Below, one piece after another: positions 1 to 64,000 of a stretch of DNA of 64,000 bases. The stretch's first letter is position 1; each line of letters begins with the position of its first letter. Made by a program: the position numbers and the translations under genes. The DNA is from Ancylothrix sp. D3o. Its GTDB lineage: Bacteria > Cyanobacteriota > Cyanobacteriia > Cyanobacteriales > Oscillatoriaceae. Under the pieces are notes generated by a model. It saw only the letters and a list, made by a program, of their open reading frames with translations. It was not told the origin of the DNA and searched no databases. The stretch spans positions 186,001 to 250,000 of the forward strand of contig NZ_JAMXEX010000003.1 of NCBI RefSeq assembly GCF_025370775.1, written 5' to 3'.

Positions 1-1986
1 GCGGGTACGAGTACCTTTGCGGATAAGATGATGATGTAAACCGGCCACTGCGAGTAAAGCAGGAATGGGTGCGTTATTTGCATCCATGTCTCTATCGGAA
101 AGAATCAGGAGGTTAACCCCTTCTTCGATAGCTTTGTCTACACCCGCAAAAACGCCTTCTAAGACGGATTCAAGCCCTTTTACCCCATCTTTGGGGTTAA
201 ACAAAATTGGGAATGTCTGAGACTTAAATGCCGGTTCGTTGATATATTTAAGTTTCAGCAGTTCTTCGTTGCTGAGAATGGGGCTTTTAAGTTCGATGAG
301 ATGACAGCTTTCGGGTACAGGTTTGAGGAGGTTACGTTCTGAACCGATAGTTGTGATGGGGGAGGTAACGATTTCTTCGCGGATAGAGTCGATGGGGGGG
401 TTGGTGACTTGAGCGAAAAGTTGTTTAAAGTAATCGTACAATAATTTGGGCCGGTCGGAGAGCACAGCCAGGGGAGTATCGGCGCCCATCGAACCAATAG
501 CCTCAACGCCATCGCGGGCCATCGGGGTCAACAGTAACCGCAACGCCTCGAAGGTATAACCAAAGGCGGTTTGACGTTGAGTGAGGTTGAGGGATTGAGT
601 TTCAGCGGCTTTCGGTGTCTCTGCCCCTACGGTAGATAAATCTAGTTTATGTTGATTGAGCCATTCACGGTAGGGCTGGGCGCTGACAATGTTGTGTTTA
701 ATTTCTTCGTCGCTGATGATGCGTCCTTCTGCCATGTTAACAAGGAACATCCGACCAGGTTGTAACCGGCCCTTAAATGCGACTCTTTCTGGTTCAATGG
801 GTAAAACGCCGGCCTCGGATGCCATAATTACTAAATCATCTTTGGTGACGTAGTAGCGAGAGGGGCGTAAACCGTTGCGGTCTAAGACTGCGCCCATCAT
901 GGTACCATCGGTGAAAGCGATTGAGGCGGGGCCGTCCCAAGGTTCCATCAGGCAGGAGTGATATTCGTAGAAAGCTTTTTTCTCGTCACTCATCGACTCA
1001 TGGGCTGCCCAAGGTTCGGGTATCATCATCATCATGGCGTGAGGTAAGGAGCGACCGGCCAAGACGAGCAGTTCGAGGGCGTTGTCAAAAATTAGGGAGT
1101 CGCTACCATCGATGTTGATGACAGGTTTAATTTTTTTGATGTCTTCGCCAAAAAGTTCAGATTCAAAAAGCGACTGACGGGCGTGCATCCAGTTGATGTT
1201 ACCACGCAGGGTATTGATTTCGCCGTTGTGGGCAATGTAGCGGTAAGGGTGCGAACGTTCCCAACTGGGGAAAGTGTTGGTACTAAAGCGAGAGTGAACT
1301 AAACCAAGGGCGCTTTCCATGTCAGGATCGCGCAAGTCGGGGTAATATTCGCCTACTTGCACCGGCATCAGCATCCCTTTATAAACCATTGTACGGGCTG
1401 AGAGGCTGGAGGGATACCAGTACGAGTCAATTTTGGTGTTGCGGATATGGGTGTGGGAGAGTTTGCGGATGACGTATAATTTACGCTCAAAAGCCAAATC
1501 ATCAACAAGATCCGGGTTACGTTGAATGAAAACTTGGCGCATGAACGGTTCACTAGCTTTAGCGGTATTGCCTAAAGTAGAGTTATCGGTAGGAACATCA
1601 CGCCAGCCGATGACTTTTTGACCTTCATCTGCGACAATTTTTTCAAAGACTGCGGCACTTTTTTGACGTTCTTCGGCATGAGGTGAAGTGTAGATCATGC
1701 CGACGCCATAGTGACCGGGTTCGGGTAAACTAAAGCCTAAAGGTGCAGTGACTTTTTTGAGAAATGTATGGGGAACTTGAATTAAAATTCCTGCGCCGTC
1801 GCCGGTATTTTTTTCACAACCGCAGGCGCCGCGATGGTCTAAATTTAAAAGTATGGTAAGAGCTTGTTCAACAATAGAGTGAGATTTTTGGCCTTTTTGA
1901 TGGACGATAAACCCGACACCGCAAGCATCATGTTCAAATTGAGGATCGTAGAGTCCCTGAGAAAGGGGAAATTGAGTATTGTTCAT
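1..1986 (-). CDS. gltB: Glutamate synthase large subunit, N-terminal part (runs off left edge)
   Basis: Glutamate synthase transfers the amide of glutamine to 2-oxoglutarate, giving two glutamates, the second step of ammonium assimilation. The frame is open from the ATG at 1986 down to base 1, so about 662 of the roughly 1,500 codons usual for the family are present. The protein begins [20 protein letters not shown] and then ACGVGFIV. Cys22 would be the N-terminal nucleophile after removal of a 21-residue propeptide, as in class II glutamine amidotransferases. At the left edge the frame reads [20 protein letters not shown], which matches the central domain of the family. Whether the electron donor is ferredoxin (GlsF, common in cyanobacteria) or NAD(P)H cannot be told from this part. 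The gene is preceded by about 520 bp without genes. Confidence 0.93.
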
Positions 1987-2510
1987 TAGTGCGTATGTTG
2001 TACAGTCGTGAGTGTGAAAAGATAGGAGTGTTGCAACAAAGGGAAAAATCAAATCTTGCCGAATAAAAAACGATGGCTTTTACAGTTTTCCCAAATCAAT
2101 TATTTTCAAGGTATTTAGTTGCGCTTTAGCGCCAAAAACCCCAATTTTAGGAGAGAACCTCCAGACGACTAGCTGTTTTCAGATCAAGTTACTGTAACTC
2201 TGTAACTTTAATAGATTTTGCTGTTTCATGTTCATTCTGGATGTTAATTGTAACCAATCTTAAAAAAATAGGCACTTGAGTCTACACTAATGGCAGGATT
2301 TGTTAAGATTTTCTGACAACCGGCCTTAAATAGTTCACCTCCAAAAAGAATAAAATCAAAGTTGTAGGGGAGAGTTGACCGGCATCAAAGCTTGTAACCA
2401 GACATAGCCTTAAACGCGCCCCTAAAAACAATACCAGAAACCGCTCTGGCGCTGCCTTAATGATATTGTCTAATAAGACCGGCCTGCTGCATCAAATATT
2501 AAGGAAAATT
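1987..2510. other. Intergenic region upstream of glutamate synthase
   Basis: About 520 bp with no convincing gene. It lies upstream of glutamate synthase and at the 3' end of the YjbQ gene, both read on the minus strand. I looked for the nitrogen-control NtcA palindrome GTA-N8-TAC, which would fit a glutamate synthase promoter, and found none with the right spacing; the nearest, at about 1993, has only five bases between the arms. Several CCGGC words occur. Confidence 0.5.
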
Positions 2511-2930
2511 TTACATCCCCGAAATATGGACAACAACTTCGCGGATGTGACTGTGTTGCCGGTGTTCCCAGACATAAATACCCTGCCAAACACCAAGAAC
2601 CAGCTTACCATCACTAATAGGAACTTGTTCAGAAGTATGAGTTAAAGCCGTGCGAATATGAGCCGGCATATCATCATCACCTTCTGAATTATGATAATAT
2701 CTGCGACTATCTTCTGGTACCAACTGAGTCAAAAAATTTTCAAGATCCCGTAACACATCAGGATCAGCATTTTCTTGAATAAGCAAACTTGCCGAAGTGT
2801 GGCGTAAAAACACAGTACAAAGACCCATTTTAACCCCAGACTCAGCCACAACCGCCTGAACCTTCGCCGTAATTTTCATCAAAGACTTACCCTTAGTTTC
2901 AAGCTTAATAAACTTTTGATAATGATTCAT
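2511..2930 (-). CDS. YjbQ family (UPF0047) protein
   Basis: A 139-residue protein of the YjbQ/UPF0047 family, compact proteins for which a weak thiamine-phosphate synthase activity is reported in E. coli; the physiological role is unsettled. Recognisable family segments are the central HTSASLLIQENADPDV, then NSEGDDDMPAHIRTAL, and the C-terminal LGVWQGIYVWEHR followed by R-E-V-V-V-H. I start at the ATG at 2930 (MNHYQKFIKLET) because the 20 residues encoded further upstream are low-complexity and outside the family. There is no strong ribosome site. The length is normal. It is a single gene on the minus strand, divergent from polA, with a dispersed repeat between them. Confidence 0.85.
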   Translation of the reverse strand: MNHYQKFIKLETKGKSLMKITAKVQAVVAESGVKMGLCTVFLRHTSASLLIQENADPDVLRDLENFLTQLVPEDSRRYYHNSEGDDDMPAHIRTALTHTSEQVPISDGKLVLGVWQGIYVWEHRQHSHIREVVVHISGM

Positions 2931-3066
2931 CACAAGACACCAAAAAAACACTCCCTCCCATCCTACCGCAAAAACAGAATCCAGACCCAAAAATCGACTT
3001 TTTATAACGAACCAAAAACCTCAAACCACTCCATATTCATCAATCAAAAACCCCAAAAACAAACCA

Positions 3067-3108
3067 TAAACCCATCTGCGTCCATCTGCGTTTATCTGCG
3101 GTTAAAAA
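3067..3108. repeat. Dispersed CTGCGTTTATCTGCGGTTAA-type repeat, copy 1
   Basis: Tandem near-copies of the word CATCTGCGT/TTATCTGCGG end in GGTTAAAAA. The same short family recurs in gaps between genes at about 9799, 26286, 41072, 44328, 44918 and 59049, in both orientations. Here it sits between the divergent yjbQ and polA genes. It has no coding potential. Confidence 0.85.
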
Positions 3109-3184
3109 ATCCCCAAAAAGACAGACCCAAACACCACCAAAAACCAGTAAAATAGAAACAGACAAACCCACCAGCAAAAACACC

Positions 3185-6106
3185 GTGAAAGAAACCACCA
3201 AACCCACCCTAATTTTAGTAGACGGACACTCCCTAGCCTTCCGTTCATACCACGCCTTAGCACATAGTCGAGAAGGAGGCTTACAAACAACAACCGGCAT
3301 CCCAACAAGCGTAAGTTTTGGCTTTCTAAAATCCCTCTTAGAAGTAATGACAGCCCACAACCCCGAATACTTAGCAATAGCCTTTGATTTAGGCTTACCA
3401 ACATTCCGCCACGAAGCCGACGACACCTATAAATCAGACCGGCCAGAAACACCCCAAGATTTTATCACAGACTTAAAACATTTACAAGAACTATTAACAG
3501 CCTTTAACATCCCCATTGTTACCGCGCCTGGTTACGAAGCAGACGACGTTTTAGGAACCTTAGCAATCAGCGGAAAACAGGCCGGTTATCGAGTAAAAAT
3601 CCTCACCGGTGACCAAGATTTATTTCAACTAATAGACACAGAAAATGATATTACAGTATTGCGGTTAGGTTCCGACAGTTTTGGCCGGTCAGGAACAGGA
3701 AAAGCCAAAGAATTTGGCCCCGAAGAAGTAAAAGAAAAACTTGGAATTACGCCTGAACAAATAGTAGATTATAAAGCACTTTGCGGCGATAAATCTGATA
3801 ACATCCCCGGAGTAAAAGGCATCGGCGAGAAAACCGCAGTTCCCCTCTTGGCAAAATACGGAAAACTAGACAACATTTATGCAAACATCGAAGAAATAAA
3901 AGGCGCAGTCAAAACCAAACTAGAAACCGGCAAAGCAGAAGCCTACCACTCGCAAAAAATGGCGACAATTGTGCTTGAGGTGCCGGTGGAAATAGACATA
4001 AAAGACTGCAAACTACGAGGTTTTGACGAAGAAAAACTTACCGCCATGTTAGAGAAATTAGAGTTTAAATCTTTCTTGCCAAAAGTAAAACAATTGCAAA
4101 GAAGATTTGGGGGAGAAACAGCAGAACAAGAAAAAGCTGAAACTGCATCTAATTTTTCCGCATCTAGCACAGACGACGAACAACTGTCATTTTTCAGTTT
4201 TGAAGAAACCCAAGCCGCCAAAAATGACGCACCTCTTCCCATTAAACCTCGCATTATTCAAACAATAGAACAGCTAAACGAACTCGTAAACATCTTGAAA
4301 AAATGCACCGATCCAGAAATGCCAGTGGCGTGGGATACAGAAACAACCGATTTAGAACCAAGAGATGCAAAATTAGTAGGAATTGGATGTTGCTGGGGTA
4401 GCGGTGAGGAAGACGTCGCTTATATCCCCACCGGCCACAAAAAAGGCCAAAACATTGACACAAAAACTGTCTTAAAAACCTTACAACCAATATTAGAAAG
4501 CGCCGAATATCCGAAAGTTTTGCAGAATGCCAAATTTGACCGGCTAATATTACGCTGTCAGGGAATAAACCTAGCCGGTGTTGTCTTTGAAACCATGCTG
4601 GCAAGTTACATCATCAACCCAGAAAATAACCACAGCCTCAGCAGTTTATCCCAGAAATATTTAGGCATTCAAGCCACAACCTACGATCAATTAGTAGGCA
4701 AAAACAAAACCATAGCCGATATCGAAATACCTGCTGTTGCTAACTATTGTGGCATGGATGTATATACAACATTCATGTTAGTAGAACCGCTGAAAAAAGA
4801 ATTAAAGGAAAAGGGAGAAAAATTAACAGAACTTTTGTTAAAAGTAGAAGTTCCTTTAGAGCCGGTTTTAGCCGAAATGGAATACACCGGCATCCACATC
4901 GATACCCCCTACCTAAAAGAACTTTCGCAATACTTAGAGACCGAATTAACCGCCTTAGAGAAACAAGCTTATGAGGCAGCCGGTGAGGAATTTAACTTAG
5001 GTTCACCCAAACAATTAAGCACAATTTTATTTGAAAAACTACAACTCGACACCAAAAAATCCCGCAAAATCAAAACCGGCTTTTCCACAGATGTAGGAGT
5101 CTTAGAAAAACTCCAAGGAGATCACCCCCTTATTGATAGCATCCTCGAATATCGCACCCTCGACAAACTCAAATCAACCTATGTCGATGCCTTACCAAAA
5201 TTAGTAAGAAAAGACACCCAAAGAGTACATACAGATTTTAACCAAACTATTACCACAACCGGCAGATTATCTTCGAGTAATCCTAACTTACAAAACATCC
5301 CCATCCGCACCGAATTTTCCCGAAAAATTCGTAAAGCATTTATTCCTGAAAAAGGCTGGTTAATGGTATCCGCAGACTACTCGCAAATAGAACTGAGAAT
5401 CATGGCAGAATTAAGCGGAGAACCGCTATTAATAGAAGCCTACAAAAACAACGAAGACGTGCATACCGTTACCGCAAAATTACTCTTTGAAAAAGACAAC
5501 ATCACCCCAGAGGAACGCCGTGCAGGAAAAACCATTAATTTCGGGGTAATATATGGTATGGGCTCTGGAAAATTTGCCCGTTCCATTGGTAGAACATCCG
5601 CTGAAGGAAAACTATTTATCAAACGTTTTCAACTGCGCTATGCCAAAATATTTGAATTTTTAGAAAGAGTGCAAAGACAAGCCATTTCTCAAGGGTATGT
5701 TGAAACAATCTTAGGCCGGCGCCGGTATTTTGACTTTGAAGCCATCAGTTTACGCGGTTTAAAAGGCCGGCCTTGGGATGAAATACCCCTAGAAGAGTTG
5801 CAAGGAAATAGCAGAAATGATGCTGCAAATTTACGCGCTGCGAGTAACGCACCCATTCAAGGTTCAAGCGCAGATATCATCAAAGTTGCGATGATAGAAT
5901 TGCATGAGATTTTGAAAAACTATCAATCGCGTTTATTGCTGCAAGTTCACGATGAATTAGTGTTAGAAGTGCATCCCGATGAATGGGAAGAATTGCAACC
6001 TTTACTGAAAAATACAATGGAAACTGCCATTCAAAAATATCGACCTTTGAGTGTTCCCTTAGTTGTGGATATAAACGTTGGGGAAAATTGGATGGATACA
6101 AAGTAG
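3185..6106 (+). CDS. polA: DNA polymerase I
   Basis: Family A DNA polymerase for repair and Okazaki fragment processing, 973 residues. Three domains can be read. The N-terminal 5'-3' nuclease has VDGHSLAFRSYHA near residue 12, then YEADDVLGTL and GDKSDNIPGVKGIGEKTA. The 3'-5' exonuclease has DTETTDLEP near residue 383, NAKFD and YCGMDVYTT, so the proofreading carboxylates appear present. The polymerase domain has SADYSQIELR near 728 (motif A), RRAGKTINFGVIYGMG (motif B) and QVHDELVLEV near 921 (motif C). The start is GTG at 3185; the reading MKETTKPTLILVDGHSLAF fits the family. Length is normal. A palindromic repeat follows the stop codon. Confidence 0.97.
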   Translation: MKETTKPTLILVDGHSLAFRSYHALAHSREGGLQTTTGIPTSVSFGFLKSLLEVMTAHNPEYLAIAFDLGLPTFRHEADDTYKSDRPETPQDFITDLKHLQELLTAFNIPIVTAPGYEADDVLGTLAISGKQAGYRVKILTGDQDLFQLIDTENDITVLRLGSDSFGRSGTGKAKEFGPEEVKEKLGITPEQIVDYKALCGDKSDNIPGVKGIGEKTAVPLLAKYGKLDNIYANIEEIKGAVKTKLETGKAEAYHSQKMATIVLEVPVEIDIKDCKLRGFDEEKLTAMLEKLEFKSFLPKVKQLQRRFGGETAEQEKAETASNFSASSTDDEQLSFFSFEETQAAKNDAPLPIKPRIIQTIEQLNELVNILKKCTDPEMPVAWDTETTDLEPRDAKLVGIGCCWGSGEEDVAYIPTGHKKGQNIDTKTVLKTLQPILESAEYPKVLQNAKFDRLILRCQGINLAGVVFETMLASYIINPENNHSLSSLSQKYLGIQATTYDQLVGKNKTIADIEIPAVANYCGMDVYTTFMLVEPLKKELKEKGEKLTELLLKVEVPLEPVLAEMEYTGIHIDTPYLKELSQYLETELTALEKQAYEAAGEEFNLGSPKQLSTILFEKLQLDTKKSRKIKTGFSTDVGVLEKLQGDHPLIDSILEYRTLDKLKSTYVDALPKLVRKDTQRVHTDFNQTITTTGRLSSSNPNLQNIPIRTEFSRKIRKAFIPEKGWLMVSADYSQIELRIMAELSGEPLLIEAYKNNEDVHTVTAKLLFEKDNITPEERRAGKTINFGVIYGMGSGKFARSIGRTSAEGKLFIKRFQLRYAKIFEFLERVQRQAISQGYVETILGRRRYFDFEAISLRGLKGRPWDEIPLEELQGNSRNDAANLRAASNAPIQGSSADIIKVAMIELHEILKNYQSRLLLQVHDELVLEVHPDEWEELQPLLKNTMETAIQKYRPLSVPLVVDINVGENWMDTK

Positions 6107-6116
6107 GCTAGAGTGT

Positions 6117-6141
6117 GCCCACCGGCCTGATAATGGTGGGC
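6117..6141. repeat. Palindrome GCCCACC-N11-GGTGGGC after polA
   Basis: A perfect 7-bp inverted repeat with an 11-base loop containing GGCCTGATAAT, starting 11 bp after the polA stop. There is no T-run, so it is a weak terminator candidate. A close relative with the same loop ending (ATAATGGTGGGCA) lies at 59111-59144, so I treat it as a dispersed repeat. Confidence 0.6.
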
Positions 6142-6225
6142 AAAGCATTGCCCTATTAGTTGATAGGTGTTAACACATAATTTGACTATAATCATTGTGA
6201 AATCGTCTTGAAAGAGTCGTCAATT

Positions 6226-6516
6226 ATGCAGCGGGACGAAGTATTGCGAATTCTGTTACAACATCAGCAGCCATTAAAAGATTTTGGTATCAAGTCGCTG
6301 GCGATATTTGGCTCTGTAGCTAGGGATGAAGCCAGAGCAGATAGCGATGTAGATATTTTAGTGGAATTTGAGGGGCCGGTGACATTTGATCGTTATATGG
6401 ATGTCAAATTTTATCTCGAAGATCACCTAGGGACGCGGGTAGATTTAGTGAGCCGGCGTTCGCTCAGACCTATAATTCGAGCTAAGGTGGAAAAAGAGGG
6501 AATTTATGTCGCGTAG
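6226..6516 (+). CDS. Minimal nucleotidyltransferase, MntA-type antitoxin
   Basis: A 96-residue MNT-family protein with the nucleotidyltransferase signature GSVARDEARADSDVDILVEF (glycine-serine followed by the paired Asp-x-Asp). In established MNT/HEPN modules such proteins neutralise the HEPN RNase partner by adding AMP to a tyrosine near its active site. The ATG at 6226 is chosen over an upstream TTG at 6208 because AAAGAG lies about nine bases before it and the family starts close to this point. Its end overlaps the next gene by 11 bp, so the two are translationally coupled. The pair sits just downstream of polA. Confidence 0.85.
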   Translation: MQRDEVLRILLQHQQPLKDFGIKSLAIFGSVARDEARADSDVDILVEFEGPVTFDRYMDVKFYLEDHLGTRVDLVSRRSLRPIIRAKVEKEGIYVA

Positions 6517-6772
6517 TATGCGTTTGTATTTAGAAGATATCCTCACTTCTTGTGCCAAAGTCAAGCGATACACCGAAGGAATGACATTTGAAGATTTCCA
6601 AAGGGATGAACGGACTTATGATGCGGTGGTAAGGAATTTGCAGATCGTTGGAGAAGCGGTTAAAAATATTCCCCAAGAAATGCGAGGAAAATATCCAGAA
6701 GTTGAATGGCGCAAAATTGCTGGATTGCGCGATATTTTGGCTCACGCTTACTTTAGCATTGAAAATAGATAA
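6506..6772 (+). CDS. HepT-like HEPN domain protein, C-terminally shortened
   Basis: An 88-residue HEPN (DUF86/HepT) protein, the RNase toxin of an MNT/HEPN pair. The active-site motif RDILAHAY is present (Arg, four residues, His, then Tyr, the residue modified by MntA-type partners). HepT proteins are usually about 110-120 residues and continue well past this motif. Here the frame stops nine residues after the histidine (YFSIENR then TAA). The other two frames do not restore a longer family-like tail, so this looks like truncation rather than a one-base frameshift. It overlaps the nucleotidyltransferase gene by 11 bp. Whether the short form is still a toxin is open. Confidence 0.78.
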   Translation: MSRSMRLYLEDILTSCAKVKRYTEGMTFEDFQRDERTYDAVVRNLQIVGEAVKNIPQEMRGKYPEVEWRKIAGLRDILAHAYFSIENR

Positions 6773-6774
6773 GC

Positions 6775-6808
6775 AGCAATTAAACTAAATAATATTTATT
6801 TAATTGCT
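6775..6808 (+). terminator. Inverted repeat after the MNT/HEPN pair
   Basis: AGCAATTAAA and TTTAATTGCT form a perfect 10-bp inverted repeat two bases after the hepT stop codon, with a 14-base A/T loop. The stem is A/T-rich and lacks a proper T-run on either side, so it is a weak terminator or simply marks the point where the gene was cut. Confidence 0.4.
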
Positions 6809-6841
6809 ACTTATATAATCAATAGCTATTGAAAACTTAAA

Positions 6842-7069
6842 TTATTCGTGCCAACACTTTTTGTGACCATCAACATATCGGCAAACTAACTTCTCAAGAG
6901 TTAAATGTTTCTGAATTTGATCTGACTGTGAGTTGGCCGTATATGTCTGACTGATAGCAACATTATTGACTGGGCTAATAGATGGACTAGCCCATACAGG
7001 GACAACATTGCTGAAAAACAGCACAACCATTAATATTGAAACCGAGAAAAAGGTGATTATTTTTTGCAT
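6842..7069 (-). CDS. Small secreted protein of unknown function
   Basis: I do not recognise this 75-residue protein. From the ATG at 7069 (MQKIITFFSVSILMVVLFF) it starts with a classical signal peptide: a lysine, a hydrophobic stretch, and a likely cleavage site after VVPVWA. The mature part is only about 48 residues and ends CRYVDGHKKCWHE, with two cysteines that could form a disulfide. GGAAAAA lies upstream as a weak ribosome site. The longer upstream reading adds 21 residues that would spoil the signal peptide. It is divergent from the NB-ARC gene; the 198-bp gap between them carries GTAC repeats. It could be a cysteine-containing exported peptide. Confidence 0.5.
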   Translation of the reverse strand: MQKIITFFSVSILMVVLFFSNVVPVWASPSISPVNNVAISQTYTANSQSDQIQKHLTLEKLVCRYVDGHKKCWHE

Positions 7070-7137
7070 AATTTTTTCCAATCTAATTAAGACAACCTTT
7101 TTTAGAATATAAGATAATTTGAAAACTGACAACTATC

Positions 7138-7226
7138 AAAAAGTACGGTAAAGTCAGGAATTTTGTAAATTTATTTATCAATTTATATATGGGGTACTTG
7201 TTAAGGTACGAAAAAGTACGATAAAT
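7138..7226. promoter_or_regulatory. GTAC-centred repeats in a divergent promoter region
   Basis: AAAAAGTACGGTAAAG at 7138 and AAAAAGTACGATAAAT at 7211 are near-identical 16-bp direct repeats. Two further GTAC cores lie at 7194 and 7206, so the last three cores are 12 and 10 bp apart, close to one helical turn. The region separates a small secreted protein gene from the NB-ARC ATPase gene. It looks like an operator array; no regulator is identified. Confidence 0.4.
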
Positions 7227-7267
7227 TAAGAAATGCTTACCCCAAGACTTTAACCCAAACACAATCC

Positions 7268-8668
7268 ATGAATACTGAGGAAATGTTACAGTGGGCGGAT
7301 GACATTCTATATACCAAAACAGCAAAACACCTCGATTCTGTGCAAAGGGCCATCCTAGAAGGCGCTTGGCAAGGGTTAAAATATGAAGACATTGCTAAAA
7401 ACTGCCATCGCAGTAAGTCCCATGTTAAAAATATAGCTTCGGAATTATGGCAGACTTTATCAGATTTGTTAGGAGAAGATATCCAGAAGGCAAATGCTCG
7501 CTCTGTTTTAGAACGAAAAGCAATATCTACAATTTATAATTATGGTAAATCCTCACAGATAGTTACTAGCAACATTAATAGCCATATTAATATCTGTCCA
7601 GAAAACCGGCCCTCTTCAGAAGACACAAAACCACCCTCACCCTCACCCCCAAACACGCCCCAAAACAAAAATCAAACCCCAATCATCGACTTAACACAAG
7701 CACCGGCCCTAACCGAATATTACCCCCGCACCACAGAAGAAACAACCCTCAAAAACTGGATATTACAAACCAACGCACGCCTAATTACAATCTACGGCTT
7801 AACTGGAATAGGAAAAAGCAGCCTCACCCTCCAACTCATCGAACAAATACAAAACGAATTTGACTACATTATCTGGCAAAGCCTCAACGAAAAACCCACC
7901 CTTACCACCCTACAAACCAACCTCAAACAAATTTTTTCCCAAACCCAAAAAACCCCCTTCCCCACAATCCTAGATTATTTCCGCACCTATCGCTGTTTAA
8001 TTATTATTGATGACCTACAAAACATCTTTAAACCCCATGAACTAGCCGGCCAATACCTACCCGGATATGAAGATTACAGCCAATTTTTTAAACAAATTGC
8101 CACCACAACCCATCAAAGTTGCTTAATACTCCTCACCTCCGAAAAACCGAGAGACATCACCACCATAGAAGCCGAAAACCCCTCAACCCAAACCTTACAC
8201 CTCAAAGGATTACGAGAAGAACAAGCACAAGAAATCTTGCTAAAAAAACAATTAACAGATGAAGAAAAATGGCCAGAACTAATAACCATTTATCAAAGTC
8301 ATCCCCTTTGGTTAAAAATCATCTCCGCCACAATCAACCAATTATTTAACGGTAGCGTCTCCCAATATTTAGCAGACCCAAATGATATATACTTAGGAGA
8401 CATAGAGCCGGTTTTAGAAACTCAATTACAGCGCTTATCCGACTCAGAAAAAACCGTGATAGGCTGGTTAGCAAACCAAACAAACGCCGTAGACATCTCA
8501 CAAACCCCCGCCGAAACAGCATTATCAAAAACTCAATTTTTGCAAGCCATAGAATCCTTAAACCGGCGCAGCTTAGTAGAAAAAGAGCCGGTCGCAGGAC
8601 GAGCAATGTTTCAAATTAACCCAATCTTTAAACAATACATACAGTTAAACCCAGATAATCTTAAATAA
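7268..8668 (+). CDS. STAND ATPase with N-terminal HTH and NB-ARC domain
   Basis: A 466-residue STAND-class ATPase. Residues 1-85 match the helix-turn-helix domain common at the N-terminus of cyanobacterial NB-ARC proteins (annotated as vWA-MoxR-associated protein N-terminal HTH); YEDIAKNCHRSKSHVKNI is the recognition segment. A proline/threonine-rich linker follows to about residue 150. The ATPase has Walker A GLTGIGKSS near 176, Walker B LIIIDD near 244, a sensor-like LILLTSE, then a winged-helix region. Relatives often carry WD40 or TPR repeats at the C-terminus; here the protein stops after the winged helix, so the usual sensor is absent. Such ATPases act in signalling or defence; no function can be assigned. 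Confidence 0.82.
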   Translation: MNTEEMLQWADDILYTKTAKHLDSVQRAILEGAWQGLKYEDIAKNCHRSKSHVKNIASELWQTLSDLLGEDIQKANARSVLERKAISTIYNYGKSSQIVTSNINSHINICPENRPSSEDTKPPSPSPPNTPQNKNQTPIIDLTQAPALTEYYPRTTEETTLKNWILQTNARLITIYGLTGIGKSSLTLQLIEQIQNEFDYIIWQSLNEKPTLTTLQTNLKQIFSQTQKTPFPTILDYFRTYRCLIIIDDLQNIFKPHELAGQYLPGYEDYSQFFKQIATTTHQSCLILLTSEKPRDITTIEAENPSTQTLHLKGLREEQAQEILLKKQLTDEEKWPELITIYQSHPLWLKIISATINQLFNGSVSQYLADPNDIYLGDIEPVLETQLQRLSDSEKTVIGWLANQTNAVDISQTPAETALSKTQFLQAIESLNRRSLVEKEPVAGRAMFQINPIFKQYIQLNPDNLK

Positions 8669-8795
8669 AAAGAGTAGTAGGTTGCCTTTGCAATAAGGTT
8701 TCAGAAAGCTATAATTAATAGATCCACCTCAAACTAAATTAAAACTTTGAGAACAAACATTTCTTGAAGTGCGGACATACACAAAGAATCCGACT

Positions 8796-9005
8796 ATGAA
8801 AACATTTACTGCTGTCATCGAAAAAGATTCTCAGACTAACCTTTACGTTGGCTATATCCCCGGATTTCCTGGGGCTCATTCTCAGGGAGAAACTTTGGAT
8901 GAATTGCAAGCAAATTTGCGAGAAGTCATTGAGATGTTGCTGGAAGATGAGAAACTCGTGTTTGAAACAGAGTTTATAGGCACACAACAAATTACAATCC
9001 CCTAA
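8796..9005 (+). CDS. hicB: HicB-like antitoxin
   Basis: A 69-residue HicB/UPF0150 protein: MKTFTAVIEKD, then YVGYIPGFPGAHSQGETLDE and LQANLREVIEMLLED, the partial RNase-H-like fold typical of HicB. In HicAB modules it blocks the HicA mRNA interferase. The ATG at 8796 gives a family-like N-terminus; a GTG at 8769 would add nine unrelated residues. It ends FETEFIGTQQITIP without the extra DNA-binding domain of longer HicB proteins. The adjacent reading frame is a damaged hicA, so this antitoxin is probably orphaned. In small HicB families the order hicB-hicA, as here, is normal. Confidence 0.82.
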   Translation: MKTFTAVIEKDSQTNLYVGYIPGFPGAHSQGETLDELQANLREVIEMLLEDEKLVFETEFIGTQQITIP

Positions 9006-9007
9006 AC

Positions 9008-9154
9008 ATGAGTAATATCCCTGTTCTTAAACCACAGGAAATTGTCAGCGTAGCCTTTCTCACCGGCCAACCCCTAGAAGTGCCCTTAAAAGGCTTTCCC
9101 CCCTATCAACCTAATTTAATATCAGCCATTGAAACCTGGTTAAAGGAGATTTAA
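9008..9154 (+). pseudogene. hicA: Decayed hicA toxin gene
   Basis: An open frame of 48 codons begins two bases after the hicB stop. Its first 14 residues, MSNIPVLKPQEIVS, match the start of HicA proteins of the MSKLPVLKPREV type. The family should then continue to a G-S-H motif with the catalytic histidine, for a total near 75 residues. Here the frame runs into unrelated sequence (VAFLTGQPLEVPLKGFPPYQ) and stops without any such histidine. The simplest reading is a deletion or recombination that removed the catalytic part of hicA. The origin of the replacing segment is not recognised. Confidence 0.6.
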
Positions 9155-9164
9155 GAAATTGAGA

Positions 9165-9230
9165 AAGCCGGGTTTCTGGCCACTTCTAGGAGGTGTAACG
9201 AAGTATTATCGAAAAAACCCGGTTTCTGAC
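9165..9230. repeat. Pair of GCCGGGTTTCT / AACCCGGTTTCT words in inverted orientation
   Basis: GAAAGCCGGGTTTCT near 9170 and AAACCCGGTTTCTGA near 9215 are related words some 45 bp apart. They resemble the arms of the three strong hairpins at 27987, 30581 and 54076. Here the arms are far apart and imperfect, so this is listed as a repeat and not a terminator. Confidence 0.45.
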
Positions 9231-9251
9231 TCCCCGTAAACCAACGTTTCG

Positions 9252-9260
9252 TGATATAAT
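9252..9260 (+). promoter_or_regulatory. Extended -10 promoter of the RelE-type module
   Basis: TGATATAAT at 9252-9260 is a perfect extended -10 element, 30 bp before the antitoxin ATG at 9291. No clear -35 is seen, which is common with extended -10 promoters. Confidence 0.5.
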
Positions 9261-9290
9261 AAAAGCCTTAAAAAATCCAACAAAAAAGCC

Positions 9291-9500
9291 ATGTCGGAAA
9301 TTACTTTAGACGAAACCAAACTTAAAGAATTGCTCAAAGAAGCGATTTTTGAGTTAATAACAGAACAAAAAGAAGTATTTTCTGAGATTTTAACAGAAGC
9401 CCTAGAAGATATAGGAATGGAAACTGCTATCAAAGAAGGCGAAAATACTGAAACAGTCAGCCGTGAGCAAATTTTCAACATCCTGAAGAGACAACCATGA
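9291..9500 (+). CDS. Putative antitoxin partner of a RelE-type toxin
   Basis: A 69-residue, acidic, helix-rich protein (MSEITLDETKLKELLKEAIF and onward) with no motif that names a family. Its place is diagnostic: it lies directly upstream of a RelE/ParE-type toxin gene, overlapping it by 4 bp (ATGA), as antitoxins usually do. It ends GENTETVSREQIFNILKRQP, a basic tail. The acid-rich middle is like antitoxins that fold on their toxin. An extended -10 promoter lies 30 bp upstream. The function is inferred from context only. Confidence 0.7.
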   Translation: MSEITLDETKLKELLKEAIFELITEQKEVFSEILTEALEDIGMETAIKEGENTETVSREQIFNILKRQP

Positions 9501-9763
9501 ATGTGGAGTTTAAAAAGAGCTTTGAAAAAGATTTACTCAAGATTCTTGATGCCGACTTGTTGCAAAGAATTCAGGAAGCGATAGAAGAAGTTGAGAATGC
9601 CGAAAAATTAAATGAAGTCAGCAATGTTAAAAAACTAAAAGGTGATGCAGACTACTATCGCCTGAGAGTGGGTGATTACCGAATCGGTATTAAAGTTAAT
9701 GATGGCGTAGTCTATTTCGTCAGGATACTCCACCGCAAAGAGATTTACAGATACTTTCCATAA
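9497..9763 (+). CDS. RelE/ParE family toxin
   Basis: An 88-residue RelE/ParE-fold protein, the ribosome-dependent mRNA interferase or gyrase-poison type of toxin. Family features are the N-terminal MNVEFKKSFEKDLLK, the central VKKLKGDADYYRLRVGDYRIG with the conserved Leu-Arg-x-Gly-Asp-Tyr-Arg core, and the C-terminal VVYFVRILHRKEIYRYFP with a basic His-Arg pair. Length is normal. The start ATG overlaps the antitoxin stop by 4 bp. The module lies between the hicB remnant and psbA and appears complete. Confidence 0.9.
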   Translation: MNVEFKKSFEKDLLKILDADLLQRIQEAIEEVENAEKLNEVSNVKKLKGDADYYRLRVGDYRIGIKVNDGVVYFVRILHRKEIYRYFP

Positions 9764-9794
9764 TCAGCGTCCATCCAAACTAAAAACCCAAACC

Positions 9795-9836
9795 GAAAAC
9801 CCATCCGCGTTCATCCGCGTTTATCTGCGGTTAAAA
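9795..9836. repeat. Dispersed CTGCGTTTATCTGCGGTTAA-type repeat, copy 2
   Basis: CATCCGCGTTCATCCGCGTT followed by TATCTGCGGTTAAAAAAC, same family as 3067. It lies between the RelE-type toxin gene and the psbA terminator. Confidence 0.85.
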
Positions 9837-9837
9837 A

Positions 9838-9874
9838 ACAAAAAGCGCCCCCCATCTCTGGAGAGCGCCTTTTG
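9838..9874 (-). terminator. psbA terminator
   Basis: Read on the minus strand, AAAAGGCGCTC pairs with GCGCTTTTT across about 12 loop bases, with one bulge, and runs into a T-stretch. It starts 40 bp past the psbA stop, the expected place for a factor-independent terminator. Confidence 0.75.
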
Positions 9875-9913
9875 TAATTATTTAGTTTTCGAGAGTCAAG
9901 CCCTCATAAAACC

Positions 9914-10975
9914 TTAGCCCTTGATAGAAGGAGCCTCAACAGAAGCCAAATCAAGAGGGAAGTTATGAGCATTACGCTCGTGCATTACTTCCATACCCAA
10001 GTTAGCGCGGTTGATAACATCAGCCCAGGTATTGATAACACGACCTTGAGAGTCGATAACAGACTGGTTGAAGTTAAAACCATTCAAGTTGAAAGCCATC
10101 GTGGAGATACCCAAAGCGGTAAACCAGATGCCGATAACAGGCCATGCACCCAAGAAGAAGTGCAAAGAACGGCTGTTGTTGAAAGAAGCGTATTGGAAAA
10201 TCAAACGACCGAAGTAGCCGTGTGCTGCAACGATGTTGTAGGTTTCTTCTTCTTGACCGAATTTGTAGCCGTAGTTTTGGCTTTCAACTTCGGTGGTTTC
10301 ACGAACCAAGCTAGAAGTTACCAAAGAACCGTGCATAGCAGAGAACAAAGAACCACCAAATACACCGGCAACTCCCAACATATGGAAGGGGTGCATCAAG
10401 ATGTTGTGCTCAGCTTGGAACACCAACATAAAGTTGAAGGTTCCAGAGATACCCAAAGGCATACCATCGGAGAAAGAACCTTGACCCAAGGGGTAGATCA
10501 AGAATACTGCGGAAGCGGCTGCAACTGGTGCAGAGTATGCTACGCAGATCCAAGGACGCATACCCAAGCGGTAAGACAATTCCCACTCACGACCCATGTA
10601 GCAGAATACGCCAATGAGGAAGTGGAAAATTACCAACTGGTAAGGGCCACCATTGTACAACCACTCATCCAAGGAAGCAGCTTCCCAGATGGGGTAGAAG
10701 TGAAGACCGATGGCGTTAGAAGAAGGAACAACTGCACCAGTGATGATGTTGTTGCCATAGAGTAAAGAACCGGCAACGGGTTCGCGGATACCGTCGATGT
10801 CAACCGGCGGAGCGGCGACAAAGGCGATTAAAAAGCAGGTGGTGGCGGTTAAGAGGGTAGGGATCATCAAGACGCCGAACCAGCCGATATAAAGGCGGTT
10901 TTCGGTGCTTGTAACCCAGCTACAGAACCGTTCCCAGACGTTAGAGCGCTCTGTGCGCTGTAATATGGTCGTCAT
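9914..10975 (-). CDS. psbA: Photosystem II D1 protein
   Basis: D1 binds the primary pheophytin, QB and most of the manganese cluster in the thylakoid membrane. All 353 residues are readable and highly conserved. The manganese ligands sit at canonical positions: Asp170, Glu189, His332, Glu333, His337, Asp342 and Ala344. Residue 130 is glutamate (MGREWELSY), the state of high-light D1 isoforms; low-light forms have glutamine. The usual length is about 360; here the C-terminal extension cut off after Ala344 is only nine residues (SVEAPSIKG) instead of about 16. A consensus promoter and a terminator flank it, so it is a single-gene unit, divergent from a chemoreceptor gene. Confidence 0.98.
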
Positions 10976-11021
10976 AGTTTTATGAGTGCTATTGATTTGT
11001 TAAGGTTCGGATGATGTTTTT

Positions 11022-11050
11022 ATCTTAGGGGTATTTTTAAGTTTTGTAAA
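11022..11050 (-). promoter_or_regulatory. psbA promoter
   Basis: On the minus strand TTTACA (11050-11045) and TAAGAT (11027-11022) are separated by exactly 17 bp. This near-consensus sigma-70 promoter is typical of psbA genes and places the transcript start about 35 bp before the ATG. Confidence 0.8.
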
Positions 11051-11432
11051 GGCTTGTTAATAACATTTAATATTATGACTGTCATAAGTCTGGCTTATGG
11101 GACAGCTAAGGGTAGCCAGCCGTTCTGGCCTCCTGCCAAAATGTCCAAACCTTGATTGGGTTGAGATTTGTTGTTTTGTTAACGAGAAAAAAACAACCAG
11201 CAATAACAAAAGTAAGTAAATTTTCTCTACAGCTAAAACTTTTAATAATAGATAGTATTACTTATTAGAATTCTATCTTTTTAGTATGCTCGGTTGCTGG
11301 CAATAGGCGTGTTATTTGCTTATCAAAGTTAACCGTAATAAATGGGGCCAATAGGTAGAGATTGCCCCAAAAAAATATGCTAAGGTATATTACTAGGCTT
11401 TTTGAAAAAAGCCCCTGATTTCAGGAGTAAAT
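11051..11432. other. Intergenic region between psbA and the chemoreceptor
   Basis: About 380 bp without a gene. Near its right end are two short hairpins: GGGGCcAAT against ATTGCCCC at about 11344-11368 and GGCTTTTT-GA-AAAAAGCC at 11396-11413. The second lies just before the ribosome site CAGGAG of the chemoreceptor and could affect its translation. No promoter is assigned. Confidence 0.4.
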
Positions 11433-13076
11433 ATGCTAAAAAAACCTGTCCAAACTAACACAAGACTCAGTAGAATCTTGCCGTTTGCTTTTGGATCGCT
11501 CTTCTTATTGATGCTTGTCAACGCTTTAATTTCTCAGTCGAGCACTAAAACATTAGTTCAGTCGGTAGGTTCGGTAACGCACAGTTATCAGGTCAAAGGT
11601 AAATTGAAACAACTAGAAAAGCTTTTAGTTGATGGTGAAACAGGACAGCGCGGGTACATCTTCACAGGAAAAGAGAATTTCCTCGAACCTTACATCAACG
11701 CCAATCAAGAATTAAAAGTTAATTTTGCCGAATTATACACCCTCCTACAAGACAACCCAGAGCAAACAAAAAAACTCACAGAAGTGCAAAAATTGGCCTC
11801 CGACAAATTAGAGGAAATGGCAGAAACCATAACCCTTAAAAGAGCCGGCAAGAATAAACAGTTAATGGATTTAGTTGTTTCTGGTCAAGGCAAGAAAATT
11901 ATGGATGACATCAGAAACAAACTGGCCGAAATGAATGAAGTAGAAACCATACTTTTAAGCGAAAGACAAAAAGCAGCAACTCAAGCAGAGCAATGGATGA
12001 GCGTTTCTTCTGTGGCAGTTCCCCTTGCCGCCATAATATTCGGCTTAGTAATTTTATTTTTTATCGGCAAAAAAGTCGTGTCTCCCATCAATGAAGTAGC
12101 AAGATTGATCGCCATTTCTTCTCAAGAGATCGCAGCAACAGTAGAGCAACACGAACGCACCGCCATCATGCAAGCCTCCTCCGTCAATCAAACCAGCACC
12201 ACAATGATTGAGCTAGGAGCATCCTCGCGGCACTCCGCAGAACAAGCAGAATCAGCCGCAGAGAACGCACGCCTGGTCTTAAACTTAGCGGAATCATCAA
12301 CCGAGGGTGCGCGTCAAGTTTTAAGCCTAGCCGAATCATCAGCAGAGGGTGCGCGTCAGGTCTTAAACCTAGCCGAAGAGGGAAGCAAGAGAGTCAGACA
12401 AACCGTCGAAGAGATGTCTATTTTAAAAGAGAAAGTCGCCCTCATCACCGACCAGATGATCCGCTTGAACGATCAAACAGGCAGAATCGGCAGCATCACC
12501 AACATCGTCACAGATTTAGCCGCTCAGACCAATATGTTAGCCCTTAACGCAGCAGTAGAAGCAGCCCGTGCGGGTTCCAATGGTAAAGGCTTTGGCATCA
12601 TTGCCTCAGAGATCCGCCAACTGGCTAACGAAAGCAAAAAATCAGCCCACACTATAACCAGCCTAGTTACTGCTATCCAGTCAGCCATGAATTCGACTGT
12701 AATGGCGACAGAAGAGGGAAGAAAAACTACAGAGTCAAGTATCAAACTTTCTCAGGAAACAGCCGAAGCTTTTAGCAGTGTAACTCAGGCAATTGACGAG
12801 ATCGTTTTGGCGGCTTCTACGAGTGTAACTAAAGCTATTAACGAAGTGATTTTGAGCAATCAAGAAAACTCCCTCAAAACCACCAATGAGATCGTTATCA
12901 ACTCTCAACAAATCTCCCTCACAGCTAAACAACAAGCCGTAGCCATCCAGCAGGTTATCGAGGTAATGGCCAATCTCAATCAAGGTGCCGCAGAGACAGC
13001 CAGTGGCATTTCTCAAACAAAAATTGGCATTCAAAACCTCAATGAAGCCGCCCAAAATCTCAACTCTGTAGTTTAG
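11433..13076 (+). CDS. Methyl-accepting chemotaxis protein with CHASE3 sensor
   Basis: A 547-residue membrane chemoreceptor. A first membrane helix lies at about residues 12-30, a CHASE3-type extracellular sensor at about 35-180 (VDGETGQRGYIFTGKENFLE), and a second membrane helix at about 190-210. The cytoplasmic coiled coil carries the signalling tip TDLAAQTNMLALNAAVEAAR, which contacts CheA and CheW. No clear HAMP domain follows the second helix. Just after it lie three tandem 14-residue repeats encoded by 42-bp units. CAGGAG is well placed before the ATG. No other chemotaxis gene lies nearby; in cyanobacteria such receptors may serve phototaxis or pilus motility, but the signal is unknown. 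Confidence 0.93.
   Translation: MLKKPVQTNTRLSRILPFAFGSLFLLMLVNALISQSSTKTLVQSVGSVTHSYQVKGKLKQLEKLLVDGETGQRGYIFTGKENFLEPYINANQELKVNFAELYTLLQDNPEQTKKLTEVQKLASDKLEEMAETITLKRAGKNKQLMDLVVSGQGKKIMDDIRNKLAEMNEVETILLSERQKAATQAEQWMSVSSVAVPLAAIIFGLVILFFIGKKVVSPINEVARLIAISSQEIAATVEQHERTAIMQASSVNQTSTTMIELGASSRHSAEQAESAAENARLVLNLAESSTEGARQVLSLAESSAEGARQVLNLAEEGSKRVRQTVEEMSILKEKVALITDQMIRLNDQTGRIGSITNIVTDLAAQTNMLALNAAVEAARAGSNGKGFGIIASEIRQLANESKKSAHTITSLVTAIQSAMNSTVMATEEGRKTTESSIKLSQETAEAFSSVTQAIDEIVLAASTSVTKAINEVILSNQENSLKTTNEIVINSQQISLTAKQQAVAIQQVIEVMANLNQGAAETASGISQTKIGIQNLNEAAQNLNSVV
12261..12386 (+). repeat. Three tandem 42-bp repeats inside the chemoreceptor gene
   Basis: Units at 12261, 12303 and 12345 encode ENARLVLNLAESST, EGARQVLSLAESSA and EGARQVLNLAEEGS. 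Each is two heptads of coiled coil. Units 2 and 3 are the closest at DNA level, indicating recent duplication. Confidence 0.9.
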
Positions 13077-13135
13077 GGATTTGAAATTTTAGATTGGGTA
13101 ATTAAAAAATAGTGAGTGATGGAGAAATTATTACC

Positions 13136-13492
<357 letters not shown>

Positions 13493-13553
13493 TTATTCTT
13501 TAACACTTGCTATAAGCATCCTAAAACAACAATTGAACCTCCAAGCATAAAAG

Positions 13554-13583
13554 TTGAAAAACTTTATGGAGAAATGTTACAAT
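13554..13583 (+). promoter_or_regulatory. Promoter upstream of the comM leader
   Basis: TTGAAA (13554-13559) and TACAAT (13578-13583) are spaced by 18 bp. The predicted transcript would start near 13590, leaving about 170 nt before the ComM-like GTG start. Confidence 0.6.
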
Positions 13584-13589
13584 AGCGAA

Positions 13590-13722
13590 ATTTATCTGAA
13601 AAAATTGGCCATACGCCAAAAAACTTGATAAGTTGTGGGACAGCGATGTTGTACATCGTTAAAATGAGTGCTTAAAGTTCCCCAACTAACAACCAAGGAC
13701 AGTAGGGGGGCTTTTTTATTGG
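13590..13722 (+). ncRNA. Candidate structured leader or small RNA upstream of comM
   Basis: The stretch has CGATGT-TGT-ACATCG as a tight hairpin at 13644-13658. A second pairing, CCCC at 13680-13683 with the G-run at 13705-13710, is followed by CTTTTTTATT, which looks like a terminator or attenuator. A consensus promoter lies just upstream. This could be an independent small RNA of about 130 nt or a leader that attenuates the downstream gene. It matches no RNA family I know. Confidence 0.35.
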
Positions 13723-13758
13723 CTCACCACCAATTCAATTAGTGGAGAGAAAAACAAC

Positions 13759-15288
13759 GTGCTTGCAAGAGTTTGGAGTGCATCATTAGTTGGAATAGAC
13801 GCCGTAAAAGTCGGAGTAGAAGTTGATGTATCCGGCGGCTTACCCGGCATCGTCGTAGTCGGACTGCCAGACACCGCCGTGCAAGAATCAAAAGAGCGCG
13901 TCAAAGCAGCCATCAAAAATGCCGGTTTTGCTTTCCCGATGCGAAAAATCGTCATTAACCTTACCCCCGCAGACTTACGCAAAGAAGGGCCAAGTTTCGA
14001 TTTAGCCATCAGTATTGGCATCCTCGCCGCCTCTGAACAACTTTCGCCCGAACTACTGGGAGATTTCCTATTTTTAGGTGAAGTTTCCCTAGATAGCAGC
14101 TTGCGTCCGGTTGCCGGTGTCTTACCCGTCGCCGCCGCCGCCCAAAAACTCGGCATCACCGGCCTGATTGTTCCCGTCGATAATGCACAAGAAGCTGCAC
14201 TTGTCAAGGGTCTAAGTGTTTATGGATGCAAAAATTTAGCAGAAGTCGCCGACTTACTCAACAACCCCGAAAGATATCAGCCTACTAAATTAACAAACTT
14301 CGCAGAATTAAGCACAAATCAAAACCCCGGCCTCGATCTCAAAGACGTAAAAGGCCAAATACACGCCCGCCGAGCCCTCGAAATTGCTGCCGCCGGTGGA
14401 CATAACTTAATCTTTGTCGGCCCCCCAGGAAGCGGCAAAACCATGTTAGCCCGTCGTTTACCCAGCATTTTACCCCCTTTAACCTTTGAAGAAGCCCTCG
14501 AAGTAACGCAAATTCACTCAGTAGCCGGTTTATTAAAAAATCGAGGTTCCCTTGTCAGCGAAAGACCCTTTCGCAGTCCCCATCATTCGGCGTCTGGCCC
14601 TTCCCTGGTTGGCGGTGGCAGTTTTCCTAAACCTGGCGAAATTTCTTTAGGCCATAGGGGTGTCCTTTTCGCCGACGAATTAACAGAATTTAAACGCGAC
14701 GTTTTAGAGTTTTTAAGACAACCTTTAGAAGATGGATTTGTGACAATTTCTCGCACCAGACAATCTGTAACTTTTCCCGCCAAATTTACCTTAGTTGCCA
14801 GTACAAATCCTTGTGCTTGTGGTTATTATGGAGACCCAATTCAACCTTGCACTTGTTCACCGGCCAAACGTGAACAATACTGGGCAAAACTATCTGGGCC
14901 TTTAATGGATCGCATCGATTTACAAGTAGCCGTTAACCGGCTCAAACCCGAAGAAATTACCAGACAAACCACCGGCGAAGAATCCCAGCCCGTCAGGGAA
15001 AGAGTACAAAAAGCCCGTCAACTTGCCACCGAAAGATTTTCACAAGAAGCCGGTTTACGATGCAATGCAGAAATGCGTTCAGAACATTTGCGCCAGTGGT
15101 GTCAACTTAATGATATTTGTCAAACTTTATTAGAAAACGCCATCCGCAAACTAGGACTATCAGCACGGGCCACAGATAGAATTTTAAAAGTATCAAGAAC
15201 CATTGCCGATTTAGCAGCAGAAAAAGACATTTCACCGGCTCACGTTGCCGAAGCAATACAATATCGAACCATTGACCGAATGCAATAA
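13759..15288 (+). CDS. comM: YifB/ComM family Mg-chelatase-like AAA+ ATPase
   Basis: A 509-residue YifB/ComM protein, an AAA+ ATPase related to magnesium chelatase subunit I. ComM is a branch-migration helicase that helps integrate incoming DNA during natural transformation. The N-terminal Lon-like fold has VEVDVSGGLPGIVVVGLPDT; the ATPase has Walker A GPPGSGKTM near residue 220 and Walker B HRGVLFADEL; a cysteine cluster CACGYYGDPIQPCTC is typical of the family. The start is GTG at 13759 with GGAGAG well placed upstream. Length is normal. It suggests, but does not prove, natural competence in this organism. Confidence 0.93.
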   Translation: MLARVWSASLVGIDAVKVGVEVDVSGGLPGIVVVGLPDTAVQESKERVKAAIKNAGFAFPMRKIVINLTPADLRKEGPSFDLAISIGILAASEQLSPELLGDFLFLGEVSLDSSLRPVAGVLPVAAAAQKLGITGLIVPVDNAQEAALVKGLSVYGCKNLAEVADLLNNPERYQPTKLTNFAELSTNQNPGLDLKDVKGQIHARRALEIAAAGGHNLIFVGPPGSGKTMLARRLPSILPPLTFEEALEVTQIHSVAGLLKNRGSLVSERPFRSPHHSASGPSLVGGGSFPKPGEISLGHRGVLFADELTEFKRDVLEFLRQPLEDGFVTISRTRQSVTFPAKFTLVASTNPCACGYYGDPIQPCTCSPAKREQYWAKLSGPLMDRIDLQVAVNRLKPEEITRQTTGEESQPVRERVQKARQLATERFSQEAGLRCNAEMRSEHLRQWCQLNDICQTLLENAIRKLGLSARATDRILKVSRTIADLAAEKDISPAHVAEAIQYRTIDRMQ

Positions 15289-15353
15289 AAAACCTTTCAA
15301 TTCCCAAACCCCATTTCTAAACCAAACCGGCCTATTTATTTGGTTGGCAAAAT

Positions 15354-15857
15354 TCAATATTCACCTTTGAGCGTTTTTTTACGCCGTTGTTGTGGTGCCG
15401 AAACTTCCTCAACGCTTTCGCGCTCGCCATTTAAACGAAACCCCATTTGTTGCAAATAATCCCATCCCCGCTGCATTGCCACCGGCCGGTTAATTTGGGC
15501 AGAGATCCACTCCGCAACCTTGCGACTGTTCCACAAACCCCCATCCGGGGCCGGCCCATGTAAAGCTTGCCATAGTTGAGCTTGTTGCGCTTCCGACAGC
15601 AACGGCTCACCGCCAGGGTTATCGTGGCGGCGGTCTCCCAAACCCTCAATACCCGTTTGATTGTAGCGGCGGACAATTTTACGAATCCAATCTAAACTAT
15701 AGCCGGTCACTTGGGCGACCTCCTGGGTAGTTTTCCCCGAAGCCAGTAACCAAACAATTTGATAGTGAGTGCGCTCAACCGGATCTTTTGCTTGACGATA
15801 GCGGCTTTCCAGTTCAGATCCACTCAAGTGAGGTAGAACAGTAACTCGTTTAGGCAT
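15354..15857 (-). CDS. Helix-turn-helix protein resembling the N-terminal half of an IS630-type transposase
   Basis: A 167-residue protein with a homeodomain-like helix-turn-helix (GKTTQEVAQVTGYSLDWIRKI), a linker IEGLGDRRHDNPGG and a second winged-helix half ending in a basic tail QQRRKKTLKGEY. This is the arrangement of the DNA-binding half of IS630/Tc1-type transposases. No catalytic DDE half follows downstream, so it is either a relic or a domesticated regulator. The ATG at 15857 (MPKRVTVLPHL) is preferred over a GTG three codons upstream. A palindromic sequence lies just before the start, between this gene and tnpB. Confidence 0.75.
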   Translation of the reverse strand: MPKRVTVLPHLSGSELESRYRQAKDPVERTHYQIVWLLASGKTTQEVAQVTGYSLDWIRKIVRRYNQTGIEGLGDRRHDNPGGEPLLSEAQQAQLWQALHGPAPDGGLWNSRKVAEWISAQINRPVAMQRGWDYLQQMGFRLNGERESVEEVSAPQQRRKKTLKGEY

Positions 15858-15877
15858 AGTTGGCACTCGTACCTGCT

Positions 15878-15910
15878 GACTATAAGTTTATAGCTGGCAA
15901 AAGTATAGTC
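15878..15910. repeat. Nested inverted repeat between tnpB and the HTH gene
   Basis: GACTATA at 15878 and TATAGTC at 15904 form the outer arms, and CTATAA-GT-TTATAG at 15880-15893 is an inner near-palindrome. It overlaps the tnpB stop codon and lies 21 bp before the HTH gene. It may be the right end of the insertion element, part of the TnpB guide RNA, or an operator for the HTH protein. Confidence 0.45.
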
Positions 15911-17201
15911 ATTTATAGACATGAGAGGCTTCGAGTCCCTCCCCTTTCGCTTTTACTTTGAGCGGATTAACCCGCCTTGGCTGAACTACGCAGCTCTCTA
16001 TCCCATGGCTGAACGCATTTGGGATTGCCTTTCTAAGAATATTGTAAGAAGCATTCACATCAGAATTAATTAACTGACCAGTTGATGTTTTGTACAAACC
16101 TCGTTTAATCCGTTTCCCAGTAAATACAGACTCTTTTTCTATGTTCCCGTAAACAGGAATTGGGTCTAAACCCAGAAAGCTACTTCTGGACGTGTAAGAT
16201 TCTTCCTGCACAATTACTGTGATTCCCACCAACCGAGCTTTGTACTCTAACATTTCAATTAATCGAGAGTGAGGAATGCTGACAAAGTTTTGATTGATTT
16301 TTTTTCCTAAATTAATCTCAGTTTTCCACTGGACATTTTTGCCAATTACTAGCGTCCCCATTTGTTGCGTGACCAAAATATCAACAATCATGCGACTGGT
16401 ATGATGCAAATAATTATCTACTTTTTGATGGCGACAGCGGGTTAAGCGTTGAATGCGTGACGAGGTTTTGCGACCCCCTTTTAATTGGGATTGTAATTGT
16501 GCCTTGCGCTTGTTGTAGAACTGGTTGAGAGATTTTAATGGTCGCCCGTTAATCAACAAAGGGATAAATCCCGGTTGATTTGAAGTTAACGCCACTAAAT
16601 TATCGAGCCCCAAATCAATACTAGCTACAAAGTTGTTATCTTTAGTGGTGGACTCCCGTTCACTTCGACTACGCTCAGTACAAGCATCATAAATCACCTC
16701 TATTACATAGGAATCGCATTTTGGAACCAGTCTAACTTGACAAATCTGGTTGGGATTGACTTGGGTTTTAATTGAAAGTTCAGTGCCGGAAAGTTTAATG
16801 ACTCCTTTCTTCAACTGTTTGCTGCTAATTGCTTGAATTGTGTAGACGAGAAGGTTTCGTCCTTTGGTTTTGTCTTTGTACTTTGGCAATTTTGGGCGAC
16901 CAGTGAATTTTGAAGAGTCAGCCTTGTAAGTTTTAGCTGCTTCAAAAAACGATTTCCAATTCTTGTCTAGTACCATCAAGATTTGCTGACTTACTTTAGC
17001 AGGTAAAGCCTTGTAGGCTTGATGAGACTTCATCAATCGATTCATTTCGTTGTAATTGAGATAACCCCATCCATAAACAAAATTCTGACGAATGACGTAA
17101 TTGGCGGCATTGTAGAGGTTTTTGGATAAAAAGGCTAGGTCGTCAATTTGAGTGAAACGGTGATCCGTTGATTTAATGATGTGCCTTTCTGTTAGCTGCA
17201 T
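15909..17201 (-). CDS. tnpB: TnpB, RNA-guided endonuclease of an IS607-type element
   Basis: A 430-residue TnpB (IS605 OrfB family), the ancestor class of Cas12, which cuts DNA guided by an RNA from the element's right end. The RuvC residues are readable: Asp in SIDLGLDNLVAL near residue 194, Glu in VQEESYTSRSSF near 332 and Asp in INSDVNASYNIL near 380. The CxxC zinc-finger cysteines found in many TnpBs between the second and third motifs are absent; the region reads GLDPIPVYGNIEKESVFTGK instead. A peptide DACTERSRSERES before the first RuvC motif derives from a repeat inserted in frame. The gene starts at the very end of a broken recombinase gene. It looks enzymatically intact. Confidence 0.93.
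   Translation of the reverse strand: MQLTERHIIKSTDHRFTQIDDLAFLSKNLYNAANYVIRQNFVYGWGYLNYNEMNRLMKSHQAYKALPAKVSQQILMVLDKNWKSFFEAAKTYKADSSKFTGRPKLPKYKDKTKGRNLLVYTIQAISSKQLKKGVIKLSGTELSIKTQVNPNQICQVRLVPKCDSYVIEVIYDACTERSRSERESTTKDNNFVASIDLGLDNLVALTSNQPGFIPLLINGRPLKSLNQFYNKRKAQLQSQLKGGRKTSSRIQRLTRCRHQKVDNYLHHTSRMIVDILVTQQMGTLVIGKNVQWKTEINLGKKINQNFVSIPHSRLIEMLEYKARLVGITVIVQEESYTSRSSFLGLDPIPVYGNIEKESVFTGKRIKRGLYKTSTGQLINSDVNASYNILRKAIPNAFSHGIESCVVQPRRVNPLKVKAKGEGLEASHVYK
16659..16688 (-). repeat. In-frame repeat insertion within tnpB
   Basis: CTTCGACTACGCTCAGTACA and flanking bases encode ACTERSRSE on the minus strand. From memory this peptide recurs as an insert in unrelated cyanobacterial proteins, so I read it as a mobile short repeat that entered tnpB without breaking the frame. 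Confidence 0.65.
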
Positions 17202-17792
17202 TCAGTGCCTCCATCTCTCAATTCAGCAATTATTTTTTCCGTCTTTCTGCTAGCACGACGTTGCCCCTAAAGTCGTGCAGCAAAACTTGTAACTATCGCT
17301 ACCAAGTCTTGCCTTAACTCATCTTTGCCGTTCTCAGCAAGATTAACTATTTCTAGTTTTACTCCTAATCGAAGAAGCAATACGCTTAAATAATTCGTAC
17401 CAAATCGAGCCAATCGGTCTTTATGTTCCACGCTTCAGAATGTCGTAGTCATCTTGTTGTAGCAGTGCTTCTAAATGCTTTCTGTGGTCATTCAATCCGC
17501 TGCCGATTTCTTTTACGTTTCTAACGATTTGATAGCCATTAGCAATGGCGTATTCAGTCAACCGCTCTGATTGGCGGTTAAGGTTTTCTTTGTTTTCGGA
17601 GGAACAAACTCTACTTTAGATAGCGACCCGATTCTTCTTGACTTCGGTGGATGACGCTTGTGGCACGTAGTCAACGATGATTAGACCGCTTTCTGTTTGT
17701 CGTGCCGGATGTGGTAGTTTATTCGCTTTCCACCACCGCCACGCAGTTGTGTAACTTATGCCTATTGCTTTGGCGTAGTCAGGTAGTTTCAT
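17192..17792 (-). pseudogene. tnpA: Broken IS607-type serine recombinase (tnpA)
   Basis: From the ATG at 17792, preceded by a perfect AGGAGG, the frame reads MKLPDYAKAIGISYTTAWRW, the MerR-like DNA-binding start of IS607 recombinases, then VDYVPQASS. An in-frame TAA follows RVAI. The same frame goes on with SRVCSSENKENLNRQSERL and VKEIGSGLNDHRKHLEALL, the serine-recombinase catalytic region. A frameshift after DDYDIL leads to VEHKDRLARFGTNYLSVLLL and then LVAIVTSFAARL, a TAG, and a tail overlapping the tnpB start. Two nonsense codons and one frameshift make it inactive. The residue before the conserved serines is cysteine. Confidence 0.88.
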
Positions 17793-17871
17793 TTTGACCT
17801 CCTGACTAGATATTACTATCTTTGCTTACTAATGCTTATTAGCTTAATGAAGTTTTACCATACTTCAGCGG

Positions 17872-20800
17872 CTAAACGCGCCCCACCACACCGGCTATCG
17901 CCTTAACCAACTCCACCGGCTCAACAGGTTTAGCAATGTGCTTTTGGAAACCGGCAGCTTTGGCGCGCAATTGATCTTCTAATCGAGCGTAGGCGGTTAA
18001 AGCAATGGCAGGAACACTAGAGGAAAATTGGGAGCGAATTTGACGAATTAATTGATAGCCATCCATTGCCGGCATTTCAATATCGCTCACCAAAATATCA
18101 GGGACTTGTTTTGTTAACTCTTGTAGAGCCGCAGACGCAGAGGCTACCAGTATGACAGAAGCGCCGGCATCCGCCAAAATCATCTCCAGAAGTTCGCCGG
18201 TATCTGGTTCATCATCTACCACCAGCACCCGCAAACCATAGAGAGGCTGCTCAAAGCTTTGCCCATTTATTGATTGTTGGCCGGTTTGCGGTAAGGCAGA
18301 AAGAGAAGTTTCTGCGGGAGATAGTGTTTCTTTTGATTCTACCGGCACGAGTGGTAATTTTACAGTGAAAGTTGCCCCTTGCTCTAGGCCAAGGCTACTC
18401 GCAGAAACCGAACCACCGTGCAATTCTACTAAATGACGAACAATGGCTAAACCTAAACCTAAACCGCCGTGAGAACGGGTGGAGGAGCTATCGGCTTGGC
18501 GGAACCGCTCAAACACAAACGGCAAAAAGTTTGGATTGATGCCGATGCCGGTATCGCTGACTGTAATTTCCACCACGTCCGCACTTTGCTGCATTTTCAC
18601 CGAAATACTGCCACCTTTGGGCGTAAATTTAATTGCATTGGATAGCAAATTCCAGATCACTTGTTGCAGCCGGTTTTGGTCGCCATAACACGAGGAAACA
18701 GCCGGATCTATGAGGGTTTGAATCTCGATAGACTTGGCGGCAGCGGCGGGGCGCACGGCATCCAGGGCATTTTCGAGGACGGTGTTTAAGTTAACAGGGA
18801 TGATATTGAGACGCAACTTGCCGGTGATGATGCGGGAAACGTCCAGCAAATCTTCTATCAGTTGAGCTTGGGATTTAGCGTTGCGCTCAATAGCATCTAA
18901 AGCTTTTTCAAGGGTGGTTTGGTTAAAGGAGCGAGTTTGCAAAAGTGTTGCCCAGCCCAAAATTGAAGTCAGGGGGGTGCGGAGTTCGTGAGAAAGGGTA
19001 GCTAAAAATTCGTCTTTGATGCGGTTGAGAGTTTCTGCCTCTGCTCTGGCGCGGTGGGCATTTTGATACAATTTGGCGTTTTCGATAGCTAGGGCGGCTC
19101 GGTAGGCCAAATCTTCGGCAAAACCCAGGTCGATTGGGTCGTAACACCGGCCCCCCTCGGCACTGACAAAGGCAAGAACTCCTAAAATCCGCGAAGGAAC
19201 TTTAATCGGCACGATCATCACCGAGGAGTATCCTACTTGCCTTAAAATTTCGAGGTGTTCTGGATCTTTAGCGGAACTGACGAGTATTTCATCGCTAATT
19301 TCGGGATAAATTTCGGAGATGCCGGTTCGCAATACTTGCGCTGTGCCTATTGGCTCGTTTGGGTCGAAAGGATAGCGGATGGATAGCGCGCGGGCCCACT
19401 TTACTTTGTCTGGATCAACATGAGCTACTACTAACTGCTCGATGCTGTTGTCTTCGGCGACTAAATGAATCGTACACCAGTCTGCCAGTTGAGGTACGGC
19501 TAACTGGGCAACTTGTTCTAGGGTGGTGGAATAGTCGAGGGAAGATGCTAAAACGGCGCTGGCGCGGGCCAGAAATCGCTCTTGTTCTTCGGCACGCACT
19601 CGCTCGGTGATGTCAAATTGAATGCTTAAATATTGAATGGGCTTTCCTTGGGCATCCAAAAAAGGAACTATGGTGGTATCTACCCAATAATTTCTGCCAT
19701 TTTTTGCTTGATTTTGAATGGCTCCTTGCCAGACTTTTCCTTTTGACAGACTTTGTTGCCAAATTTGTGCAAATATTTCTTGAGAATTGCTGTCTGGATT
19801 AAGGGAAATATAGGTTTTTCCTAGCAGTTCTTCTTGGGAAAATTTGGAAATTTCACAAAATTTATCATTGACATAGATCAGTTGGCCGGTGGGATTTGTA
19901 ACTGATACTATCCCTACTTTATCTAAAGCAAATTTTATGTCTGACAGTTCTTTGAGTAAGTTTTGTAAGGCTTTTTCATTACGTTTTCTTTCTGTGATGT
20001 CTAATATGGCGGCTACGCAGCCTCGACTTTTATTTTCTTCGTCAAATAAAGGAGCGGCTGATATGAGGACGTTTTTGATTTTTCCATCTGCAAATACTAT
20101 CTCGCATTCTGCATCTAAAACTTCAACGCCATTAGCTGCACAATATTGCAGGGGCATTTCTTCTGGCAACATTTCTTTGCCGTTTTTACAGGCTTTTATA
20201 TGAGTGGGTTTTTCTGATTCTATTGCTGTGAGTGAGGCGTTGCCTTTGACCTCAATTTCTAGCCATTTGGCAAAGTAGGGGTTTGCTTGAATGCGCCGGC
20301 ACTCCGGATCTAATGCTATGCCAATGCCAATGGGCATGACTTCGAGTAAGGTTTCAAATTCGGCTACGGTTCGCTGTAGTTGGGTGTTGAGGTTAATAAT
20401 TTTTTCTTGGGTAGCTCTGCGTTCGCTGATATCGTTGATAAAGGCTACAAATCCTTGGACTTCTCCTTGTTCGCCAAAATGGGGTACATAGGTGGCTTCG
20501 ATGTATTGTGGTAAGCCTTCTTTGTCGGGTAGTGTTTCTTCGTAGGTGATTTTTTCTCCGCTAAGGGCGCGTTTGATATAAGGTTCTATTTGCTGATAAA
20601 TTTCGTTTCCTACAACTTCTTCTAGGGGTTTACTGACAATTTCATGGCGGTTTCTTTTGAACCAGGTTTCGTAGGTATGATTGATAAAAACATAGCGTTC
20701 TTCTTTGTCAATATAAGATATGAGGTAAGGCAAGCTATCAGTTACTAACCTAATCATTTCTTCGCGGGATTTTAAGCTAACTTCTGCTTGTTTTCGTTCT

Positions 20801-22014
20801 GTTATATCCACGCAAGAACCAATATAGCCCACAAACCTGCCATCGGCGGTAAATCGGGGGATGCCGGTGTCTAATAACCACCTATATTCTCCATCATGGC
20901 GCTTAAGCCTATATTCCATTTGAAAGCTGTCGCGCCGGTAAAATGAAGTGCTATAAATCTCTAAACAATGTTTAAAATCTTCTGGATGTACGCCTTCTGT
21001 CCAGCCGTTTCCGCTTTCTTGTTCCATTGTTCTGCCGGTGAAGTCTAGCCAGGACTTATTAAAGTAATTACACAGTTGATCTTGGCCAGACATCCATATT
21101 AAAACCGGCGCGGTATCTGCCATGATCCGAAATCTTTTTTCGCTTTCTTCTAAGGATTGTTGTAATTGTTTGGCAAGGGTAATGTCTCGTTGAGTTCCCC
21201 AAGCTCTGACAAGATATCCATTTTCTATGATGCCGATTAAGCTATTTAAAAAATATTTTGAGTTGCCTTCTTTATCAATTTCGTGGGACTCGGCATTGCT
21301 GATTCGGTAGCCTGAACTGATAAAATTTTGTAGGTATTCGGTATTTTTTGGATCAGAAGTAATCAGGAAATCTTTAAGCTTGACTCCAATCAGTTCACTG
21401 GCTTTTGTAAAGCCATACATTTGGGCCATTACGTCGTTACATTCGGAGAGATAGGCAGATTCATAAAAGCGTTGAATTTGTTCATCTTCGGGCGTGTCTA
21501 TTGATAGAGAACCAGGCATATCAAAGCACCAAATACCCTCAGAACTTTGCTCAACAAATGTGCGGTAGCGTTTTTCTGTTTCTTCCCAATTTTGTTGTAT
21601 TTGGTTGAGTTTACTGGGTTCTGGAATACTGCTAGGGGAGGATGTTTGTTCTGTTTTAATGCCACGCTGACTGGCTTGGTGGGTTAGGAAGGCAATCGAA
21701 GTGAATAAAACCCAATCTATGATGCTATCTGCTGTGATTGTCAAGCTATATTGGGGGGGCATAAAAAAGTAATTTATGGCCAAGGTAGAGAGGAGGCTGG
21801 TGAAAATGGCTGGTTTGAGTTGGCTTTGCCATGAAATATAGGCGACGGCACCCATAAAGGGAAGGCTGAGGTTGTGCTCGATCACCGGCATCGTTAGCTT
21901 GGCTACGATGGTGGCGATGATGACGCTGAGAATTGCCTTCGCGTAGGGTTTAAAAAGCCGGGGGGCTAGTTCTATGGATTTGAATGTTTGATGATCACGG
22001 TTTGGCGTTGGCAT
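17872..22014 (-). CDS. Large hybrid sensor histidine kinase (PAS, GAF, kinase, receiver)
   Basis: A 1380-residue membrane-bound hybrid kinase. The N-terminus has the KdpD-like DUF4118 set of membrane helices (residues about 20-115). About five PAS/PAC domains follow to about 815; several end with the ITERK-type linker, for example VDITERKQAE. A GAF domain covers about 825-985. The kinase core has the H-box FLATLSHELRTPLTSILGW, the N-box QVIWNLLSNAIKFTP, and G-boxes VSDTGIGI and GGLGLGLAIV. A C-terminal receiver starts LRVLVVDDEPDTGE, with phosphoacceptor Asp in VSDIEMPAMDGY and Lys in HIAKPVEP. No cognate regulator lies alongside. The ligand is unknown; the first PAS near SSEGIWCFDMPGSL is unusual. 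Confidence 0.95.
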   Translation of the reverse strand: MPTPNRDHQTFKSIELAPRLFKPYAKAILSVIIATIVAKLTMPVIEHNLSLPFMGAVAYISWQSQLKPAIFTSLLSTLAINYFFMPPQYSLTITADSIIDWVLFTSIAFLTHQASQRGIKTEQTSSPSSIPEPSKLNQIQQNWEETEKRYRTFVEQSSEGIWCFDMPGSLSIDTPEDEQIQRFYESAYLSECNDVMAQMYGFTKASELIGVKLKDFLITSDPKNTEYLQNFISSGYRISNAESHEIDKEGNSKYFLNSLIGIIENGYLVRAWGTQRDITLAKQLQQSLEESEKRFRIMADTAPVLIWMSGQDQLCNYFNKSWLDFTGRTMEQESGNGWTEGVHPEDFKHCLEIYSTSFYRRDSFQMEYRLKRHDGEYRWLLDTGIPRFTADGRFVGYIGSCVDITERKQAEVSLKSREEMIRLVTDSLPYLISYIDKEERYVFINHTYETWFKRNRHEIVSKPLEEVVGNEIYQQIEPYIKRALSGEKITYEETLPDKEGLPQYIEATYVPHFGEQGEVQGFVAFINDISERRATQEKIINLNTQLQRTVAEFETLLEVMPIGIGIALDPECRRIQANPYFAKWLEIEVKGNASLTAIESEKPTHIKACKNGKEMLPEEMPLQYCAANGVEVLDAECEIVFADGKIKNVLISAAPLFDEENKSRGCVAAILDITERKRNEKALQNLLKELSDIKFALDKVGIVSVTNPTGQLIYVNDKFCEISKFSQEELLGKTYISLNPDSNSQEIFAQIWQQSLSKGKVWQGAIQNQAKNGRNYWVDTTIVPFLDAQGKPIQYLSIQFDITERVRAEEQERFLARASAVLASSLDYSTTLEQVAQLAVPQLADWCTIHLVAEDNSIEQLVVAHVDPDKVKWARALSIRYPFDPNEPIGTAQVLRTGISEIYPEISDEILVSSAKDPEHLEILRQVGYSSVMIVPIKVPSRILGVLAFVSAEGGRCYDPIDLGFAEDLAYRAALAIENAKLYQNAHRARAEAETLNRIKDEFLATLSHELRTPLTSILGWATLLQTRSFNQTTLEKALDAIERNAKSQAQLIEDLLDVSRIITGKLRLNIIPVNLNTVLENALDAVRPAAAAKSIEIQTLIDPAVSSCYGDQNRLQQVIWNLLSNAIKFTPKGGSISVKMQQSADVVEITVSDTGIGINPNFLPFVFERFRQADSSSTRSHGGLGLGLAIVRHLVELHGGSVSASSLGLEQGATFTVKLPLVPVESKETLSPAETSLSALPQTGQQSINGQSFEQPLYGLRVLVVDDEPDTGELLEMILADAGASVILVASASAALQELTKQVPDILVSDIEMPAMDGYQLIRQIRSQFSSSVPAIALTAYARLEDQLRAKAAGFQKHIAKPVEPVELVKAIAGVVGRV

Positions 22015-22282
22015 CTAATTGTTGTTGTAGCTCGATCTCTCCCTTATTGTAATTATGACTCTTGACTAGATGTGTGGCAATAAGTTGAAGGGTTTGCCGG
22101 GGTGTTTGTTAAGTAGCTTTTCCTGATGCCGGTTTGTTGAGGTTGGCTTTTTTATTTATATGGCTTGGTTAATTTTTTTAACAAAACAGGTTTGTTTATA
22201 AAAATCGTCTGTCATTTCTCAACAAAAAAAGCGACAATATAACTATAGGCTTAAAGAGGCGTTTATCGTCGTCTCAAAGGTT

Positions 22283-22468
22283 ATGAATAAACTAAATCTG
22301 GGTTTGGAATCTCAACTGCGATCTGCGGCCAATATTTTAGAAAAATCAAGACTGGGCCGGTGGGTTGAGGGTGCTATTGTTGGTTGGTTTTATATTTCTA
22401 GGGAGTTTGCACGCTCTTATACTATTTTGTCTGCACCTCATCCTCAATCGCAGCGCATTGAAGGTTAA
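22283..22468 (+). CDS. Small protein of unknown function
   Basis: I do not recognise this 61-residue protein (MNKLNLGLESQLRSAANILE and onward). It begins with an amphipathic segment, has one moderately hydrophobic stretch (WVEGAIVGWFYISREFARSY) that could lie on a membrane surface, and ends in a polar tail. AAAGG lies a few bases before the ATG as a ribosome site. It stands alone, divergent from the large kinase gene and followed by a decayed HAD gene. Reality is supported by the start context and sensible composition, but it could be spurious. Confidence 0.45.
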   Translation: MNKLNLGLESQLRSAANILEKSRLGRWVEGAIVGWFYISREFARSYTILSAPHPQSQRIEG

Positions 22469-22575
22469 GTTGGCAAAGAATATTGCTTAAGCCAATCAGT
22501 TGTAAAAATTTCGGCAACTGATTGGTGCATCTAAAGATGCCGAGGCTTATAAAATAACTAATTTTTGTTTTGTAG

Positions 22576-22931
22576 AGCGACACTGGCGAAATTGAATTTA
22601 TCAAACGCAGTATTAGTCATACGGAAAAGGCCCCTTACTTAATAGATACTTAATAGATATTGCCAGCGGTCAAGATCAAGTGGATGGAGATGGCCGAGCA
22701 TTTGCTTATCGTAATTTATCGAAATCAAAGTTGTAGGTGCCCCCGTCTCAGGTGATCTATGTCGGAGATGGTAGAGCAGACGTGCCTTGTTTTTCTCTCT
22801 TAAATGATGAAGGCGGAACCGCCATAGGTTTTTATAAAGGGGATACCATAGAAGGGTGGGCTCACCAAGTTGAGATTAGTGAAAGCCAGCGAGTAACCAA
22901 TATTGCCCCTGCGGATTATCATAAAGATTAG
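22576..22931 (+). pseudogene. Remnant of a HAD-type hydrolase gene (C-terminal part)
   Basis: Several stretches match the C-terminal half of HAD phosphatase-like proteins. The first is DTGEIEFIKRSISHTEKAPY. After a short frame disturbance at a TTAATAGATA-type duplication comes IASGQDQVDGDGRAFAYRN. After an in-frame TAG comes VPPSQVIYVGDGRADVPCFS, LLNDEGGTAIGFYKG and a tail. The last segment holds the GDG-x-x-D motif IV that binds magnesium. The N-terminal half with the nucleophile aspartate is missing. This is a dead gene, cut at its left side. Confidence 0.75.
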
Positions 22932-23046
22932 GAGTTAATGCTCTCTCTAACTTTAGGAATAGAAAATTTGTGAAAACAACTTTCTCTTCGCCAATTAAGT
23001 GTCGGAAAATAAAACAAGTATCACAACATCAAGAGGTAATAAAAGA

Positions 23047-23424
23047 ATGAGTCAACCTATTGGACAAACTCGTTGGGCAATCGCTGAAGGCTATATTCCT
23101 GGCTATGGTAATGGCCCCGAACCGCAGTTTACCAGCCATGAAACTGCCTGTCTACTGAATACCTCGAACGAGGATGCTCATGTTGAGATCCTGATTTATT
23201 TCGCTGATCGTGAGCCGGTCGGGCCCTATCGCGTCACTGTTCCGGCTCGTCGCACTAAGCATTTACGGTTCAATGACTTGTCTGATCCTCAACCAATTCC
23301 TCTTGATACCGACTACGCCTGTGTTATTGAATCTGATGTGCCGATAGTTGTTCAACACACTCGTCTGGATTCACGTCAGGCTGAAAATGCCCTACTTAGT
23401 ACGATTGCCTATCCCAGCAGTTGA
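23047..23424 (+). CDS. ASRT-like protein (sensory rhodopsin transducer family, PF07100)
   Basis: A 125-residue homologue of the Anabaena sensory rhodopsin transducer. From the ATG at 23047 it reads MSQPIGQTRWAIAEGYIPGY, then NGPEPQFTSHETACLLN, EPVGPYRVTVPARRTKH and VVQHTRLDSRQAENALLSTI, nearly collinear with ASRT. An upstream start at 22999 would add 16 residues outside the family. The family is a beta-sandwich; many members occur without a rhodopsin and have been proposed to bind small ligands such as sugars. No rhodopsin gene is in this window. It lies 81 bp before a GH13 enzyme gene on the same strand, so a role tied to sugar metabolism is a fair inference. Confidence 0.9.
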   Translation: MSQPIGQTRWAIAEGYIPGYGNGPEPQFTSHETACLLNTSNEDAHVEILIYFADREPVGPYRVTVPARRTKHLRFNDLSDPQPIPLDTDYACVIESDVPIVVQHTRLDSRQAENALLSTIAYPSS

Positions 23425-23505
23425 TAGACAACAGCATTTCAAATAACTGTACCTCATACAGTAAAACCGCCATGAGAAAAGTAGTTAAATTAGGCTGCGA
23501 AGATT

Positions 23506-25155
23506 ATGCAAACATTTTGGTACAAAAATGCACTTGTCTATTCATTAGACGTGGAAACCTTTATGGATTCCGATGGTGATGGTATTGGGGATTTTCGAGG
23601 GTTAACTAATTGCCTAGATTATTTAGCTGGTTTGGGTATTAATTGCCTCTGGCTTTTGCCATTTTATCCATCTCCAAACCGAGATAACGGCTACGATGTG
23701 ATGGATTACTATGATGTCGATCCCCGCTTAGGAACATTAGGAGACTTCGTAGAATTTATACATCAATCGCGCGAGCGCGGTATTCGAGTTTTGGTGGATT
23801 TAGTTGTTAATCACACCTCCATTGAGCATCCCTGGTTTCAAAGCGCACGACAAGGCAAAACATCAAAATACCATGATTACTATGTCTGGTCAGATAATCC
23901 CGAACCTAACCCTGCTTTGGTGGCATTTCCTACTGTAGAAGAGAGCATTTGGGAATATGACGAACAAGCCGGTGCATCCTATTTACATCACTTCTATAAA
24001 GAACAGCCGGATCTCAATATAGCTAACCCAAAAGTGCAGGAAGAAATTCTCCGCATTATGGGCTTTTGGCTGGAATTGGGGGTTTCAGGATTTCGGATTG
24101 ATGCGGCTCCTTTTTTGATTGAAGAAGTAGGCATGGAAAATGCCCATTTATTTGATTTAAAGCAATTCCTAGAACGGATGCGAGAGTTTTTGGCGAATCG
24201 TAGCGCCGATGCCATTTTACTAGCAGAAGCTAATGTCTCACCCGATCAAATTCCTGTTTATTTTGATGAGGGTAACAGAATGCAGATGCTATTTAACTTT
24301 TTGGTAAACCAGAATTTATTTCTGGCACTAGCACGACAAGATGCAGCTACCCTCAAAGAGGGGCTTAAAATTTTGCCTAGTATTCCTCACAACGCGCAAT
24401 GGCTCAATTTTGTGCGACATCACGATGAACTGACCCTTGATCGCCTTAGTGATGAACAACAACAGGAAATTTTTGCTGCGTTTGCTCCCGAAGAGTCTAT
24501 GCAAATCTTTGGCCGGGGTATTCGCCGACGCCTACCCCCGATGATGCAAAATGATCGCCGTCGCATTGAAATGACCTACAGTTTAGCGTTTACCCTACCT
24601 GGTACTCCGCTAGTGCGCTATGGCGATGAAATTGGCATGGGAGATGATTTGTCGCTAGAGGGACGGGAGAGTGTTCGCACAGTGATGCAGTGGTCAAACG
24701 CTGCGAATGGTGGCTTCTCAAAGGCGTCTCCTGATGCTCTAACACGGCCGGTGATTTCAAAGGGTGAGTATGGTTATCAGCAAGTTAATGTTGCTTTTGA
24801 ACAACGCGATCCGACTTCTTTTTTAAACTGGATGGAGCATCTTATTATTACTCGCAGACAGTGCCCGGAGTTTGGCAGCGGAAAATGGCGGATTTTAGAA
24901 ACCGACAAAAGTGCGGTTTTTGCTCATGCCTGTGAGGTAGATAAAACAACTGTTATTGCTCTGCACAACTTAAGTGATCAGTCTTGTATTGTCAACTTGC
25001 CAGAGATTCCGCATCAGCATTTGATGGAAATTTTTAGTGATAATTTTTCTTTGAGTAGACAGCAACAAAAGTATGATCCGCTTGATGAAAACTCCTATGC
25101 AATAGCAATCAATGCTTACGGATATCGCTGGTTTCGCATGAGTTCAATGGACTAA
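23506..25155 (+). CDS. GH13 alpha-amylase family enzyme, trehalose-synthase-like
   Basis: A 549-residue GH13 enzyme most like the trehalose synthase group (maltose-trehalose isomerisation). The start MQTFWYKNALVYSLDVETFM resembles TreS. The TIM-barrel motifs are DLVVNHTS, GFRIDAAPFL (nucleophile Asp near residue 198), ILLAEANVSP (acid/base Glu near 241) and FVRHHDELTLD (Asp near 305). A C-terminal beta domain ends the protein. The start ATG has a GC-rich context with no strong ribosome site. Amylosucrase or alpha-glucosidase activity cannot be excluded. It is probably co-transcribed with the upstream ASRT-like gene and the downstream flavoenzyme gene. Confidence 0.88.
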   Translation: MQTFWYKNALVYSLDVETFMDSDGDGIGDFRGLTNCLDYLAGLGINCLWLLPFYPSPNRDNGYDVMDYYDVDPRLGTLGDFVEFIHQSRERGIRVLVDLVVNHTSIEHPWFQSARQGKTSKYHDYYVWSDNPEPNPALVAFPTVEESIWEYDEQAGASYLHHFYKEQPDLNIANPKVQEEILRIMGFWLELGVSGFRIDAAPFLIEEVGMENAHLFDLKQFLERMREFLANRSADAILLAEANVSPDQIPVYFDEGNRMQMLFNFLVNQNLFLALARQDAATLKEGLKILPSIPHNAQWLNFVRHHDELTLDRLSDEQQQEIFAAFAPEESMQIFGRGIRRRLPPMMQNDRRRIEMTYSLAFTLPGTPLVRYGDEIGMGDDLSLEGRESVRTVMQWSNAANGGFSKASPDALTRPVISKGEYGYQQVNVAFEQRDPTSFLNWMEHLIITRRQCPEFGSGKWRILETDKSAVFAHACEVDKTTVIALHNLSDQSCIVNLPEIPHQHLMEIFSDNFSLSRQQQKYDPLDENSYAIAINAYGYRWFRMSSMD

Positions 25156-25190
25156 TTTTGTGTTTTAACTATCATTATTTCGGAGGTTTT

Positions 25191-26153
25191 ATGGCACATA
25201 TCGGTTATCACTCATCCCACGAACAGTTTAAGCCGAGCGAATTGTTGAAATATGTCCAAATGGCTGAACAAGCCGGCTTTTCCCTTTCTCTTTCCTCGGA
25301 TCATTTTTATCCCTGGAGTGAAAAGCAGGGGCAGAGCGGTTTTGCCTGGTCTTGGCTGGGTGCGGCGATGCAAGCGACTCCTAAACTTTCTTATCGGGTG
25401 GTGAATGCCCCAGGAGATCGATATCATCCGGCGATTATTGCACAAGCGGCGGCAACTTTGGCAGAGATGTTTCCTAATCGATTTTGGCTTACGGTTGGTA
25501 GCGGGCAAGCATTGAACGAACATATTACGGGTGGAAAGTGGCTGATCAAGGCTGATCGCAATGCGCGTTTAAAAGAATGCGTTGATATTATTCGGGCATT
25601 ATGGGCTGGGGAAACTGTGACTCATCATGGCTTAGTTTGTGTTGAAGATGCCAAACTTTACACGCGCCCTAGTGTTGTTCCTTTGATTATTGGTGCAGCT
25701 ATTACGCCAAAAACTGCGGAGTGGTTAGGAAGTTGGGCAGATGGTTTAATTACTGTTTCTCATCCAATAGATGAACTCAAAACTGTTGTGGATGCTTTTC
25801 GCCGAGGGGGTGGAGAAGGAAAACCAATGATTCTTAAGGTGCAGCTTTCTTATGATCGCACGGATGAACAAGCCAGACAGGGAGCTTACGACCAATGGCG
25901 GAATAATATCTTTAAAAGTGTGGTGCTCGGAGAACTTAAAACGGTAGAGCAATTTGATGCTATAGGGCAATTTGTGCAGCCAGAAGAGTTAGAGCCATCT
26001 GTCCGAATTTCATCTAATCCTAACCAGCATATTGAGTGGCTTCAGCAATATATTGAATTGGGATTTGATGAAATTATTTTGCACAATGTTAATCGTGAGC
26101 AGGAACAATTTATTGAGGTATTTGGAGAGAAAGTGCTGCCGGCGCTGAGATAA
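25191..26153 (+). CDS. LLM-class (luciferase-like) flavin oxidoreductase
   Basis: A 320-residue luciferase-like monooxygenase-fold protein close to F420-dependent glucose-6-phosphate dehydrogenases in layout: MAHIGYHSSHEQFKPSELLK, SLSSDHFYPWSE, NRFWLTVGSGQALNE and GADGLI-like GSWADGLITVSH. The ATG at 25191 has GGAGG nine bases upstream; an in-frame start 33 bp earlier adds unrelated residues. A subfamily of this type is described as having gone back from F420 to FMN (TIGR03885), which would fit a cyanobacterium. Substrate unknown. It follows the GH13 gene by 35 bp, in the same probable operon, suggesting a sugar-derived substrate; that is inference. Confidence 0.85.
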   Translation: MAHIGYHSSHEQFKPSELLKYVQMAEQAGFSLSLSSDHFYPWSEKQGQSGFAWSWLGAAMQATPKLSYRVVNAPGDRYHPAIIAQAAATLAEMFPNRFWLTVGSGQALNEHITGGKWLIKADRNARLKECVDIIRALWAGETVTHHGLVCVEDAKLYTRPSVVPLIIGAAITPKTAEWLGSWADGLITVSHPIDELKTVVDAFRRGGGEGKPMILKVQLSYDRTDEQARQGAYDQWRNNIFKSVVLGELKTVEQFDAIGQFVQPEELEPSVRISSNPNQHIEWLQQYIELGFDEIILHNVNREQEQFIEVFGEKVLPALR

Positions 26154-26683
26154 CAAAAAGTGTAGGAGTATTGGCGGTATGGGGGTTTTATTGCTCTACC
26201 GCCATCTTTGAAACTGTGCTGGTTGTTTAATGCTTGAGTTGGTTTGATATTATATCCGTTAACATCGGTTGCATAAAACATCCTTTTCTTATCTGCGTCC
26301 ATCTGCGTAGCGCTACGCGCGGCTACGCCTAACATCTGCGGTTAAAATTTAACCCTTAACTCTAAAAGATAACCTTCCGCACCACTCATATACTACCGAT
26401 GCCAACGAACACGAGATGAGAAAGTGATATTGATAGCTCAGTCAAACTGCCTCAACAATGGTTAATCGTGCAACCGGCCTGCTGGGGAAGACGAGTAAAA
26501 CGTTTATAAAGCTTGCCGGCAGGTCACTTTGACGGTTTTGTTTTGCCTAGTTTTCCTAAAACGCAGGCAGAGGTGAAAAAGGTAGTTTTAAAAGAAACCG
26601 GCTTTCTAAACCTATAAGCGTTTGTCTTGATTAAAAAGGCCACTGATGCTGTACAATGGGAAGGTTGTACTCTGTGCCGGACA
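26154..26683. other. Intergenic region with a composite repeat
   Basis: About 530 bp with no gene. At 26286-26346 lies a CTGCG-family repeat interrupted by GTAGCGCTACGCGCGGCTAC, itself a palindrome-rich element, so one repeat sits inside another. The remainder before purB has no clear promoter. Confidence 0.6.
26286..26346. repeat. CTGCG-family repeat interrupted by a second repeat
   Basis: TTATCTGCGTCCATCTGCG and ATCTGCGGTTAAAA are the two ends of the common dispersed repeat. Between them is a different G/C-rich element with GTAGCGCTACGC. Flanks on both sides are family-like, so the inner part is an insertion. Confidence 0.75.
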
Positions 26684-27979
26684 GTGATCGAGCGCTATAC
26701 TTTGCCCGAAATGGGCGATTTGTGGACTGAAACTTATAAGTTGAAAACGTGGCTTGATGTAGAAATAGCCGTTTGTGAAGCGCAGGCTGAATTAGGCTAT
26801 ATTCCAAAAGAAGCGGTTGAAGAAATTAAGGCAAAAGCAAATTTTGATCTTGATCGGGTTCTGGAAATTGAGGCGGAAGTCCGCCACGATATGATTGCAT
26901 TTTTAACGAATGTCAATGAATATGTGGGGGATGCGGGGCGGTATATTCATTTAGGCTTAACCAGTTCTGATGTTTTAGATACGGCGCTGGCGCTGCAATT
27001 AGTGGCAAGTTTGGATGTGTTGCTGGCACGAGTTGAAGATTTCATTCAAGCGATTCGTTACCAAGCGCAACAACACCGTTATACGGTGATGATTGGCCGG
27101 TCCCATGGCATTCATGCGGAACCGATTACTTTTGGTTTTAAATTGGCCGGTTGGCTGGCAGAAATGTTGCGAAACCGCGAACGTTTGTGCAGTCTGCGTA
27201 AGCAAATTTCTGTGGGTAAAATTTCGGGGGCTGTGGGAACGTATGCGAATATTGACCCGAAAATTGAGGCGATTTCTTGTCAGAAATTAGGGTTAGAACC
27301 GGATACGGCTTCTACTCAGGTGATTTCCCGCGACCGGCACGCTGAATATTTACAAGTTTTGGCGCTGGTGACGGCTTCTATTGAGCGTTTTGCGGTGGAA
27401 ATTCGCAATCTTCAAAGGACTGATGTTTTGGAGGTTGAGGAGTTTTTCTCGAAGGGGCAAAAAGGTTCGTCTGCTATGCCTCATAAACGCAATCCGATTC
27501 GCTCTGAACGTTTAACCGGCATGGCAAGAATTGTGCGGGGTCATGCAATTGCGGCGCTGGAAAATGTGGCGCTTTGGCATGAGCGAGATATTTCTCACAG
27601 TTCGGTTGAGCGTGTGGTTTTTCCTGATGCTTGCATTTTAACGCATTTCATGCTTGTAGAAATTACTGATTTGGTGAAACACCTGTTAGTTTACCCGCAA
27701 AACATGGAACGCAATATGAATGTTTACGGGGGCGTGGTGTTTAGCCAGCGGGTGATGTTGGCGTTGGTGCAAAAGGGCATGAAACGCGAAGATGCTTATC
27801 GGGTTGTCCAGGGTTGTGCTCATCAAGCTTGGAATAAAACTGATGGCAATTTCCGCGATTTAATTTGCAAGGATGAAGAGGTTAAATCTTTTCTATCTCC
27901 GCAAGAGTTGGAGGATTGTTTTGATGCAAAACACCATTTGCGGAATTTAGAGCAAATTTACCAAAAGTTGGGAATTTAA
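26684..27979 (+). CDS. purB: Adenylosuccinate lyase
   Basis: A 431-residue lyase of the fumarase/aspartase superfamily that acts twice in purine synthesis, on SAICAR and on adenylosuccinate, releasing fumarate. The family start MIERYTLPEMGDLWTET is reached with a GTG at 26684; the longer reading from TTG at 26627 adds 19 residues outside the family. The superfamily signature GSSAMPHKRNP lies near residue 261 and the catalytic-histidine region is RSHGIHAEPITFG. The length is exactly typical. A strong bidirectional terminator separates it from the convergent lipoprotein gene. Confidence 0.96.
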   Translation: MIERYTLPEMGDLWTETYKLKTWLDVEIAVCEAQAELGYIPKEAVEEIKAKANFDLDRVLEIEAEVRHDMIAFLTNVNEYVGDAGRYIHLGLTSSDVLDTALALQLVASLDVLLARVEDFIQAIRYQAQQHRYTVMIGRSHGIHAEPITFGFKLAGWLAEMLRNRERLCSLRKQISVGKISGAVGTYANIDPKIEAISCQKLGLEPDTASTQVISRDRHAEYLQVLALVTASIERFAVEIRNLQRTDVLEVEEFFSKGQKGSSAMPHKRNPIRSERLTGMARIVRGHAIAALENVALWHERDISHSSVERVVFPDACILTHFMLVEITDLVKHLLVYPQNMERNMNVYGGVVFSQRVMLALVQKGMKREDAYRVVQGCAHQAWNKTDGNFRDLICKDEEVKSFLSPQELEDCFDAKHHLRNLEQIYQKLGI

Positions 27980-27986
27980 GTTTTTA

Positions 27987-28021
27987 AAAACCCGGTTTCT
28001 TAGGGGAACCGGGTTTTTTTT
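27987..28021. terminator. Bidirectional terminator, AACCCGGTT type
   Basis: AACCCGGTT-N9-AACCGGGTT is a perfect 9-bp stem followed by eight T bases on the plus strand and a T-run on the minus strand. It lies between convergent genes. The same stem core occurs at 30581 and 54076. Confidence 0.88.
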
Positions 28022-28025
28022 GAGG

Positions 28026-28781
28026 TTATTGCAGTTCGACAGTGGTGTTATAGTTATAGCCTCGGAAGTTTGATTCAAATTGAATTTTATACTCGCCAGA
28101 GGCTGGTAGTTTTCCTGTCCATGATTTTTTGCCGGTGTAGTCGCCGCCGCCGGTGAGTTCTTTTTGATCGGGGGAAATGATGAATGGTAAGGGCCCTTCT
28201 TGGACGGCGACGGTGAGGGTTTGACCTTCTTTTGCGGTGAATAAATAGGTGTGGCTGCCGGTGCCTATAAACCTTCCGTTAATGGTTTTTGAATTGCTGT
28301 TTGAAGTGAGGGAAATTGTTTCGGTTTTTTCGCTGCATTCGGTTTCGGTGATGGTTTTAGAAATCCATCCTTGGGGTTCGCTAATTTGAAGCCAGTTGTT
28401 TTGTTCTGCTAAGACGCCGACTATTCTGCCGTTTTCAACTTTACCAACAATATTATCGGGTTTGACTTCGGGGCTGGATCGCACGTTGGCGGGGGGGTTG
28501 GGGTCGGCTATTTTGGCGTTGGTAATTTTACATTCTTGGGGTTTTGTAGTTTTTAATGGAATTGAGGCTGGGGCTTGTTTTGGAGGGGTTTGAGTTGGTG
28601 TTTTGGCGACGGGGGTGGCGACGGGGGTGGGGGGTGCCGGTGTGCTGGCGATGGGCGATGGCTGGCTGGGTGCTTGAGTTGTGGGGGTTTGGGTTGGTGT
28701 ACAAGCAACGGTGAGTAAGCCGGCGCAGAGAGTGATCCAAGTTAATTTAAGTGAATTTTTGCTGTTTTGATAAGTTTTCAT
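28026..28781 (-). CDS. Lipoprotein with SH3-like domain
   Basis: A 251-residue exported protein. From the ATG at 28781 (MKTYQNSKNSLKLTWITLCA) it carries a lipoprotein signal with lipobox LTVAC. A threonine/proline-rich linker follows, then an SH3b domain (NVRSSPEVKPDNIVGKVENG to WLQISEPQGWISKT), often used to bind peptidoglycan, and a C-terminal beta domain resembling pre-peptidase C-terminal modules (YLFTAKEGQTLTVAVQEGPL). It is predicted to sit at a periplasmic membrane face. The upstream 54 codons open in the same frame are low-complexity and were not used. Function unknown. Confidence 0.8.
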   Translation of the reverse strand: MKTYQNSKNSLKLTWITLCAGLLTVACTPTQTPTTQAPSQPSPIASTPAPPTPVATPVAKTPTQTPPKQAPASIPLKTTKPQECKITNAKIADPNPPANVRSSPEVKPDNIVGKVENGRIVGVLAEQNNWLQISEPQGWISKTITETECSEKTETISLTSNSNSKTINGRFIGTGSHTYLFTAKEGQTLTVAVQEGPLPFIISPDQKELTGGGDYTGKKSWTGKLPASGEYKIQFESNFRGYNYNTTVELQ

Positions 28782-29003
28782 GGCAGAATCATTCCGGTTT
28801 TTGTTTGTAATGGATATTGAGATAAAGCGTATTGGGGGGAGAGTGATATTAATTTTAGGGCGGGTTAATATGTTTTTATCGGTTGGGGCATAAGACTGTG
28901 GCCGGTTTAAATGTAGCCGGTTTAAAAAGGTTTGCACCGGCAACTATACCTGATCCGGAGAAAATTGCTGGGAATAATTAGATAAACTTGTGGGTATAAA
29001 TTG

Positions 29004-29726
29004 ATGAAAGCACCTCGTTGGATAAAGTTTTTTATTGTTTTCCTGGCGGTCTTTTTTTGTGTGGCTGGACGAAATTTTCTGGTTTCATCGGCTGTTTCTT
29101 CTGCGCGTCCGCCATTGACCCAAAAAGCAGCCAAGCAAAGCACTTCTTATACTGTACCAGATTGGGCGCGGATGATTGATATTGGGTCTGTGAATCGGAA
29201 TATTAAGTTGGATATCCGCTATGCAACAACGAATAATTTTTTAAAGCGGAAACTTTATAAAGATGCGCGTTGTATTTTGCGGGCCGGTGTGGCTCAAAAG
29301 TTGGCTCAAGTTCAAGAAGATTTGCAAAAAAGAGGGATGGGTTTAAAAGTTTATGATTGTTACCGGCCTTTGTCTGTGACTAAGCAAATGTGGGAAGCTT
29401 TACCGGATGGGCGTTATGTGGCAAACCCGGTTCGTGGTTCGCGTCATAATCGCGGTGCGGCGGTTGATTTGACTTTGGTGGATAGTAAGGGAAAGGAGTT
29501 AGAAATGCCGAGTGGTTTTGATGATTTTAGTGAGCGAGCTTGGCGGACTTATGCGGGTAAGGATGTGAGTGAAAAGGCGCGAAAAAATAGCCGTATTTTG
29601 GAGGAGGTGATGGTTAAATATGGGTTTATTTCGCTTCCGACAGAATGGTGGCATTTTGATGCGAAAGGGTGGGAAGGTTTTTCGCTTTTGGATGTTCCTT
29701 TTGGGGCGGTTCCGAAGGTGAAGTGA
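29004..29726 (+). CDS. D-alanyl-D-alanine dipeptidase (VanX-like, M15D)
   Basis: A 240-residue zinc peptidase of the VanX/DdpX type, which splits D-Ala-D-Ala, either for salvage or wall recycling. Signature residues are SRHNRGAAVDLTLVD (zinc His and Asp) and TEWWHFDAKG (catalytic Glu and zinc His); the substrate arginine lies in DCYRPLSV. An N-terminal hydrophobic segment (FFIVFLAVFFCVAG in part) suggests export. The ATG at 29004 is preferred over an adjacent TTG. VanX of resistance clusters is cytoplasmic; the exported form points to cell-wall recycling. No van genes are nearby. Confidence 0.88.
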   Translation: MKAPRWIKFFIVFLAVFFCVAGRNFLVSSAVSSARPPLTQKAAKQSTSYTVPDWARMIDIGSVNRNIKLDIRYATTNNFLKRKLYKDARCILRAGVAQKLAQVQEDLQKRGMGLKVYDCYRPLSVTKQMWEALPDGRYVANPVRGSRHNRGAAVDLTLVDSKGKELEMPSGFDDFSERAWRTYAGKDVSEKARKNSRILEEVMVKYGFISLPTEWWHFDAKGWEGFSLLDVPFGAVPKVK

Positions 29727-29738
29727 AGGATATAAATT

Positions 29739-30545
29739 TTATTTTTTATTTTGGGCAAGGGTTGGTGGTAAAGGCTTAAGTTTGCCTATTTTTAAATTGC
29801 GTTTCTCTATCAAACTTTGCAAGCGAACCACCCGATTTTTTGGTGATGGATGACTTGCCAAAAATGCCAACTCCCCGCCAGACTTTGCAGCCATTCGGGC
29901 AAAAAAATCTGTTGCTCCTGCTACTTGTCCGTAAGTTTTTTCTAATAAAATTAAGCCAAAATCATCGGCTTGACGTTCTTGGTTTTGGGAATATTGAGCG
30001 CCGGAAACTGACTCAATTGCTGATGCAACAGCACCACCTAAAGCACCGCTATCTCCCAAAATACTAGAAAGGGCGATTTGCACTAAAATTCCCCGTCCTA
30101 AGCGGCGTAAATGATCGCGGTTGGCAAAGTGTCCGAGTTCGTGGCCCATGACCATCATTAATTCATTTTCTGATTGGGCTTGGGCTACTAAACCGGCATA
30201 AATAATAATTGTATCTCCGGGTAAAGCAACGGCGTTGATGGTTTTTTCTGGAATATATAAAACTTGATAATTACGTCCTTGGCGGTTGGCTGCCGGCAAG
30301 TTATTTTCCAGCCGGTCTAGCATTTGATTAAGGGTATCTTGGGCGGGGGAAGGTTGAGCAAATTTTTCGTATGCTGGGGCTATAATTGCCCCTAGTTGCT
30401 GTTCGACTTGTGGCGGAATCAACCAAACAATATTATCGACAGCTAACCAAATTAACCAAAGCGCTAATATAATAAAACCGCCAAAAATTCCTAACAAAGT
30501 TAGTAGTTGTCGGTTACTTGGCGGTGCATTTCTATCGCTTGTCAT
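29739..30545 (-). CDS. M48 family metallopeptidase
   Basis: A 268-residue membrane-anchored zinc protease. One membrane helix (LLGIFGGFIILALWLIWLAV) near residues 16-36 is followed by an outward domain. The zinc motif is MGHELGHFANRDH (HExxH near residue 135) with the third ligand Glu in QERQADDFGL, and the substrate-binding stretch AVALPGDTIIIYAGL is present. Family members include Oma1 and BepA-like quality-control proteases. It is convergent with the VanX-like gene (12 bp between stops), and starts 117 bp after the AIM24-type gene, with a terminator between. Confidence 0.9.
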   Translation of the reverse strand: MTSDRNAPPSNRQLLTLLGIFGGFIILALWLIWLAVDNIVWLIPPQVEQQLGAIIAPAYEKFAQPSPAQDTLNQMLDRLENNLPAANRQGRNYQVLYIPEKTINAVALPGDTIIIYAGLVAQAQSENELMMVMGHELGHFANRDHLRRLGRGILVQIALSSILGDSGALGGAVASAIESVSGAQYSQNQERQADDFGLILLEKTYGQVAGATDFFARMAAKSGGELAFLASHPSPKNRVVRLQSLIEKRNLKIGKLKPLPPTLAQNKK

Positions 30546-30580
30546 GGGTAGTGGGGAGTTGGGAAAGGAAAGTTTTTCAA

Positions 30581-30613
30581 AAAACCCGGTAACTTTGACG
30601 AAACCGGGTTTGG
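30581..30613 (-). terminator. Terminator, AACCCGGTT type
   Basis: On the minus strand AAACCCGGTT and AACCGGGTTT flank a loop and end in a T-run. It follows the AIM24-type gene that stops at 30663. Same core as the hairpin at 27987. Confidence 0.75.
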
Positions 30614-30662
30614 TGCTGACGGCATGAGCTAAAAAACGCTTTTTTGTTAATCCCTAATTAAT

Positions 30663-31364
30663 TTAATTGTTGCTTTTTACTGGTCGAAAAGGGTCTAAGA
30701 AATTGAGCAAGGGGAAAAGGTTTCTTGATTGAACCCACAACCGGCCTTGACCTTGAAACCGGCACACAAACCCCTCACCGCCAAGGATGCCGGTTCTGAG
30801 CCCTTTAAATGATAAACCTCCCATCATTTCGACATGATAATCAAGGGTATCTTCAAAGGCGACAACATAGCCGGTATCGACAACATAGGCGCCAGTGACG
30901 GGAATTTCTAAAATTGCGCCATAGGAACTAAACCAAATATCTCCTTGACCGCTTGCTTTGATTAAAAACAAAGATTCGCCGCTAAAAAAGCCTTTGAATC
31001 CTTGAAATTTTGTGTTAACTTCTACGGTTGGACTGCAAGCTATAAACCCCGAAGATTGAACCATTAAACTGTTGTTGCCGGTGAGATAATAATGGCGAAT
31101 ATCTCCGGGGGTGCCGGGAGAAATATAGATTTGTGCTGGTCGATTTTCCGCAGTAAATTCGCTGAGAAAAAGGGATTCTCCGCTGATCATGCGACCTATG
31201 CCTTTCATTATGCCGCCTTTCATTTTTGATTTCATTTTAATGCCGGTATCCATTGCTGCCATTGCGCCTGCTTCTACAAGTACCGTTTGGTTGGGTTGTA
31301 AATCTAATCGCAAAGAGGCATAGGAGGGTGCGTGCTCAATTTCGTAGGCGATTTTTGTGATCAT
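30663..31364 (-). CDS. AIM24/TIGR00266 family protein, paralogue 1
   Basis: A 233-residue protein of the AIM24 (TIGR00266) family, a duplicated beta-barrel-like fold named for a yeast mitochondrial protein; the bacterial function is unknown. Typical segments are VLVEAGAMAAMDTGIKMKSK, GESLFLSEFTAE, the second-half SGQGDIWFSSYGAI and GEGFVCRFQGQGRLWVQSR. It is the last of three minus-strand paralogues (with 31537 and 32282); all share the GESLF and GEG motifs. Start ATG at 31364. A composite repeat separates it from the next copy. Confidence 0.88.
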   Translation of the reverse strand: MITKIAYEIEHAPSYASLRLDLQPNQTVLVEAGAMAAMDTGIKMKSKMKGGIMKGIGRMISGESLFLSEFTAENRPAQIYISPGTPGDIRHYYLTGNNSLMVQSSGFIACSPTVEVNTKFQGFKGFFSGESLFLIKASGQGDIWFSSYGAILEIPVTGAYVVDTGYVVAFEDTLDYHVEMMGGLSFKGLRTGILGGEGFVCRFQGQGRLWVQSRNLFPLLNFLDPFRPVKSNN

Positions 31365-31389
31365 TTTTGTTAGAGTTTGGGGATATTGT

Positions 31390-31460
31390 TGTTACCGCAG
31401 ATGTATAGCAGGCATCCTGCCTGCTCCACCAGTGGGGCGGGCATCTTGCCCGCCATTAGA
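31390..31460. repeat. CCGCAGAT repeat carrying the AGCAGGCATGCCTGCT element
   Basis: CCGCAGATGTATAGCAGGCA is followed by a hairpin ending CCTGCCTGCTCCACCAG and then GGGCGGGCATCTTGCCCGCC. Related insertions at 41072, 44980, 62764 and 34449 share the GTATAGCAGGC and CTGCTCCACAGAT junctions, so one repeat appears to have entered another at a preferred site. Confidence 0.75.
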
Positions 31461-31536
31461 TGAATTGATGGTTGTTTTGATTGATAGATGGTTTGTTTAA
31501 TTGATGGCTTTTTGGAGTTTTTAAATTACTTTCTGG

Positions 31537-32220
31537 TTATTTGGGCGGCAATTGACTTCCTACCAATTGACCAAAAGCATTTGGGTTATGGGTTTGGCAA
31601 AAAATTCGGCCTTTGCCTTTAAACCGGCAGACTAATCCTTCGCCGCCAATTCCTAATAGGGAACCTACCCAACTTGAGCCGGATTTTGTGACTTCAAAAG
31701 ATAGGGATTTTTCAAAGGCAACTATATGGCCGGTGTCTACGATATATTCTCCGTTGACTGGGATTTCATAAATGGCTCCAAAAGAACTTAATAGCACTGA
31801 ACCTTGGCCAGAGATATCTAACCAAAAAATACTTTCACCGGAAAACATCGATTTAAAACCTTGCCATCCTAAGTCTATATTTACATCAGATTCACTAGCT
31901 AAATAAGAGGTTGCTTGGACAATTATACCGGGTTCAGATACGCGATAATGAAGCAAATCACCTAACATTTTTGGGGCTAAAAAAACTTCGCCGCCGCTGT
32001 TGGGAGAACGAAATACACTTAAAAATAAAGACTCTCCGGTTAACATTCGTTTTAAACCGCCCATAATACCCCCGCCTTTGCCTTTTCTGAGGGTGGTACT
32101 GGCGTTGATATAACCACTCATGGCAATCATTGAACCGGCTTCTGCGATTAATTCTTCACCGGCACTCAGGGTGATTTTAGCAATTGCGCTGTCAGGTTGT
32201 TGTAAAATATCAATATTCAT
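31537..32220 (-). CDS. AIM24/TIGR00266 family protein, paralogue 2
   Basis: A 227-residue AIM24-family paralogue: EELIAEAGSMIAMSGYINAS, GESLFLSVFRSP, ISGQGSVLLSSFGAIYEIPV and GEGLVCRFKGKGRIF. The ATG at 32220 (MNIDILQQPDSAIAKI) fits the family start; a TTG 12 codons upstream gives a Leu/Thr/Gln-rich extension and is not used. The gene is the middle of three tandem copies. The C-terminus CQTHNPNAFGQLVG matches the family end. The tandem set may result from repeated local duplication followed by divergence, since the copies are clearly related but not identical. Confidence 0.87.
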   Translation of the reverse strand: MNIDILQQPDSAIAKITLSAGEELIAEAGSMIAMSGYINASTTLRKGKGGGIMGGLKRMLTGESLFLSVFRSPNSGGEVFLAPKMLGDLLHYRVSEPGIIVQATSYLASESDVNIDLGWQGFKSMFSGESIFWLDISGQGSVLLSSFGAIYEIPVNGEYIVDTGHIVAFEKSLSFEVTKSGSSWVGSLLGIGGEGLVCRFKGKGRIFCQTHNPNAFGQLVGSQLPPK

Positions 32221-32281
32221 TGAATGAGTTTGTGTTTGGGTAAGTAAGTTAACCAATCAGGAAATGTTTAGAAAATAATGT

Positions 32282-32944
32282 TTAGAAAATTTTGGGCCGC
32301 AAAAATCGAATTAACCCATCAATGCTTCGAGATTGTAAATAGATAACACCGGAACCAGAAAGCCGGTTAATTATGCCTTCCCCAGAGGTGACAGAACCAA
32401 ATAAACCACCGGCTAAACCCAAACTCATTTTAATATTGGGTTCATAGGCAACTAAATGACCGCTATCAACAATAAATTCGCCGTTAATTCGTTTTTGGGT
32501 TAAGCCACCATAGGCACCAAAAAATACTTGGCCGGTGCCGGATAATTGCAGTTTAAATAAGCCTTCACCGGCAAATAAACTGGAAAACCCTGCCCATCCC
32601 AACCCCATATTTACCCCCGGAGTGTGAGCAATATAAGCACCCGGTTGAAAACAAATTCCATTCCCTCTTAAATCAATACAAGCAATATCGCCGATAGTTG
32701 ATTGTGTTAACACCAGTTGCAAACGTTCTTGGGTTGGGTTTGTAAAGGTATTGACAAAAAGCGATTCACCCCCAAAAAATTTTTTTAGTAACCCAGAGAA
32801 AAATCCCCCAGAGAAATGAGTCTTCATGGAAATGCGAGCATCCATACTCGTCATCGCCCCCGCTTCCGCCGTGATGCTTTCTCCGGGTTCTAAAGTTACA
32901 AAAACCACAGCAAAGGAAGGTTTGTAGCGGATTTCGTGTTTCAC
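32282..32944 (-). CDS. AIM24/TIGR00266 family protein, paralogue 3
   Basis: A 220-residue AIM24-family protein: ESITAEAGAMTSMDARISMK, FGGESLFVNTFT, SGTGQVFFGAYGGL and GEGIINRLSGSGVIYLQSR. The start is GTG at 32944 with TAGGAG eight bases upstream. It is first in transcription order of the three paralogues, 61 bp before the next. It is the most divergent of the three in the residues between GESLF and the second repeat. The gene upstream in the opposite direction encodes a NACHT ATPase, 106 bp away. Confidence 0.87.
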   Translation of the reverse strand: MKHEIRYKPSFAVVFVTLEPGESITAEAGAMTSMDARISMKTHFSGGFFSGLLKKFFGGESLFVNTFTNPTQERLQLVLTQSTIGDIACIDLRGNGICFQPGAYIAHTPGVNMGLGWAGFSSLFAGEGLFKLQLSGTGQVFFGAYGGLTQKRINGEFIVDSGHLVAYEPNIKMSLGLAGGLFGSVTSGEGIINRLSGSGVIYLQSRSIDGLIRFLRPKIF

Positions 32945-33050
32945 AGATGCGTCTCCTACAGTAAGCTGATGTAAATAACTACAAGTCTGCCAGCAGTTTT
33001 ACGTCTGCGAGCAGTTCTTTAGAAAAAATCAATATATTAATTTTTGTCTC

Positions 33051-34418
33051 ATGTTCACCGTTAACTTTCCTCTGTTTTTTATGCTGGCATCGTTTGCTGG
33101 TCAACTATTCCATAGCTTCCGCGATGCCTCGATTTCACTTTTTTTGTTTGTGATTGCCGGTGGCATGATATGTGCGCTGCCAAGGGGAAGAGCAATGTCA
33201 TCTAAGCCCTCAGCTAAAGGCAGCAGACTGGATTTATTAACAGCTATTGAGCAAGAAATCACCCAAAGGCTGCAACAAACTTTACACAACGCCGTTCTTA
33301 AAACCCTTCTCCAAGAAGATCCGCCAAAACAAACACTGCGCCCCGATATAGACGTAAAAATCGCCAAACAGCCTCGTTATGAACTTCCACCGGCAGCTAA
33401 TATCACCACAGTTTTTGACCAAGCAGAGGGCAGAATGTTGATTTTAGGCGCCCCCGGAAGTGGCAAAACAACTTTGCTTTTAGACTTAGCAAATGAATTA
33501 TGCCGGCGTGCTTTTGCTGATGATTCTGCTGCGGTGCCGGTGTTATTTGATTTGATGGGTTGGAGGGAAGATCAACCCCTTGCTAGTTGGTTGGTTTCCG
33601 AACTAAATGCTAAATACAAACTTCCCACCAATCAGGGCTGGCAATGGTTAGAAAGCGGCAAATTGCTGTTATTATTAGATGGATTAAACGAACTAGAAGA
33701 TCGACAAGAAAAATGTATTTTAGCCATTAATCACTTTGTAGAAAATTCCAGCTATTCCATACCTATAGCCGTATCTACGCGTTTTAAAGAATATAAAAGC
33801 TGCAATGCCAGACTGCGTTTAAAAGCAGCAATTTTACTACGCCCCCTCAACGAAACCCAAATTCGTGCCTATTTAATCAATGCCAGAAGTCGAGAGCTTT
33901 GGCATAATATAGAAACCGAACCTAATTTATTAGAATTGGCAAAAACACCCTTGCTTTTAAACATGATGACTCTGGCTTATGAAGAAATTTTAATTCACTC
34001 TTGGAAACGTCTCACAGAAAAAGAAGAAATGCGCCAATATTTATTTAATGCCTACATTCGCCGCCAACTTTCCAGACAAATCAACTCCCGCAAACAACCA
34101 ACACCCGAAAAAGTCCGCTTTGGGCTAATTTGGTTAGCAAAACAAATGGAAAAAAATCACCAAAGCGAGTTTGGTTTAGACAATATTCCTGTCAGTTGGC
34201 TGCCACCGGCAACAAAAGCCAAAATCAATTTAATTGCTTTGCCGGTTCTCAAAAATTTGGTTTTGCGGATAATTTTATGGCAAAAAGGATATATTCCCTG
34301 GAATTATCGCAAGTTTTTAGATTATGTTAGTCAACAATTCTTAATGCAGAAAGTCGGTAGACGCTACCGTTTTCAACACAAATTATTACAAGAGCATTTT
34401 TCCCAAATGGCTGATTAG
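33051..34418 (+). CDS. NACHT-type STAND ATPase with N-terminal membrane segment
   Basis: A 455-residue NACHT ATPase of the STAND class. One membrane helix lies near residues 5-45 (SISLFLFVIAGGMICAL). The ATPase has Walker A GAPGSGKTTLLLD near 132 and Walker B LLLLLDGLNE near 205, plus the sensor PIAVSTRFKEY. A C-terminal helical part ends YRKFLDYVSQQFLMQKVG and RYRFQHKLLQEHF, common at the end of cyanobacterial NACHT proteins. NACHT ATPases serve signalling, stress and phage defence; the membrane tether and missing sensor repeats leave the role open. It is divergent from three AIM24-type genes. Confidence 0.87.
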   Translation: MFTVNFPLFFMLASFAGQLFHSFRDASISLFLFVIAGGMICALPRGRAMSSKPSAKGSRLDLLTAIEQEITQRLQQTLHNAVLKTLLQEDPPKQTLRPDIDVKIAKQPRYELPPAANITTVFDQAEGRMLILGAPGSGKTTLLLDLANELCRRAFADDSAAVPVLFDLMGWREDQPLASWLVSELNAKYKLPTNQGWQWLESGKLLLLLDGLNELEDRQEKCILAINHFVENSSYSIPIAVSTRFKEYKSCNARLRLKAAILLRPLNETQIRAYLINARSRELWHNIETEPNLLELAKTPLLLNMMTLAYEEILIHSWKRLTEKEEMRQYLFNAYIRRQLSRQINSRKQPTPEKVRFGLIWLAKQMEKNHQSEFGLDNIPVSWLPPATKAKINLIALPVLKNLVLRIILWQKGYIPWNYRKFLDYVSQQFLMQKVGRRYRFQHKLLQEHFSQMAD

Positions 34419-34748
34419 TCAAAAGCCGTTTGTTTGGGGGGTTTTTTTCAAGCACAGATGGATGGCAGCCAGAATGCCTGCCCCACAGATAGGTTAACTT
34501 ATAAACCGGATAGGGTATAGTTTGCTGGAGTTTTTAATCACAGATGTGCTTTTCTATAAGTAGAAGCACTTAATTATTTGTAGGATGGGTAGAGCGTAAG
34601 CGAAACCCATCAAAGCCTCTGTTAGGTTTCGTTCCTCTACCCAACCTACATTATTAAGTTGACTTACTTAGATTGGCTGATAAGTGCGGCCAAATTGAGC
34701 TAAAATAAAGATCCGATATCTAGCCTTAATAAAAAGGTTTTTTTTCAA
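34419..34748. other. Intergenic region with two repeat families
   Basis: About 330 bp without a gene. It holds a CAGAT-flanked element at 34449-34487 (GCAGCCAGAATGCCTGCCCC) and a large palindrome at 34580-34651. The left arm of the palindrome is GTAGGATGGGTAGAGCG and the right arm CGTTCCTCTACCCAACCTAC. Both are dispersed repeats. Confidence 0.6.
34580..34651. repeat. Inverted repeat of GTAGGTTGGGTAGAG type
   Basis: GTAGGATGGGTAGAG near 34580 pairs with CTCTACCCAACCTAC near 34637. The inner arms GAAACCCATC and GTTAGGTTTCG also pair in part. The word GGGTTTCGTTCCTCAACCCA is a common cyanobacterial intergenic repeat. Confidence 0.7.
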
Positions 34749-35051
34749 ATGAGCAGCAGTGTAATGGCTCCTTCTGTGACTTTGTTCCCTGAGCCTAAAG
34801 AGGGAATTGTTGATCAAGAAATTACCACTGAGCAAGCCGGACGAGTAAAATATGACGGAAGTTATTGGCCGGCTCGCTTTTATGATCCCAACTGCCAAGC
34901 AAAACTAGAACCTAAAAATGCTGTCAGTGTGCTTGGTATTGCTGGAATTACTCTCTTAGTCATGCCTATAAATATACCCGAAACAACAAATGCTCCTGAA
35001 CAAGATAAAATCACAGAAGGCGACGAGCAAAAAAATACTCTTGAAACTTAA
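34749..35051 (+). CDS. NfeD-like OB-fold domain protein, short form
   Basis: A 100-residue protein with the C-terminal OB-fold of NfeD proteins: GRVKYDGSYWPARFYDPNC and AKLEPKNAVSVLGIAGITLL, close to the NfeD pattern G-x-V-x-x-x-G-x-x-W and V-x-G-x-x-L-x-V. It lacks the N-terminal membrane segments of full NfeD, so it is a free-standing domain. The tail is acidic and unstructured. Full-length NfeD works with stomatin-like proteins in membrane quality control; no stomatin lies nearby. Function of this short form is unknown. Confidence 0.75.
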   Translation: MSSSVMAPSVTLFPEPKEGIVDQEITTEQAGRVKYDGSYWPARFYDPNCQAKLEPKNAVSVLGIAGITLLVMPINIPETTNAPEQDKITEGDEQKNTLET

Positions 35052-35153
35052 AAATCCCTGCGTTTCTTGCAAGCGTAAAGTTTTTTGTTTGTTTTAAGCC
35101 GGCCGGTGGACATTGCCCAGCATACTAAAATTTAAAACCGAAAATCCAGAAGA

Positions 35154-36008
35154 ATGCCTCAACCTCGTAAAAAATTTGCCCAACATTGGTTAAAAAGCGA
35201 AAAAGCTCTCCATCAAATTGTCACAGCAGCCTCGCTTTTGCCAACAGATAGAATTTTAGAAATTGGCCCCGGCACCGGCAATCTCACCCGTCAACTTTTA
35301 CCCTTAGTGCAATCGCTTTTAGCCGTTGAACTTGACCGAGATTTGTGCGAATTCTTGGTTAAAAAGCTTGGGCAAAAAGATAACTTTTTATTGGTACAGG
35401 GCGATTTTTTATCCTTAGACCTAGATGCCCAAATTGCCTTGTTTCCCGCCTTCCAAAACCCGAAAAAAGTAGTCGCCAATATTCCATACAATATCACCGG
35501 CCCGATTTTAGAAAAACTCCTCGGAACTATTAGCGAACCGGCCCCAAATCCTTATGATTTAATTGTCTTATTAGTGCAGAAAGAAGTCGCCGAAAGACTA
35601 TATGCCAAACCAGGCTCAAAAGCCTTTGGAGCGCTTTCTGTGAAGGTACAATATTTAGCAAGCTGCGAATTGATTGCTCATGTACCCGCAAGCGCATTTC
35701 ACCCCGCGCCAAAAGTAGACTCCGCTATCGTTCGCCTGCGTCCGCAAACTCCAGAAATAGCGGCGCAAAATCCGCGACTGCTTGACAATTTGCTAAAAAT
35801 GGGTTTTTCTAGTAAGCGAAAAATGTTGCGAAATAACCTGGCCGGTGTCATCGAACGAGAGGAACTCACAAAAATACTCGAAAACTTAAACTTAAACCCC
35901 CAATTTCGCGCCGAAGACCTCAGCGTTACCGACTGGGTGACATTATCTAATATTATTAATCAAAGAAACCAAGAGCCTGTCTTTGCCTCCCCAATTTCTC
36001 CTCCCTAA
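35154..36008 (+). CDS. rsmA: 16S rRNA (adenine1518/1519-N6) dimethyltransferase
   Basis: A 284-residue RsmA/KsgA methyltransferase that dimethylates the two adjacent adenines near the 3' end of 16S rRNA during small-subunit maturation. Motif I is LEIGPGTGNLTRQLL near residue 37, the catalytic NIPYNITGPILEKL lies near 110, and the C-terminal helical domain ends normally. The ATG at 35154 gives the family start PQPRKKFAQHWLKSEKALHQ. It overlaps functionally with nothing upstream, but the stop is 2 bp before ispE, so the two are one operon. This pairing is common in bacteria. Confidence 0.96.
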   Translation: MPQPRKKFAQHWLKSEKALHQIVTAASLLPTDRILEIGPGTGNLTRQLLPLVQSLLAVELDRDLCEFLVKKLGQKDNFLLVQGDFLSLDLDAQIALFPAFQNPKKVVANIPYNITGPILEKLLGTISEPAPNPYDLIVLLVQKEVAERLYAKPGSKAFGALSVKVQYLASCELIAHVPASAFHPAPKVDSAIVRLRPQTPEIAAQNPRLLDNLLKMGFSSKRKMLRNNLAGVIEREELTKILENLNLNPQFRAEDLSVTDWVTLSNIINQRNQEPVFASPISPP

Positions 36009-36010
36009 CC

Positions 36011-36979
36011 ATGCAATCCTATACCCTTCTTGCACCGGCAAAAATTAATTTGTACCTAGAGATAATTGGCCTTCGGGCCGATGGTTATCACGAATTAGCG
36101 ATGGTTATGCAAACCGTCGATCTTGCCGATAAAATTGTTTTGCGTCCCAATGGAAATGACGCATTTCGCCTTAGTTGCGATCATCCCCAAGTGCCGGCAG
36201 ATCAAACAAATCTTGCCTACAAAGCCGCACAATTAATGGCCAGCGAATTTCCTAAAAGTTTTGCTAATTATGGCGGCGCAGATATCCACATTCAAAAAAA
36301 TATTCCCGTCGCCGCAGGATTAGCCGGTGGTTCCACCAATGGCGCCGCCGTTTTAGTAGGATTAAATTTAATCTGGCAACTCGGTTTAACCCACTCAGAA
36401 TTAGAAGAATTAGCCGGCCAGCTTGGTTCCGATGTACCCTTTTGCATTAGCGGCGGTACAGCCCTCGCCACCGGACGCGGCAATGAACTCGACACCTTAC
36501 CACCATTAAACAATTTATATGTTGTGCTAGGTAAATATGAAAGCCTAGCCGTGCCGACTCCTTGGGCATATAAAACCTATAAAGAGCAATTTAGCGAGAC
36601 TTATGTAAGCGATATAGCAACCCTAGAAAGCCGGGGTAAACGAGTCCATTCCGGGCCAATGGTCAACGCAATTGCTCATCAAGATAGCCGCAAAATTGGC
36701 GAATTGCTACATAACGACTTAGAAAAAGTTGTATTACCGGCCTACCCCCAAGTTGAGCAATTAAGGCAAGCATTTTTAAACGAAAAAGAAAGTTATTCTG
36801 AAACAATTTTAGGCGCAATGATGTCTGGTTCTGGCCCCACAGTCTTTGCCATAACAACCACCCTCACCCAAGCCGAAAATCTTAAACAAAAAATCCAAAC
36901 CACTTTACCCGATCCAGATTTAAAATTATGGGTAGCAAAATTTATTTCGTCCGGCATTAGTATCGCCGGTGATTCCTAA
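36011..36979 (+). CDS. ispE: 4-diphosphocytidyl-2-C-methyl-D-erythritol kinase
   Basis: A 322-residue GHMP kinase of the MEP isoprenoid pathway, phosphorylating CDP-methylerythritol. It begins LLAPAKINLYLEIIGLRADG, has the ATP loop PVAAGLAGGSTNGAAVLVGL near residue 99 and the C-terminal GAMMSGSGPTVFAIT. Residues of the catalytic pair (Lys in AKIN, Asp in GSDVPF) are present. It is co-transcribed with rsmA. Its MEP product feeds carotenoid, phytol and quinone synthesis, which matters in a photosynthetic cell. Length is normal. Confidence 0.96.
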   Translation: MQSYTLLAPAKINLYLEIIGLRADGYHELAMVMQTVDLADKIVLRPNGNDAFRLSCDHPQVPADQTNLAYKAAQLMASEFPKSFANYGGADIHIQKNIPVAAGLAGGSTNGAAVLVGLNLIWQLGLTHSELEELAGQLGSDVPFCISGGTALATGRGNELDTLPPLNNLYVVLGKYESLAVPTPWAYKTYKEQFSETYVSDIATLESRGKRVHSGPMVNAIAHQDSRKIGELLHNDLEKVVLPAYPQVEQLRQAFLNEKESYSETILGAMMSGSGPTVFAITTTLTQAENLKQKIQTTLPDPDLKLWVAKFISSGISIAGDS

Positions 36980-37036
36980 TAAAGGACAAATGACATGACC
37001 ACAAATGACAAACCCCAAATGACAAATGACAAAGGA
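36980..37036 (+). repeat. Heptanucleotide tandem repeat (AATGACA type)
   Basis: Degenerate copies of AATGACA/AAGGACA occur in a row across the ispE stop and the first codons of the DUF3082 gene. This is the short tandemly repeated (STRR) type known in cyanobacteria. A second array lies at 55601. The array encodes the N-terminal TTNDKPQMTNDKGQ of the DUF3082 protein. Confidence 0.8.
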
Positions 37037-37330
37037 CAACCCACTGTATTCAGTTGTGTAAGCGGATCATTAGTAGCCGGTGCAATGGCAAGCGGTAGCT
37101 ATTTCCTCACCTCTTCAATAGCTCAAACTTTTGCCAACAAGCCGGTACATTCTGCTAATATAACGGTTGTGAATATTACTATTGCTGTCCGTACTCTCGT
37201 TGTCGGAATGTGTGCTTTAGGTTCTGCCATTTTTGGCATCGCTGCTTTAGGATTAATGGCATTAGGAATCCAAATTCTTATCCAAAAACTAACAAAGCAG
37301 CCAGCCACTCCACCCGACTCACAACCCTAG
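36995..37330 (+). CDS. DUF3082 family membrane protein
   Basis: A 111-residue protein of a family found in cyanobacteria. Two hydrophobic helices can be seen: VSGSLVAGAMASGSYFLTSS and GMCALGSAIFGIAALGLMAL, separated by a short loop with KPVHSANITVVNI. The first 15 residues come from a heptanucleotide repeat array and are probably not conserved. An internal ATG at 37019 is an alternative start. The C-terminus QKLTKQPATPPDSQP is polar. It lies 15 bp after ispE, so it may be co-transcribed. Function unknown. Confidence 0.8.
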   Translation: MTTNDKPQMTNDKGQPTVFSCVSGSLVAGAMASGSYFLTSSIAQTFANKPVHSANITVVNITIAVRTLVVGMCALGSAIFGIAALGLMALGIQILIQKLTKQPATPPDSQP

Positions 37331-37395
37331 ACTACAATAGCCTTATAATTCACATAATTTAACTTTTAATAGTCATCCCAGGAGACTGTCAAGCG

Positions 37396-38037
37396 GTGGA
37401 AAATAGCTCCCATAAATATGAATATCGCTATCGAGACAGCAAACCCAGATATCATCATCCCTATTTGATGAATCCCCTTTTAGCAATGTTAAAGGAAGCA
37501 AAACCTGCTGATTCTTCCACCATCAAAGTGCTGGATTTAGGGTGCGGAAATGGCAGTCTCACCCATATTATTGCTCAACAAGGGTATGATGTCGTAGGGC
37601 TTGACAGTTCCGAACAAGGCATTACCATTGCTCAACAAAGTTTTCCCGAATGTAAATTTATTGAAGCAGATATTTATGACCAGCCGCCCTCAGATTTACT
37701 CAATACTTTTGATATTGTCATTGGCGTAGAAGTCATCGAGCATTTATTCTTTCCAAAAGAGCTAGTACGCTACGCCCAACAATGCCTTAAACCAGGTGGT
37801 TCTCTAATTCTCAGCACTCCTTATCACGGCTACCTCAAAAACTTGCTAATCGCCCTCACCGGCAAAATGGATGAGCATTTTACGGTTTTGTGGGATATGG
37901 GTCATGTAAAATTTTTCTCAGTCGCCACCCTCACCGCTTTATTAAAAGCAGAAGGTTATCAAGAAATACAGTTCAAATTTGCCGGCAGACTTCCCTACTT
38001 GTGGAAATCGATGTTATGTTCAGCCCGTATTAAGTAG
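37396..38037 (+). CDS. Class I SAM-dependent methyltransferase
   Basis: A 213-residue UbiG-like methyltransferase. The SAM-binding motif is VLDLGCGNGSLTHIIAQQG near residue 50; post-motif Asp lies in VVGLDSSEQGI; a motif IV-like DIVIGVEVIEHLF and LKPGGSLILSTPYHG follow. The start is GTG at 37396 with AGGAG some 13 bases upstream. The N-terminus KYEYRYRDSKPRYHHPYLM is not diagnostic. The substrate cannot be told; small-molecule, sugar or quinone targets are all possible. It stands after the DUF3082 gene on the same strand. Confidence 0.85.
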   Translation: MENSSHKYEYRYRDSKPRYHHPYLMNPLLAMLKEAKPADSSTIKVLDLGCGNGSLTHIIAQQGYDVVGLDSSEQGITIAQQSFPECKFIEADIYDQPPSDLLNTFDIVIGVEVIEHLFFPKELVRYAQQCLKPGGSLILSTPYHGYLKNLLIALTGKMDEHFTVLWDMGHVKFFSVATLTALLKAEGYQEIQFKFAGRLPYLWKSMLCSARIK

Positions 38038-38073
38038 CCCACCGGCCAGTAATTTACAACGTCCATCAGCCAA

Positions 38074-38322
38074 TTAATTTAAAACCGGCAAAAATTGCCC
38101 AGTGTGCAAAACAGCTTCCCCATGATCCGGTATCCAAACCACCCACCGGTCATCCTCAAGCCCGCATAACAAAAGCGCTTCATCAAAACTATACGCACTC
38201 GGAACATCTAACAACTTTACCCAAGTATTCGGCTCAAATTTTTCTTGCCAAATCTCTTTAATTTCACTGAGAGGATAAAAAGGCGACTGGCCGTTTAATG
38301 TAGGTTTGATATCAAGTTTCAT
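38074..38322 (-). CDS. Hypothetical protein, 82 residues
   Basis: I do not name this family. From the ATG at 38322, with AGGAGAAAACC directly upstream, the protein reads MKLDIKPTLNGQSPFYPLSE, then WQEKFEPNTWVKLLDVP, EALLLCGLEDDRWVVWIPDH and ends GQFLPVLN. It is soluble, slightly acidic and tryptophan-rich, without signal peptide. The strong ribosome site supports a real gene. The longer frame upstream to 38409 gives a basic, low-complexity extension and is not used. It is convergent with the methyltransferase gene. Confidence 0.6.
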   Translation of the reverse strand: MKLDIKPTLNGQSPFYPLSEIKEIWQEKFEPNTWVKLLDVPSAYSFDEALLLCGLEDDRWVVWIPDHGEAVLHTGQFLPVLN

Positions 38323-38524
38323 GGTTTTCTCCTTTAAAGCACGATGCCGACTGGGGGCTTGCTTTGGCTTTTTTTTCTCAAGCTGGCCTACCCAGAGGGC
38401 AAAAAACAAAATAATTCTGTAATTAAAGATACAAAAAATTTCTCCCCACCGGCAAGCAATTGTTGCAGAACTTCACAACCCCATATTCGCTTGGGTTGGA
38501 TCACCCCATAACCCCCGCAATTCC

Positions 38525-38829
38525 ATGACCACCGGCAGGCGACCAACTCTCAACCGGCCAAGCCGCACTACAAACACCCCATCAGCCGGCCAGCACACCA
38601 GTCATCCTCATCGAATCCTTGGCCCACATCCGCCAAAGACCCTATCACCGCCAAAAACTTGTCCTTGTTTGGTCAGCCCTGCGAGATTTTGCAATAGAAC
38701 TGCAAAGCTTAGGCTACCCCGTAACCTACATCAAAGCCTCCCAAAAATTTCAAATAACCTCGACCGTATGATTACTGAACAATTGCAAGTAATAGGCAAG
38801 CAAGCGGAGAACTGGCATCAACAAACCTA
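38525..38829 (+). pseudogene. Remnant of a cryptochrome/photolyase-related protein gene
   Basis: From the ATG at 38525, MTTG is followed by a frame change. In the new frame comes GDQLSTGQAALQT and then TPVILIESLAHIRQRPYHRQ, KLVLVWSALRDFAIELQSLG and YPVTYIKA. This is the N-terminus of the cryptochrome/photolyase-related family (PF04244, FeS-BCP type). The protein should be about 500 residues; the rest is gone. The frame ends at a TGA after QITSTV. The last 70 bp read MITEQLQVIGKQAENWHQQT in the original frame, a segment I do not recognise. Confidence 0.78.
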
Positions 38830-38879
38830 ATGGGGGATGTTGGCACCATCTCTGTTGCAATTCTTATTTTTTGGCTAAA

Positions 38880-38953
38880 TTTTCCCCAACTATTCCACAA
38901 ACATTCCACAGGAGACTCACAGGTTTTCCACAATTTAGACAGAGTTTTCCACA
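38880..38953 (+). other. oriC: Cluster of DnaA-box-like sequences (candidate replication origin)
   Basis: Four sites with the cyanobacterial DnaA-box pattern lie in one orientation: TATTCCACA at 38891, CATTCCACA at 38902, TTTTCCACA at 38924 and TTTTCCACA at 38945. A one-mismatch site TTTTCCCCA lies at 38880. The starts are 11, 11, 22 and 21 bp apart, one or two helical turns, as expected for DnaA on one DNA face. An A/T-rich stretch (about 38858-38880) lies just before them. No dnaA or dnaN is in the window. Confidence 0.55.
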
Positions 38954-39378
38954 GGCAACAAGGCTACGCCGCAAGCGCGAGTGTTGGGTTGGGGATATCT
39001 GGCAGAGGGAATTTTGGGGGGGCCGGTGGAGAGAGTTTAATGAAGTTTTGTAACAAAAATAGTGTTATAACCCTTATTGTTTCGTGAGAGGTAGACCGTG
39101 TTTGCCTGGGTCTGTAACATTTCGCAGCATTGACAACCCACCCCCCTGATAGCGGACAATGTTGCAGCCACGCTAAAACATTTGCCTCCGCAACGAGAGT
39201 GATGGCAAAAGCAAACGGCACCTAAAAAACTGCTCTTTTGCCTTATATTTGCAAGGAAATATCACGGGTGACACTTCCTGAAACTAGCTTTGGGTGAGGA
39301 AGCTAGGCAAATTTCAAGCACCTAAAATCCAACTTCGCCGAAAACTTGAAGATACATTTTGCCCCCAAAGGAGGAATT
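38954..39378. other. Intergenic region between DnaA boxes and DUF2811 gene
   Basis: About 425 bp with no gene, right of the DnaA-box cluster. It has a hairpin CTAGCTT-N9-AAGCTAG at 39284-39306 that would lie in the leader of the DUF2811 gene. No clear promoter seen. If the box cluster is an origin, this is its flank. Confidence 0.4.
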
Positions 39379-39603
39379 ATGAAGACCAACATCAGCATCC
39401 TGGCGGAAATACCCGAAGAATTGCACGAATCACTCAAAACCTATTTAGACAGCCATCCAGACTGGGATCAAGACCGAGTTTTTACCTCAGCTTTGTCGCT
39501 GTTTTTGCTGCAAAATGGTAACAGTGCGACGCCAGACGCATCGCGCTGCTATCGGCAAGCAGCCAGAGTTTACCTAGAATCGCTGTTTCGCCACACCGCT
39601 TAA
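39379..39603 (+). CDS. DUF2811 family protein
   Basis: A 74-residue protein of the DUF2811 family of cyanobacteria: MKTNISILAEIPEELHESLK, then TYLDSHPDWDQDRVFTSALS, and CYRQAARVYLESLFRH. The first half looks like a ribbon-helix-helix-like module but no function is established. The ATG at 39379 is preceded by AGGAGG, an unusually strong ribosome site, which fixes the start. It ends 21 bp before hemY on the same strand, so the two are probably one transcript. Confidence 0.82.
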   Translation: MKTNISILAEIPEELHESLKTYLDSHPDWDQDRVFTSALSLFLLQNGNSATPDASRCYRQAARVYLESLFRHTA

Positions 39604-39624
39604 TCAAAATACTTTTTGAGCAAA

Positions 39625-41067
39625 ATGCAAGTAACTGAACCGCTGCATCAAACCAATCTCATCGATACGCTGATTGTCGGGGCTGGAATTACCGGCCTGT
39701 CTTTGGCCCACGCCCTCAAAAAAAACGCATCTCCTCACCAAAGGCAATTTTGGGTGACAGAAACCCAGGGACGAGTAGGCGGACGCATCGTGACTTCTGC
39801 GGGGGATGGGTTTATTTGGGAAGAAGGGCCAAATAGTTTTTCCCCAACACCGGCACTTTTGAAATTGGCGGTGGAGGTGGGTTTAAAAGACGATTTGGTT
39901 TTTGCAGATCGTAAGTTACCGCGTTTTGTCTATTGGAAAAATCAGTTATTAGCGGTGCCGATGAGTCCACCGGCTGCTATTAGCACAAAATTGCTGAGTT
40001 GGCGCGGCAAGTTACGCGCCGCTTTTGGTGCCTTGGGGTTTGTTCCCCCGGCGATGGGAGGCGCTGAGGAAAGCGTAGCGGAGTTTTTTGGCCGGCATTT
40101 GGGGTCAGAAGTTCTCGAAAGAATGGTTCAGCCTTTTGTTTCTGGGGTGTATGCCGGCGATCCAACTCAACTCAGCGCTTATTCTGCCTTTGCCAGAGTG
40201 GCAAAACTGGCTGAGTCTGGTGGTGGTTTGATGGCCGGTGCCTTGTTATCGCGTCCCAAGGGGAAAAAGAAAGCGCCAATTGATGCAAGCATTCCCCAAA
40301 CTCGCCCCGGAGAGTTGGGTTCCTTTCGGGCCGGTATGCAGATGTTGCCAGAGGCTATTGCCAAGGAATTAGGCGATGCAGTGAAGTTAAACTGGCATTT
40401 GTTGCGTTTAACGCGCACGGAAAGAAACACTTATTTAGCGGAATATGCCACGCCAGAGGGTTCGCGTTGCGTTGAGGCAAAGACGGTGGTGTTAACAACG
40501 CCTACTTATGTGACTGCGGAGTTGATGCAAAACTTGCAAGTTGAAGTAAGTAAGGCTTTAAGTGAAATTGAGTATCCGCCGGTGGCTTGTGTGGTTTTGG
40601 CATATCCAACGGATGCTTTTAAAATGAATTTGCAAGGTTTTGGTAATTTGATTCCCAGAGGGCAAGGCGTGCGGACGCTAGGGACAATATGGGCATCTAG
40701 TTTGTTTGCCGGTCGGGCTCCGCAGGGCTGGAATTTGTTAATTAATTTTATTGGTGGTTCGACGGATAAGGAAATTGGCAATTTAGATAAGGAAGAGATT
40801 GCCCGTGCGGTTCATCAAGATTTGTGCAAGACGCTGTTAAAAAATGATGTGTCGCCGAAGGTTTTGGCGGTGAATTTATGGAAACGGGCCATCCCCCAGT
40901 ACACGAAGGGACATCAGGGACGTTTAGAGACGATTGACCGAGGTTTGCAGGAGTTGCCAGGGTTGTTTTTGTGTGGAAATTATACGGATGGTGTGGCGCT
41001 GGGCGATTGTGTGCGGCGGGGGAATGAGTGGGCCGGTAAGGTTTTGAGTTATTTGGGGGAGGGTTGA
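39625..41067 (+). CDS. hemY: Protoporphyrinogen oxidase
   Basis: A 480-residue FAD-dependent HemY-type oxidase converting protoporphyrinogen IX to protoporphyrin IX, the last common step to heme and chlorophyll. It starts with the FAD loop LIVGAGITGLSLAHAL near residue 15, has RVGGRIVTS, EEGPNSFSPTP and PFVSGVYAGDPTQLSAYSAF, and ends LPGLFLCGNYTDGVALGDCV. Many cyanobacteria use HemJ; this species has the HemY type. The ATG at 39625 is preferred to a TTG at 39616; neither has a clear ribosome site. It is probably co-transcribed with the DUF2811 gene. Confidence 0.94.
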   Translation: MQVTEPLHQTNLIDTLIVGAGITGLSLAHALKKNASPHQRQFWVTETQGRVGGRIVTSAGDGFIWEEGPNSFSPTPALLKLAVEVGLKDDLVFADRKLPRFVYWKNQLLAVPMSPPAAISTKLLSWRGKLRAAFGALGFVPPAMGGAEESVAEFFGRHLGSEVLERMVQPFVSGVYAGDPTQLSAYSAFARVAKLAESGGGLMAGALLSRPKGKKKAPIDASIPQTRPGELGSFRAGMQMLPEAIAKELGDAVKLNWHLLRLTRTERNTYLAEYATPEGSRCVEAKTVVLTTPTYVTAELMQNLQVEVSKALSEIEYPPVACVVLAYPTDAFKMNLQGFGNLIPRGQGVRTLGTIWASSLFAGRAPQGWNLLINFIGGSTDKEIGNLDKEEIARAVHQDLCKTLLKNDVSPKVLAVNLWKRAIPQYTKGHQGRLETIDRGLQELPGLFLCGNYTDGVALGDCVRRGNEWAGKVLSYLGEG

Positions 41068-41071
41068 TTTT

Positions 41072-41150
41072 TTAACCGCAGATGTATAGCAGGCAAGATG
41101 CCTGCTCCACAGATAACCCATCCGCGTTTATCCGCTATAGGCTGCGGTTT
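41072..41150. repeat. CCGCAGAT repeat with AGCAGGC insertion
   Basis: AACCGCAGATGTATAGCAGG continues to CAAGATGCCTGCTCCACAGAT and then ATCCGCGTTTATCCGC. A hairpin element (GCAGGCAAGATGCCTGC) sits inside the common CCGCAGAT...CGCGTT repeat. Same arrangement at 62764. Confidence 0.8.
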
Positions 41151-41169
41151 ATATTTTCTTGGAGCAGTT

Positions 41170-41892
41170 TTATTCGAGTGTTTTACCTAGAGATGCGGTG
41201 GCTGTTTCAAATTTGTAGCCAACTCCTCGTACTGTTTGGATGAGGGATGGTTGGCTGGTGTCTATTTCTATTTTGCGGCGAATTTGGCCGATATGGACGT
41301 CTACGACGCGCATATCTCCGACGTCGCTGCGGTCATAGTCCCAGACTTGTTCGAGGAGTTCGGCGCGTCGCCATACTTTGTTGGGGTTGCTGGCTAAAAA
41401 ATATAGCAGGTCAAATTCCAAGGCAGTTAGGGCCACAGTCTCATTGTTGAGGGTGACTTCCCGGCGCACGGGGTCGATGAATAGTTGCCCAAAGGTTAGG
41501 GTTTGTTTTTCGGCGGGGATGATCGTGCGTTGGCGTTTTAAGATGGCGGCGACTTTGGCGGCTAAAACGTCTAGGTGGAAGGGTTTGGTTATGTAGTCAT
41601 CTGCACCAAGCCCATAGGCTCTCAGCATATCAGCTTGGTCTGTCCGGCTGGTTAAAAAGAGGACAAAAACGCCGGTGCGCTTTTGCATTTCTTGGCAAAG
41701 CTGAAAGCCGGTTGTGTCTGGCAGGTTTACGTCCAAAACCACTAGATCCGGATTGAAGTCCGCGAACACATCCAGCGCTGTTTTACCGCAGTCAGCAGAT
41801 TGCATTTCATAACTCTGCTGTTTGAGGTAACGCAAAATTAAATTACGGATTGCAGGATCGTCATCAACGACAAGTATCTTGGCAGGGGCCAT
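41170..41892 (-). CDS. OmpR-family response regulator
   Basis: A 240-residue two-component transcription factor. The receiver starts KILVVDDDPAIRNLILRYL, with phosphoacceptor Asp near residue 54 in LVVLDVNLPDTTG, Thr/Ser in VLFLTSRTDQ and Lys in YITKPFHLD. The winged-helix output domain ends LIQTVRGVGYKFE. The start ATG at 41892 is followed by MAPAKI. No histidine kinase gene is adjacent. It resembles other cyanobacterial OmpR-type regulators, but I cannot tell which; RpaA, RpaB and ManR are not matched closely. Function unassigned. Confidence 0.92.
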   Translation of the reverse strand: MAPAKILVVDDDPAIRNLILRYLKQQSYEMQSADCGKTALDVFADFNPDLVVLDVNLPDTTGFQLCQEMQKRTGVFVLFLTSRTDQADMLRAYGLGADDYITKPFHLDVLAAKVAAILKRQRTIIPAEKQTLTFGQLFIDPVRREVTLNNETVALTALEFDLLYFLASNPNKVWRRAELLEQVWDYDRSDVGDMRVVDVHIGQIRRKIEIDTSQPSLIQTVRGVGYKFETATASLGKTLE

Positions 41893-42628
41893 GTCTACAA
41901 CCTGGCTCTACGAATTGGGCAATAAGGATAGCAATAGACCGATAGCGCAGTGCATTTTTTATGTTGGCAAGCGGGGGGATTGATGCTAAAAAGCAGTTCG
42001 TCCCAGCACAGTCTTTTATCCAGCATTTTAAATAATTATCGGCTCTTAATACCATTGGTCAATGTTTTTGACCGGCTTGGTGGGAGGCTCGATATTCTAT
42101 GTCTGGACTTTACCGCCATTGTCTGTCACTTTTTCTGTCTATTCCCAGATTCCGGGAAGCGACAATTTAAGGGCCAGCAATTAGGCTACCAAAGAAAGCG
42201 CCTTTTTTTTGGGCGACTTAATGGCGATGGGGCTGTTTTCCGCTGTCTGGTGGTGGCGGTAGCCGGTGCACCAGATTAATTAAGTTTTAATTTACTGCAA
42301 CTATTTTAAAGGCTTTGAGAGTGTACAGACTGTAATAATATATCGCGTCTCTACTATTTTTTGGCTTTTATTGTCCAAGGACGCATGGCTTAAAAGCGGC
42401 TGCGTGTGGGGTTGGACTTTTGGCCGGTGTTTCTCTCAAATGCCATTGTCTAAATTTTGATGGCGCTTTGTATATTAACCATTTTTACCACCTCTGGCAA
42501 GTTTATTTTTGTGTTGTTTGTTTTTTCTCAACAATTATGGGGGATTTTTTGGCGGCCATCGGAGCTATTCTGGTTGTTTATTAACAAATCTAAAGGAATT
42601 TTACTGTGGGGCCAAAAATTCGGTTTTT
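41893..42628. other. Intergenic region with direct repeats
   Basis: About 735 bp without a convincing gene. Open frames at 41950 and 42457 have no family resemblance and poor starts. A pair of 24-bp near-identical direct repeats sharing CTAAAGGAATTTT begins at 42579 and 42658, 79 bp apart; the second copy lies in the 3' end of the methyltransferase gene. Composition changes to T-rich near 42450-42660. Confidence 0.5.
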
Positions 42629-43609
42629 TTAAGAAAGGGGGTTTTTTGCGTTTGTCCTATTAATAAATCTAAAGGAATTTTCGTCCCAAAAGTTGCTGGG
42701 CAATTGTTTGGCTGGTTCGCTGTTGGTATTTTTGAAGAGGATGGTAAATGCACCGGCGCCCTCTCCTGTGTGGGGCCACATTCGGTAACAAGCTAAGTCT
42801 GTAAGATGAGATTGGTGGGGGGTTAGGTGGGGGATTTGTTGTGGTTGAAAGTGGGGAAATTTGGAGATGAACCAGTCGCCAATTTTTTCGTTTTCTTCGG
42901 GGGAATATGTGCAGGTTGTGTAGGCTAGATATCCTTGCGGTGCGACAATGTGGGCGGCGTTGGCGATGATTCTTTTTTGCCGGTTGGCGTTTTTGTTAAT
43001 ATTTACGGGATGAAAACAACCGTCTGCTTTTTCGCCTTTGGCGATTAAAGATTGTCCGCTACAAGGTGCATCTACTAGCACAACTTGGGCAGTTTGTGGG
43101 ATAATTTCTCCAAAAAATTCTGGGTCACGGTTAAGAACGGCGCAGGGTTGAATTTGGCAACGTTTAATATTAGAAATCAGCATTCCGATTCGTTTGCTGA
43201 TAACTTCGTTACATAATAATAATTGAGGTTGTAAACTTTTCCAAGCAAAGATGCTTTTGCCGCCTGGGGCTGCACACATATCAAATATAATATTAACCGG
43301 CTCTTTTATGCTTAATAAGCTAGATGCGGCAAAAACTGAGGAGAAGTCTAGGCAGTAATAATATCCTTGTTCGTGGAGGGGGTGTTTGCCTGGTTTTTCT
43401 GTGGGGGAAAGACGATCTATAAAATGGGGTTGCCAGGATAGTGCCGGTGCTGTTTCAAAGGGTAAGGTTTGGGGTTTTTCTTGAGTCCAAAGAATGCAGG
43501 GATTAAATTTTTTTGGGGTGAGGAGTGAGTGGATAAAGGTTTCTTGTTCGCCGGTGTCGGTGAAGAGTTGCCGGCTGAGTTTGAGGAGGAGGTTTGAGGG
43601 TTTTTCCAT
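42629..43609 (-). CDS. NOL1/NOP2/Sun family RNA cytosine-C5 methyltransferase
   Basis: A 326-residue RsmB/RsmF-type m5C RNA methyltransferase. SAM-binding motif FDMCAAPGGKSIFAW near residue 110, motif IV VDAPCSGQSL (first catalytic cysteine) near 179, and motif VI TTCTYSPEENE (second cysteine, nucleophile) near 230. No N-terminal RNA-binding (NusB) domain is present, so it is the short form. The target RNA is unknown. The last residues WDENSFRFINR come from a short direct-repeat sequence. It is last in an operon with an HNH protein and two KGK proteins; the HNH stop is 2 bp upstream. Confidence 0.9.
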   Translation of the reverse strand: MEKPSNLLLKLSRQLFTDTGEQETFIHSLLTPKKFNPCILWTQEKPQTLPFETAPALSWQPHFIDRLSPTEKPGKHPLHEQGYYYCLDFSSVFAASSLLSIKEPVNIIFDMCAAPGGKSIFAWKSLQPQLLLCNEVISKRIGMLISNIKRCQIQPCAVLNRDPEFFGEIIPQTAQVVLVDAPCSGQSLIAKGEKADGCFHPVNINKNANRQKRIIANAAHIVAPQGYLAYTTCTYSPEENEKIGDWFISKFPHFQPQQIPHLTPHQSHLTDLACYRMWPHTGEGAGAFTILFKNTNSEPAKQLPSNFWDENSFRFINRTNAKNPLS

Positions 43610-43611
43610 GT

Positions 43612-43857
43612 TTAAATATCGAAGTGCCGGTTAAAACGTGGGTCTATTTTATGGGTTTTCTTTTGGTTACAGGTAAGGCAAAGTGTTTGCAGGTTGCTGA
43701 CATCGTTTGATCCGCCTTTGGCGAGGGGGATAATGTGGTCGATGCTGAGTTGGGTTTCTTGGTGAGTTTTGCCGCAACTTTGGCATTGATAGTTATTGCG
43801 TTGATAGACGTATTTTCTGACTTCTGGGGGGATGGGAATACGGGGAGTTTTGTTCAT
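43612..43857 (-). CDS. HNH endonuclease domain protein
   Basis: An 81-residue stand-alone HNH protein. Two zinc-binding pairs are visible, CQSCG and CLTC, around the core LSIDHIIPLAKGGSNDVSNL, where Asp-His is the HNH catalytic start and Asn the middle residue. The tail KKTHKIDPRFNRHFDI is basic. Stand-alone HNH proteins of this size can be nickases or regulators of unknown target. It lies in an operon between a KGK gene (12 bp upstream) and an RNA methyltransferase gene (2 bp downstream). Confidence 0.92.
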   Translation of the reverse strand: MNKTPRIPIPPEVRKYVYQRNNYQCQSCGKTHQETQLSIDHIIPLAKGGSNDVSNLQTLCLTCNQKKTHKIDPRFNRHFDI

Positions 43858-43869
43858 ATTTTTAGGGGA

Positions 43870-44256
43870 TTAATTTTCGTCTTTCATTAGCCGGCGGATA
43901 TCGTCAAGGGGTGATTCGTTTTCGGGGGGTGCCGGTGTTCCTTCAATTTCTGGATTTTCTGGTTCGTTGGGAGAAAATTCTATGCTGTATTTAATTCTAA
44001 TTGTACCTTCTTGCCATGCCTGAGATCCAATTCTTAAAACCTCGGCATTGACTCCTTTGGTAAACAACAAATAAGATTCATTATCATCATCTATCATCAG
44101 CCCCTCATCAACTAAGGCTTGGAGGTTACTTTTTTCATTATGTTTAATCACTTCTTGGAAGGAGGTTACAAGTTGTTCACTTGTTATTCCCCAACCCCCA
44201 ACAAAACATATTACATCCCCATCGTCTAATTCCACCGGCCTAAATTCCTCACCCAT
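43870..44256 (-). CDS. KGK domain protein, copy 2
   Basis: A 128-residue KGK-domain protein (PF08872), a family of cyanobacteria with no known function. The pattern is EFRPVELDDGDVICFVGG at the start, then VNAEVLRIGSQAWQEGTIRI, KYSIEFSPNEPE and the tail ENESPLDDIRRLM. It is the downstream of two tandem KGK genes; the tail APPENESPLDDIRRLMK is shared with the upstream copy. Promoter-region sequence before both is also nearly identical, showing a duplication of about 590 bp. It is followed by HNH and methyltransferase genes in one operon. Confidence 0.85.
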   Translation of the reverse strand: MGEEFRPVELDDGDVICFVGGWGITSEQLVTSFQEVIKHNEKSNLQALVDEGLMIDDDNESYLLFTKGVNAEVLRIGSQAWQEGTIRIKYSIEFSPNEPENPEIEGTPAPPENESPLDDIRRLMKDEN

Positions 44257-44257
44257 C

Positions 44258-44400
44258 TTTTACCTCCCCCAACTATCTTTTTAGTCTACCATATTCTGCC
44301 ACCCAACTCACCGGCTTTAAATAATTAACCGCAGATGAACGCAGATAAACGCGGATGAGCTATCTGCGTTCATTTACGTTTATCTACGGTTCTTTTAAAC
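44258..44400. repeat. Duplicated upstream block, copy 2, with CCGCAGAT repeat
   Basis: The block from the KGK start to about 44360 nearly equals that at 44848-44950 (CATATTCTGCCACCCAACTC and CACCGGCTTTAAATAATT shared). It runs into a CCGCAGATGAACGCAGATAA repeat and its inverted partner. Confidence 0.85.
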
Positions 44401-44480
44401 TCATCCTTGTTTAAATATCGAATTTTCTGGCTGCTGGGGAGATGAGGAGACGGGGAGTTTTCTTATTTAGCGGTATTTTT

Positions 44481-44846
44481 TTATTCTTTCATTAGCCGGC
44501 GGATGTCGTCTAGGGGTGATTCGTTTTCAGGGGGTGCCGGTGTTTCTTCCTCTTCCTCTGTTAAAAATTCAACTGTTACATTAAATCTTATTTTTCCCTT
44601 TTTCCAATTATCACCTACTCTTAGGATTTCACACTCCATGCCTTTATCAAAACAATGTTCGGACGCTTGTTCAGGAAACTCAGATATTAGCCGATCATAG
44701 TTGAGATAATATAAGAATTGTTCGCCTAAATCTCTATTTAATGCTTTTTTTAAAGCTGACTTAAATACGCTAACTTGCAACAAGTTGCCTGTTAGGGATA
44801 ATACATCACGCTCGTTCAATTCCACCGGCCTAAATTCCTGAGCCAT
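44481..44846 (-). CDS. KGK domain protein, copy 1
   Basis: A 121-residue KGK-domain paralogue of the next gene downstream: AQEFRPVELNERDVLSLTGN, CEILRVGDNWKKGKIRFNVT and tail APPENESPLDDIRRLMKE. The KGK tripeptide that named the family is present here (KKGKIRF) and is EGTIRI in copy 2. The inner part differs much more than the ends, so divergence is uneven. Start ATG at 44846. It is first in the KGK-KGK-HNH-methyltransferase series, but the repeat between copies means co-transcription is uncertain. Confidence 0.84.
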   Translation of the reverse strand: MAQEFRPVELNERDVLSLTGNLLQVSVFKSALKKALNRDLGEQFLYYLNYDRLISEFPEQASEHCFDKGMECEILRVGDNWKKGKIRFNVTVEFLTEEEEETPAPPENESPLDDIRRLMKE

Positions 44847-44847
44847 T

Positions 44848-45014
44848 TTTTACCTCTTTCCAACTATTTTTATAATCTACCATATTCTGCCACCCAACTC
44901 ACCGGCTTTAAATAATTAACCGCAGATGAACGCAGATAAACGCAGATAAATGCAGATGATCTATCAGCCTTCATCTGTGGAGCAGGCATCTTGCCTGCTT
45001 TACATCTGCGGTTA
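44848..45014. repeat. Duplicated upstream block, copy 1, with CCGCAGAT repeat
   Basis: Counterpart of 44258-44400, then a longer CCGCAGAT...AACGCAGATAA array and a GGAGCAGGCATCTTGCCTGC insertion before CATCTGCGGTTAATTT. It lies between the KGK gene and the dynamin-like gene. Confidence 0.85.
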
Positions 45015-45027
45015 ATTTAAACTCTTT

Positions 45028-47415
45028 CTACTCTGCTTTTAAAACAACCACCGGCAACTGAAAACGATCTAAACTCATACTTTGCAAACAGCCATTAAAA
45101 TCGCCAACTGCCTGATTATAAACCCCGATCACCCCTCCCACATTTGCTAAACGTTCCTCATTTTGCTGCAACAACTCCACAGCCTCTTTTTCCAGCGTTT
45201 TTTCTAAATGCGAACGAGCGCGATCATACTGTTGCAAAATTGAATCTTCCAAGTTTTTAACCAACGGCAAAACATGAATCTTCAAAGTCTGATAAAGTGC
45301 CTGCGGAAATGTACTTTGAATTGTCTGTTTTACCTTTGGTTCAAAATCCATTTTCATCAATTGTCGGATTCCTGGTTCTGCATCCACCATACTCCCACAA
45401 TCATACGCCTGCGAGGTTTGCTGTAACACTTGACGAAACTGATAAATTGAAAATGTACCCTCATCATAAAAACGGGAACTTTCTCGCACATATCGGTCAC
45501 ATTCTGTGCTCGCAGCAGCACGAATTGTAAGCTGTACTTTTTCCTCTAAATCTTTAAAAGCTTTCTCAACTCCTGCATCACTTCCCATCAACCGGCACAA
45601 CTCCCGATAATACTCAGATCGGCGTATTTGTTCCTGCAAATAAACAAACCAATTACCAATCGTTTTTTCCGATTCTGTCGCCAAAACTTCCTCTAATTCA
45701 TTCGACAGAAAATAAAATGCTTCTACCAAAATTGCTAATAGTGGCGCAGTCGAATTTCGGGGATGTGCAAGAGTGGCGCGGCGGTATGCTTCCTCGACAG
45801 AAAAACTATTTAAAAGTTCATCTGTCCGCGATACCATTTTAACTTTCAATTTGCGGAAATCTTCGTCAAAAACCGGACATTGGTTTGTAATTACCTGATT
45901 GATTTCTTGACTGATATGCTCATGTAAACCGGCCCCAATTTTTCGCAATTCTTGATTTAAGTGTTCCAACCGCTGATTTTTAATTCCCTCAACTTCCTGC
46001 GGTTGACTTTCTAAATGGCGGTATTGTTCCAAATAATGGCGGCTCAAAGCTACACAAATTGGTTGTAAATCATTTGCCAGCGCTTCAAACAACTGCGGAC
46101 GTTTTTCTTGAGTCAAATAACGGGTAATTGCTGAGCGAAATTCCTCAATCCCACTATCTTTAATTAACTGCTCCAACAAGGGAGAACCCCAATCGCTCAA
46201 AATGCGGATATAATTGTCATTGGAGCTTTCATAGCTATGAAGTGAAATCCGAAAATTGCTCGGTAGTTTGCCAGAACTTACGCAATATTGATTAAAGGCA
46301 TAAACAAATTGTGGGGTTTCTTCTTGCCCATCCAAACCCTTGACACTGGATGCAAAAAGTGTATCTAAACCATAGCGATCCATAATGCCGTTTGTGCGTT
46401 GAATTTGACTGCCCCAAAAACCCAACAAACCACTGGTTTTATAGACTCGGTTGCTATCCCGAAATTGGGTGTTAATTAAGTCATCTAATCGCTGCCGTAA
46501 TTGTCCATTATACCAGGTTTCATCAATGCGATTAAACACATAAAAAACTCGATCTCGAATGCCGGGATTTTGGCTAATTTTTTCGAGTAATTCTGTTTCT
46601 TCGGTTGTCATGTCGCCTTCGGATGCCGGTTTGAGCACACAAACGACTGCTGATGTTTCAGGATCTTCTATTTTCCGATAAGTTAATTCAGCATCTTTTT
46701 TCACCGGCGCATCAATTCCCGGCATATCAATCAAAACATTTCCATCTTTTAAAAGCGGGTGATTGCAATAATATTCAATTCGTTTCAACACCGCGCTATT
46801 GCTTCCCCGCCGCGCATACCCCGCCGCTTCTTTTAAGTTGGAAAAGTTAAACTGTTCCATCGAAAATGTGTTATTATTTGTCGGATGAATTCTCTCTTTG
46901 TTTGCCTCTAACCCTTCCACCAATAACATTAAAGCTTTCGCTTGTTTTGCTCGTTCTGATTTCGCTTCGCCGCCTTCTTTTTGAAGAATTTTTTCGCCAA
47001 ACTCTCTCAAAAGTTTAATCACTTCAGGCTCATTAATTTTGACAAGTCCATTAATTTGCAAACGCTGACATAAAGCAACTGCTTGTTCTTGAATTTCGGC
47101 TAAACTTAAAAACGTCAAAACAACTCTTTCTTTCTCCGGTTCAGAATACTCTATATAACATTCTGTTCCCGTTGCGTGCCCTTCTGCACTATAAAGCAAT
47201 TCTCGCCCCAACAATGCGTTAATCAGCATTGATTTACCGGCACTAAATGCACCCGCAAACACAATCTCAAATTTCGGAGAAATTGCTTTTTTCAGCGAAG
47301 CTTGAACCGAAGTGATGTTTTGTCCTTTTAAAGCCGATTCTTGTTTCAACAATTGCAGAATAGAATTAACCGTAGTTTCCAAATTTTGACAGGATGGCGA
47401 GAGTTGTGTAGTCAT
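45028..47415 (-). CDS. Bacterial dynamin-like protein
   Basis: A 795-residue large GTPase of the dynamin superfamily, which binds and remodels membranes. The GTPase has P-loop FAGAFSAGKSMLINALLG near residue 56, switch-II type VLIDMPGIDAPV, and nucleotide-base motif FNRIDE. A long helical stalk and a C-terminal region rich in coiled coil follow; the paddle or transmembrane region of the Nostoc protein is not obvious. Family members in cyanobacteria are about 700-800 residues. The C-terminus reads SLDRFQLPVVVLKAE. Start ATG at 47415. No paralogue lies next to it. Confidence 0.92.
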   Translation of the reverse strand: MTTQLSPSCQNLETTVNSILQLLKQESALKGQNITSVQASLKKAISPKFEIVFAGAFSAGKSMLINALLGRELLYSAEGHATGTECYIEYSEPEKERVVLTFLSLAEIQEQAVALCQRLQINGLVKINEPEVIKLLREFGEKILQKEGGEAKSERAKQAKALMLLVEGLEANKERIHPTNNNTFSMEQFNFSNLKEAAGYARRGSNSAVLKRIEYYCNHPLLKDGNVLIDMPGIDAPVKKDAELTYRKIEDPETSAVVCVLKPASEGDMTTEETELLEKISQNPGIRDRVFYVFNRIDETWYNGQLRQRLDDLINTQFRDSNRVYKTSGLLGFWGSQIQRTNGIMDRYGLDTLFASSVKGLDGQEETPQFVYAFNQYCVSSGKLPSNFRISLHSYESSNDNYIRILSDWGSPLLEQLIKDSGIEEFRSAITRYLTQEKRPQLFEALANDLQPICVALSRHYLEQYRHLESQPQEVEGIKNQRLEHLNQELRKIGAGLHEHISQEINQVITNQCPVFDEDFRKLKVKMVSRTDELLNSFSVEEAYRRATLAHPRNSTAPLLAILVEAFYFLSNELEEVLATESEKTIGNWFVYLQEQIRRSEYYRELCRLMGSDAGVEKAFKDLEEKVQLTIRAAASTECDRYVRESSRFYDEGTFSIYQFRQVLQQTSQAYDCGSMVDAEPGIRQLMKMDFEPKVKQTIQSTFPQALYQTLKIHVLPLVKNLEDSILQQYDRARSHLEKTLEKEAVELLQQNEERLANVGGVIGVYNQAVGDFNGCLQSMSLDRFQLPVVVLKAE

Positions 47416-47593
47416 TTTTGGTAGTTCCTGAATAAGAAGCGAACAACCGCCGGCTTATTTGCTTAAACCGGCCAGTCTATTTCCCGATTATCTCACATCA
47501 CCTACAACCCAAACCGGCAATTTTCCCGAAGCGAAGATGGGTTTTATTTTTCTCTCGCCAAAAAATAAAACCTTAGTAAAAACCCTGTCAATT

Positions 47594-48220
47594 TTACTTA
47601 GTTGAACGCTTCAAAACTTCCTTACGAATTGCCTCTAAATTAGCCCCCATTGCCCCTTGAAAAATATCATAAAATATGCCTTCAGGCGTGCCTTCTTTGG
47701 GTTTAACTTCCACCTCTTGCGTAATTAAAATTTTCGTTATTTCACCCCCAGGATAGTCAGAAACAGGCTCAATTTTCCATGAACCTTGAAGTTTACCTAA
47801 ATCTCCCTCAATTAACCGAAAATCAATTTGCTTCTTATCAATCTCAGTATTCTCTGTACGAATGCGAGACTGTACATCCACTAAAACAATTTTCCGCTTA
47901 CTAACTTGCTCAACAATTTTGCGGTTTCCATTGGTTTCTAACAACTTAGAAGAAATCACATTCGGCAAAAAAGTGTACAGATTATCATAATCTGTTAAAA
48001 CATTCCAAACCGCCTCAGAAGTCGCCTCAACTAACACCTTTCCGACAAATTTTCCCTCAGCGCCGGTGACAACAGTTTTGCCTTCTCGTAAAGCAACTCT
48101 TTCCTCCACCGGCAAACGATCCACCGGCCCATCAAAAAGTTGCGCCTGTACCGGAGAGCCTGTTAAACTTACCATTAAACTCAGCGCAAATAAACCTGCA
48201 AAACTGAAACGATTTTTCAT
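47594..48220 (-). CDS. Exported SRPBCC (START-like) family protein
   Basis: A 208-residue protein with a signal peptide (MKNRFSFAGLFALSLMVSLT, cleavage near GSPVQAQ) and an SRPBCC domain, the helix-grip fold of polyketide cyclases. Family segments are VLVEATSEAVWNVLTDYDNLY, FLPNVISSKLLETNGN and WKIEPVSDYPGGEITKI. The fold binds hydrophobic ligands; periplasmic or thylakoid-lumen members are seen in cyanobacteria. The ligand is unknown. It is 45 bp downstream of a PD-(D/E)XK nuclease gene on the same strand. Confidence 0.86.
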   Translation of the reverse strand: MKNRFSFAGLFALSLMVSLTGSPVQAQLFDGPVDRLPVEERVALREGKTVVTGAEGKFVGKVLVEATSEAVWNVLTDYDNLYTFLPNVISSKLLETNGNRKIVEQVSKRKIVLVDVQSRIRTENTEIDKKQIDFRLIEGDLGKLQGSWKIEPVSDYPGGEITKILITQEVEVKPKEGTPEGIFYDIFQGAMGANLEAIRKEVLKRSTK

Positions 48221-48265
48221 GCTTTTATCGAGAATTGCTCATCAAAAAATTATCCTAATAACTTA

Positions 48266-49060
48266 CTACAAATCTAAGACTAATTGCAATCCCCGCTGCT
48301 TTTTAGCATTTTCTGGCAAAGGTTCTGGATTTTCTTGCACCGCCGAACAATACCGAGAATAAGAACAAGTTGAACAATGCTCACCCGGTGCCGGTTCCCA
48401 CACACAATCCTCGCGCAATCTCAAAGCAAGTTCACTAATTGTTTCTTCTACCAATACCTTCTGATACTCACCACAATCAAAAGTAATTTTATCACCTGTT
48501 CGCAGATAAAGCAAACTAAGACACTTCAAACTTTTGCCATATTTTTTCTCCAAAGCCAAATAATATAACCCTAACTGTAAATCAACTTCCTCTGGCAAAA
48601 ACTCCTTAACCTTCTTACTAGACTTATAATCAATCAACTCTAACCCATCCTCTAACCAATCAATGCGATCATAACGTCCCGACAGCGCAAACTCAATATT
48701 TGCTATTGCCAAATTAGCTTTAATTTGCCCCTCCACCGCCAGAGGTTTTCGCATTGCTGTTTCGGTAGCAATAAAAAAATCATAATAAAAATTGAGAATT
48801 TCTTCACCTTCTTGAACTTGAGCCGGTTTCAACTTTGAAGTGTGCTGACTCCAGCACTTTTCTATCCAACTTCTCGGCGGTTTTGGTTCTAAATAAGACC
48901 ATTTCCAATAAATATCAGCCAAAGTGTTATGCAAAGCATTGCCTAAAGCATCCGCACCCCCAAAACTCTTAGGCTTTATTCCCCTTTCATAGCGGAAATA
49001 ATAAGCTTGCGGACATTGTTGATAGGACTGCAATTTTGTCGCAGATAATTGATAAGCCAT
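48266..49060 (-). CDS. PD-(D/E)XK nuclease with Cas4/AddB-type iron-sulfur cysteines
   Basis: A 264-residue RecB-type nuclease. The nuclease core shows GNALHNTL (motif His), ALSGRYDRIDWLEDGLELIDYK split here as SGRYDRID and LELIDYKSS, with Asp, Glu/Asp and Lys of the PD-(D/E)XK active site. Cysteines at YQQCPQ near residue 16 and CSTCSYSRYC near 235 form the four-cysteine pattern that holds a 4Fe-4S cluster in Cas4 and AddB. It is not next to cas genes and no CRISPR was seen, so it is likely a repair or recombination nuclease. Start ATG at 49060. Confidence 0.87.
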   Translation of the reverse strand: MAYQLSATKLQSYQQCPQAYYFRYERGIKPKSFGGADALGNALHNTLADIYWKWSYLEPKPPRSWIEKCWSQHTSKLKPAQVQEGEEILNFYYDFFIATETAMRKPLAVEGQIKANLAIANIEFALSGRYDRIDWLEDGLELIDYKSSKKVKEFLPEEVDLQLGLYYLALEKKYGKSLKCLSLLYLRTGDKITFDCGEYQKVLVEETISELALRLREDCVWEPAPGEHCSTCSYSRYCSAVQENPEPLPENAKKQRGLQLVLDL

Positions 49061-49148
49061 AATTTACAACCTCTGGAAAATTGACTTGCATTTCCTCACC
49101 CTCAGCTTAGCCAAAATTCGCCCAAATTTCCAAGCCAAAAATATTGTC

Positions 49149-49571
49149 TTATTTCCCCAAATCTTCAACCCCAGCAAGCGCAAGAATTCGCTGCCAATGT
49201 GCCTCAGAAACCGCTACCACCGAAAGACGCGATAACCGAATTAAATCAAAACCCTCAAAATCCTTATCAGCCTTAATTTCTGCCAAAGTCACAAATTTTT
49301 TTACTCGCCGCACAGCACGCACATCTACCACAACACGCTTAGGATCATTTAAGGCTGGATCGGGGTAAGCTTCGCTCATTATTTCCGCAATTCCTACAAC
49401 TTGTCTTTGTTTGCCGGTATGGTAAAATAACGCTAAATCACCAGGCATCATAGAACGCATATTTTTGAGAGCTAAAGCATTATTAACTCCATTCCAAACT
49501 GCCTTAGTTTCCTGAACTAAATCTGTATAAGAATACTCATCAGGTTCGCTTTTTAACAACCAATAATTCAT
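49149..49571 (-). CDS. EVE domain protein
   Basis: A 140-residue EVE-domain (PUA-like) protein: MNYWLLKSEPDEYSYTDLVQ, WNGVNNALALKNMRSMMPGD, LALFYHTGKQRQVVGIAEIM. The family binds modified bases in DNA or RNA, mostly by analogy with YTH readers. Normal length, and it contains the aromatic cage region (WNGV and FYHTG). Stands alone on the minus strand. Function here unknown. Confidence 0.93.
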   Translation of the reverse strand: MNYWLLKSEPDEYSYTDLVQETKAVWNGVNNALALKNMRSMMPGDLALFYHTGKQRQVVGIAEIMSEAYPDPALNDPKRVVVDVRAVRRVKKFVTLAEIKADKDFEGFDLIRLSRLSVVAVSEAHWQRILALAGVEDLGK

Positions 49572-49699
49572 AGTAGTGATGAAGGTTTGGGGATTGGGGA
49601 AAAGGCAAAAAACATCAAGTCAAACTCCAAAGCAGTTACTAAAACTGTAACCTATCGAACCTACAGGATTAAGCAGTGCCACAGTAGAACCATACAACA

Positions 49700-49745
49700 A
49701 AAAGCATCTGTAAGAGTGGCGCGGGCATCTTGCCAGCGATTGCTG
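49700..49745. repeat. Fragment of the GGGCGGGCATCTTGCCCGCC-type repeat
   Basis: GAGTGGCGCGGGCATCTTGCCAGCG is a degraded relative of the element seen within the repeat at 31390. It lies between the EVE gene and the SIMPL gene. Confidence 0.55.
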
Positions 49746-49814
49746 ATTACCGCCGCAGGCGAGACACCGGCACCACTGAGATGCAAAAATTATTGAGTGA
49801 GGAGAAAATTATCC

Positions 49815-50597
49815 ATGTCTGTAAATCTTGCAAGCTTAAGCAAAATTAGCTCTCGAACCGTCCTGCAAGTTTTGCCCATAGCCTTGAGTTTGCTAAGCTT
49901 GAGTTTAACATTGCCAGTATTGGCTCAACAGCGAAACCCACAAGAGCAAAATCAAATTATCCAAGGAGTACCCGTGCGAACCTTAACAGTAACCGGCAGA
50001 GGTGTAGAATTAATCCCGACAACCATCACCCAAGTGCGCTTAGGCGTAGAAGTTCAGGCAAAAACAGCCCAAGAAGCACAACAAGAAGCCGCCAAACGTT
50101 CAACAGCCGTCGTGACATTATTAAAATCGCGGAATGTGGAAAAATTGGAAACCACCGGCATTAATTTAAACCCAATTTATAGCTATGAAAATAACACCCA
50201 AAAACTCACCGGCTATAGTGCCACAAATACCGTTAGTTTTCGTATTCCCACCGGCAACGCAGGAAACCTATTAGACGAAGCCGTAAAAGCCGGTGCAACA
50301 CGCATTGATGGAGTAAGTTTTATAGCTTCAGACAGTGCAATTTCCACAGCCCAACAACAAGCCTTAAAAGAAGCAACACAAGACGCACAAAAACAAGCAG
50401 ATGCCGTTTTGAGCGCCTTGAATTTAAGAGCAGGAGAAGTTATAGGCATACAAATTAATGGAGCCTATGCACCGCCGCCGGTGCCGGTGCCGATGCCAAA
50501 ATTTGCCGATGCAAGAGCAGAAATGGCAGCCTCAACACCAATAGAGGGAGGTGAGCAGCAAGTCGAAGCAAGCGTCACCCTGCAAATAAGATATTGA
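49815..50597 (+). CDS. SIMPL (DUF541) domain exported protein
   Basis: A 260-residue exported SIMPL-domain protein: a hydrophobic signal LPIALSLLSLSLTLPVLAQQ near residues 17-38, then RTLTVTGRGVELIPTTITQV, AKRSTAVVTLLKSRNVEKLE, and IYSYENNTQKLTGYSATNTV. The family is periplasmic or outer-membrane facing with no clear function. The ATG at 49815 has AGGAG about 10 bases upstream; a GTG at 49797 adds six basic residues and would also read. A proline-rich stretch PPPVPVPMP lies near the end. Convergent with the ssb gene. Confidence 0.88.
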   Translation: MSVNLASLSKISSRTVLQVLPIALSLLSLSLTLPVLAQQRNPQEQNQIIQGVPVRTLTVTGRGVELIPTTITQVRLGVEVQAKTAQEAQQEAAKRSTAVVTLLKSRNVEKLETTGINLNPIYSYENNTQKLTGYSATNTVSFRIPTGNAGNLLDEAVKAGATRIDGVSFIASDSAISTAQQQALKEATQDAQKQADAVLSALNLRAGEVIGIQINGAYAPPPVPVPMPKFADARAEMAASTPIEGGEQQVEASVTLQIRY

Positions 50598-50611
50598 GGC
50601 AGAATAGGCGG

Positions 50612-50986
50612 CTAAATTTCGCCACCCGCATAGCCGGTGCCACCGTTCATCATAGCCGCCTCGTTATCGCGTTTAGAACCCAAGAGATCCAACTTCTCAA
50701 CTTTAATCACCGGCTTAGAACGTTGGGAGCCGGAGTTGCGATCTTGCCAATAGTCAAATTTTAGAGAGCCGGTGACACCGATTAAACTACCCTTGCGGAC
50801 ATAGCTACCAGCAATCTCTGCCGTTTTTCCCCAAATTTCCAAAGTAAACCAATCAGGCTCCTCTTTATTACGAGTTCTTCTGTCAACCGCTAACGTTAAA
50901 TTGCACTTAACAGTACCAGACTCAAAATATTTCATGTCAGGGTCTTGGCCGGCACGGCCTACCAAATGGACGATATTAAGACTCAT
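50612..50986 (-). CDS. ssb: Single-stranded DNA-binding protein
   Basis: A 124-residue OB-fold protein: NIVHLVGRAGQDPDMKYFES, GTVKCNLTLAVDRRTRNKEE, PDWFTLEIWGKTAEIAGSYV, then KGSLIGVTGSL. This is a standard SSB core. Most SSBs end in an acidic tail of the D-x-D-D-x-P-F type that recruits partners; here the protein ends MMNGGTGYAGGEI, without it. It is therefore probably a second, specialised SSB, or the cyanobacterial short form. It is convergent with the SIMPL gene and divergent from mreB. Confidence 0.93.
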   Translation of the reverse strand: MSLNIVHLVGRAGQDPDMKYFESGTVKCNLTLAVDRRTRNKEEPDWFTLEIWGKTAEIAGSYVRKGSLIGVTGSLKFDYWQDRNSGSQRSKPVIKVEKLDLLGSKRDNEAAMMNGGTGYAGGEI

Positions 50987-51355
50987 ATTGCTTGTATGTC
51001 TTGATGTGCTGCACTGATCTTAGCTAAGGATCGACACAGTAAGTAACTTAGGGGTGATTGTTGATAGTTGCGGTGGTTTTTCGAGTAACCGAACGGAACT
51101 TAAAAAAAAACAACACCTGCGCCCCTTGAAAAAAAAAGCGGGCCTCTCTACAATAGCGGGCAGAGCGGCAATTGGCCATCACATTACCCGGATTGGGTAG
51201 GCGAAGCAATGGATGATCCTTATAACTTGCGAGTCAGTTGGCCAAAAAAAATAGCGGCCCAGACTAGACTCAGGGGAAAAAACGTAATAAAATCCAGCAC
51301 GGCTACATCAGTAGTTACACAAAAAAAGCATTTGATTTTGGGGGCGTAGAAACTT
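50987..51355. other. Intergenic region between ssb and mreB
   Basis: About 370 bp without a gene. It contains the mreB promoter at 51126-51154 and about 200 bp of leader before the mreB GTG. The ssb promoter is not obvious. Confidence 0.5.
51126..51154 (+). promoter_or_regulatory. mreB promoter
   Basis: TTGAAA (51126-51131) and TACAAT (51149-51154) are separated by 17 bp, close to sigma-70 consensus. It predicts a leader of about 195 nt before the mreB start. Confidence 0.7.
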
Positions 51356-52399
51356 GTGGGTCTTTTCAATCGGTTATCTTTATCGCGGGACATGGGTATA
51401 GACCTAGGTACAGCAAACACCCTAGTGTATGTATCTGGTAAAGGAATTGTCCTGCAAGAGCCCTCGGTGGTGGCTATTGACCAAAACCTAAAAGTACCGT
51501 TAGCCGTCGGAGAAGACGCTAGAAAAATGCTGGGCCGCACCCCCGGAAACGTGGTTGCCCTGCGCCCCCTACGCGATGGCGTCATCGCCGACTTTGACAC
51601 AGCAGAATTAATGCTGAAGCACTTTATCCGTCGTGTGCATGAAGGCAAAACCCTTGTATCACCCAGGATCGTGATCGGTATTCCGTCAGGGGTGACGGGT
51701 GTGGAAAGGCGAGCGGTAATGGAAGCAGCTTCTCAAGCAGGGGCAAGAGATGTTTATTTAATTGATGAGCCGGTAGCAGCGGCCATTGGTGCAGGATTGC
51801 CGGTGGCTGAACCAACGGGCAACATGATTATTGATATCGGTGGTGGAACTACAGAAGTGGCAGTTTTGAGCCTCCAAGGAACCGTACTCAGCGAATCCGT
51901 GCGGGTGGCGGGCGATGAACTCACCGAAGCCATCACCCAGTATATGAAAAAGGTTCATAACCTAGTGATTGGAGAGCGAACCGCAGAAGAAATTAAAATT
52001 AAGCTCGGTTCAGCCTACCCGACAGTCGAAGATGATGATGCCATTATGGATGTGCGCGGTTTGCACCTTTTGTCAGGTTTACCGCGAACGGTGACTATCA
52101 AAGGGCCGGAGATCCGCGATAGTATGGCAGAGCCTTTATGGGTGATTGTCGAAGCCGTGAAACGAACGCTGGAACGCACGCCGCCAGAATTGGCTTCCGA
52201 TATCATTGACCGAGGGATTATGTTGGCTGGGGGTGGCGCTTTGTTGAAAGGCTTGGATACCCTCATTAGTCACGAAACCGGCATTGTTACTCATGTGGCT
52301 GCTGATCCGCTTTCCTGTGTTGTGTTGGGAACAGGCCGTGTGCTTGAGAATTTCAAACAACTAGAGCGGGTGTTTAGCGGTCGTTCTCGCAATATGTAG
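51356..52399 (+). CDS. mreB: Rod shape-determining protein MreB
   Basis: A 347-residue bacterial actin that organises cell-wall synthesis along the membrane. Actin-fold phosphate loops MGIDLGTANTLVYVSGKGIV and IIDIGGGTTEVAVLSL are intact, and LAGGGALLKGLDTL binds adenosine. The start is GTG at 51356 (reads MGLFNRLSLSRDMGIDLG); it lies upstream of the family core by a normal amount. Length is standard. It leads mreB-mreC-mreD, with 106 bp before mreC. Confidence 0.97.
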   Translation: MGLFNRLSLSRDMGIDLGTANTLVYVSGKGIVLQEPSVVAIDQNLKVPLAVGEDARKMLGRTPGNVVALRPLRDGVIADFDTAELMLKHFIRRVHEGKTLVSPRIVIGIPSGVTGVERRAVMEAASQAGARDVYLIDEPVAAAIGAGLPVAEPTGNMIIDIGGGTTEVAVLSLQGTVLSESVRVAGDELTEAITQYMKKVHNLVIGERTAEEIKIKLGSAYPTVEDDDAIMDVRGLHLLSGLPRTVTIKGPEIRDSMAEPLWVIVEAVKRTLERTPPELASDIIDRGIMLAGGGALLKGLDTLISHETGIVTHVAADPLSCVVLGTGRVLENFKQLERVFSGRSRNM

Positions 52400-52505
52400 T
52401 CGGTAGGGTTTAGGGTTTAGGGTTCATGGCAGCAATTACTTTGATGCTGTGAACAATGAACGCTAAACGGCGAATAATTTGATAGTGAACCACAACAAAA
52501 GTTAA

Positions 52506-53423
52506 ATGTATTCATTGCGTCGCTGGTGGGATAGGCACGGGTTGCAAGTGGGGTTGGTGGCTGTCGCTATTGCTGGAGCTTGGGGAGTGCAGCAAACTCA
52601 AGGAGCGGTTATTTTTGAGATTTTCCGCACGCTCACCCTTCCTTTCCAGTCAAGTCCCTCCGCAGAAGAACAAATTGAAAAAGCTCGAATGATGGCACAG
52701 TCTGAGCGCCTTGTGGAGCTAGAAAATCAAAACCAAAAGCTTAAAGAGCTTTTGGGTTATGTCTCTACTACCAAGGACAAAGGTGTTATTGCACCTCTGA
52801 TTGGCCGGTCTGCTAACCACTGGTGGCAGCAAGTCACTCTGGGGCGCGGTAGTCGAGATGGTATTAAAGAAGGTGATATTGTCACCGGCGCCGGGGGGTT
52901 AGTTGGCAGGGTGGAAAGTGTTTCTCAAAACACTAGCCGTGTGCTTTTGATTAGCGATCCCAGTGCTCGTGTGGGGGTGACTATTAGCCGCAGCCGCAAT
53001 ATGGGCTTTATGCGCGGCCAAGGTGCTAACCGGGCAGTTATGGAGTTTTTTGATAAGGTTCCTGATGTTCGTCCGGGTGATGTTGTCTCGACTTCGCCGG
53101 TGAGTGAGTTATTCCCTGCGGGTATTCCTGTTGGGCGCGTTGAGTCGGTTAACCTGAGCAAAAGTCCGGCACCGGAAGCGATTATTGAGCTATCGGTGCC
53201 TATTAATGTTTTAGAGTGGGTGGAAGTTAAGCCGAGCAAAATTCTGCCGGATAAGGAATTTTCGGCTCCGCCTCCTGTTCAAGATACCCGTCCTGCCGAT
53301 GAGCCAAAAATTTATCCTGATGGCTCCCGCCCCGCTGAAACCGAACAGCCGGCTGAACCTCAACCAAACAACAGCACAGATGCTTCTACTGAAACGCCGC
53401 CGCAACCGCAGGATGAACTATAG
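52506..53423 (+). CDS. mreC: Rod shape-determining protein MreC
   Basis: A 305-residue periplasmic scaffold for the elongation complex. One N-terminal membrane segment (LQVGLVAVAIAGAWGVQ) is followed by a coiled coil (MMAQSERLVELENQNQKLKE) and beta domains: VTLGRGSRDGIKEGDIVTG and GLVGRVESVSQNTSRVLLIS. The C-terminal 50 residues are proline- and glutamate-rich, longer than in many bacteria. It overlaps mreD by 11 bp. Start ATG at 52506. Confidence 0.95.
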   Translation: MYSLRRWWDRHGLQVGLVAVAIAGAWGVQQTQGAVIFEIFRTLTLPFQSSPSAEEQIEKARMMAQSERLVELENQNQKLKELLGYVSTTKDKGVIAPLIGRSANHWWQQVTLGRGSRDGIKEGDIVTGAGGLVGRVESVSQNTSRVLLISDPSARVGVTISRSRNMGFMRGQGANRAVMEFFDKVPDVRPGDVVSTSPVSELFPAGIPVGRVESVNLSKSPAPEAIIELSVPINVLEWVEVKPSKILPDKEFSAPPPVQDTRPADEPKIYPDGSRPAETEQPAEPQPNNSTDASTETPPQPQDEL

Positions 53424-53991
53424 ATCGGCAATTAGAAGGGATTCTTGGAGTCGGGTGACTCGCCTGCGCCCCCAAACCCGTCGGTTGCTGAATACGCTGG
53501 TAACGCTTGCTTCTCTCTTATTATGTTTGTTGATTTTGCCGACTCGCCTCCCTGGCATGACTTTGCTGGGGATTGGCCCTAATTGGCTGTTAATTTGGGT
53601 CGTTGCTTGGAGTGTCAAGCGCAGTTGGTTTCTGGGGGCTGCTGCGGGTATTGCTCTGGGGTTGATTCAAGATGGTATGACTTCCCCTATCCCTAGTCAT
53701 GCGCTTAGTTTGGGTATAGTCGGGATTTTGACGGCTCGCTTGCAAAAGCAGCGCTTTATTCAGGAAGATTTTATCTCGGTGGCTTTGATTGTGTTTGGCA
53801 TGAGTGTGATTGCTGAGTTGATCACGGCTATTCAGTTCAGTTTTCTGGGTGAGCGCTCTTTGATGGAAATTTGGCATGACCGGCAACTTCTTGCTCTTTC
53901 TAGTGCTATCCTCAGCAGTCTTTGGGCTCCGGTTGTTTATTTTCCTCTCAATGTTTGGTGGGGACGCATGAAGTTAATTGAGTCGTCTTGA
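53413..53991 (+). CDS. mreD: Rod shape-determining protein MreD
   Basis: A 192-residue integral membrane protein of the elongation complex, with hydrophobic segments LNTLVTLASLLLCLLILPTR, LLIWVVAWSVKRSWFLGAAA, GIVGILTARL and FISVALIVFGMSVIAELITA. MreD sequences vary; its identity rests on size, membrane topology and gene order. The ATG at 53413 lies inside the last codons of mreC (11-bp overlap), so translational coupling is likely. No separate ribosome site. The gene is followed by a strong terminator. Confidence 0.92.
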   Translation: MNYRSAIRRDSWSRVTRLRPQTRRLLNTLVTLASLLLCLLILPTRLPGMTLLGIGPNWLLIWVVAWSVKRSWFLGAAAGIALGLIQDGMTSPIPSHALSLGIVGILTARLQKQRFIQEDFISVALIVFGMSVIAELITAIQFSFLGERSLMEIWHDRQLLALSSAILSSLWAPVVYFPLNVWWGRMKLIESS

Positions 53992-54075
53992 TTTTGGGAA
54001 AATTCAGCGCTTTTAGGTGAAAAAAACTACAAGTTAAGGTTTGTCAATATCACTGTGAAGTCTACTTTGTGTGAG

Positions 54076-54107
54076 AAACCCGGTTTGTTTTATAAACCGG
54101 GTTTTTT
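54076..54107. terminator. Bidirectional terminator, AACCCGGTT type
   Basis: AAACCCGGTTT and AAACCGGGTTT flank a short loop and end TTTTTT on the plus strand. It ends the mreBCD operon and the convergent HAD gene could use it too. Same core as at 27987 and 30581. Confidence 0.88.
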
Positions 54108-54147
54108 AACATTCAGGAATTATTGCTAAGGGGCTATATAAGTTTTT

Positions 54148-54933
54148 TCAGGCTGCAATTCGCTGCTTTTGGGCGATTAAAAAATGACTCGCAGAAAGCA
54201 AATCGCTCATAATGTGATTAGGATTATATTGTGTTAGATATGTGCGGCTGCGAAGTCCACAAGTTAAAGCTATTGTGGGGACTGCACAAGCTTGTCCTGC
54301 TAATATATCGGCTTCTGTATCGCCAATCATCCATGCTGAGTCTGTGGCGACATTTTCTTTGGCAATGGCGGCTTTTAGTAGTTCTTGTTTGATGTCTGCA
54401 TAGTTGTGATAAGCACTGTCGTCGTCTTGGGTTCCCCAAATGCTACTAAATAACCGAAGTAATCCGTAGTTTTGTAAGATTTGCTGGGCTTGTGTTTGCC
54501 GGCGTAGGGTGACTAATACTATGCGGAATCCTTGGGAGTGCAGCAAACCTATCGCCCATTCTACTCCGGGTTGCAGCCGGTCTTTGTGCAGCAAGTCGGG
54601 CTGGTTGACAATTTCTTGCACTCGTGCTAGGAAGGCTTCTATTTGTGAGCCTCTTAATCCTGAACGCATGGCAATTTCTGCATCGGGGATGCGGTTTTGT
54701 TTCATGTACCAAAAGCAATCTTTAGGGAGCGCTGTAACGGGCAATTGTATGTTTTTGGCTTGATAGTTTTCCTGAGTGTCTGCAAGTGCTTGCCGGTAGG
54801 TGCTGTAATAGCGATCTGATACATCTACTATTGGCCCGTCAAAGTCGCAAAATACCGTCATTTTTTGGCGGCAAAAAGCGCTTTTGGTTTGGGTGCCGGT
54901 GTAGTTGGTCATTTCGGAATTAGCTTGACTCAT
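54148..54933 (-). CDS. HAD family hydrolase
   Basis: A 261-residue haloacid-dehalogenase-superfamily phosphatase. Motif I FCDFDGPIVDVSDRYY holds the nucleophile and acid aspartates; motif II is IVLVTLRR (Thr); motif III Lys lies in the region before; motif IV WMIGDTEADILAG binds magnesium. This fits the phosphoglycolate-phosphatase-like branch, but substrate is unknown. Several starts are possible: ATG at 54933 (MSQANSEM), at 54912 and at 54861 (MTVFCDFDG). I give the longest ATG. The second motif pair is normal. Confidence 0.87.
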   Translation of the reverse strand: MSQANSEMTNYTGTQTKSAFCRQKMTVFCDFDGPIVDVSDRYYSTYRQALADTQENYQAKNIQLPVTALPKDCFWYMKQNRIPDAEIAMRSGLRGSQIEAFLARVQEIVNQPDLLHKDRLQPGVEWAIGLLHSQGFRIVLVTLRRQTQAQQILQNYGLLRLFSSIWGTQDDDSAYHNYADIKQELLKAAIAKENVATDSAWMIGDTEADILAGQACAVPTIALTCGLRSRTYLTQYNPNHIMSDLLSASHFLIAQKQRIAA

Positions 54934-55081
54934 CTTCGCCACAAAACTTTACCTATGTTTTTGCTTTGATACACTTTTTAACAATAGCAAAAAGTAGATA
55001 AGTTTTACTTCAGTTTTTTCGGGAAGTTATATAAAAAAAAGCTATGAGAAGGCGGCGGCATAGAAGAGCGATAAAGCGCTA

Positions 55082-55540
55082 CTACTTAGTGGCTTCTTTT
55101 TCTAAAAGCAAGGTAACGGGGCCGTCATTTTCAATGCTGACTTGCATCATTGCACCAAAGATGCCGGTTTCTACTCGTAAATTACTTTGCCGCAATTTGG
55201 CTACAAATAAATCATACAGTTGCTCGGCTTGTTGGGGTGGTGCGGAACGGTCAAAGGAAGGCCGGCGTCCTTTGCGACAGTCGCCATAAAGTGTAAATTG
55301 GCTGACTACGAGTAATTCACCGGCAATATCTTGAATTGATTTTTCCCAACGACCGCTCCCTTCTTCGTTGGCGGGAAATAAACGCATTTCTAAACATTTG
55401 CGAACCATCCATTCAAGTTCGGCTTCGGTATCGGTGTCAGAAATTCCTACTAATAAATTTAAACCTCTGCCTATTTTGCCGACAATTTCACCGGCAACTG
55501 TGACTTGAGAAGATTTTACTCGCTGAACAATGATACGCAT
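55082..55540 (-). CDS. dtd: D-aminoacyl-tRNA deacylase
   Basis: A 152-residue DTD that hydrolyses D-aminoacyl-tRNAs. It begins [20 protein letters not shown] and carries the two hallmark motifs [10 protein letters not shown] (S-Q-x-x-L) and [20 protein letters not shown] (G-x-x-x-x-x-x-N-x-G-P-V/F). The ATG at 55540 is the family start; the 12 codons upstream are not used. Length normal. The next gene upstream starts 1.1 kb away and ends in a heptamer repeat array. Confidence 0.96.
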
Positions 55541-55600
55541 TATTTTTGTTGTCCTTTGTCTAAAGTCCGTAGTCATTAGTCTTTTGTCTTTACTGAAAGG

Positions 55601-55632
55601 ACTAATGACTAATGACTAATGACTAATGACCA
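55601..55632. repeat. Heptanucleotide tandem repeat (ACTAATG)
   Basis: Four and a half perfect copies of ACTAATG from 55601. It supplies the stop codon TAG and the His codon CAT at the end of the CobW gene, which is read on the minus strand. Second array of the type at 36980. Confidence 0.88.
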
Positions 55633-56702
55633 GAAAGGCAGTTTTCTAGTTGGGATAAAATTTGCTCGCGGTCGAGGTCTTGGCCAATAAAAACTAATTG
55701 GGTTTTGGGTTCGCCTTTCCATTCATCGCTATCAATTGAAAAGCGTTTGCCGCAGAGGTGGAAAATGTGCCGTTCTTCACTTTCATCAAACCAGAGAATT
55801 CCTTTAGCCCGAAACACATTTTCTGGCAATAAATTATCCAAAAAATGCTGAAATTTTCTAATAGAAAAAGGCTTACCTGTTTGGAAAGAAACAGATATAA
55901 AACCATCATTTTCTAAGTGGTTGGAGTGATGATGGTGATGGTCGTGGTCGTGGTCGTGGTCGTGGTGGTCGTGGGTGCAATGACCGTGATCGTGGTCGCA
56001 GTCTGAGTGGTCGTGGTGTTCGTGGTTGTGGGTTTCTGTTTGGAAATATTTATCTGATTCAAACAACCCAACACTTAAGATGAGAGGCAGAGAAATTTGG
56101 GAGTTTTTTGTTCGGATAATTCGCGCACCGGCTTTGATATCTCGAATTTTGCACTCTAGTAAATCGACATCTGCTTCATCAACTAAATCTATTTTGTTGA
56201 GCAGAATAATATCACCGTAGGCGATTTGACTGTAGGCGGCTTGGGAGTTAAATAAATCGAGGCTGTAGTTGGCAGAATCTACAACTGTGATAATCGAATC
56301 TAAGCGGGTCATATCGCGTAATTCGGTTCCCAAAAATGTGAGGGCAACTGGCAAGGGGTCAGCTAAGCCGGTTGTTTCAACTACGAGATAATCGATTTTA
56401 TCTTCGCGGGATAAAACTTTGTAAACGGCATCGAGTAAATCGTTGTTGATGGTGCAACAAATGCAGCCGTTGCTGAGTTCTACCATGTTATCGGTGCTGG
56501 AAACGATTAACTCGTTATCGATGCCAATTTCGCCAAATTCGTTGACTAAAACAGCGGTTTTAAGTCCTTGTTGGTTGGTGAGAATATGGTTGAGGAGGGT
56601 GGTTTTACCGCTACCGAGAAAACCGGTAATGATTGTGACAGGTAGGCCAAAATTGGGGGTATCGAGGGCCGGTGTGTTGTTGGGATTGACGGCTGTTTGC
56701 AT
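55623..56702 (-). CDS. CobW/COG0523 family GTPase, putative zinc chaperone
   Basis: A 359-residue P-loop GTPase of the COG0523 family. The P-loop is TGFLGSGKTTLLNHIL, the metal-binding CxCC is in NGCICCTINNDL near residue 80, and the NKxD-like LLNKIDLVDEADV follows. A histidine-rich stretch of about 40 residues, HNHEHHDHSDCDHDHGHCTH and more, lies near 220-260 and could store or hand over zinc. No Zur box was seen upstream. Metallochaperone, zinc or cobalt (CobW proper) roles are possible. The ATG at 56702 is chosen from a TTG-started longer frame. The C-terminus merges with a tandem repeat. Confidence 0.9.
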   Translation of the reverse strand: MQTAVNPNNTPALDTPNFGLPVTIITGFLGSGKTTLLNHILTNQQGLKTAVLVNEFGEIGIDNELIVSSTDNMVELSNGCICCTINNDLLDAVYKVLSREDKIDYLVVETTGLADPLPVALTFLGTELRDMTRLDSIITVVDSANYSLDLFNSQAAYSQIAYGDIILLNKIDLVDEADVDLLECKIRDIKAGARIIRTKNSQISLPLILSVGLFESDKYFQTETHNHEHHDHSDCDHDHGHCTHDHHDHDHDHDHHHHHSNHLENDGFISVSFQTGKPFSIRKFQHFLDNLLPENVFRAKGILWFDESEERHIFHLCGKRFSIDSDEWKGEPKTQLVFIGQDLDREQILSQLENCLSGH

Positions 56703-56832
56703 GGTAAGGAGGTAAAAATTTATCAAGAGAATGTTGGGTGCGTTCCCAGCTAAACTTAATTATGGCCGGTGTTATGGAAATGGCGTTATTGCCGGCGTTG
56801 CGAATTTTTGTAAATTTCACAGTTATTTTATT

Positions 56833-58302
56833 ATGGCCCTGAGAGTTTATAACACCTTGACTCGTTGCGAAGAAACCTTTGAGACGCTTGAACCTGGCAA
56901 AGTGCGGATGTATTGCTGTGGGGTTACGGTGTATGATTTCTGCCATTTGGGCCATGCGAGGGCGTATATTGTGTGGGATACGGTGCGCCGGTATTTGCTG
57001 TGGCGGGGGTACGAGGTGCGCTATGTGCAGAATTTTACAGATATTGATGACAAAATTTTGAACCGCGCCCGACAGGAAGGTTCTTCGATGGAGGAAGTGG
57101 CGGAACGCTACACGCAAACTTATTTTGAGGATATGCGGCGGTTAAATATTTTGGAGGCGGATGAGTATCCAAAGGCGACGCATACGCTGGATGGAATTAA
57201 AAAGTTGATTCACGAATTGGAAAATAAGGGGTTTGCTTATCCGGCGGAGGGTGATGTTTATTATTCGGTGCGAAAGTTTGATGGATATGGAAAACTTTCG
57301 GGTCGAAAATTGGACGATATGCAGGCGGGTAAAAGTGGTCGGGTAGAGGTGGAAGATCCAGAGGCGGCTAAGAAGAAAGATCCGTTTGATTTTGCTTTGT
57401 GGAAGGCTGCGAAAGAGGGTGAGCCTTCGTGGGATTCTGCGTGGGGTAAGGGCCGGCCTGGGTGGCATATTGAATGTTCGGCGATGGTGCGGGATTGTTT
57501 GGGCGAGAGTATTGATATTCACTGCGGTGGGGGTGATTTGATGTTTCCTCACCATGAGAATGAAATTGCACAATCTGAGGCGGTTACGGGGAAGAATTTG
57601 GCGCGGTATTGGATGCACAATGGGATGGTAAATGTGGATGGGGAAAAGATGTCGAAGTCGTTGGGTAATTTTACGACGATTCGAGGTCTTTTGGATGGGG
57701 AAAATGCACCGGAACCGATGGCGGTGAGGATGTTTGTTTTGCAGGCGCATTATCGCAAGCCGGTTGATTTTACGGGGGAGGCGATGGTGGCGGCTCAAAA
57801 TGGCTGGAATACGCTTAAGGAGGGGTTAGTTTTTGGTTTGGAATATGGGGATAAATTGGGTTTTTCTGAGGGGCAAACCGAGGGGAATTGCTCCAATAAA
57901 AATGAATATATCGAGCGGTTTGAAGAGGTGGTGGATAATGATTTTAATTTTACTGGTGGGTTGGCGGTGATTTTTGAATTGGCGAAGGAGTTGCAAAAGG
58001 AGGCGAATATTTTTGTGCATGAGGGGGCAATAAAAACGCCGGTTAATGAGTTGGAGGAAAAGTGGGAGACGTTGGTGGCGTTGGCGAAGGTTTTGGGGTT
58101 GGAGGCAAATTTTGAGGCAGAAAATCAGGCGGCGGCTGATGGTTTGACGGATGCGGAAATTGAGGCTTTAATTGAAAGGCGACAGGAGGCGCGGAAGGGG
58201 AAAAATTTTGCGGAATCTGATCGGATTCGTAATGAGTTGCAGGCGCAAGGGATTACGTTGATTGATGCGGCGGGGGGTGTGACTCGCTGGCGTAGAGGAT
58301 AA
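56833..58302 (+). CDS. cysS: Cysteinyl-tRNA synthetase
   Basis: A 489-residue class Ia synthetase. [20 protein letters not shown] is followed by the zinc/HIGH region [20 protein letters not shown] and the KMSKS loop [13 protein letters not shown] near residue 271; [20 protein letters not shown] holds other zinc ligands. All match the family. The ATG at 56833 is the family start; the frame extends upstream but without similarity. It is divergent from the CobW gene. The C-terminal anticodon domain ends normally. Codon use appears shifted to G-rich third positions compared with polA. Confidence 0.97.
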
Positions 58303-58354
58303 TTGTTAAGAAGGCCGGTTTTTTTGTGGGATTGAAAAATTAGGAGGTTTAGAA

Positions 58355-59011
58355 ATGCTGAAACTTTATCATACTCCGCTTTCGTTTAATTCGCGCCGCG
58401 TTTGGATGGCGTTGCTGGAAAAAGAGCTTGAGTTTGAGTTAATTGAACTTAAGTTAGATGGAGATCAATTTAAGCCTGAGTTTGTGGAGTTAAATCCGTT
58501 TCACCATATCCCAGTTTTGGTGGATGGAGATTTTAGTGTGTTTGAATCTTTGGCGATTTTGGATTATTTGGAGGCGAAATATCCGCAACCGGCTTTACTA
58601 CCAAGCGATCCCCAAGCTTTGGCAAAGGCGCGGATGGTGGAAATGGTGACGGTGAATGAGTTGGCGCCGGTTTTCATGCAATTGGTTCTTGAGGCACTTG
58701 GAATGGAAGAAAGTAATCCTGAGAAAGCGGCAAAGCAAAAGCCACAAATTAATAAAGTTTTGCAGTTTTTTGAAAAAAGTTTAGGCGATGATGTGTATTT
58801 TGGAGGCCAGTCAATAAATCGGGCGGATATAGTTGCGGGTACGATTGTTTATCCCTTACCAATGTTTGATTTTCCTCTCGATAATTATGCAAAATTGAGT
58901 GCTTGGTGTAACCGTTTAGAAGAACTTCCAAGCTGGAAAGAAACGGAGGTTAGTCCGGTAGAAGTGGCGAAATTGATTGCCGGTAGAAAAGCGATGATGC
59001 AGAAAACCTAA
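58355..59011 (+). CDS. Glutathione S-transferase
   Basis: A 218-residue soluble GST-fold protein: LYHTPLSFNSRRVWMALLEK, LVDGDFSVFESLAILDYLEA and SINRADIVAGTIVYPLPM. A Ser in LSFNSRR is a candidate catalytic residue. Class cannot be fixed; it resembles cyanobacterial theta- or beta-like members. AGGAGG lies 8 bases before the ATG at 58355. The C-terminal end VAKLIAGRKAMMQKT is normal. It is 52 bp after cysS on the same strand and may be co-transcribed. Confidence 0.9.
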   Translation: MLKLYHTPLSFNSRRVWMALLEKELEFELIELKLDGDQFKPEFVELNPFHHIPVLVDGDFSVFESLAILDYLEAKYPQPALLPSDPQALAKARMVEMVTVNELAPVFMQLVLEALGMEESNPEKAAKQKPQINKVLQFFEKSLGDDVYFGGQSINRADIVAGTIVYPLPMFDFPLDNYAKLSAWCNRLEELPSWKETEVSPVEVAKLIAGRKAMMQKT

Positions 59012-59046
59012 AACCGCCAAACTCTTCCCACAAAACACTTTAAGCA

Positions 59047-59110
59047 TCCGTGTCTATCCGCGTTTATCTGCGGTTAATTTTTGAACGCAGATGAATACAG
59101 ATAAACGCAA
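59047..59110. repeat. Inverted pair of CTGCGGTTAA-family repeats
   Basis: TATCCGCGTTTATCTGCGGT is followed after 12 bases by AACGCAGATGAATACAGATA, a reversed copy of the family. The pair makes a large imperfect stem between the GST and AI-2E-type genes. Confidence 0.8.
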
Positions 59111-59144
59111 ATCTGCTCACCGGCTTTTATAATGGTGGGCAGAT
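59111..59144. repeat. Palindrome ATCTGCTCACC / GGTGGGCAGAT
   Basis: Eleven-base arms with one G-T pair around a loop CGGCTTTTATAAT. The loop and right arm are near those of the palindrome after polA (6117-6141). No T-run. Confidence 0.65.
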
Positions 59145-59163
59145 CCCACCCCACATCAATATT

Positions 59164-60270
59164 ATGAGTGAACAACGCATTACGGTTTCTGTGTCGAATC
59201 TGCTGGTGGTGTTACTCACCGGCCTGCTTTTGGTGTTGTTTTGGCAGTTGCGGAGTTTGCTGCTAACAGTGATGATTTCGGTGGTGTTGGCTGCGTCAAT
59301 TGTGCCGGTGGTAAATTGGGCGGAAAAATACGGTTTTCCGCGTTGGATAGCGACTATTTTGGTGTATTTAAGTTTGATTGGTGGGTTTGTAGGGGTGGGG
59401 TTATTAATTGGCCCTACAGTTATCGATCAAATTGACCGTTTAATTCGCCAATTACCTCTTTATTTGGAGGCGTTGCGAGTGATTGCAGAAGGGTTAGCGA
59501 TGCGTTTAAGTGATAATAGTCCTGATGTGGTGCGGCAGTTTTTTAATCCAGAGGCTTTGACGGGTTGGGTAATTCGTTCGTCTCAGCAAGTTTTGTTACG
59601 TTCTTATGGGATTACGCGGGGAATTTTGGGGGGGGTTGTAACTTTTATTTTATGTTTGTTTATTTCGGGTTATATGGTGTCGGATAGTCGGACTTTAATT
59701 AATAGTTTGATTCGGCTTTTTCCGAAACCTTGGGATGAGCGTTTAGAGGCGCAGGTGGGGCCGGTGGGGGAACGGATGGGAGCTTATTTACGCGGTCGAA
59801 TTTTGGTTTCTGCTATCTTGGGTGGGTTGACGGCGGTGGGGTTGAGTGTTTTGGGGTTATCGGATTTTGCTTTGGGTTTGGGGGCTATTGCGGGGGTGAC
59901 TAATTTAATTCCTTTTTTGGGGCCGGTTTTGGGGACTGTACCGGCTTTAGTTGTGGCAATTTCTCAGGGTGGTTGGTTGTTTTTTTGGGTGTTGATTTTG
60001 TTTGTGATTATTCAAAATTTAGAGACTTATGTTCTTGATCCGTTTTTGGTAGGTTCTTCTGTTGGTGTGCATCCTTTATTTCAGTTGCTTTCGGTGTTAG
60101 GCGGTGTGCAGGTGTTAGGAATTATTGGCGCGTTAATTGTGCCGCCTTGGTTTGCAGGTGTTTCGGCTTTAATAGAAAATTTATATTTAAAACCGAAGTT
60201 ATTAGCAGAACGACGGGCTGCACGGGAGGCAAAGGATGAGAAAGTCAGAGGGGTTGAGCTTAGGAAATAA
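59164..60270 (+). CDS. AI-2E family transporter (permease)
   Basis: A 368-residue membrane protein of the AI-2E/PerM family, with about seven or eight hydrophobic segments: LLVVLLTGLLLVLFWQLRSL, WIATILVYLSLIGGFVGVGL, GITRGILGGVVTFILCLFIS, and ALGLGAIAGVTNLIPFLGPV, which contains the family's NLIPFLGP. Despite the family name, substrates differ, including sodium/proton antiport for some members. The ATG at 59164 begins MSEQRITVSVSNLLVVL. Repeats lie just upstream. It overlaps the end of the convergent antitoxin gene by 11 bp. Confidence 0.92.
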   Translation: MSEQRITVSVSNLLVVLLTGLLLVLFWQLRSLLLTVMISVVLAASIVPVVNWAEKYGFPRWIATILVYLSLIGGFVGVGLLIGPTVIDQIDRLIRQLPLYLEALRVIAEGLAMRLSDNSPDVVRQFFNPEALTGWVIRSSQQVLLRSYGITRGILGGVVTFILCLFISGYMVSDSRTLINSLIRLFPKPWDERLEAQVGPVGERMGAYLRGRILVSAILGGLTAVGLSVLGLSDFALGLGAIAGVTNLIPFLGPVLGTVPALVVAISQGGWLFFWVLILFVIIQNLETYVLDPFLVGSSVGVHPLFQLLSVLGGVQVLGIIGALIVPPWFAGVSALIENLYLKPKLLAERRAAREAKDEKVRGVELRK

Positions 60271-60607
60271 CGGTTGCTTTGGCTTGATTTTCCACCGGCA
60301 CTTCTTGCTCTTTAGCCACAGTTACGGTTAGTTTTAATCCCAATTTTTGCAGCCATTCGGCAAGGTTGTATATGACGTTGCTGCCGTTTTCGGATAAAAT
60401 TTTGTCGAGTTTTTCGAGTTGCAATTTGGCTTCTTCGGGGGTCATATTTGGTTCCCCCAGCGCTTCAAATACATTTTTTAATGCAACTTCGAGTAATTCT
60501 GGTTCTGGGTCTTTTTCTTCAAAAATTACTGTTAGCAATCCAGCAGAACGTTCGGGATTCTTGAGATGTGAAATCAAAAAAGGATGGTAAGGTAAGCTGC
60601 TAGGCAT
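60260..60607 (-). CDS. Addiction-module antitoxin, HigA-like, copy 1
   Basis: A 115-residue protein of the addiction-module antidote type (HigA-2 like) that binds the upstream toxin and its promoter. From the ATG at 60607, preceded by CAGGAGTCGAG, it reads MPSSLPYHPFLISHLKNPER, then LEVALKNVFEALGEPNMTPE, AEWLQKLGLKLTVTVAKEQE. It starts 8 bp inside the end of the toxin gene. A second, closely related copy lies 400 bp upstream. The helix-turn-helix stretch is degenerate compared with typical members. It overlaps the AI-2E-type gene's end by 11 bp. Confidence 0.78.
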   Translation of the reverse strand: MPSSLPYHPFLISHLKNPERSAGLLTVIFEEKDPEPELLEVALKNVFEALGEPNMTPEEAKLQLEKLDKILSENGSNVIYNLAEWLQKLGLKLTVTVAKEQEVPVENQAKATVIS

Positions 60608-60935
60608 TTTCTCGACTCCTGTAATCTTTCCAGTATTCCTTTGCTTGGCGGATATCTCGTGCTTGAGTGCTTTTATCTCCACCGATTAAAAGCAGCACAA
60701 CTGTTAAGCCAATTTGTCCAAAGTATAGCCGATAACCAGGCCCATAATCTATCCTCAATTCGCACACTCCCTCCCCAACAGGCTGATAGTCTCCCAAATT
60801 GCCAAGACCAACTCTTATAAGCCTTTTGTTAATGTTATCTTGTGCATTGCTATCCCGCAGTGAATTAAACCAATCATCAAAAGGAATTCTTCCATCATCG
60901 GTTATGTAACGTCTGATTTCTCTGGGTTGTACCAT
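60600..60935 (-). CDS. RelE/HigB-type toxin, copy 1
   Basis: A 111-residue toxin of the addiction-module killer type (TIGR02683). MVQPREIRRYITDDGRIPFD is followed by RVGLGNLGDYQPVGEGVCEL and the core RIDYGPGYRLYFGQIGLTVV, then LLLIGGDKSTQARDIRQAKE. The Arg, Tyr and Lys positions are those of RelE-like nucleases. The gene order toxin then antitoxin is the usual one for HigBA. Second copy at 61342 with the same motifs. No promoter recognised. Confidence 0.88.
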   Translation of the reverse strand: MVQPREIRRYITDDGRIPFDDWFNSLRDSNAQDNINKRLIRVGLGNLGDYQPVGEGVCELRIDYGPGYRLYFGQIGLTVVLLLIGGDKSTQARDIRQAKEYWKDYRSRENA

Positions 60936-60983
60936 AATTTTATTGTAGGTCGTCGCCTTTCATTTTATGGTAGAAACCGGCCC

Positions 60984-61337
60984 TCAAACCACAGAAACCT
61001 TTTCTACATTTTCCCCTGAAACTTCTTGCTTTTTAGCCACAGTTACGGTTAGTTTTAATCCCAATTTTTGCAGCCATTCTCCTAAATAATAAATAGTTTC
61101 AACACCGGAATCCGAAAGAATATCATTTAATTTCTGCCGGTGTAATGTCGCTTCTTCTGAGGTCATATTGTCTTCTCCCAACGCTTCAGCAACATGATCA
61201 AGAGCCAGTTTCATTAAGCTTGCATCTGGCTCTTCTCCTTCCTCTAACTCAAAGTGAGTTTCAAGGTAAAGAGCAGCAAAACTGGGCTCTTTAAGTTGAG
61301 CAATCAAAAACTCGTGGTAAGGTTTACTTTTTGGCAT
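60984..61337 (-). CDS. Addiction-module antitoxin, HigA-like, copy 2
   Basis: A 117-residue antitoxin paralogue. The ATG at 61337 has an upstream CAGGAGTTAG. It reads MPKSKPYHEFLIAQLKEPSF, LMKLALDHVAEALGEDNMTS, GEWLQKLGLKLTVTVAKKQE. The C-terminal segment GEWLQKLGLKLTVTVAK is nearly equal to that of copy 1. It lies 4 bp after its toxin gene. The N-terminal parts of the two antitoxins differ more, as would be needed to avoid cross-talk. Confidence 0.78.
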   Translation of the reverse strand: MPKSKPYHEFLIAQLKEPSFAALYLETHFELEEGEEPDASLMKLALDHVAEALGEDNMTSEEATLHRQKLNDILSDSGVETIYYLGEWLQKLGLKLTVTVAKKQEVSGENVEKVSVV

Positions 61338-61341
61338 TTTG

Positions 61342-61665
61342 CTAACTCCTGTAATCTCTCCAGTATTCAATTGCTTTACGGATGTCTTGAGCTTGAGTGC
61401 TTTTATCACCTCCACACAAAAGCAGCACAATTGTTGATCCAACTTGACCAAAATAAACTCGGTATCCGGGGCCATAATCTATTCTAAGCTCACAAACACC
61501 TTCTCCCACAGCCCGATAATCTCCCAAATTTCCTTGACTAATGCGGTTAATTCTTTGAGTGATTTTAGTTTTAACTTTCGCATCCCGCAAGGAGTAATAC
61601 CACTCATCGAAAGGCGTTCTGTCATCATAAGTAGTGTAACGTTCAATATTTTTCGGTTGTACCAT
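61342..61665 (-). CDS. RelE/HigB-type toxin, copy 2
   Basis: A 107-residue paralogue of the toxin at 60600: MVQPKNIERYTTYDDRTPFD, RISQGNLGDYRAVGEGVCEL, RIDYGPGYRVYFGQVGSTIV, LLLCGGDKSTQAQDIRKAIE. Differences are scattered. It is first of a four-gene series toxin-antitoxin-toxin-antitoxin. The start ATG at 61665 lies 7 bp after the stop of the Rieske oxygenase gene, so it might be transcribed with it. Confidence 0.88.
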   Translation of the reverse strand: MVQPKNIERYTTYDDRTPFDEWYYSLRDAKVKTKITQRINRISQGNLGDYRAVGEGVCELRIDYGPGYRVYFGQVGSTIVLLLCGGDKSTQAQDIRKAIEYWRDYRS

Positions 61666-61672
61666 AATCTTA

Positions 61673-62731
61673 TCATACCCCTTTCTCAGCCTGCTTTCGC
61701 ATCAACCGCTGCACGCTCACCAAAGCACGATTTAATTCATAATTTCGCCGTTCAGGATTGTTTAAATACGCCTCTTGTTCTTCCTCAATCATCACTACAT
61801 CTTGCCGAACTAACCCATCGAGTAATTTTTGTGCGGAACCAAACAAACTATCCTTAATAAACTTGCGAAACCACACCGGCAATTTATGCAATCTCCAAAA
61901 CGCATTTAAGGAAGTAAAATGAATCAAATAAGCACGAGTTTGAGTTTCACTCACCGGACAAAGCAAACAATAAATCTTAAAATCTTTCCCCAAAGTTGAC
62001 ATCCAATGCGGGTAAATATAACTCACGTCCAAAGCTTCGGGATGCAGTTTTCGCAAGGCGGGAAAAAATAGCTGGGAAATTGACCAAATTTTATCGATTT
62101 TATAATAACTTTGCGCCTGATAATGGGCGGCAACATGGTTATCATCTTCATCGATATCTTGTAAAACAGGATCGGCCCAAGCTTGCCAACTTTGATGTAA
62201 ATGTCCGTGATACATATCCATCAAATTTTCTATTAAATACGAGTAATGTGCTTTGCAATTAATCACAGAAACGGTTGCAATATAGTTCAAGTGATCCCAC
62301 TCTGGTACTGCCATTAATTGCACGGTGTTTGCTTTTTCTGCATCTCCGGCAAATAGCCAAATAAACCCATCTTGTTCTTTAACTGGATAGGAGCGAATTT
62401 TACAAGTGGGTAATTTTTGGTTTTGTTCTAAGTAGGGAACTTCGGCACATTCACCATTTGATTTGAATTTCCAGCCATGATAATCGCATTCTAAATAATT
62501 GCCAATAACTTGCCCGTGACTAAGTTTAACTTGGCGGTGGGGACAGCGATCTTCTAAGGCGTGGATGGTGCCGGTGCTATCTCGATATATGACGATGGGT
62601 TGATTCCATAAAACAACTGCAAATGGCTGATTTTTTACTTCGCTGCTGCGAGCAATTACATACCAGTGATTGAGGTTAATTGCGAGCCGGCGAATGTCAA
62701 GATTTTGGTTAATTGAGGTTGAGGTGAGCAT
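61673..62731 (-). CDS. cruH: Rieske non-haem iron oxygenase, CruH-like
   Basis: A 352-residue Rieske oxygenase. The 2Fe-2S site is CPHRQVKLSHG (first Cys-His) followed by CDYHGW (second Cys-His) with the spacing of the family; the mononuclear iron site is ENLMDMYHGHLHQ (Asp/Asn with two His). A short C-terminal end with a hydrophobic part suggests membrane association. In Synechococcus sp. PCC 7002 CruH is the Rieske enzyme that oxidises the C-18 methyl groups to make synechoxanthin. Here it is 100 bp from a CruE-like gene, which supports the name. Other Rieske oxygenases, such as pheophorbide oxygenase types, remain possible. Confidence 0.6.
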   Translation of the reverse strand: MLTSTSINQNLDIRRLAINLNHWYVIARSSEVKNQPFAVVLWNQPIVIYRDSTGTIHALEDRCPHRQVKLSHGQVIGNYLECDYHGWKFKSNGECAEVPYLEQNQKLPTCKIRSYPVKEQDGFIWLFAGDAEKANTVQLMAVPEWDHLNYIATVSVINCKAHYSYLIENLMDMYHGHLHQSWQAWADPVLQDIDEDDNHVAAHYQAQSYYKIDKIWSISQLFFPALRKLHPEALDVSYIYPHWMSTLGKDFKIYCLLCPVSETQTRAYLIHFTSLNAFWRLHKLPVWFRKFIKDSLFGSAQKLLDGLVRQDVVMIEEEQEAYLNNPERRNYELNRALVSVQRLMRKQAEKGV

Positions 62732-62763
62732 GGGTTTTTTGATTGTTTTTAGGGGGTTTTAAA

Positions 62764-62827
62764 CGGCAGTCTGTAGCAGGCAAGATGCCTGCTCCACAGA
62801 TGAATAGGATTGGTTTATCTGCGTTGG
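62764..62827. repeat. AGCAGGC hairpin repeat with CCACAGATGAA flank
   Basis: GTCTGTAGCAGGCAAGATGC continues CTGCTCCACAGATGAATAGG and TTTATCTGCGTTGGG. Same composite as at 41072: a GCAGGCAAGATGCCTGC hairpin in the CCGCAGAT/CTGCG repeat. It separates the cruE- and cruH-like genes. Confidence 0.8.
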
Positions 62828-62831
62828 GGGT

Positions 62832-64000
62832 TTAGATTTGTAAGACGCCTTGGGGATTGACGGTAAATAAGGTGCGGCGCTGTAAGCCTTCGCGGTGTAA
62901 AATTTCGTTGGCTGCGAGTAAGCCACTACTTACGGCTCTTTCCATTAATCCGCAGGGAAATGGCATTTTTACCCAATCACCGGCAAACATTAAGTTTCCT
63001 ACGCCGGCATCGGTTTCTGGCCGGTCTGGATAACTTCCTGGTGGATAACCAGAAAAGTTTTTTTGATTGACTAATTCTCTGTGTAAAATTGTGGCATTTT
63101 TTAAGGCCGGCACTACATCATACAATTCTTCTTCAAAGGTTTTTAACAAGACTTCTTGGGTGGGAAAGTCTTTTTCTTTGTAGCAATAAGCGTGCAATTC
63201 TACCACACTGCCGCCGGTTTTTTTATTCCACTCAATAAACTGGGTTTGGATTTTGTGGTAAAGGGTAATGCTATCGGTGAGTTTATAGCCGGATAAGGAG
63301 GTAAACCAGCTTTGATCCCACTCAAAATCACGGTCAAACCAAAACCGGCCTACTGCAAAGGGATCGGCTATTGCCAGCTTTTCAATTTTTTGCTTTACCG
63401 GCTGATTTACATCGCCGATCATCCGCGTAAATAGATGTTGTACCCCCGGCACATCTGTGGCGATTACATAATAATCTGCCTGTAGGGTTTCTGCTGTTTT
63501 CTTATCGGCGGCGAGTTTGGAAGTTGAGTTAATTGCAACTAATTGGACGCGGTTTTCTTCTTTTTCTACCACATCAAAACAAGGCAAATCTCGCTCTGCC
63601 GGCCCTCTAACAACTTTGCCATTTTTATCAAAAACAGCCCCATGACAAGGACAGTGAAATTCTCCATTTTCTGCTTTTTTCACCGTACAGCCTTGGTGTG
63701 TGCAAGTCATAGAAATCGCTTCTTTTTTATCAGCCTTTACTGCATACACTCGATCTCCTGCACCGTAATATTCTAGCTTGTCGTCTGCTAACAACTCATT
63801 CCGCTTTACCCAAAACGGAACTTTATCACCTGCATTGCCGGTGTAATAGCTCAAAGACTCAATTTCGCCATTTTTCCAGACGACATTATCAACTGTTGCA
63901 CCGGCAATAATTTTCCCGCCTTTCCTAACAATAGAATCGGCAATTGGCTGCACCAAAGAAGTGCCCATATCATCCCGCGTTCCATTAAACGCCAACCCCT
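62832..64000 (-). CDS. cruE: FAD-dependent desaturase with Rieske domain, CruE-like (runs off right edge)
   Basis: The C-terminal 389 residues or so of a FAD-linked carotenoid-desaturase-like protein; the N-terminal FAD-binding loop lies beyond base 64000. A Rieske-type 2Fe-2S domain is inserted, with CTHQGCTVKK and CPCHGAVFDKNGKVVRG giving the two Cys-His pairs. The end is typical of the amine-oxidase/desaturase fold: GVGNLMFAGDWVKMPFPCGL and ERAVSSGLLAANEIL. CruE of Synechococcus 7002 is the beta-carotene desaturase/methyltransferase, related to CrtU, that makes the aromatic rings of synechoxanthin. The match to CruE is by layout and by the CruH-like neighbour. Confidence 0.6.
   Translation of the reverse strand, partial: GLAFNGTRDDMGTSLVQPIADSIVRKGGKIIAGATVDNVVWKNGEIESLSYYTGNAGDKVPFWVKRNELLADDKLEYYGAGDRVYAVKADKKEAISMTCTHQGCTVKKAENGEFHCPCHGAVFDKNGKVVRGPAERDLPCFDVVEKEENRVQLVAINSTSKLAADKKTAETLQADYYVIATDVPGVQHLFTRMIGDVNQPVKQKIEKLAIADPFAVGRFWFDRDFEWDQSWFTSLSGYKLTDSITLYHKIQTQFIEWNKKTGGSVVELHAYCYKEKDFPTQEVLLKTFEEELYDVVPALKNATILHRELVNQKNFSGYPPGSYPDRPETDAGVGNLMFAGDWVKMPFPCGLMERAVSSGLLAANEILHREGLQRRTLFTVNPQGVLQI

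Follow-up and report, generated by a model that had tools for sequence, protein, structure and literature searches.

What does a compact array of DnaA boxes do when it lies away from dnaA and dnaN? The question is raised by five nonamers on the + strand at 38880-38953 of the window, the 64,000-nucleotide stretch analysed here, which corresponds to positions 186001-250000 of contig C3 in a genome of 6.57 Mb and 142 contigs. A first-pass annotation had described five same-strand boxes with start-to-start spacings of 11, 11, 22 and 21 bp, beside an A/T-rich stretch and a decayed gene and away from dnaA and dnaN, and had proposed that they mark a chromosomal origin. The description holds: the geometry is as claimed, the A/T-rich neighbour is the T-rich element listed in Table 1, the decayed gene is real, and dnaN lies on contig C1. 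The origin proposal is probably wrong, and the array as the start of chromosome replication is not supported. We read the array, with moderate confidence, as a putative DnaA-bound cis-regulatory array controlling a small downstream DUF2811 gene within a regulatory unit of about 300 bp. It has the appearance of an ancient control region that has been retained across the cyanobacteria in front of one small gene.

The array and its surroundings

In addition to the five direct boxes we identified a sixth box, inverted and degenerate (TGGGGATAT), which was absent from the first-pass annotation. Across the whole window, sites within one mismatch of TTTTCCACA show no enrichment (40 against 33.5 expected, a count reached by 13 of 100 shuffles). 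The signal lies in the clustering of the boxes. TTCCACA occurs seven times on the + strand and five times on the - strand of the window, and the Poisson probability of finding three further copies within 75 bp of a given one is about 9e-8. The spacer between boxes 4 and 5, ATTTAGACAGAG, is identical in genomes G002, G003 and G004, and a 30-base pattern of box 4, spacer and box 5, with up to three mismatches, was found in 2 of 292 genomes of the phylum, one of them the window's own; the exact spacer is narrowly distributed, the box array broadly. Rfam and tRNA scans of the window gave no match.

Table 1. Features of the putative regulatory unit and its gene (window coordinates)
Feature	Position	Strand	Remarks
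T-rich conserved element GCAATTCTTATTTTT	38857..38871	+	Left edge of unit
DnaA box 1, TTTTCCCCA	38880..38888	+	Presumed low affinity; CCCCA form recurs here in many relatives
DnaA box 2, TATTCCACA	38891..38899	+	Alignment column kept as ATTCCcCA
DnaA box 3, CATTCCACA	38902..38910	+	Alignment column kept as xTTTCCaCA
DnaA box 4, TTTTCCACA	38924..38932	+	Cyanobacterial consensus
DnaA box 5, TTTTCCACA	38945..38953	+	Cyanobacterial consensus; anchors the wide alignment
Inverted degenerate DnaA box (TGGGGATAT as read on +)	38990..38998	-	
Conserved element TTTTGTAACAAAAA	39046..39059	+	Between array and putative promoter; 32-sequence alignment block
Conserved GTAACATTTCGCAGCATTGACAA block	39114..39136	+	32-sequence alignment; weak likeness to RpaB HLR1 direct repeat
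-35-like TTGACA	39130..39135	+	Putative DUF2811 promoter
-10-like conserved GGACAATG	39154..39161	+	
DUF2811 (PF10929) gene, 74 aa	39379..39603	+	AGGAGG precedes; Pfam E 5.3e-29

A strict pair pattern, TTCCACAN{8,20}TTTTCCACA, matches four times in the 6.57 Mb genome, twice at the DUF2811 array and twice at another array beside guaA, while the reversed-pattern control has no match. The same pattern is present in all eight genomes of the family (37 matches; reversed pattern, none). Thirty of these matches could be placed at three sites: before dnaN, upstream of DUF2811, or beside guaA and a cation-efflux gene. At the first of these dnaA lies on the other side, except in G004, in which only dnaN was found, and the DUF2811 site was found in seven of the eight genomes, the exception (G007) being 66% complete. 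Of the other seven matches, one overlaps a placed site, two belong to G003, at about 0.7 kb from its dnaA, and four resemble guaA-side sequences. The guaA-side array has three boxes at 20- to 22-bp steps; in G000 (C2:74972-75021; L005 ~7973-8022) the steps are 21 and 20 bp and the array lies between convergent guaA and cation-efflux genes.

Just 5' of the DUF2811 array is the decayed gene, a fragment of PF04244 (DPRP, photolyase-related; 38601-38768, E 1.7e-12) covering positions 25-73 of the 224 in the profile.

Linkage to DUF2811 and to dnaA

The linkage of the array to DUF2811 extends far beyond the family. We surveyed 94 of the 120 DUF2811-bearing genomes of the order with a rule that chains boxes of at most one mismatch at steps of 10-12 or 20-23 bp within 1 kb upstream of DUF2811. 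On the DUF2811 strand, 87 of the 94 genomes (27 families of the order) have at least two phased boxes and 60 have chains of at least three, while a phased pair occurred on the opposite strand in 0 of 94 genomes and in 0 of 1880 mononucleotide shuffles, which preserve base composition only. This rule gives low counts: it credits the array of the window with only two boxes, because CATTCCACA carries two mismatches. DUF2811 is present in 190 of 194 genomes of the class, and from these 190 we picked 40 loci in 38 genomes outside the order to span families; 34 of them (26 families) pass. The six that fail have single boxes, four of them with an opposite-strand box 44-46 bp downstream. In a third set, the named loci, which are the best 80 of 238 confirmed stretches, 75 pass. 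In neither of these two sets did the opposite strand ever reach two boxes. Some of the 190 genomes fall inside the order and the three sets overlap partly. Among the five named loci that fail, two have upstream sequence shorter than 300 bp, two reach a score of one, and the fifth, from Baaleninema simplex PCC 7105, has four boxes about 1.6 kb upstream of DUF2811, as does G385, which was counted as a miss. Four genomes with dnaA (G385, G375, G087 and G021) lack a two-box chain within 1 kb, and we count these against regulation of DUF2811 by the array.

The spacing of the conserved elements is also nearly fixed. When 108 representatives of 159 distinct loci are aligned on the last box, the conserved columns read TTTg.AATtcTTaTTtTT, TTTTCCCCA, ATTCCcCA and a TTTCCcCA/TTTCCaCA box, followed on the 3' side by TTTTCCACA, TTTTCCACAGG and an inverted TGGGGAT; an alignment of 32 sequences adds TGTAACaaAaA and a TTGTAACATTTCGCA.CATTGACAA...CACAATG block. 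Among 175 distinct loci, 124 have AATTCTTA, and in 109 of these it precedes the last box by 85-87 bp (86 bp in the window); 143 have TG[GT]GGA[TA] 20-110 bp downstream, and 122 of these place it 44-45 bp past the start of the last box (45 in the window). At the equivalent position, several other orders have a near-perfect inverted box. The distance from the last box to TTGACA is 182-184 bp in 116 of 163 loci, again out of 175 (median 183, interquartile range 182-184, range 55-280; 185 in the window), while that from TTGACA to the ATG varies from 60 to 445 bp (249 in the window). Of 210 loci, 189 have a TTGACA in the 450 bp immediately preceding DUF2811, compared with 247 of 2100 mononucleotide shuffles; TTGACA-N17-22-[AC]AAT is present in 165 of the 210 loci and in 15 of the 2100 shuffles. 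The array thus keeps its register to the promoter-like element rather than to the coding sequence, which suggests that it is part of the promoter unit. The boxes stand in the fixed relation that a DnaA-regulated promoter would have, with TTGACA as the putative promoter in use. At 183 bp the separation is large by the standard of classical DnaA-controlled promoters, and this counts against the regulation of DUF2811.

The occurrence of DUF2811 follows that of dnaA. Among 148 genomes of the order, 120 have a PF10929 match and 124 a PF00308 match; three weak partial PF00308 matches (G305, G312 and G347; E 1.5e-12 to 6.2e-9) were scored as no dnaA, and genomes without a listed match as absent, so that the four in neither listing count as having neither gene. 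Both genes are present in 116 genomes, neither in 23, DUF2811 only in four and dnaA only in five (G007, G311 and G334, which are 66, 61 and 77% complete, with G354 and G372). The two are thus concordant in 139 of 148 genomes (Fisher p 2.8e-18, ignoring phylogeny). Since the dnaA search covered the order and not the class set, the joint loss applies to the order only. Multiple losses of dnaA in cyanobacteria have been described (PMC7198777). In our data the losses recur across separate families and sometimes within one genus: in genus g38, G262 has neither dnaA nor DUF2811 and G164 has dnaA, DUF2811 and four boxes; in g125, G318 has both genes and G304 and G331 neither; in g15, G061 lacks dnaA and the boxes, which G341 and G353 both have.

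The boxes themselves follow dnaA in the same way. Strict phased pairs occur in 114 of 121 genomes with dnaA (the exceptions are G077, G202, G311, G320, G334, G357 and G375) against 4 of 27 without. There is a strong trend for the site to be maintained only where DnaA exists, with G306, G116, G158 and G058, which have strict pairs somewhere in the genome, as exceptions that count against the regulatory reading. In G306 (95% complete) dnaA was undetected and DUF2811 has a two-box chain; its dnaA may be missing from the assembly, because the congener G322 has dnaA and a near-identical DUF2811 upstream region. In G116 two of the three matches are a tandem repeat. G061 and G365 (99% complete) have DUF2811 without dnaA and zero boxes within 1 kb upstream, yet retain the GCAATTCTTA and CATTGACA elements; G310 (75% complete), which also has DUF2811 without dnaA, has one box. 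The loss of the boxes alone from a retained regulatory region in G061 and G365 offers the most direct evidence in this analysis that DnaA maintains the boxes, and together with the contrast in strict pairs it supports the view that the array is under selection. These two genomes also show that DUF2811, with its promoter-like element, is retainable without DnaA, a point against the regulatory reading.

In two loci of family f24 (L216 and L217) the boxes upstream of DUF2811 read TTATCCACA, which is the E. coli consensus, and a perfect inverted box follows at about 45 bp; this suggests drift of the DnaA-box sequence.

Alternative readings of the array

The first alternative is that the array is a DnaA control site comparable to E. 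coli DARS, datA or a titration cluster, acting on oriC in trans, with DUF2811 merely a stable neighbour. Consensus boxes and phased, weaker-looking boxes away from oriC would fit such a site, as would the second conserved array on the guaA side, which lies between convergent genes in the window's genome. Of 19 further loci of the order, selected for carrying the guaA-type triplet, 17 include guaA, the efflux gene or both in the examined stretch and two include neither. With no promoter role evident, the guaA-side array may be a stand-alone DnaA site, and its position between convergent genes implies that DnaA-box arrays need not be regulatory, a point against regulation of DUF2811. Like DARS1, DARS2 and datA (PMC5742627), the array is a compact group of DnaA boxes at a conserved place away from oriC. 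The inverted box gives it the mixed orientation of a DARS core, in which box I of three is inverted relative to II and III (PMC5742627). The likeness concerns orientation, the inverted degenerate box lying at 45 bp. In E. coli, DARS promotes release of ADP from DnaA, and datA combines an IHF site with strong and weak boxes and acts in DnaA-ATP hydrolysis (PMC5742627). The array differs from these sites, as described there, in having five direct boxes at 11/11/22/21 plus one inverted, and in its near-fixed distance from one promoter-like element throughout the class. Neither this distance nor class-wide linkage to one gene is expected of a trans-acting site, and the distance from array to dnaA is variable (about 1.37 Mb in G006). 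It is mainly because of the register between array and promoter that we prefer cis-regulation over a free-standing DnaA sink, and we consider action in trans unlikely.

It is improbable that the array is a replication origin or an auxiliary DnaA-dependent initiation site. A T-rich element, weaker boxes and consensus boxes running in one direction recall the logic of a DNA unwinding element (DUE) with a DnaA-oligomerization region (PMC5742627). The array also shares intergenic TTTTCCACA boxes and an AT-rich stretch with the oriC beside dnaN of Cyanothece ATCC 51142 (PMC4674748), but is adjacent to neither dnaN nor dnaA, has a promoter-like register to DUF2811, and coexists with a dnaA-dnaN cluster elsewhere. 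In 55 of 68 cyanobacterial species oriC is flanked by dnaN (PMC4674748). In the window's genome this usual place is on contig C1, where dnaA occupies about 699.5-701.0 kb and dnaN starts at about 701.3 kb, with three strict boxes in the interval of about 307 bp between them. The corresponding interval in G001, G002 and G007 has box clusters in both orientations and a conserved double box at its end. G061 has neither dnaA nor the boxes but still carries the T-rich element, which is therefore not kept for DnaA alone and is not simply a DnaA unwinding element. Cumulative GC skew along C3 (4-468 kb, 2 kb missing) and C1 (500-900 kb) is irregular, with no minimum at either the array or the dnaA-dnaN interval, and so favours neither place. 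The register with a promoter-like element argues against an origin.

Binding of the nonamers by some other protein, the boxes resembling DnaA boxes in looks only, is highly improbable. DnaA binding here is predicted, and one of three TTTTCCACA boxes in Cyanothece was left unprotected by DnaA domain IV; the same domain nevertheless binds this nonamer, with two of the three boxes footprinted (PMC4674748), and the boxes disappear along with dnaA. A chance cluster, for which the lack of enrichment of one-mismatch TTTTCCACA sites across the window might be cited, is negligible as an explanation, having been refuted by the class-wide conservation in register.

A possible mechanism and the DUF2811 gene

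If the array does control DUF2811, DnaA would anchor on boxes 4 and 5 and then spread over the 11-bp-phased, presumably weaker boxes 3, 2 and 1, with the inverted weak box 45 bp downstream. This nucleoprotein complex would alter, in whichever direction, the output of the TTGACA promoter about 183 bp away, and DUF2811 expression would track the amount or nucleotide state of DnaA. DnaA is a transcription regulator in E. coli and B. subtilis, where its sites also lie upstream of genes, and E. coli DnaA regulation prefers closely spaced pairs of sites (PMC11317965, PMC4447404). The array differs from the cases described there in lying about 183 bp from a putative -35 element, a distance conserved class-wide, and in that its target is a family of unassigned function found in cyanobacteria.

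DUF2811 may take part in DnaA-oriC replication or be required chiefly alongside it, and it might provide feedback on initiation. We speculate, tentatively and with well under even confidence, that DUF2811 is a DnaA partner: DnaA bound to the array would set DUF2811, DUF2811 would limit or license DnaA-oriC initiation, and the guaA-side array would serve as a further, stand-alone site of DnaA control. If so, the feedback loop would have the age of the class and would usually be abandoned by lineages that drop dnaA, and with the guaA-side array it would form an oriC-plus-satellite system with a logic like that of E. coli oriC, datA and DARS, built independently. DnaA control in polyploid cyanobacteria, and why some lineages dropped dnaA, is a live question (PMC7198777, PMC6478999). 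DnaA has been followed at oriC by ChIP-qPCR (PMC6478999), and the term 'DnaA box' has no occurrence in the main text of either paper. Literature searches on cyanobacterial DnaA sites, mostly outside subscription journals, gave nothing on the DUF2811 array among the titles and abstract openings listed, so an earlier description is possible. A search for DUF2811 or PF10929, again mostly outside subscription journals, found no paper. The locus thus yields a gene family without a paper found and a defined 300-bp element, both amenable in Synechococcus elongatus, our control genome, in which the family is present.

Pfam identifies DUF2811 on the longer ORF (E 8.4e-29) and in 62 of 62 members, other families matching weakly (best E 0.0059, in one member), and the best hit of a PDB sequence search is an unrelated capsid protein (E 0.9). 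An AlphaFold2 model from 62 sequences is weak (mean pLDDT 60.9), with three helices and zero strands. A ribbon-helix-helix fold, considered from the sequence, is unconfirmed, the low-pLDDT model being strandless and no relevant PDB or Pfam relative appearing.

The next gene after DUF2811 encodes protoporphyrinogen oxidase (PPO, TIGR00562; 39616-41067). A PPO promoter reading of the array was rejected, since the array accompanies DUF2811 in G136, where PPO was not found beside DUF2811; a single-protein search of the genome contigs for PPO gave nine stretches that matched the pattern, none of which was confirmed. We also considered an RpaB site of the HLR1 type (defined in PMC9241938) in the GTAACATTTCGCAGCATTGACAA block, where a 10-bp repeat is HLR1-like in relatives but a poor match by eye in the window's genome, and keep it as a lead only. 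An OmpR-type response regulator at 41170-41892 has RpaB as its best NCBIfam match, below the cut-off (216.9 against 330 bits), and a relative of it with 70% identity also adjoins DUF2811 in G136.
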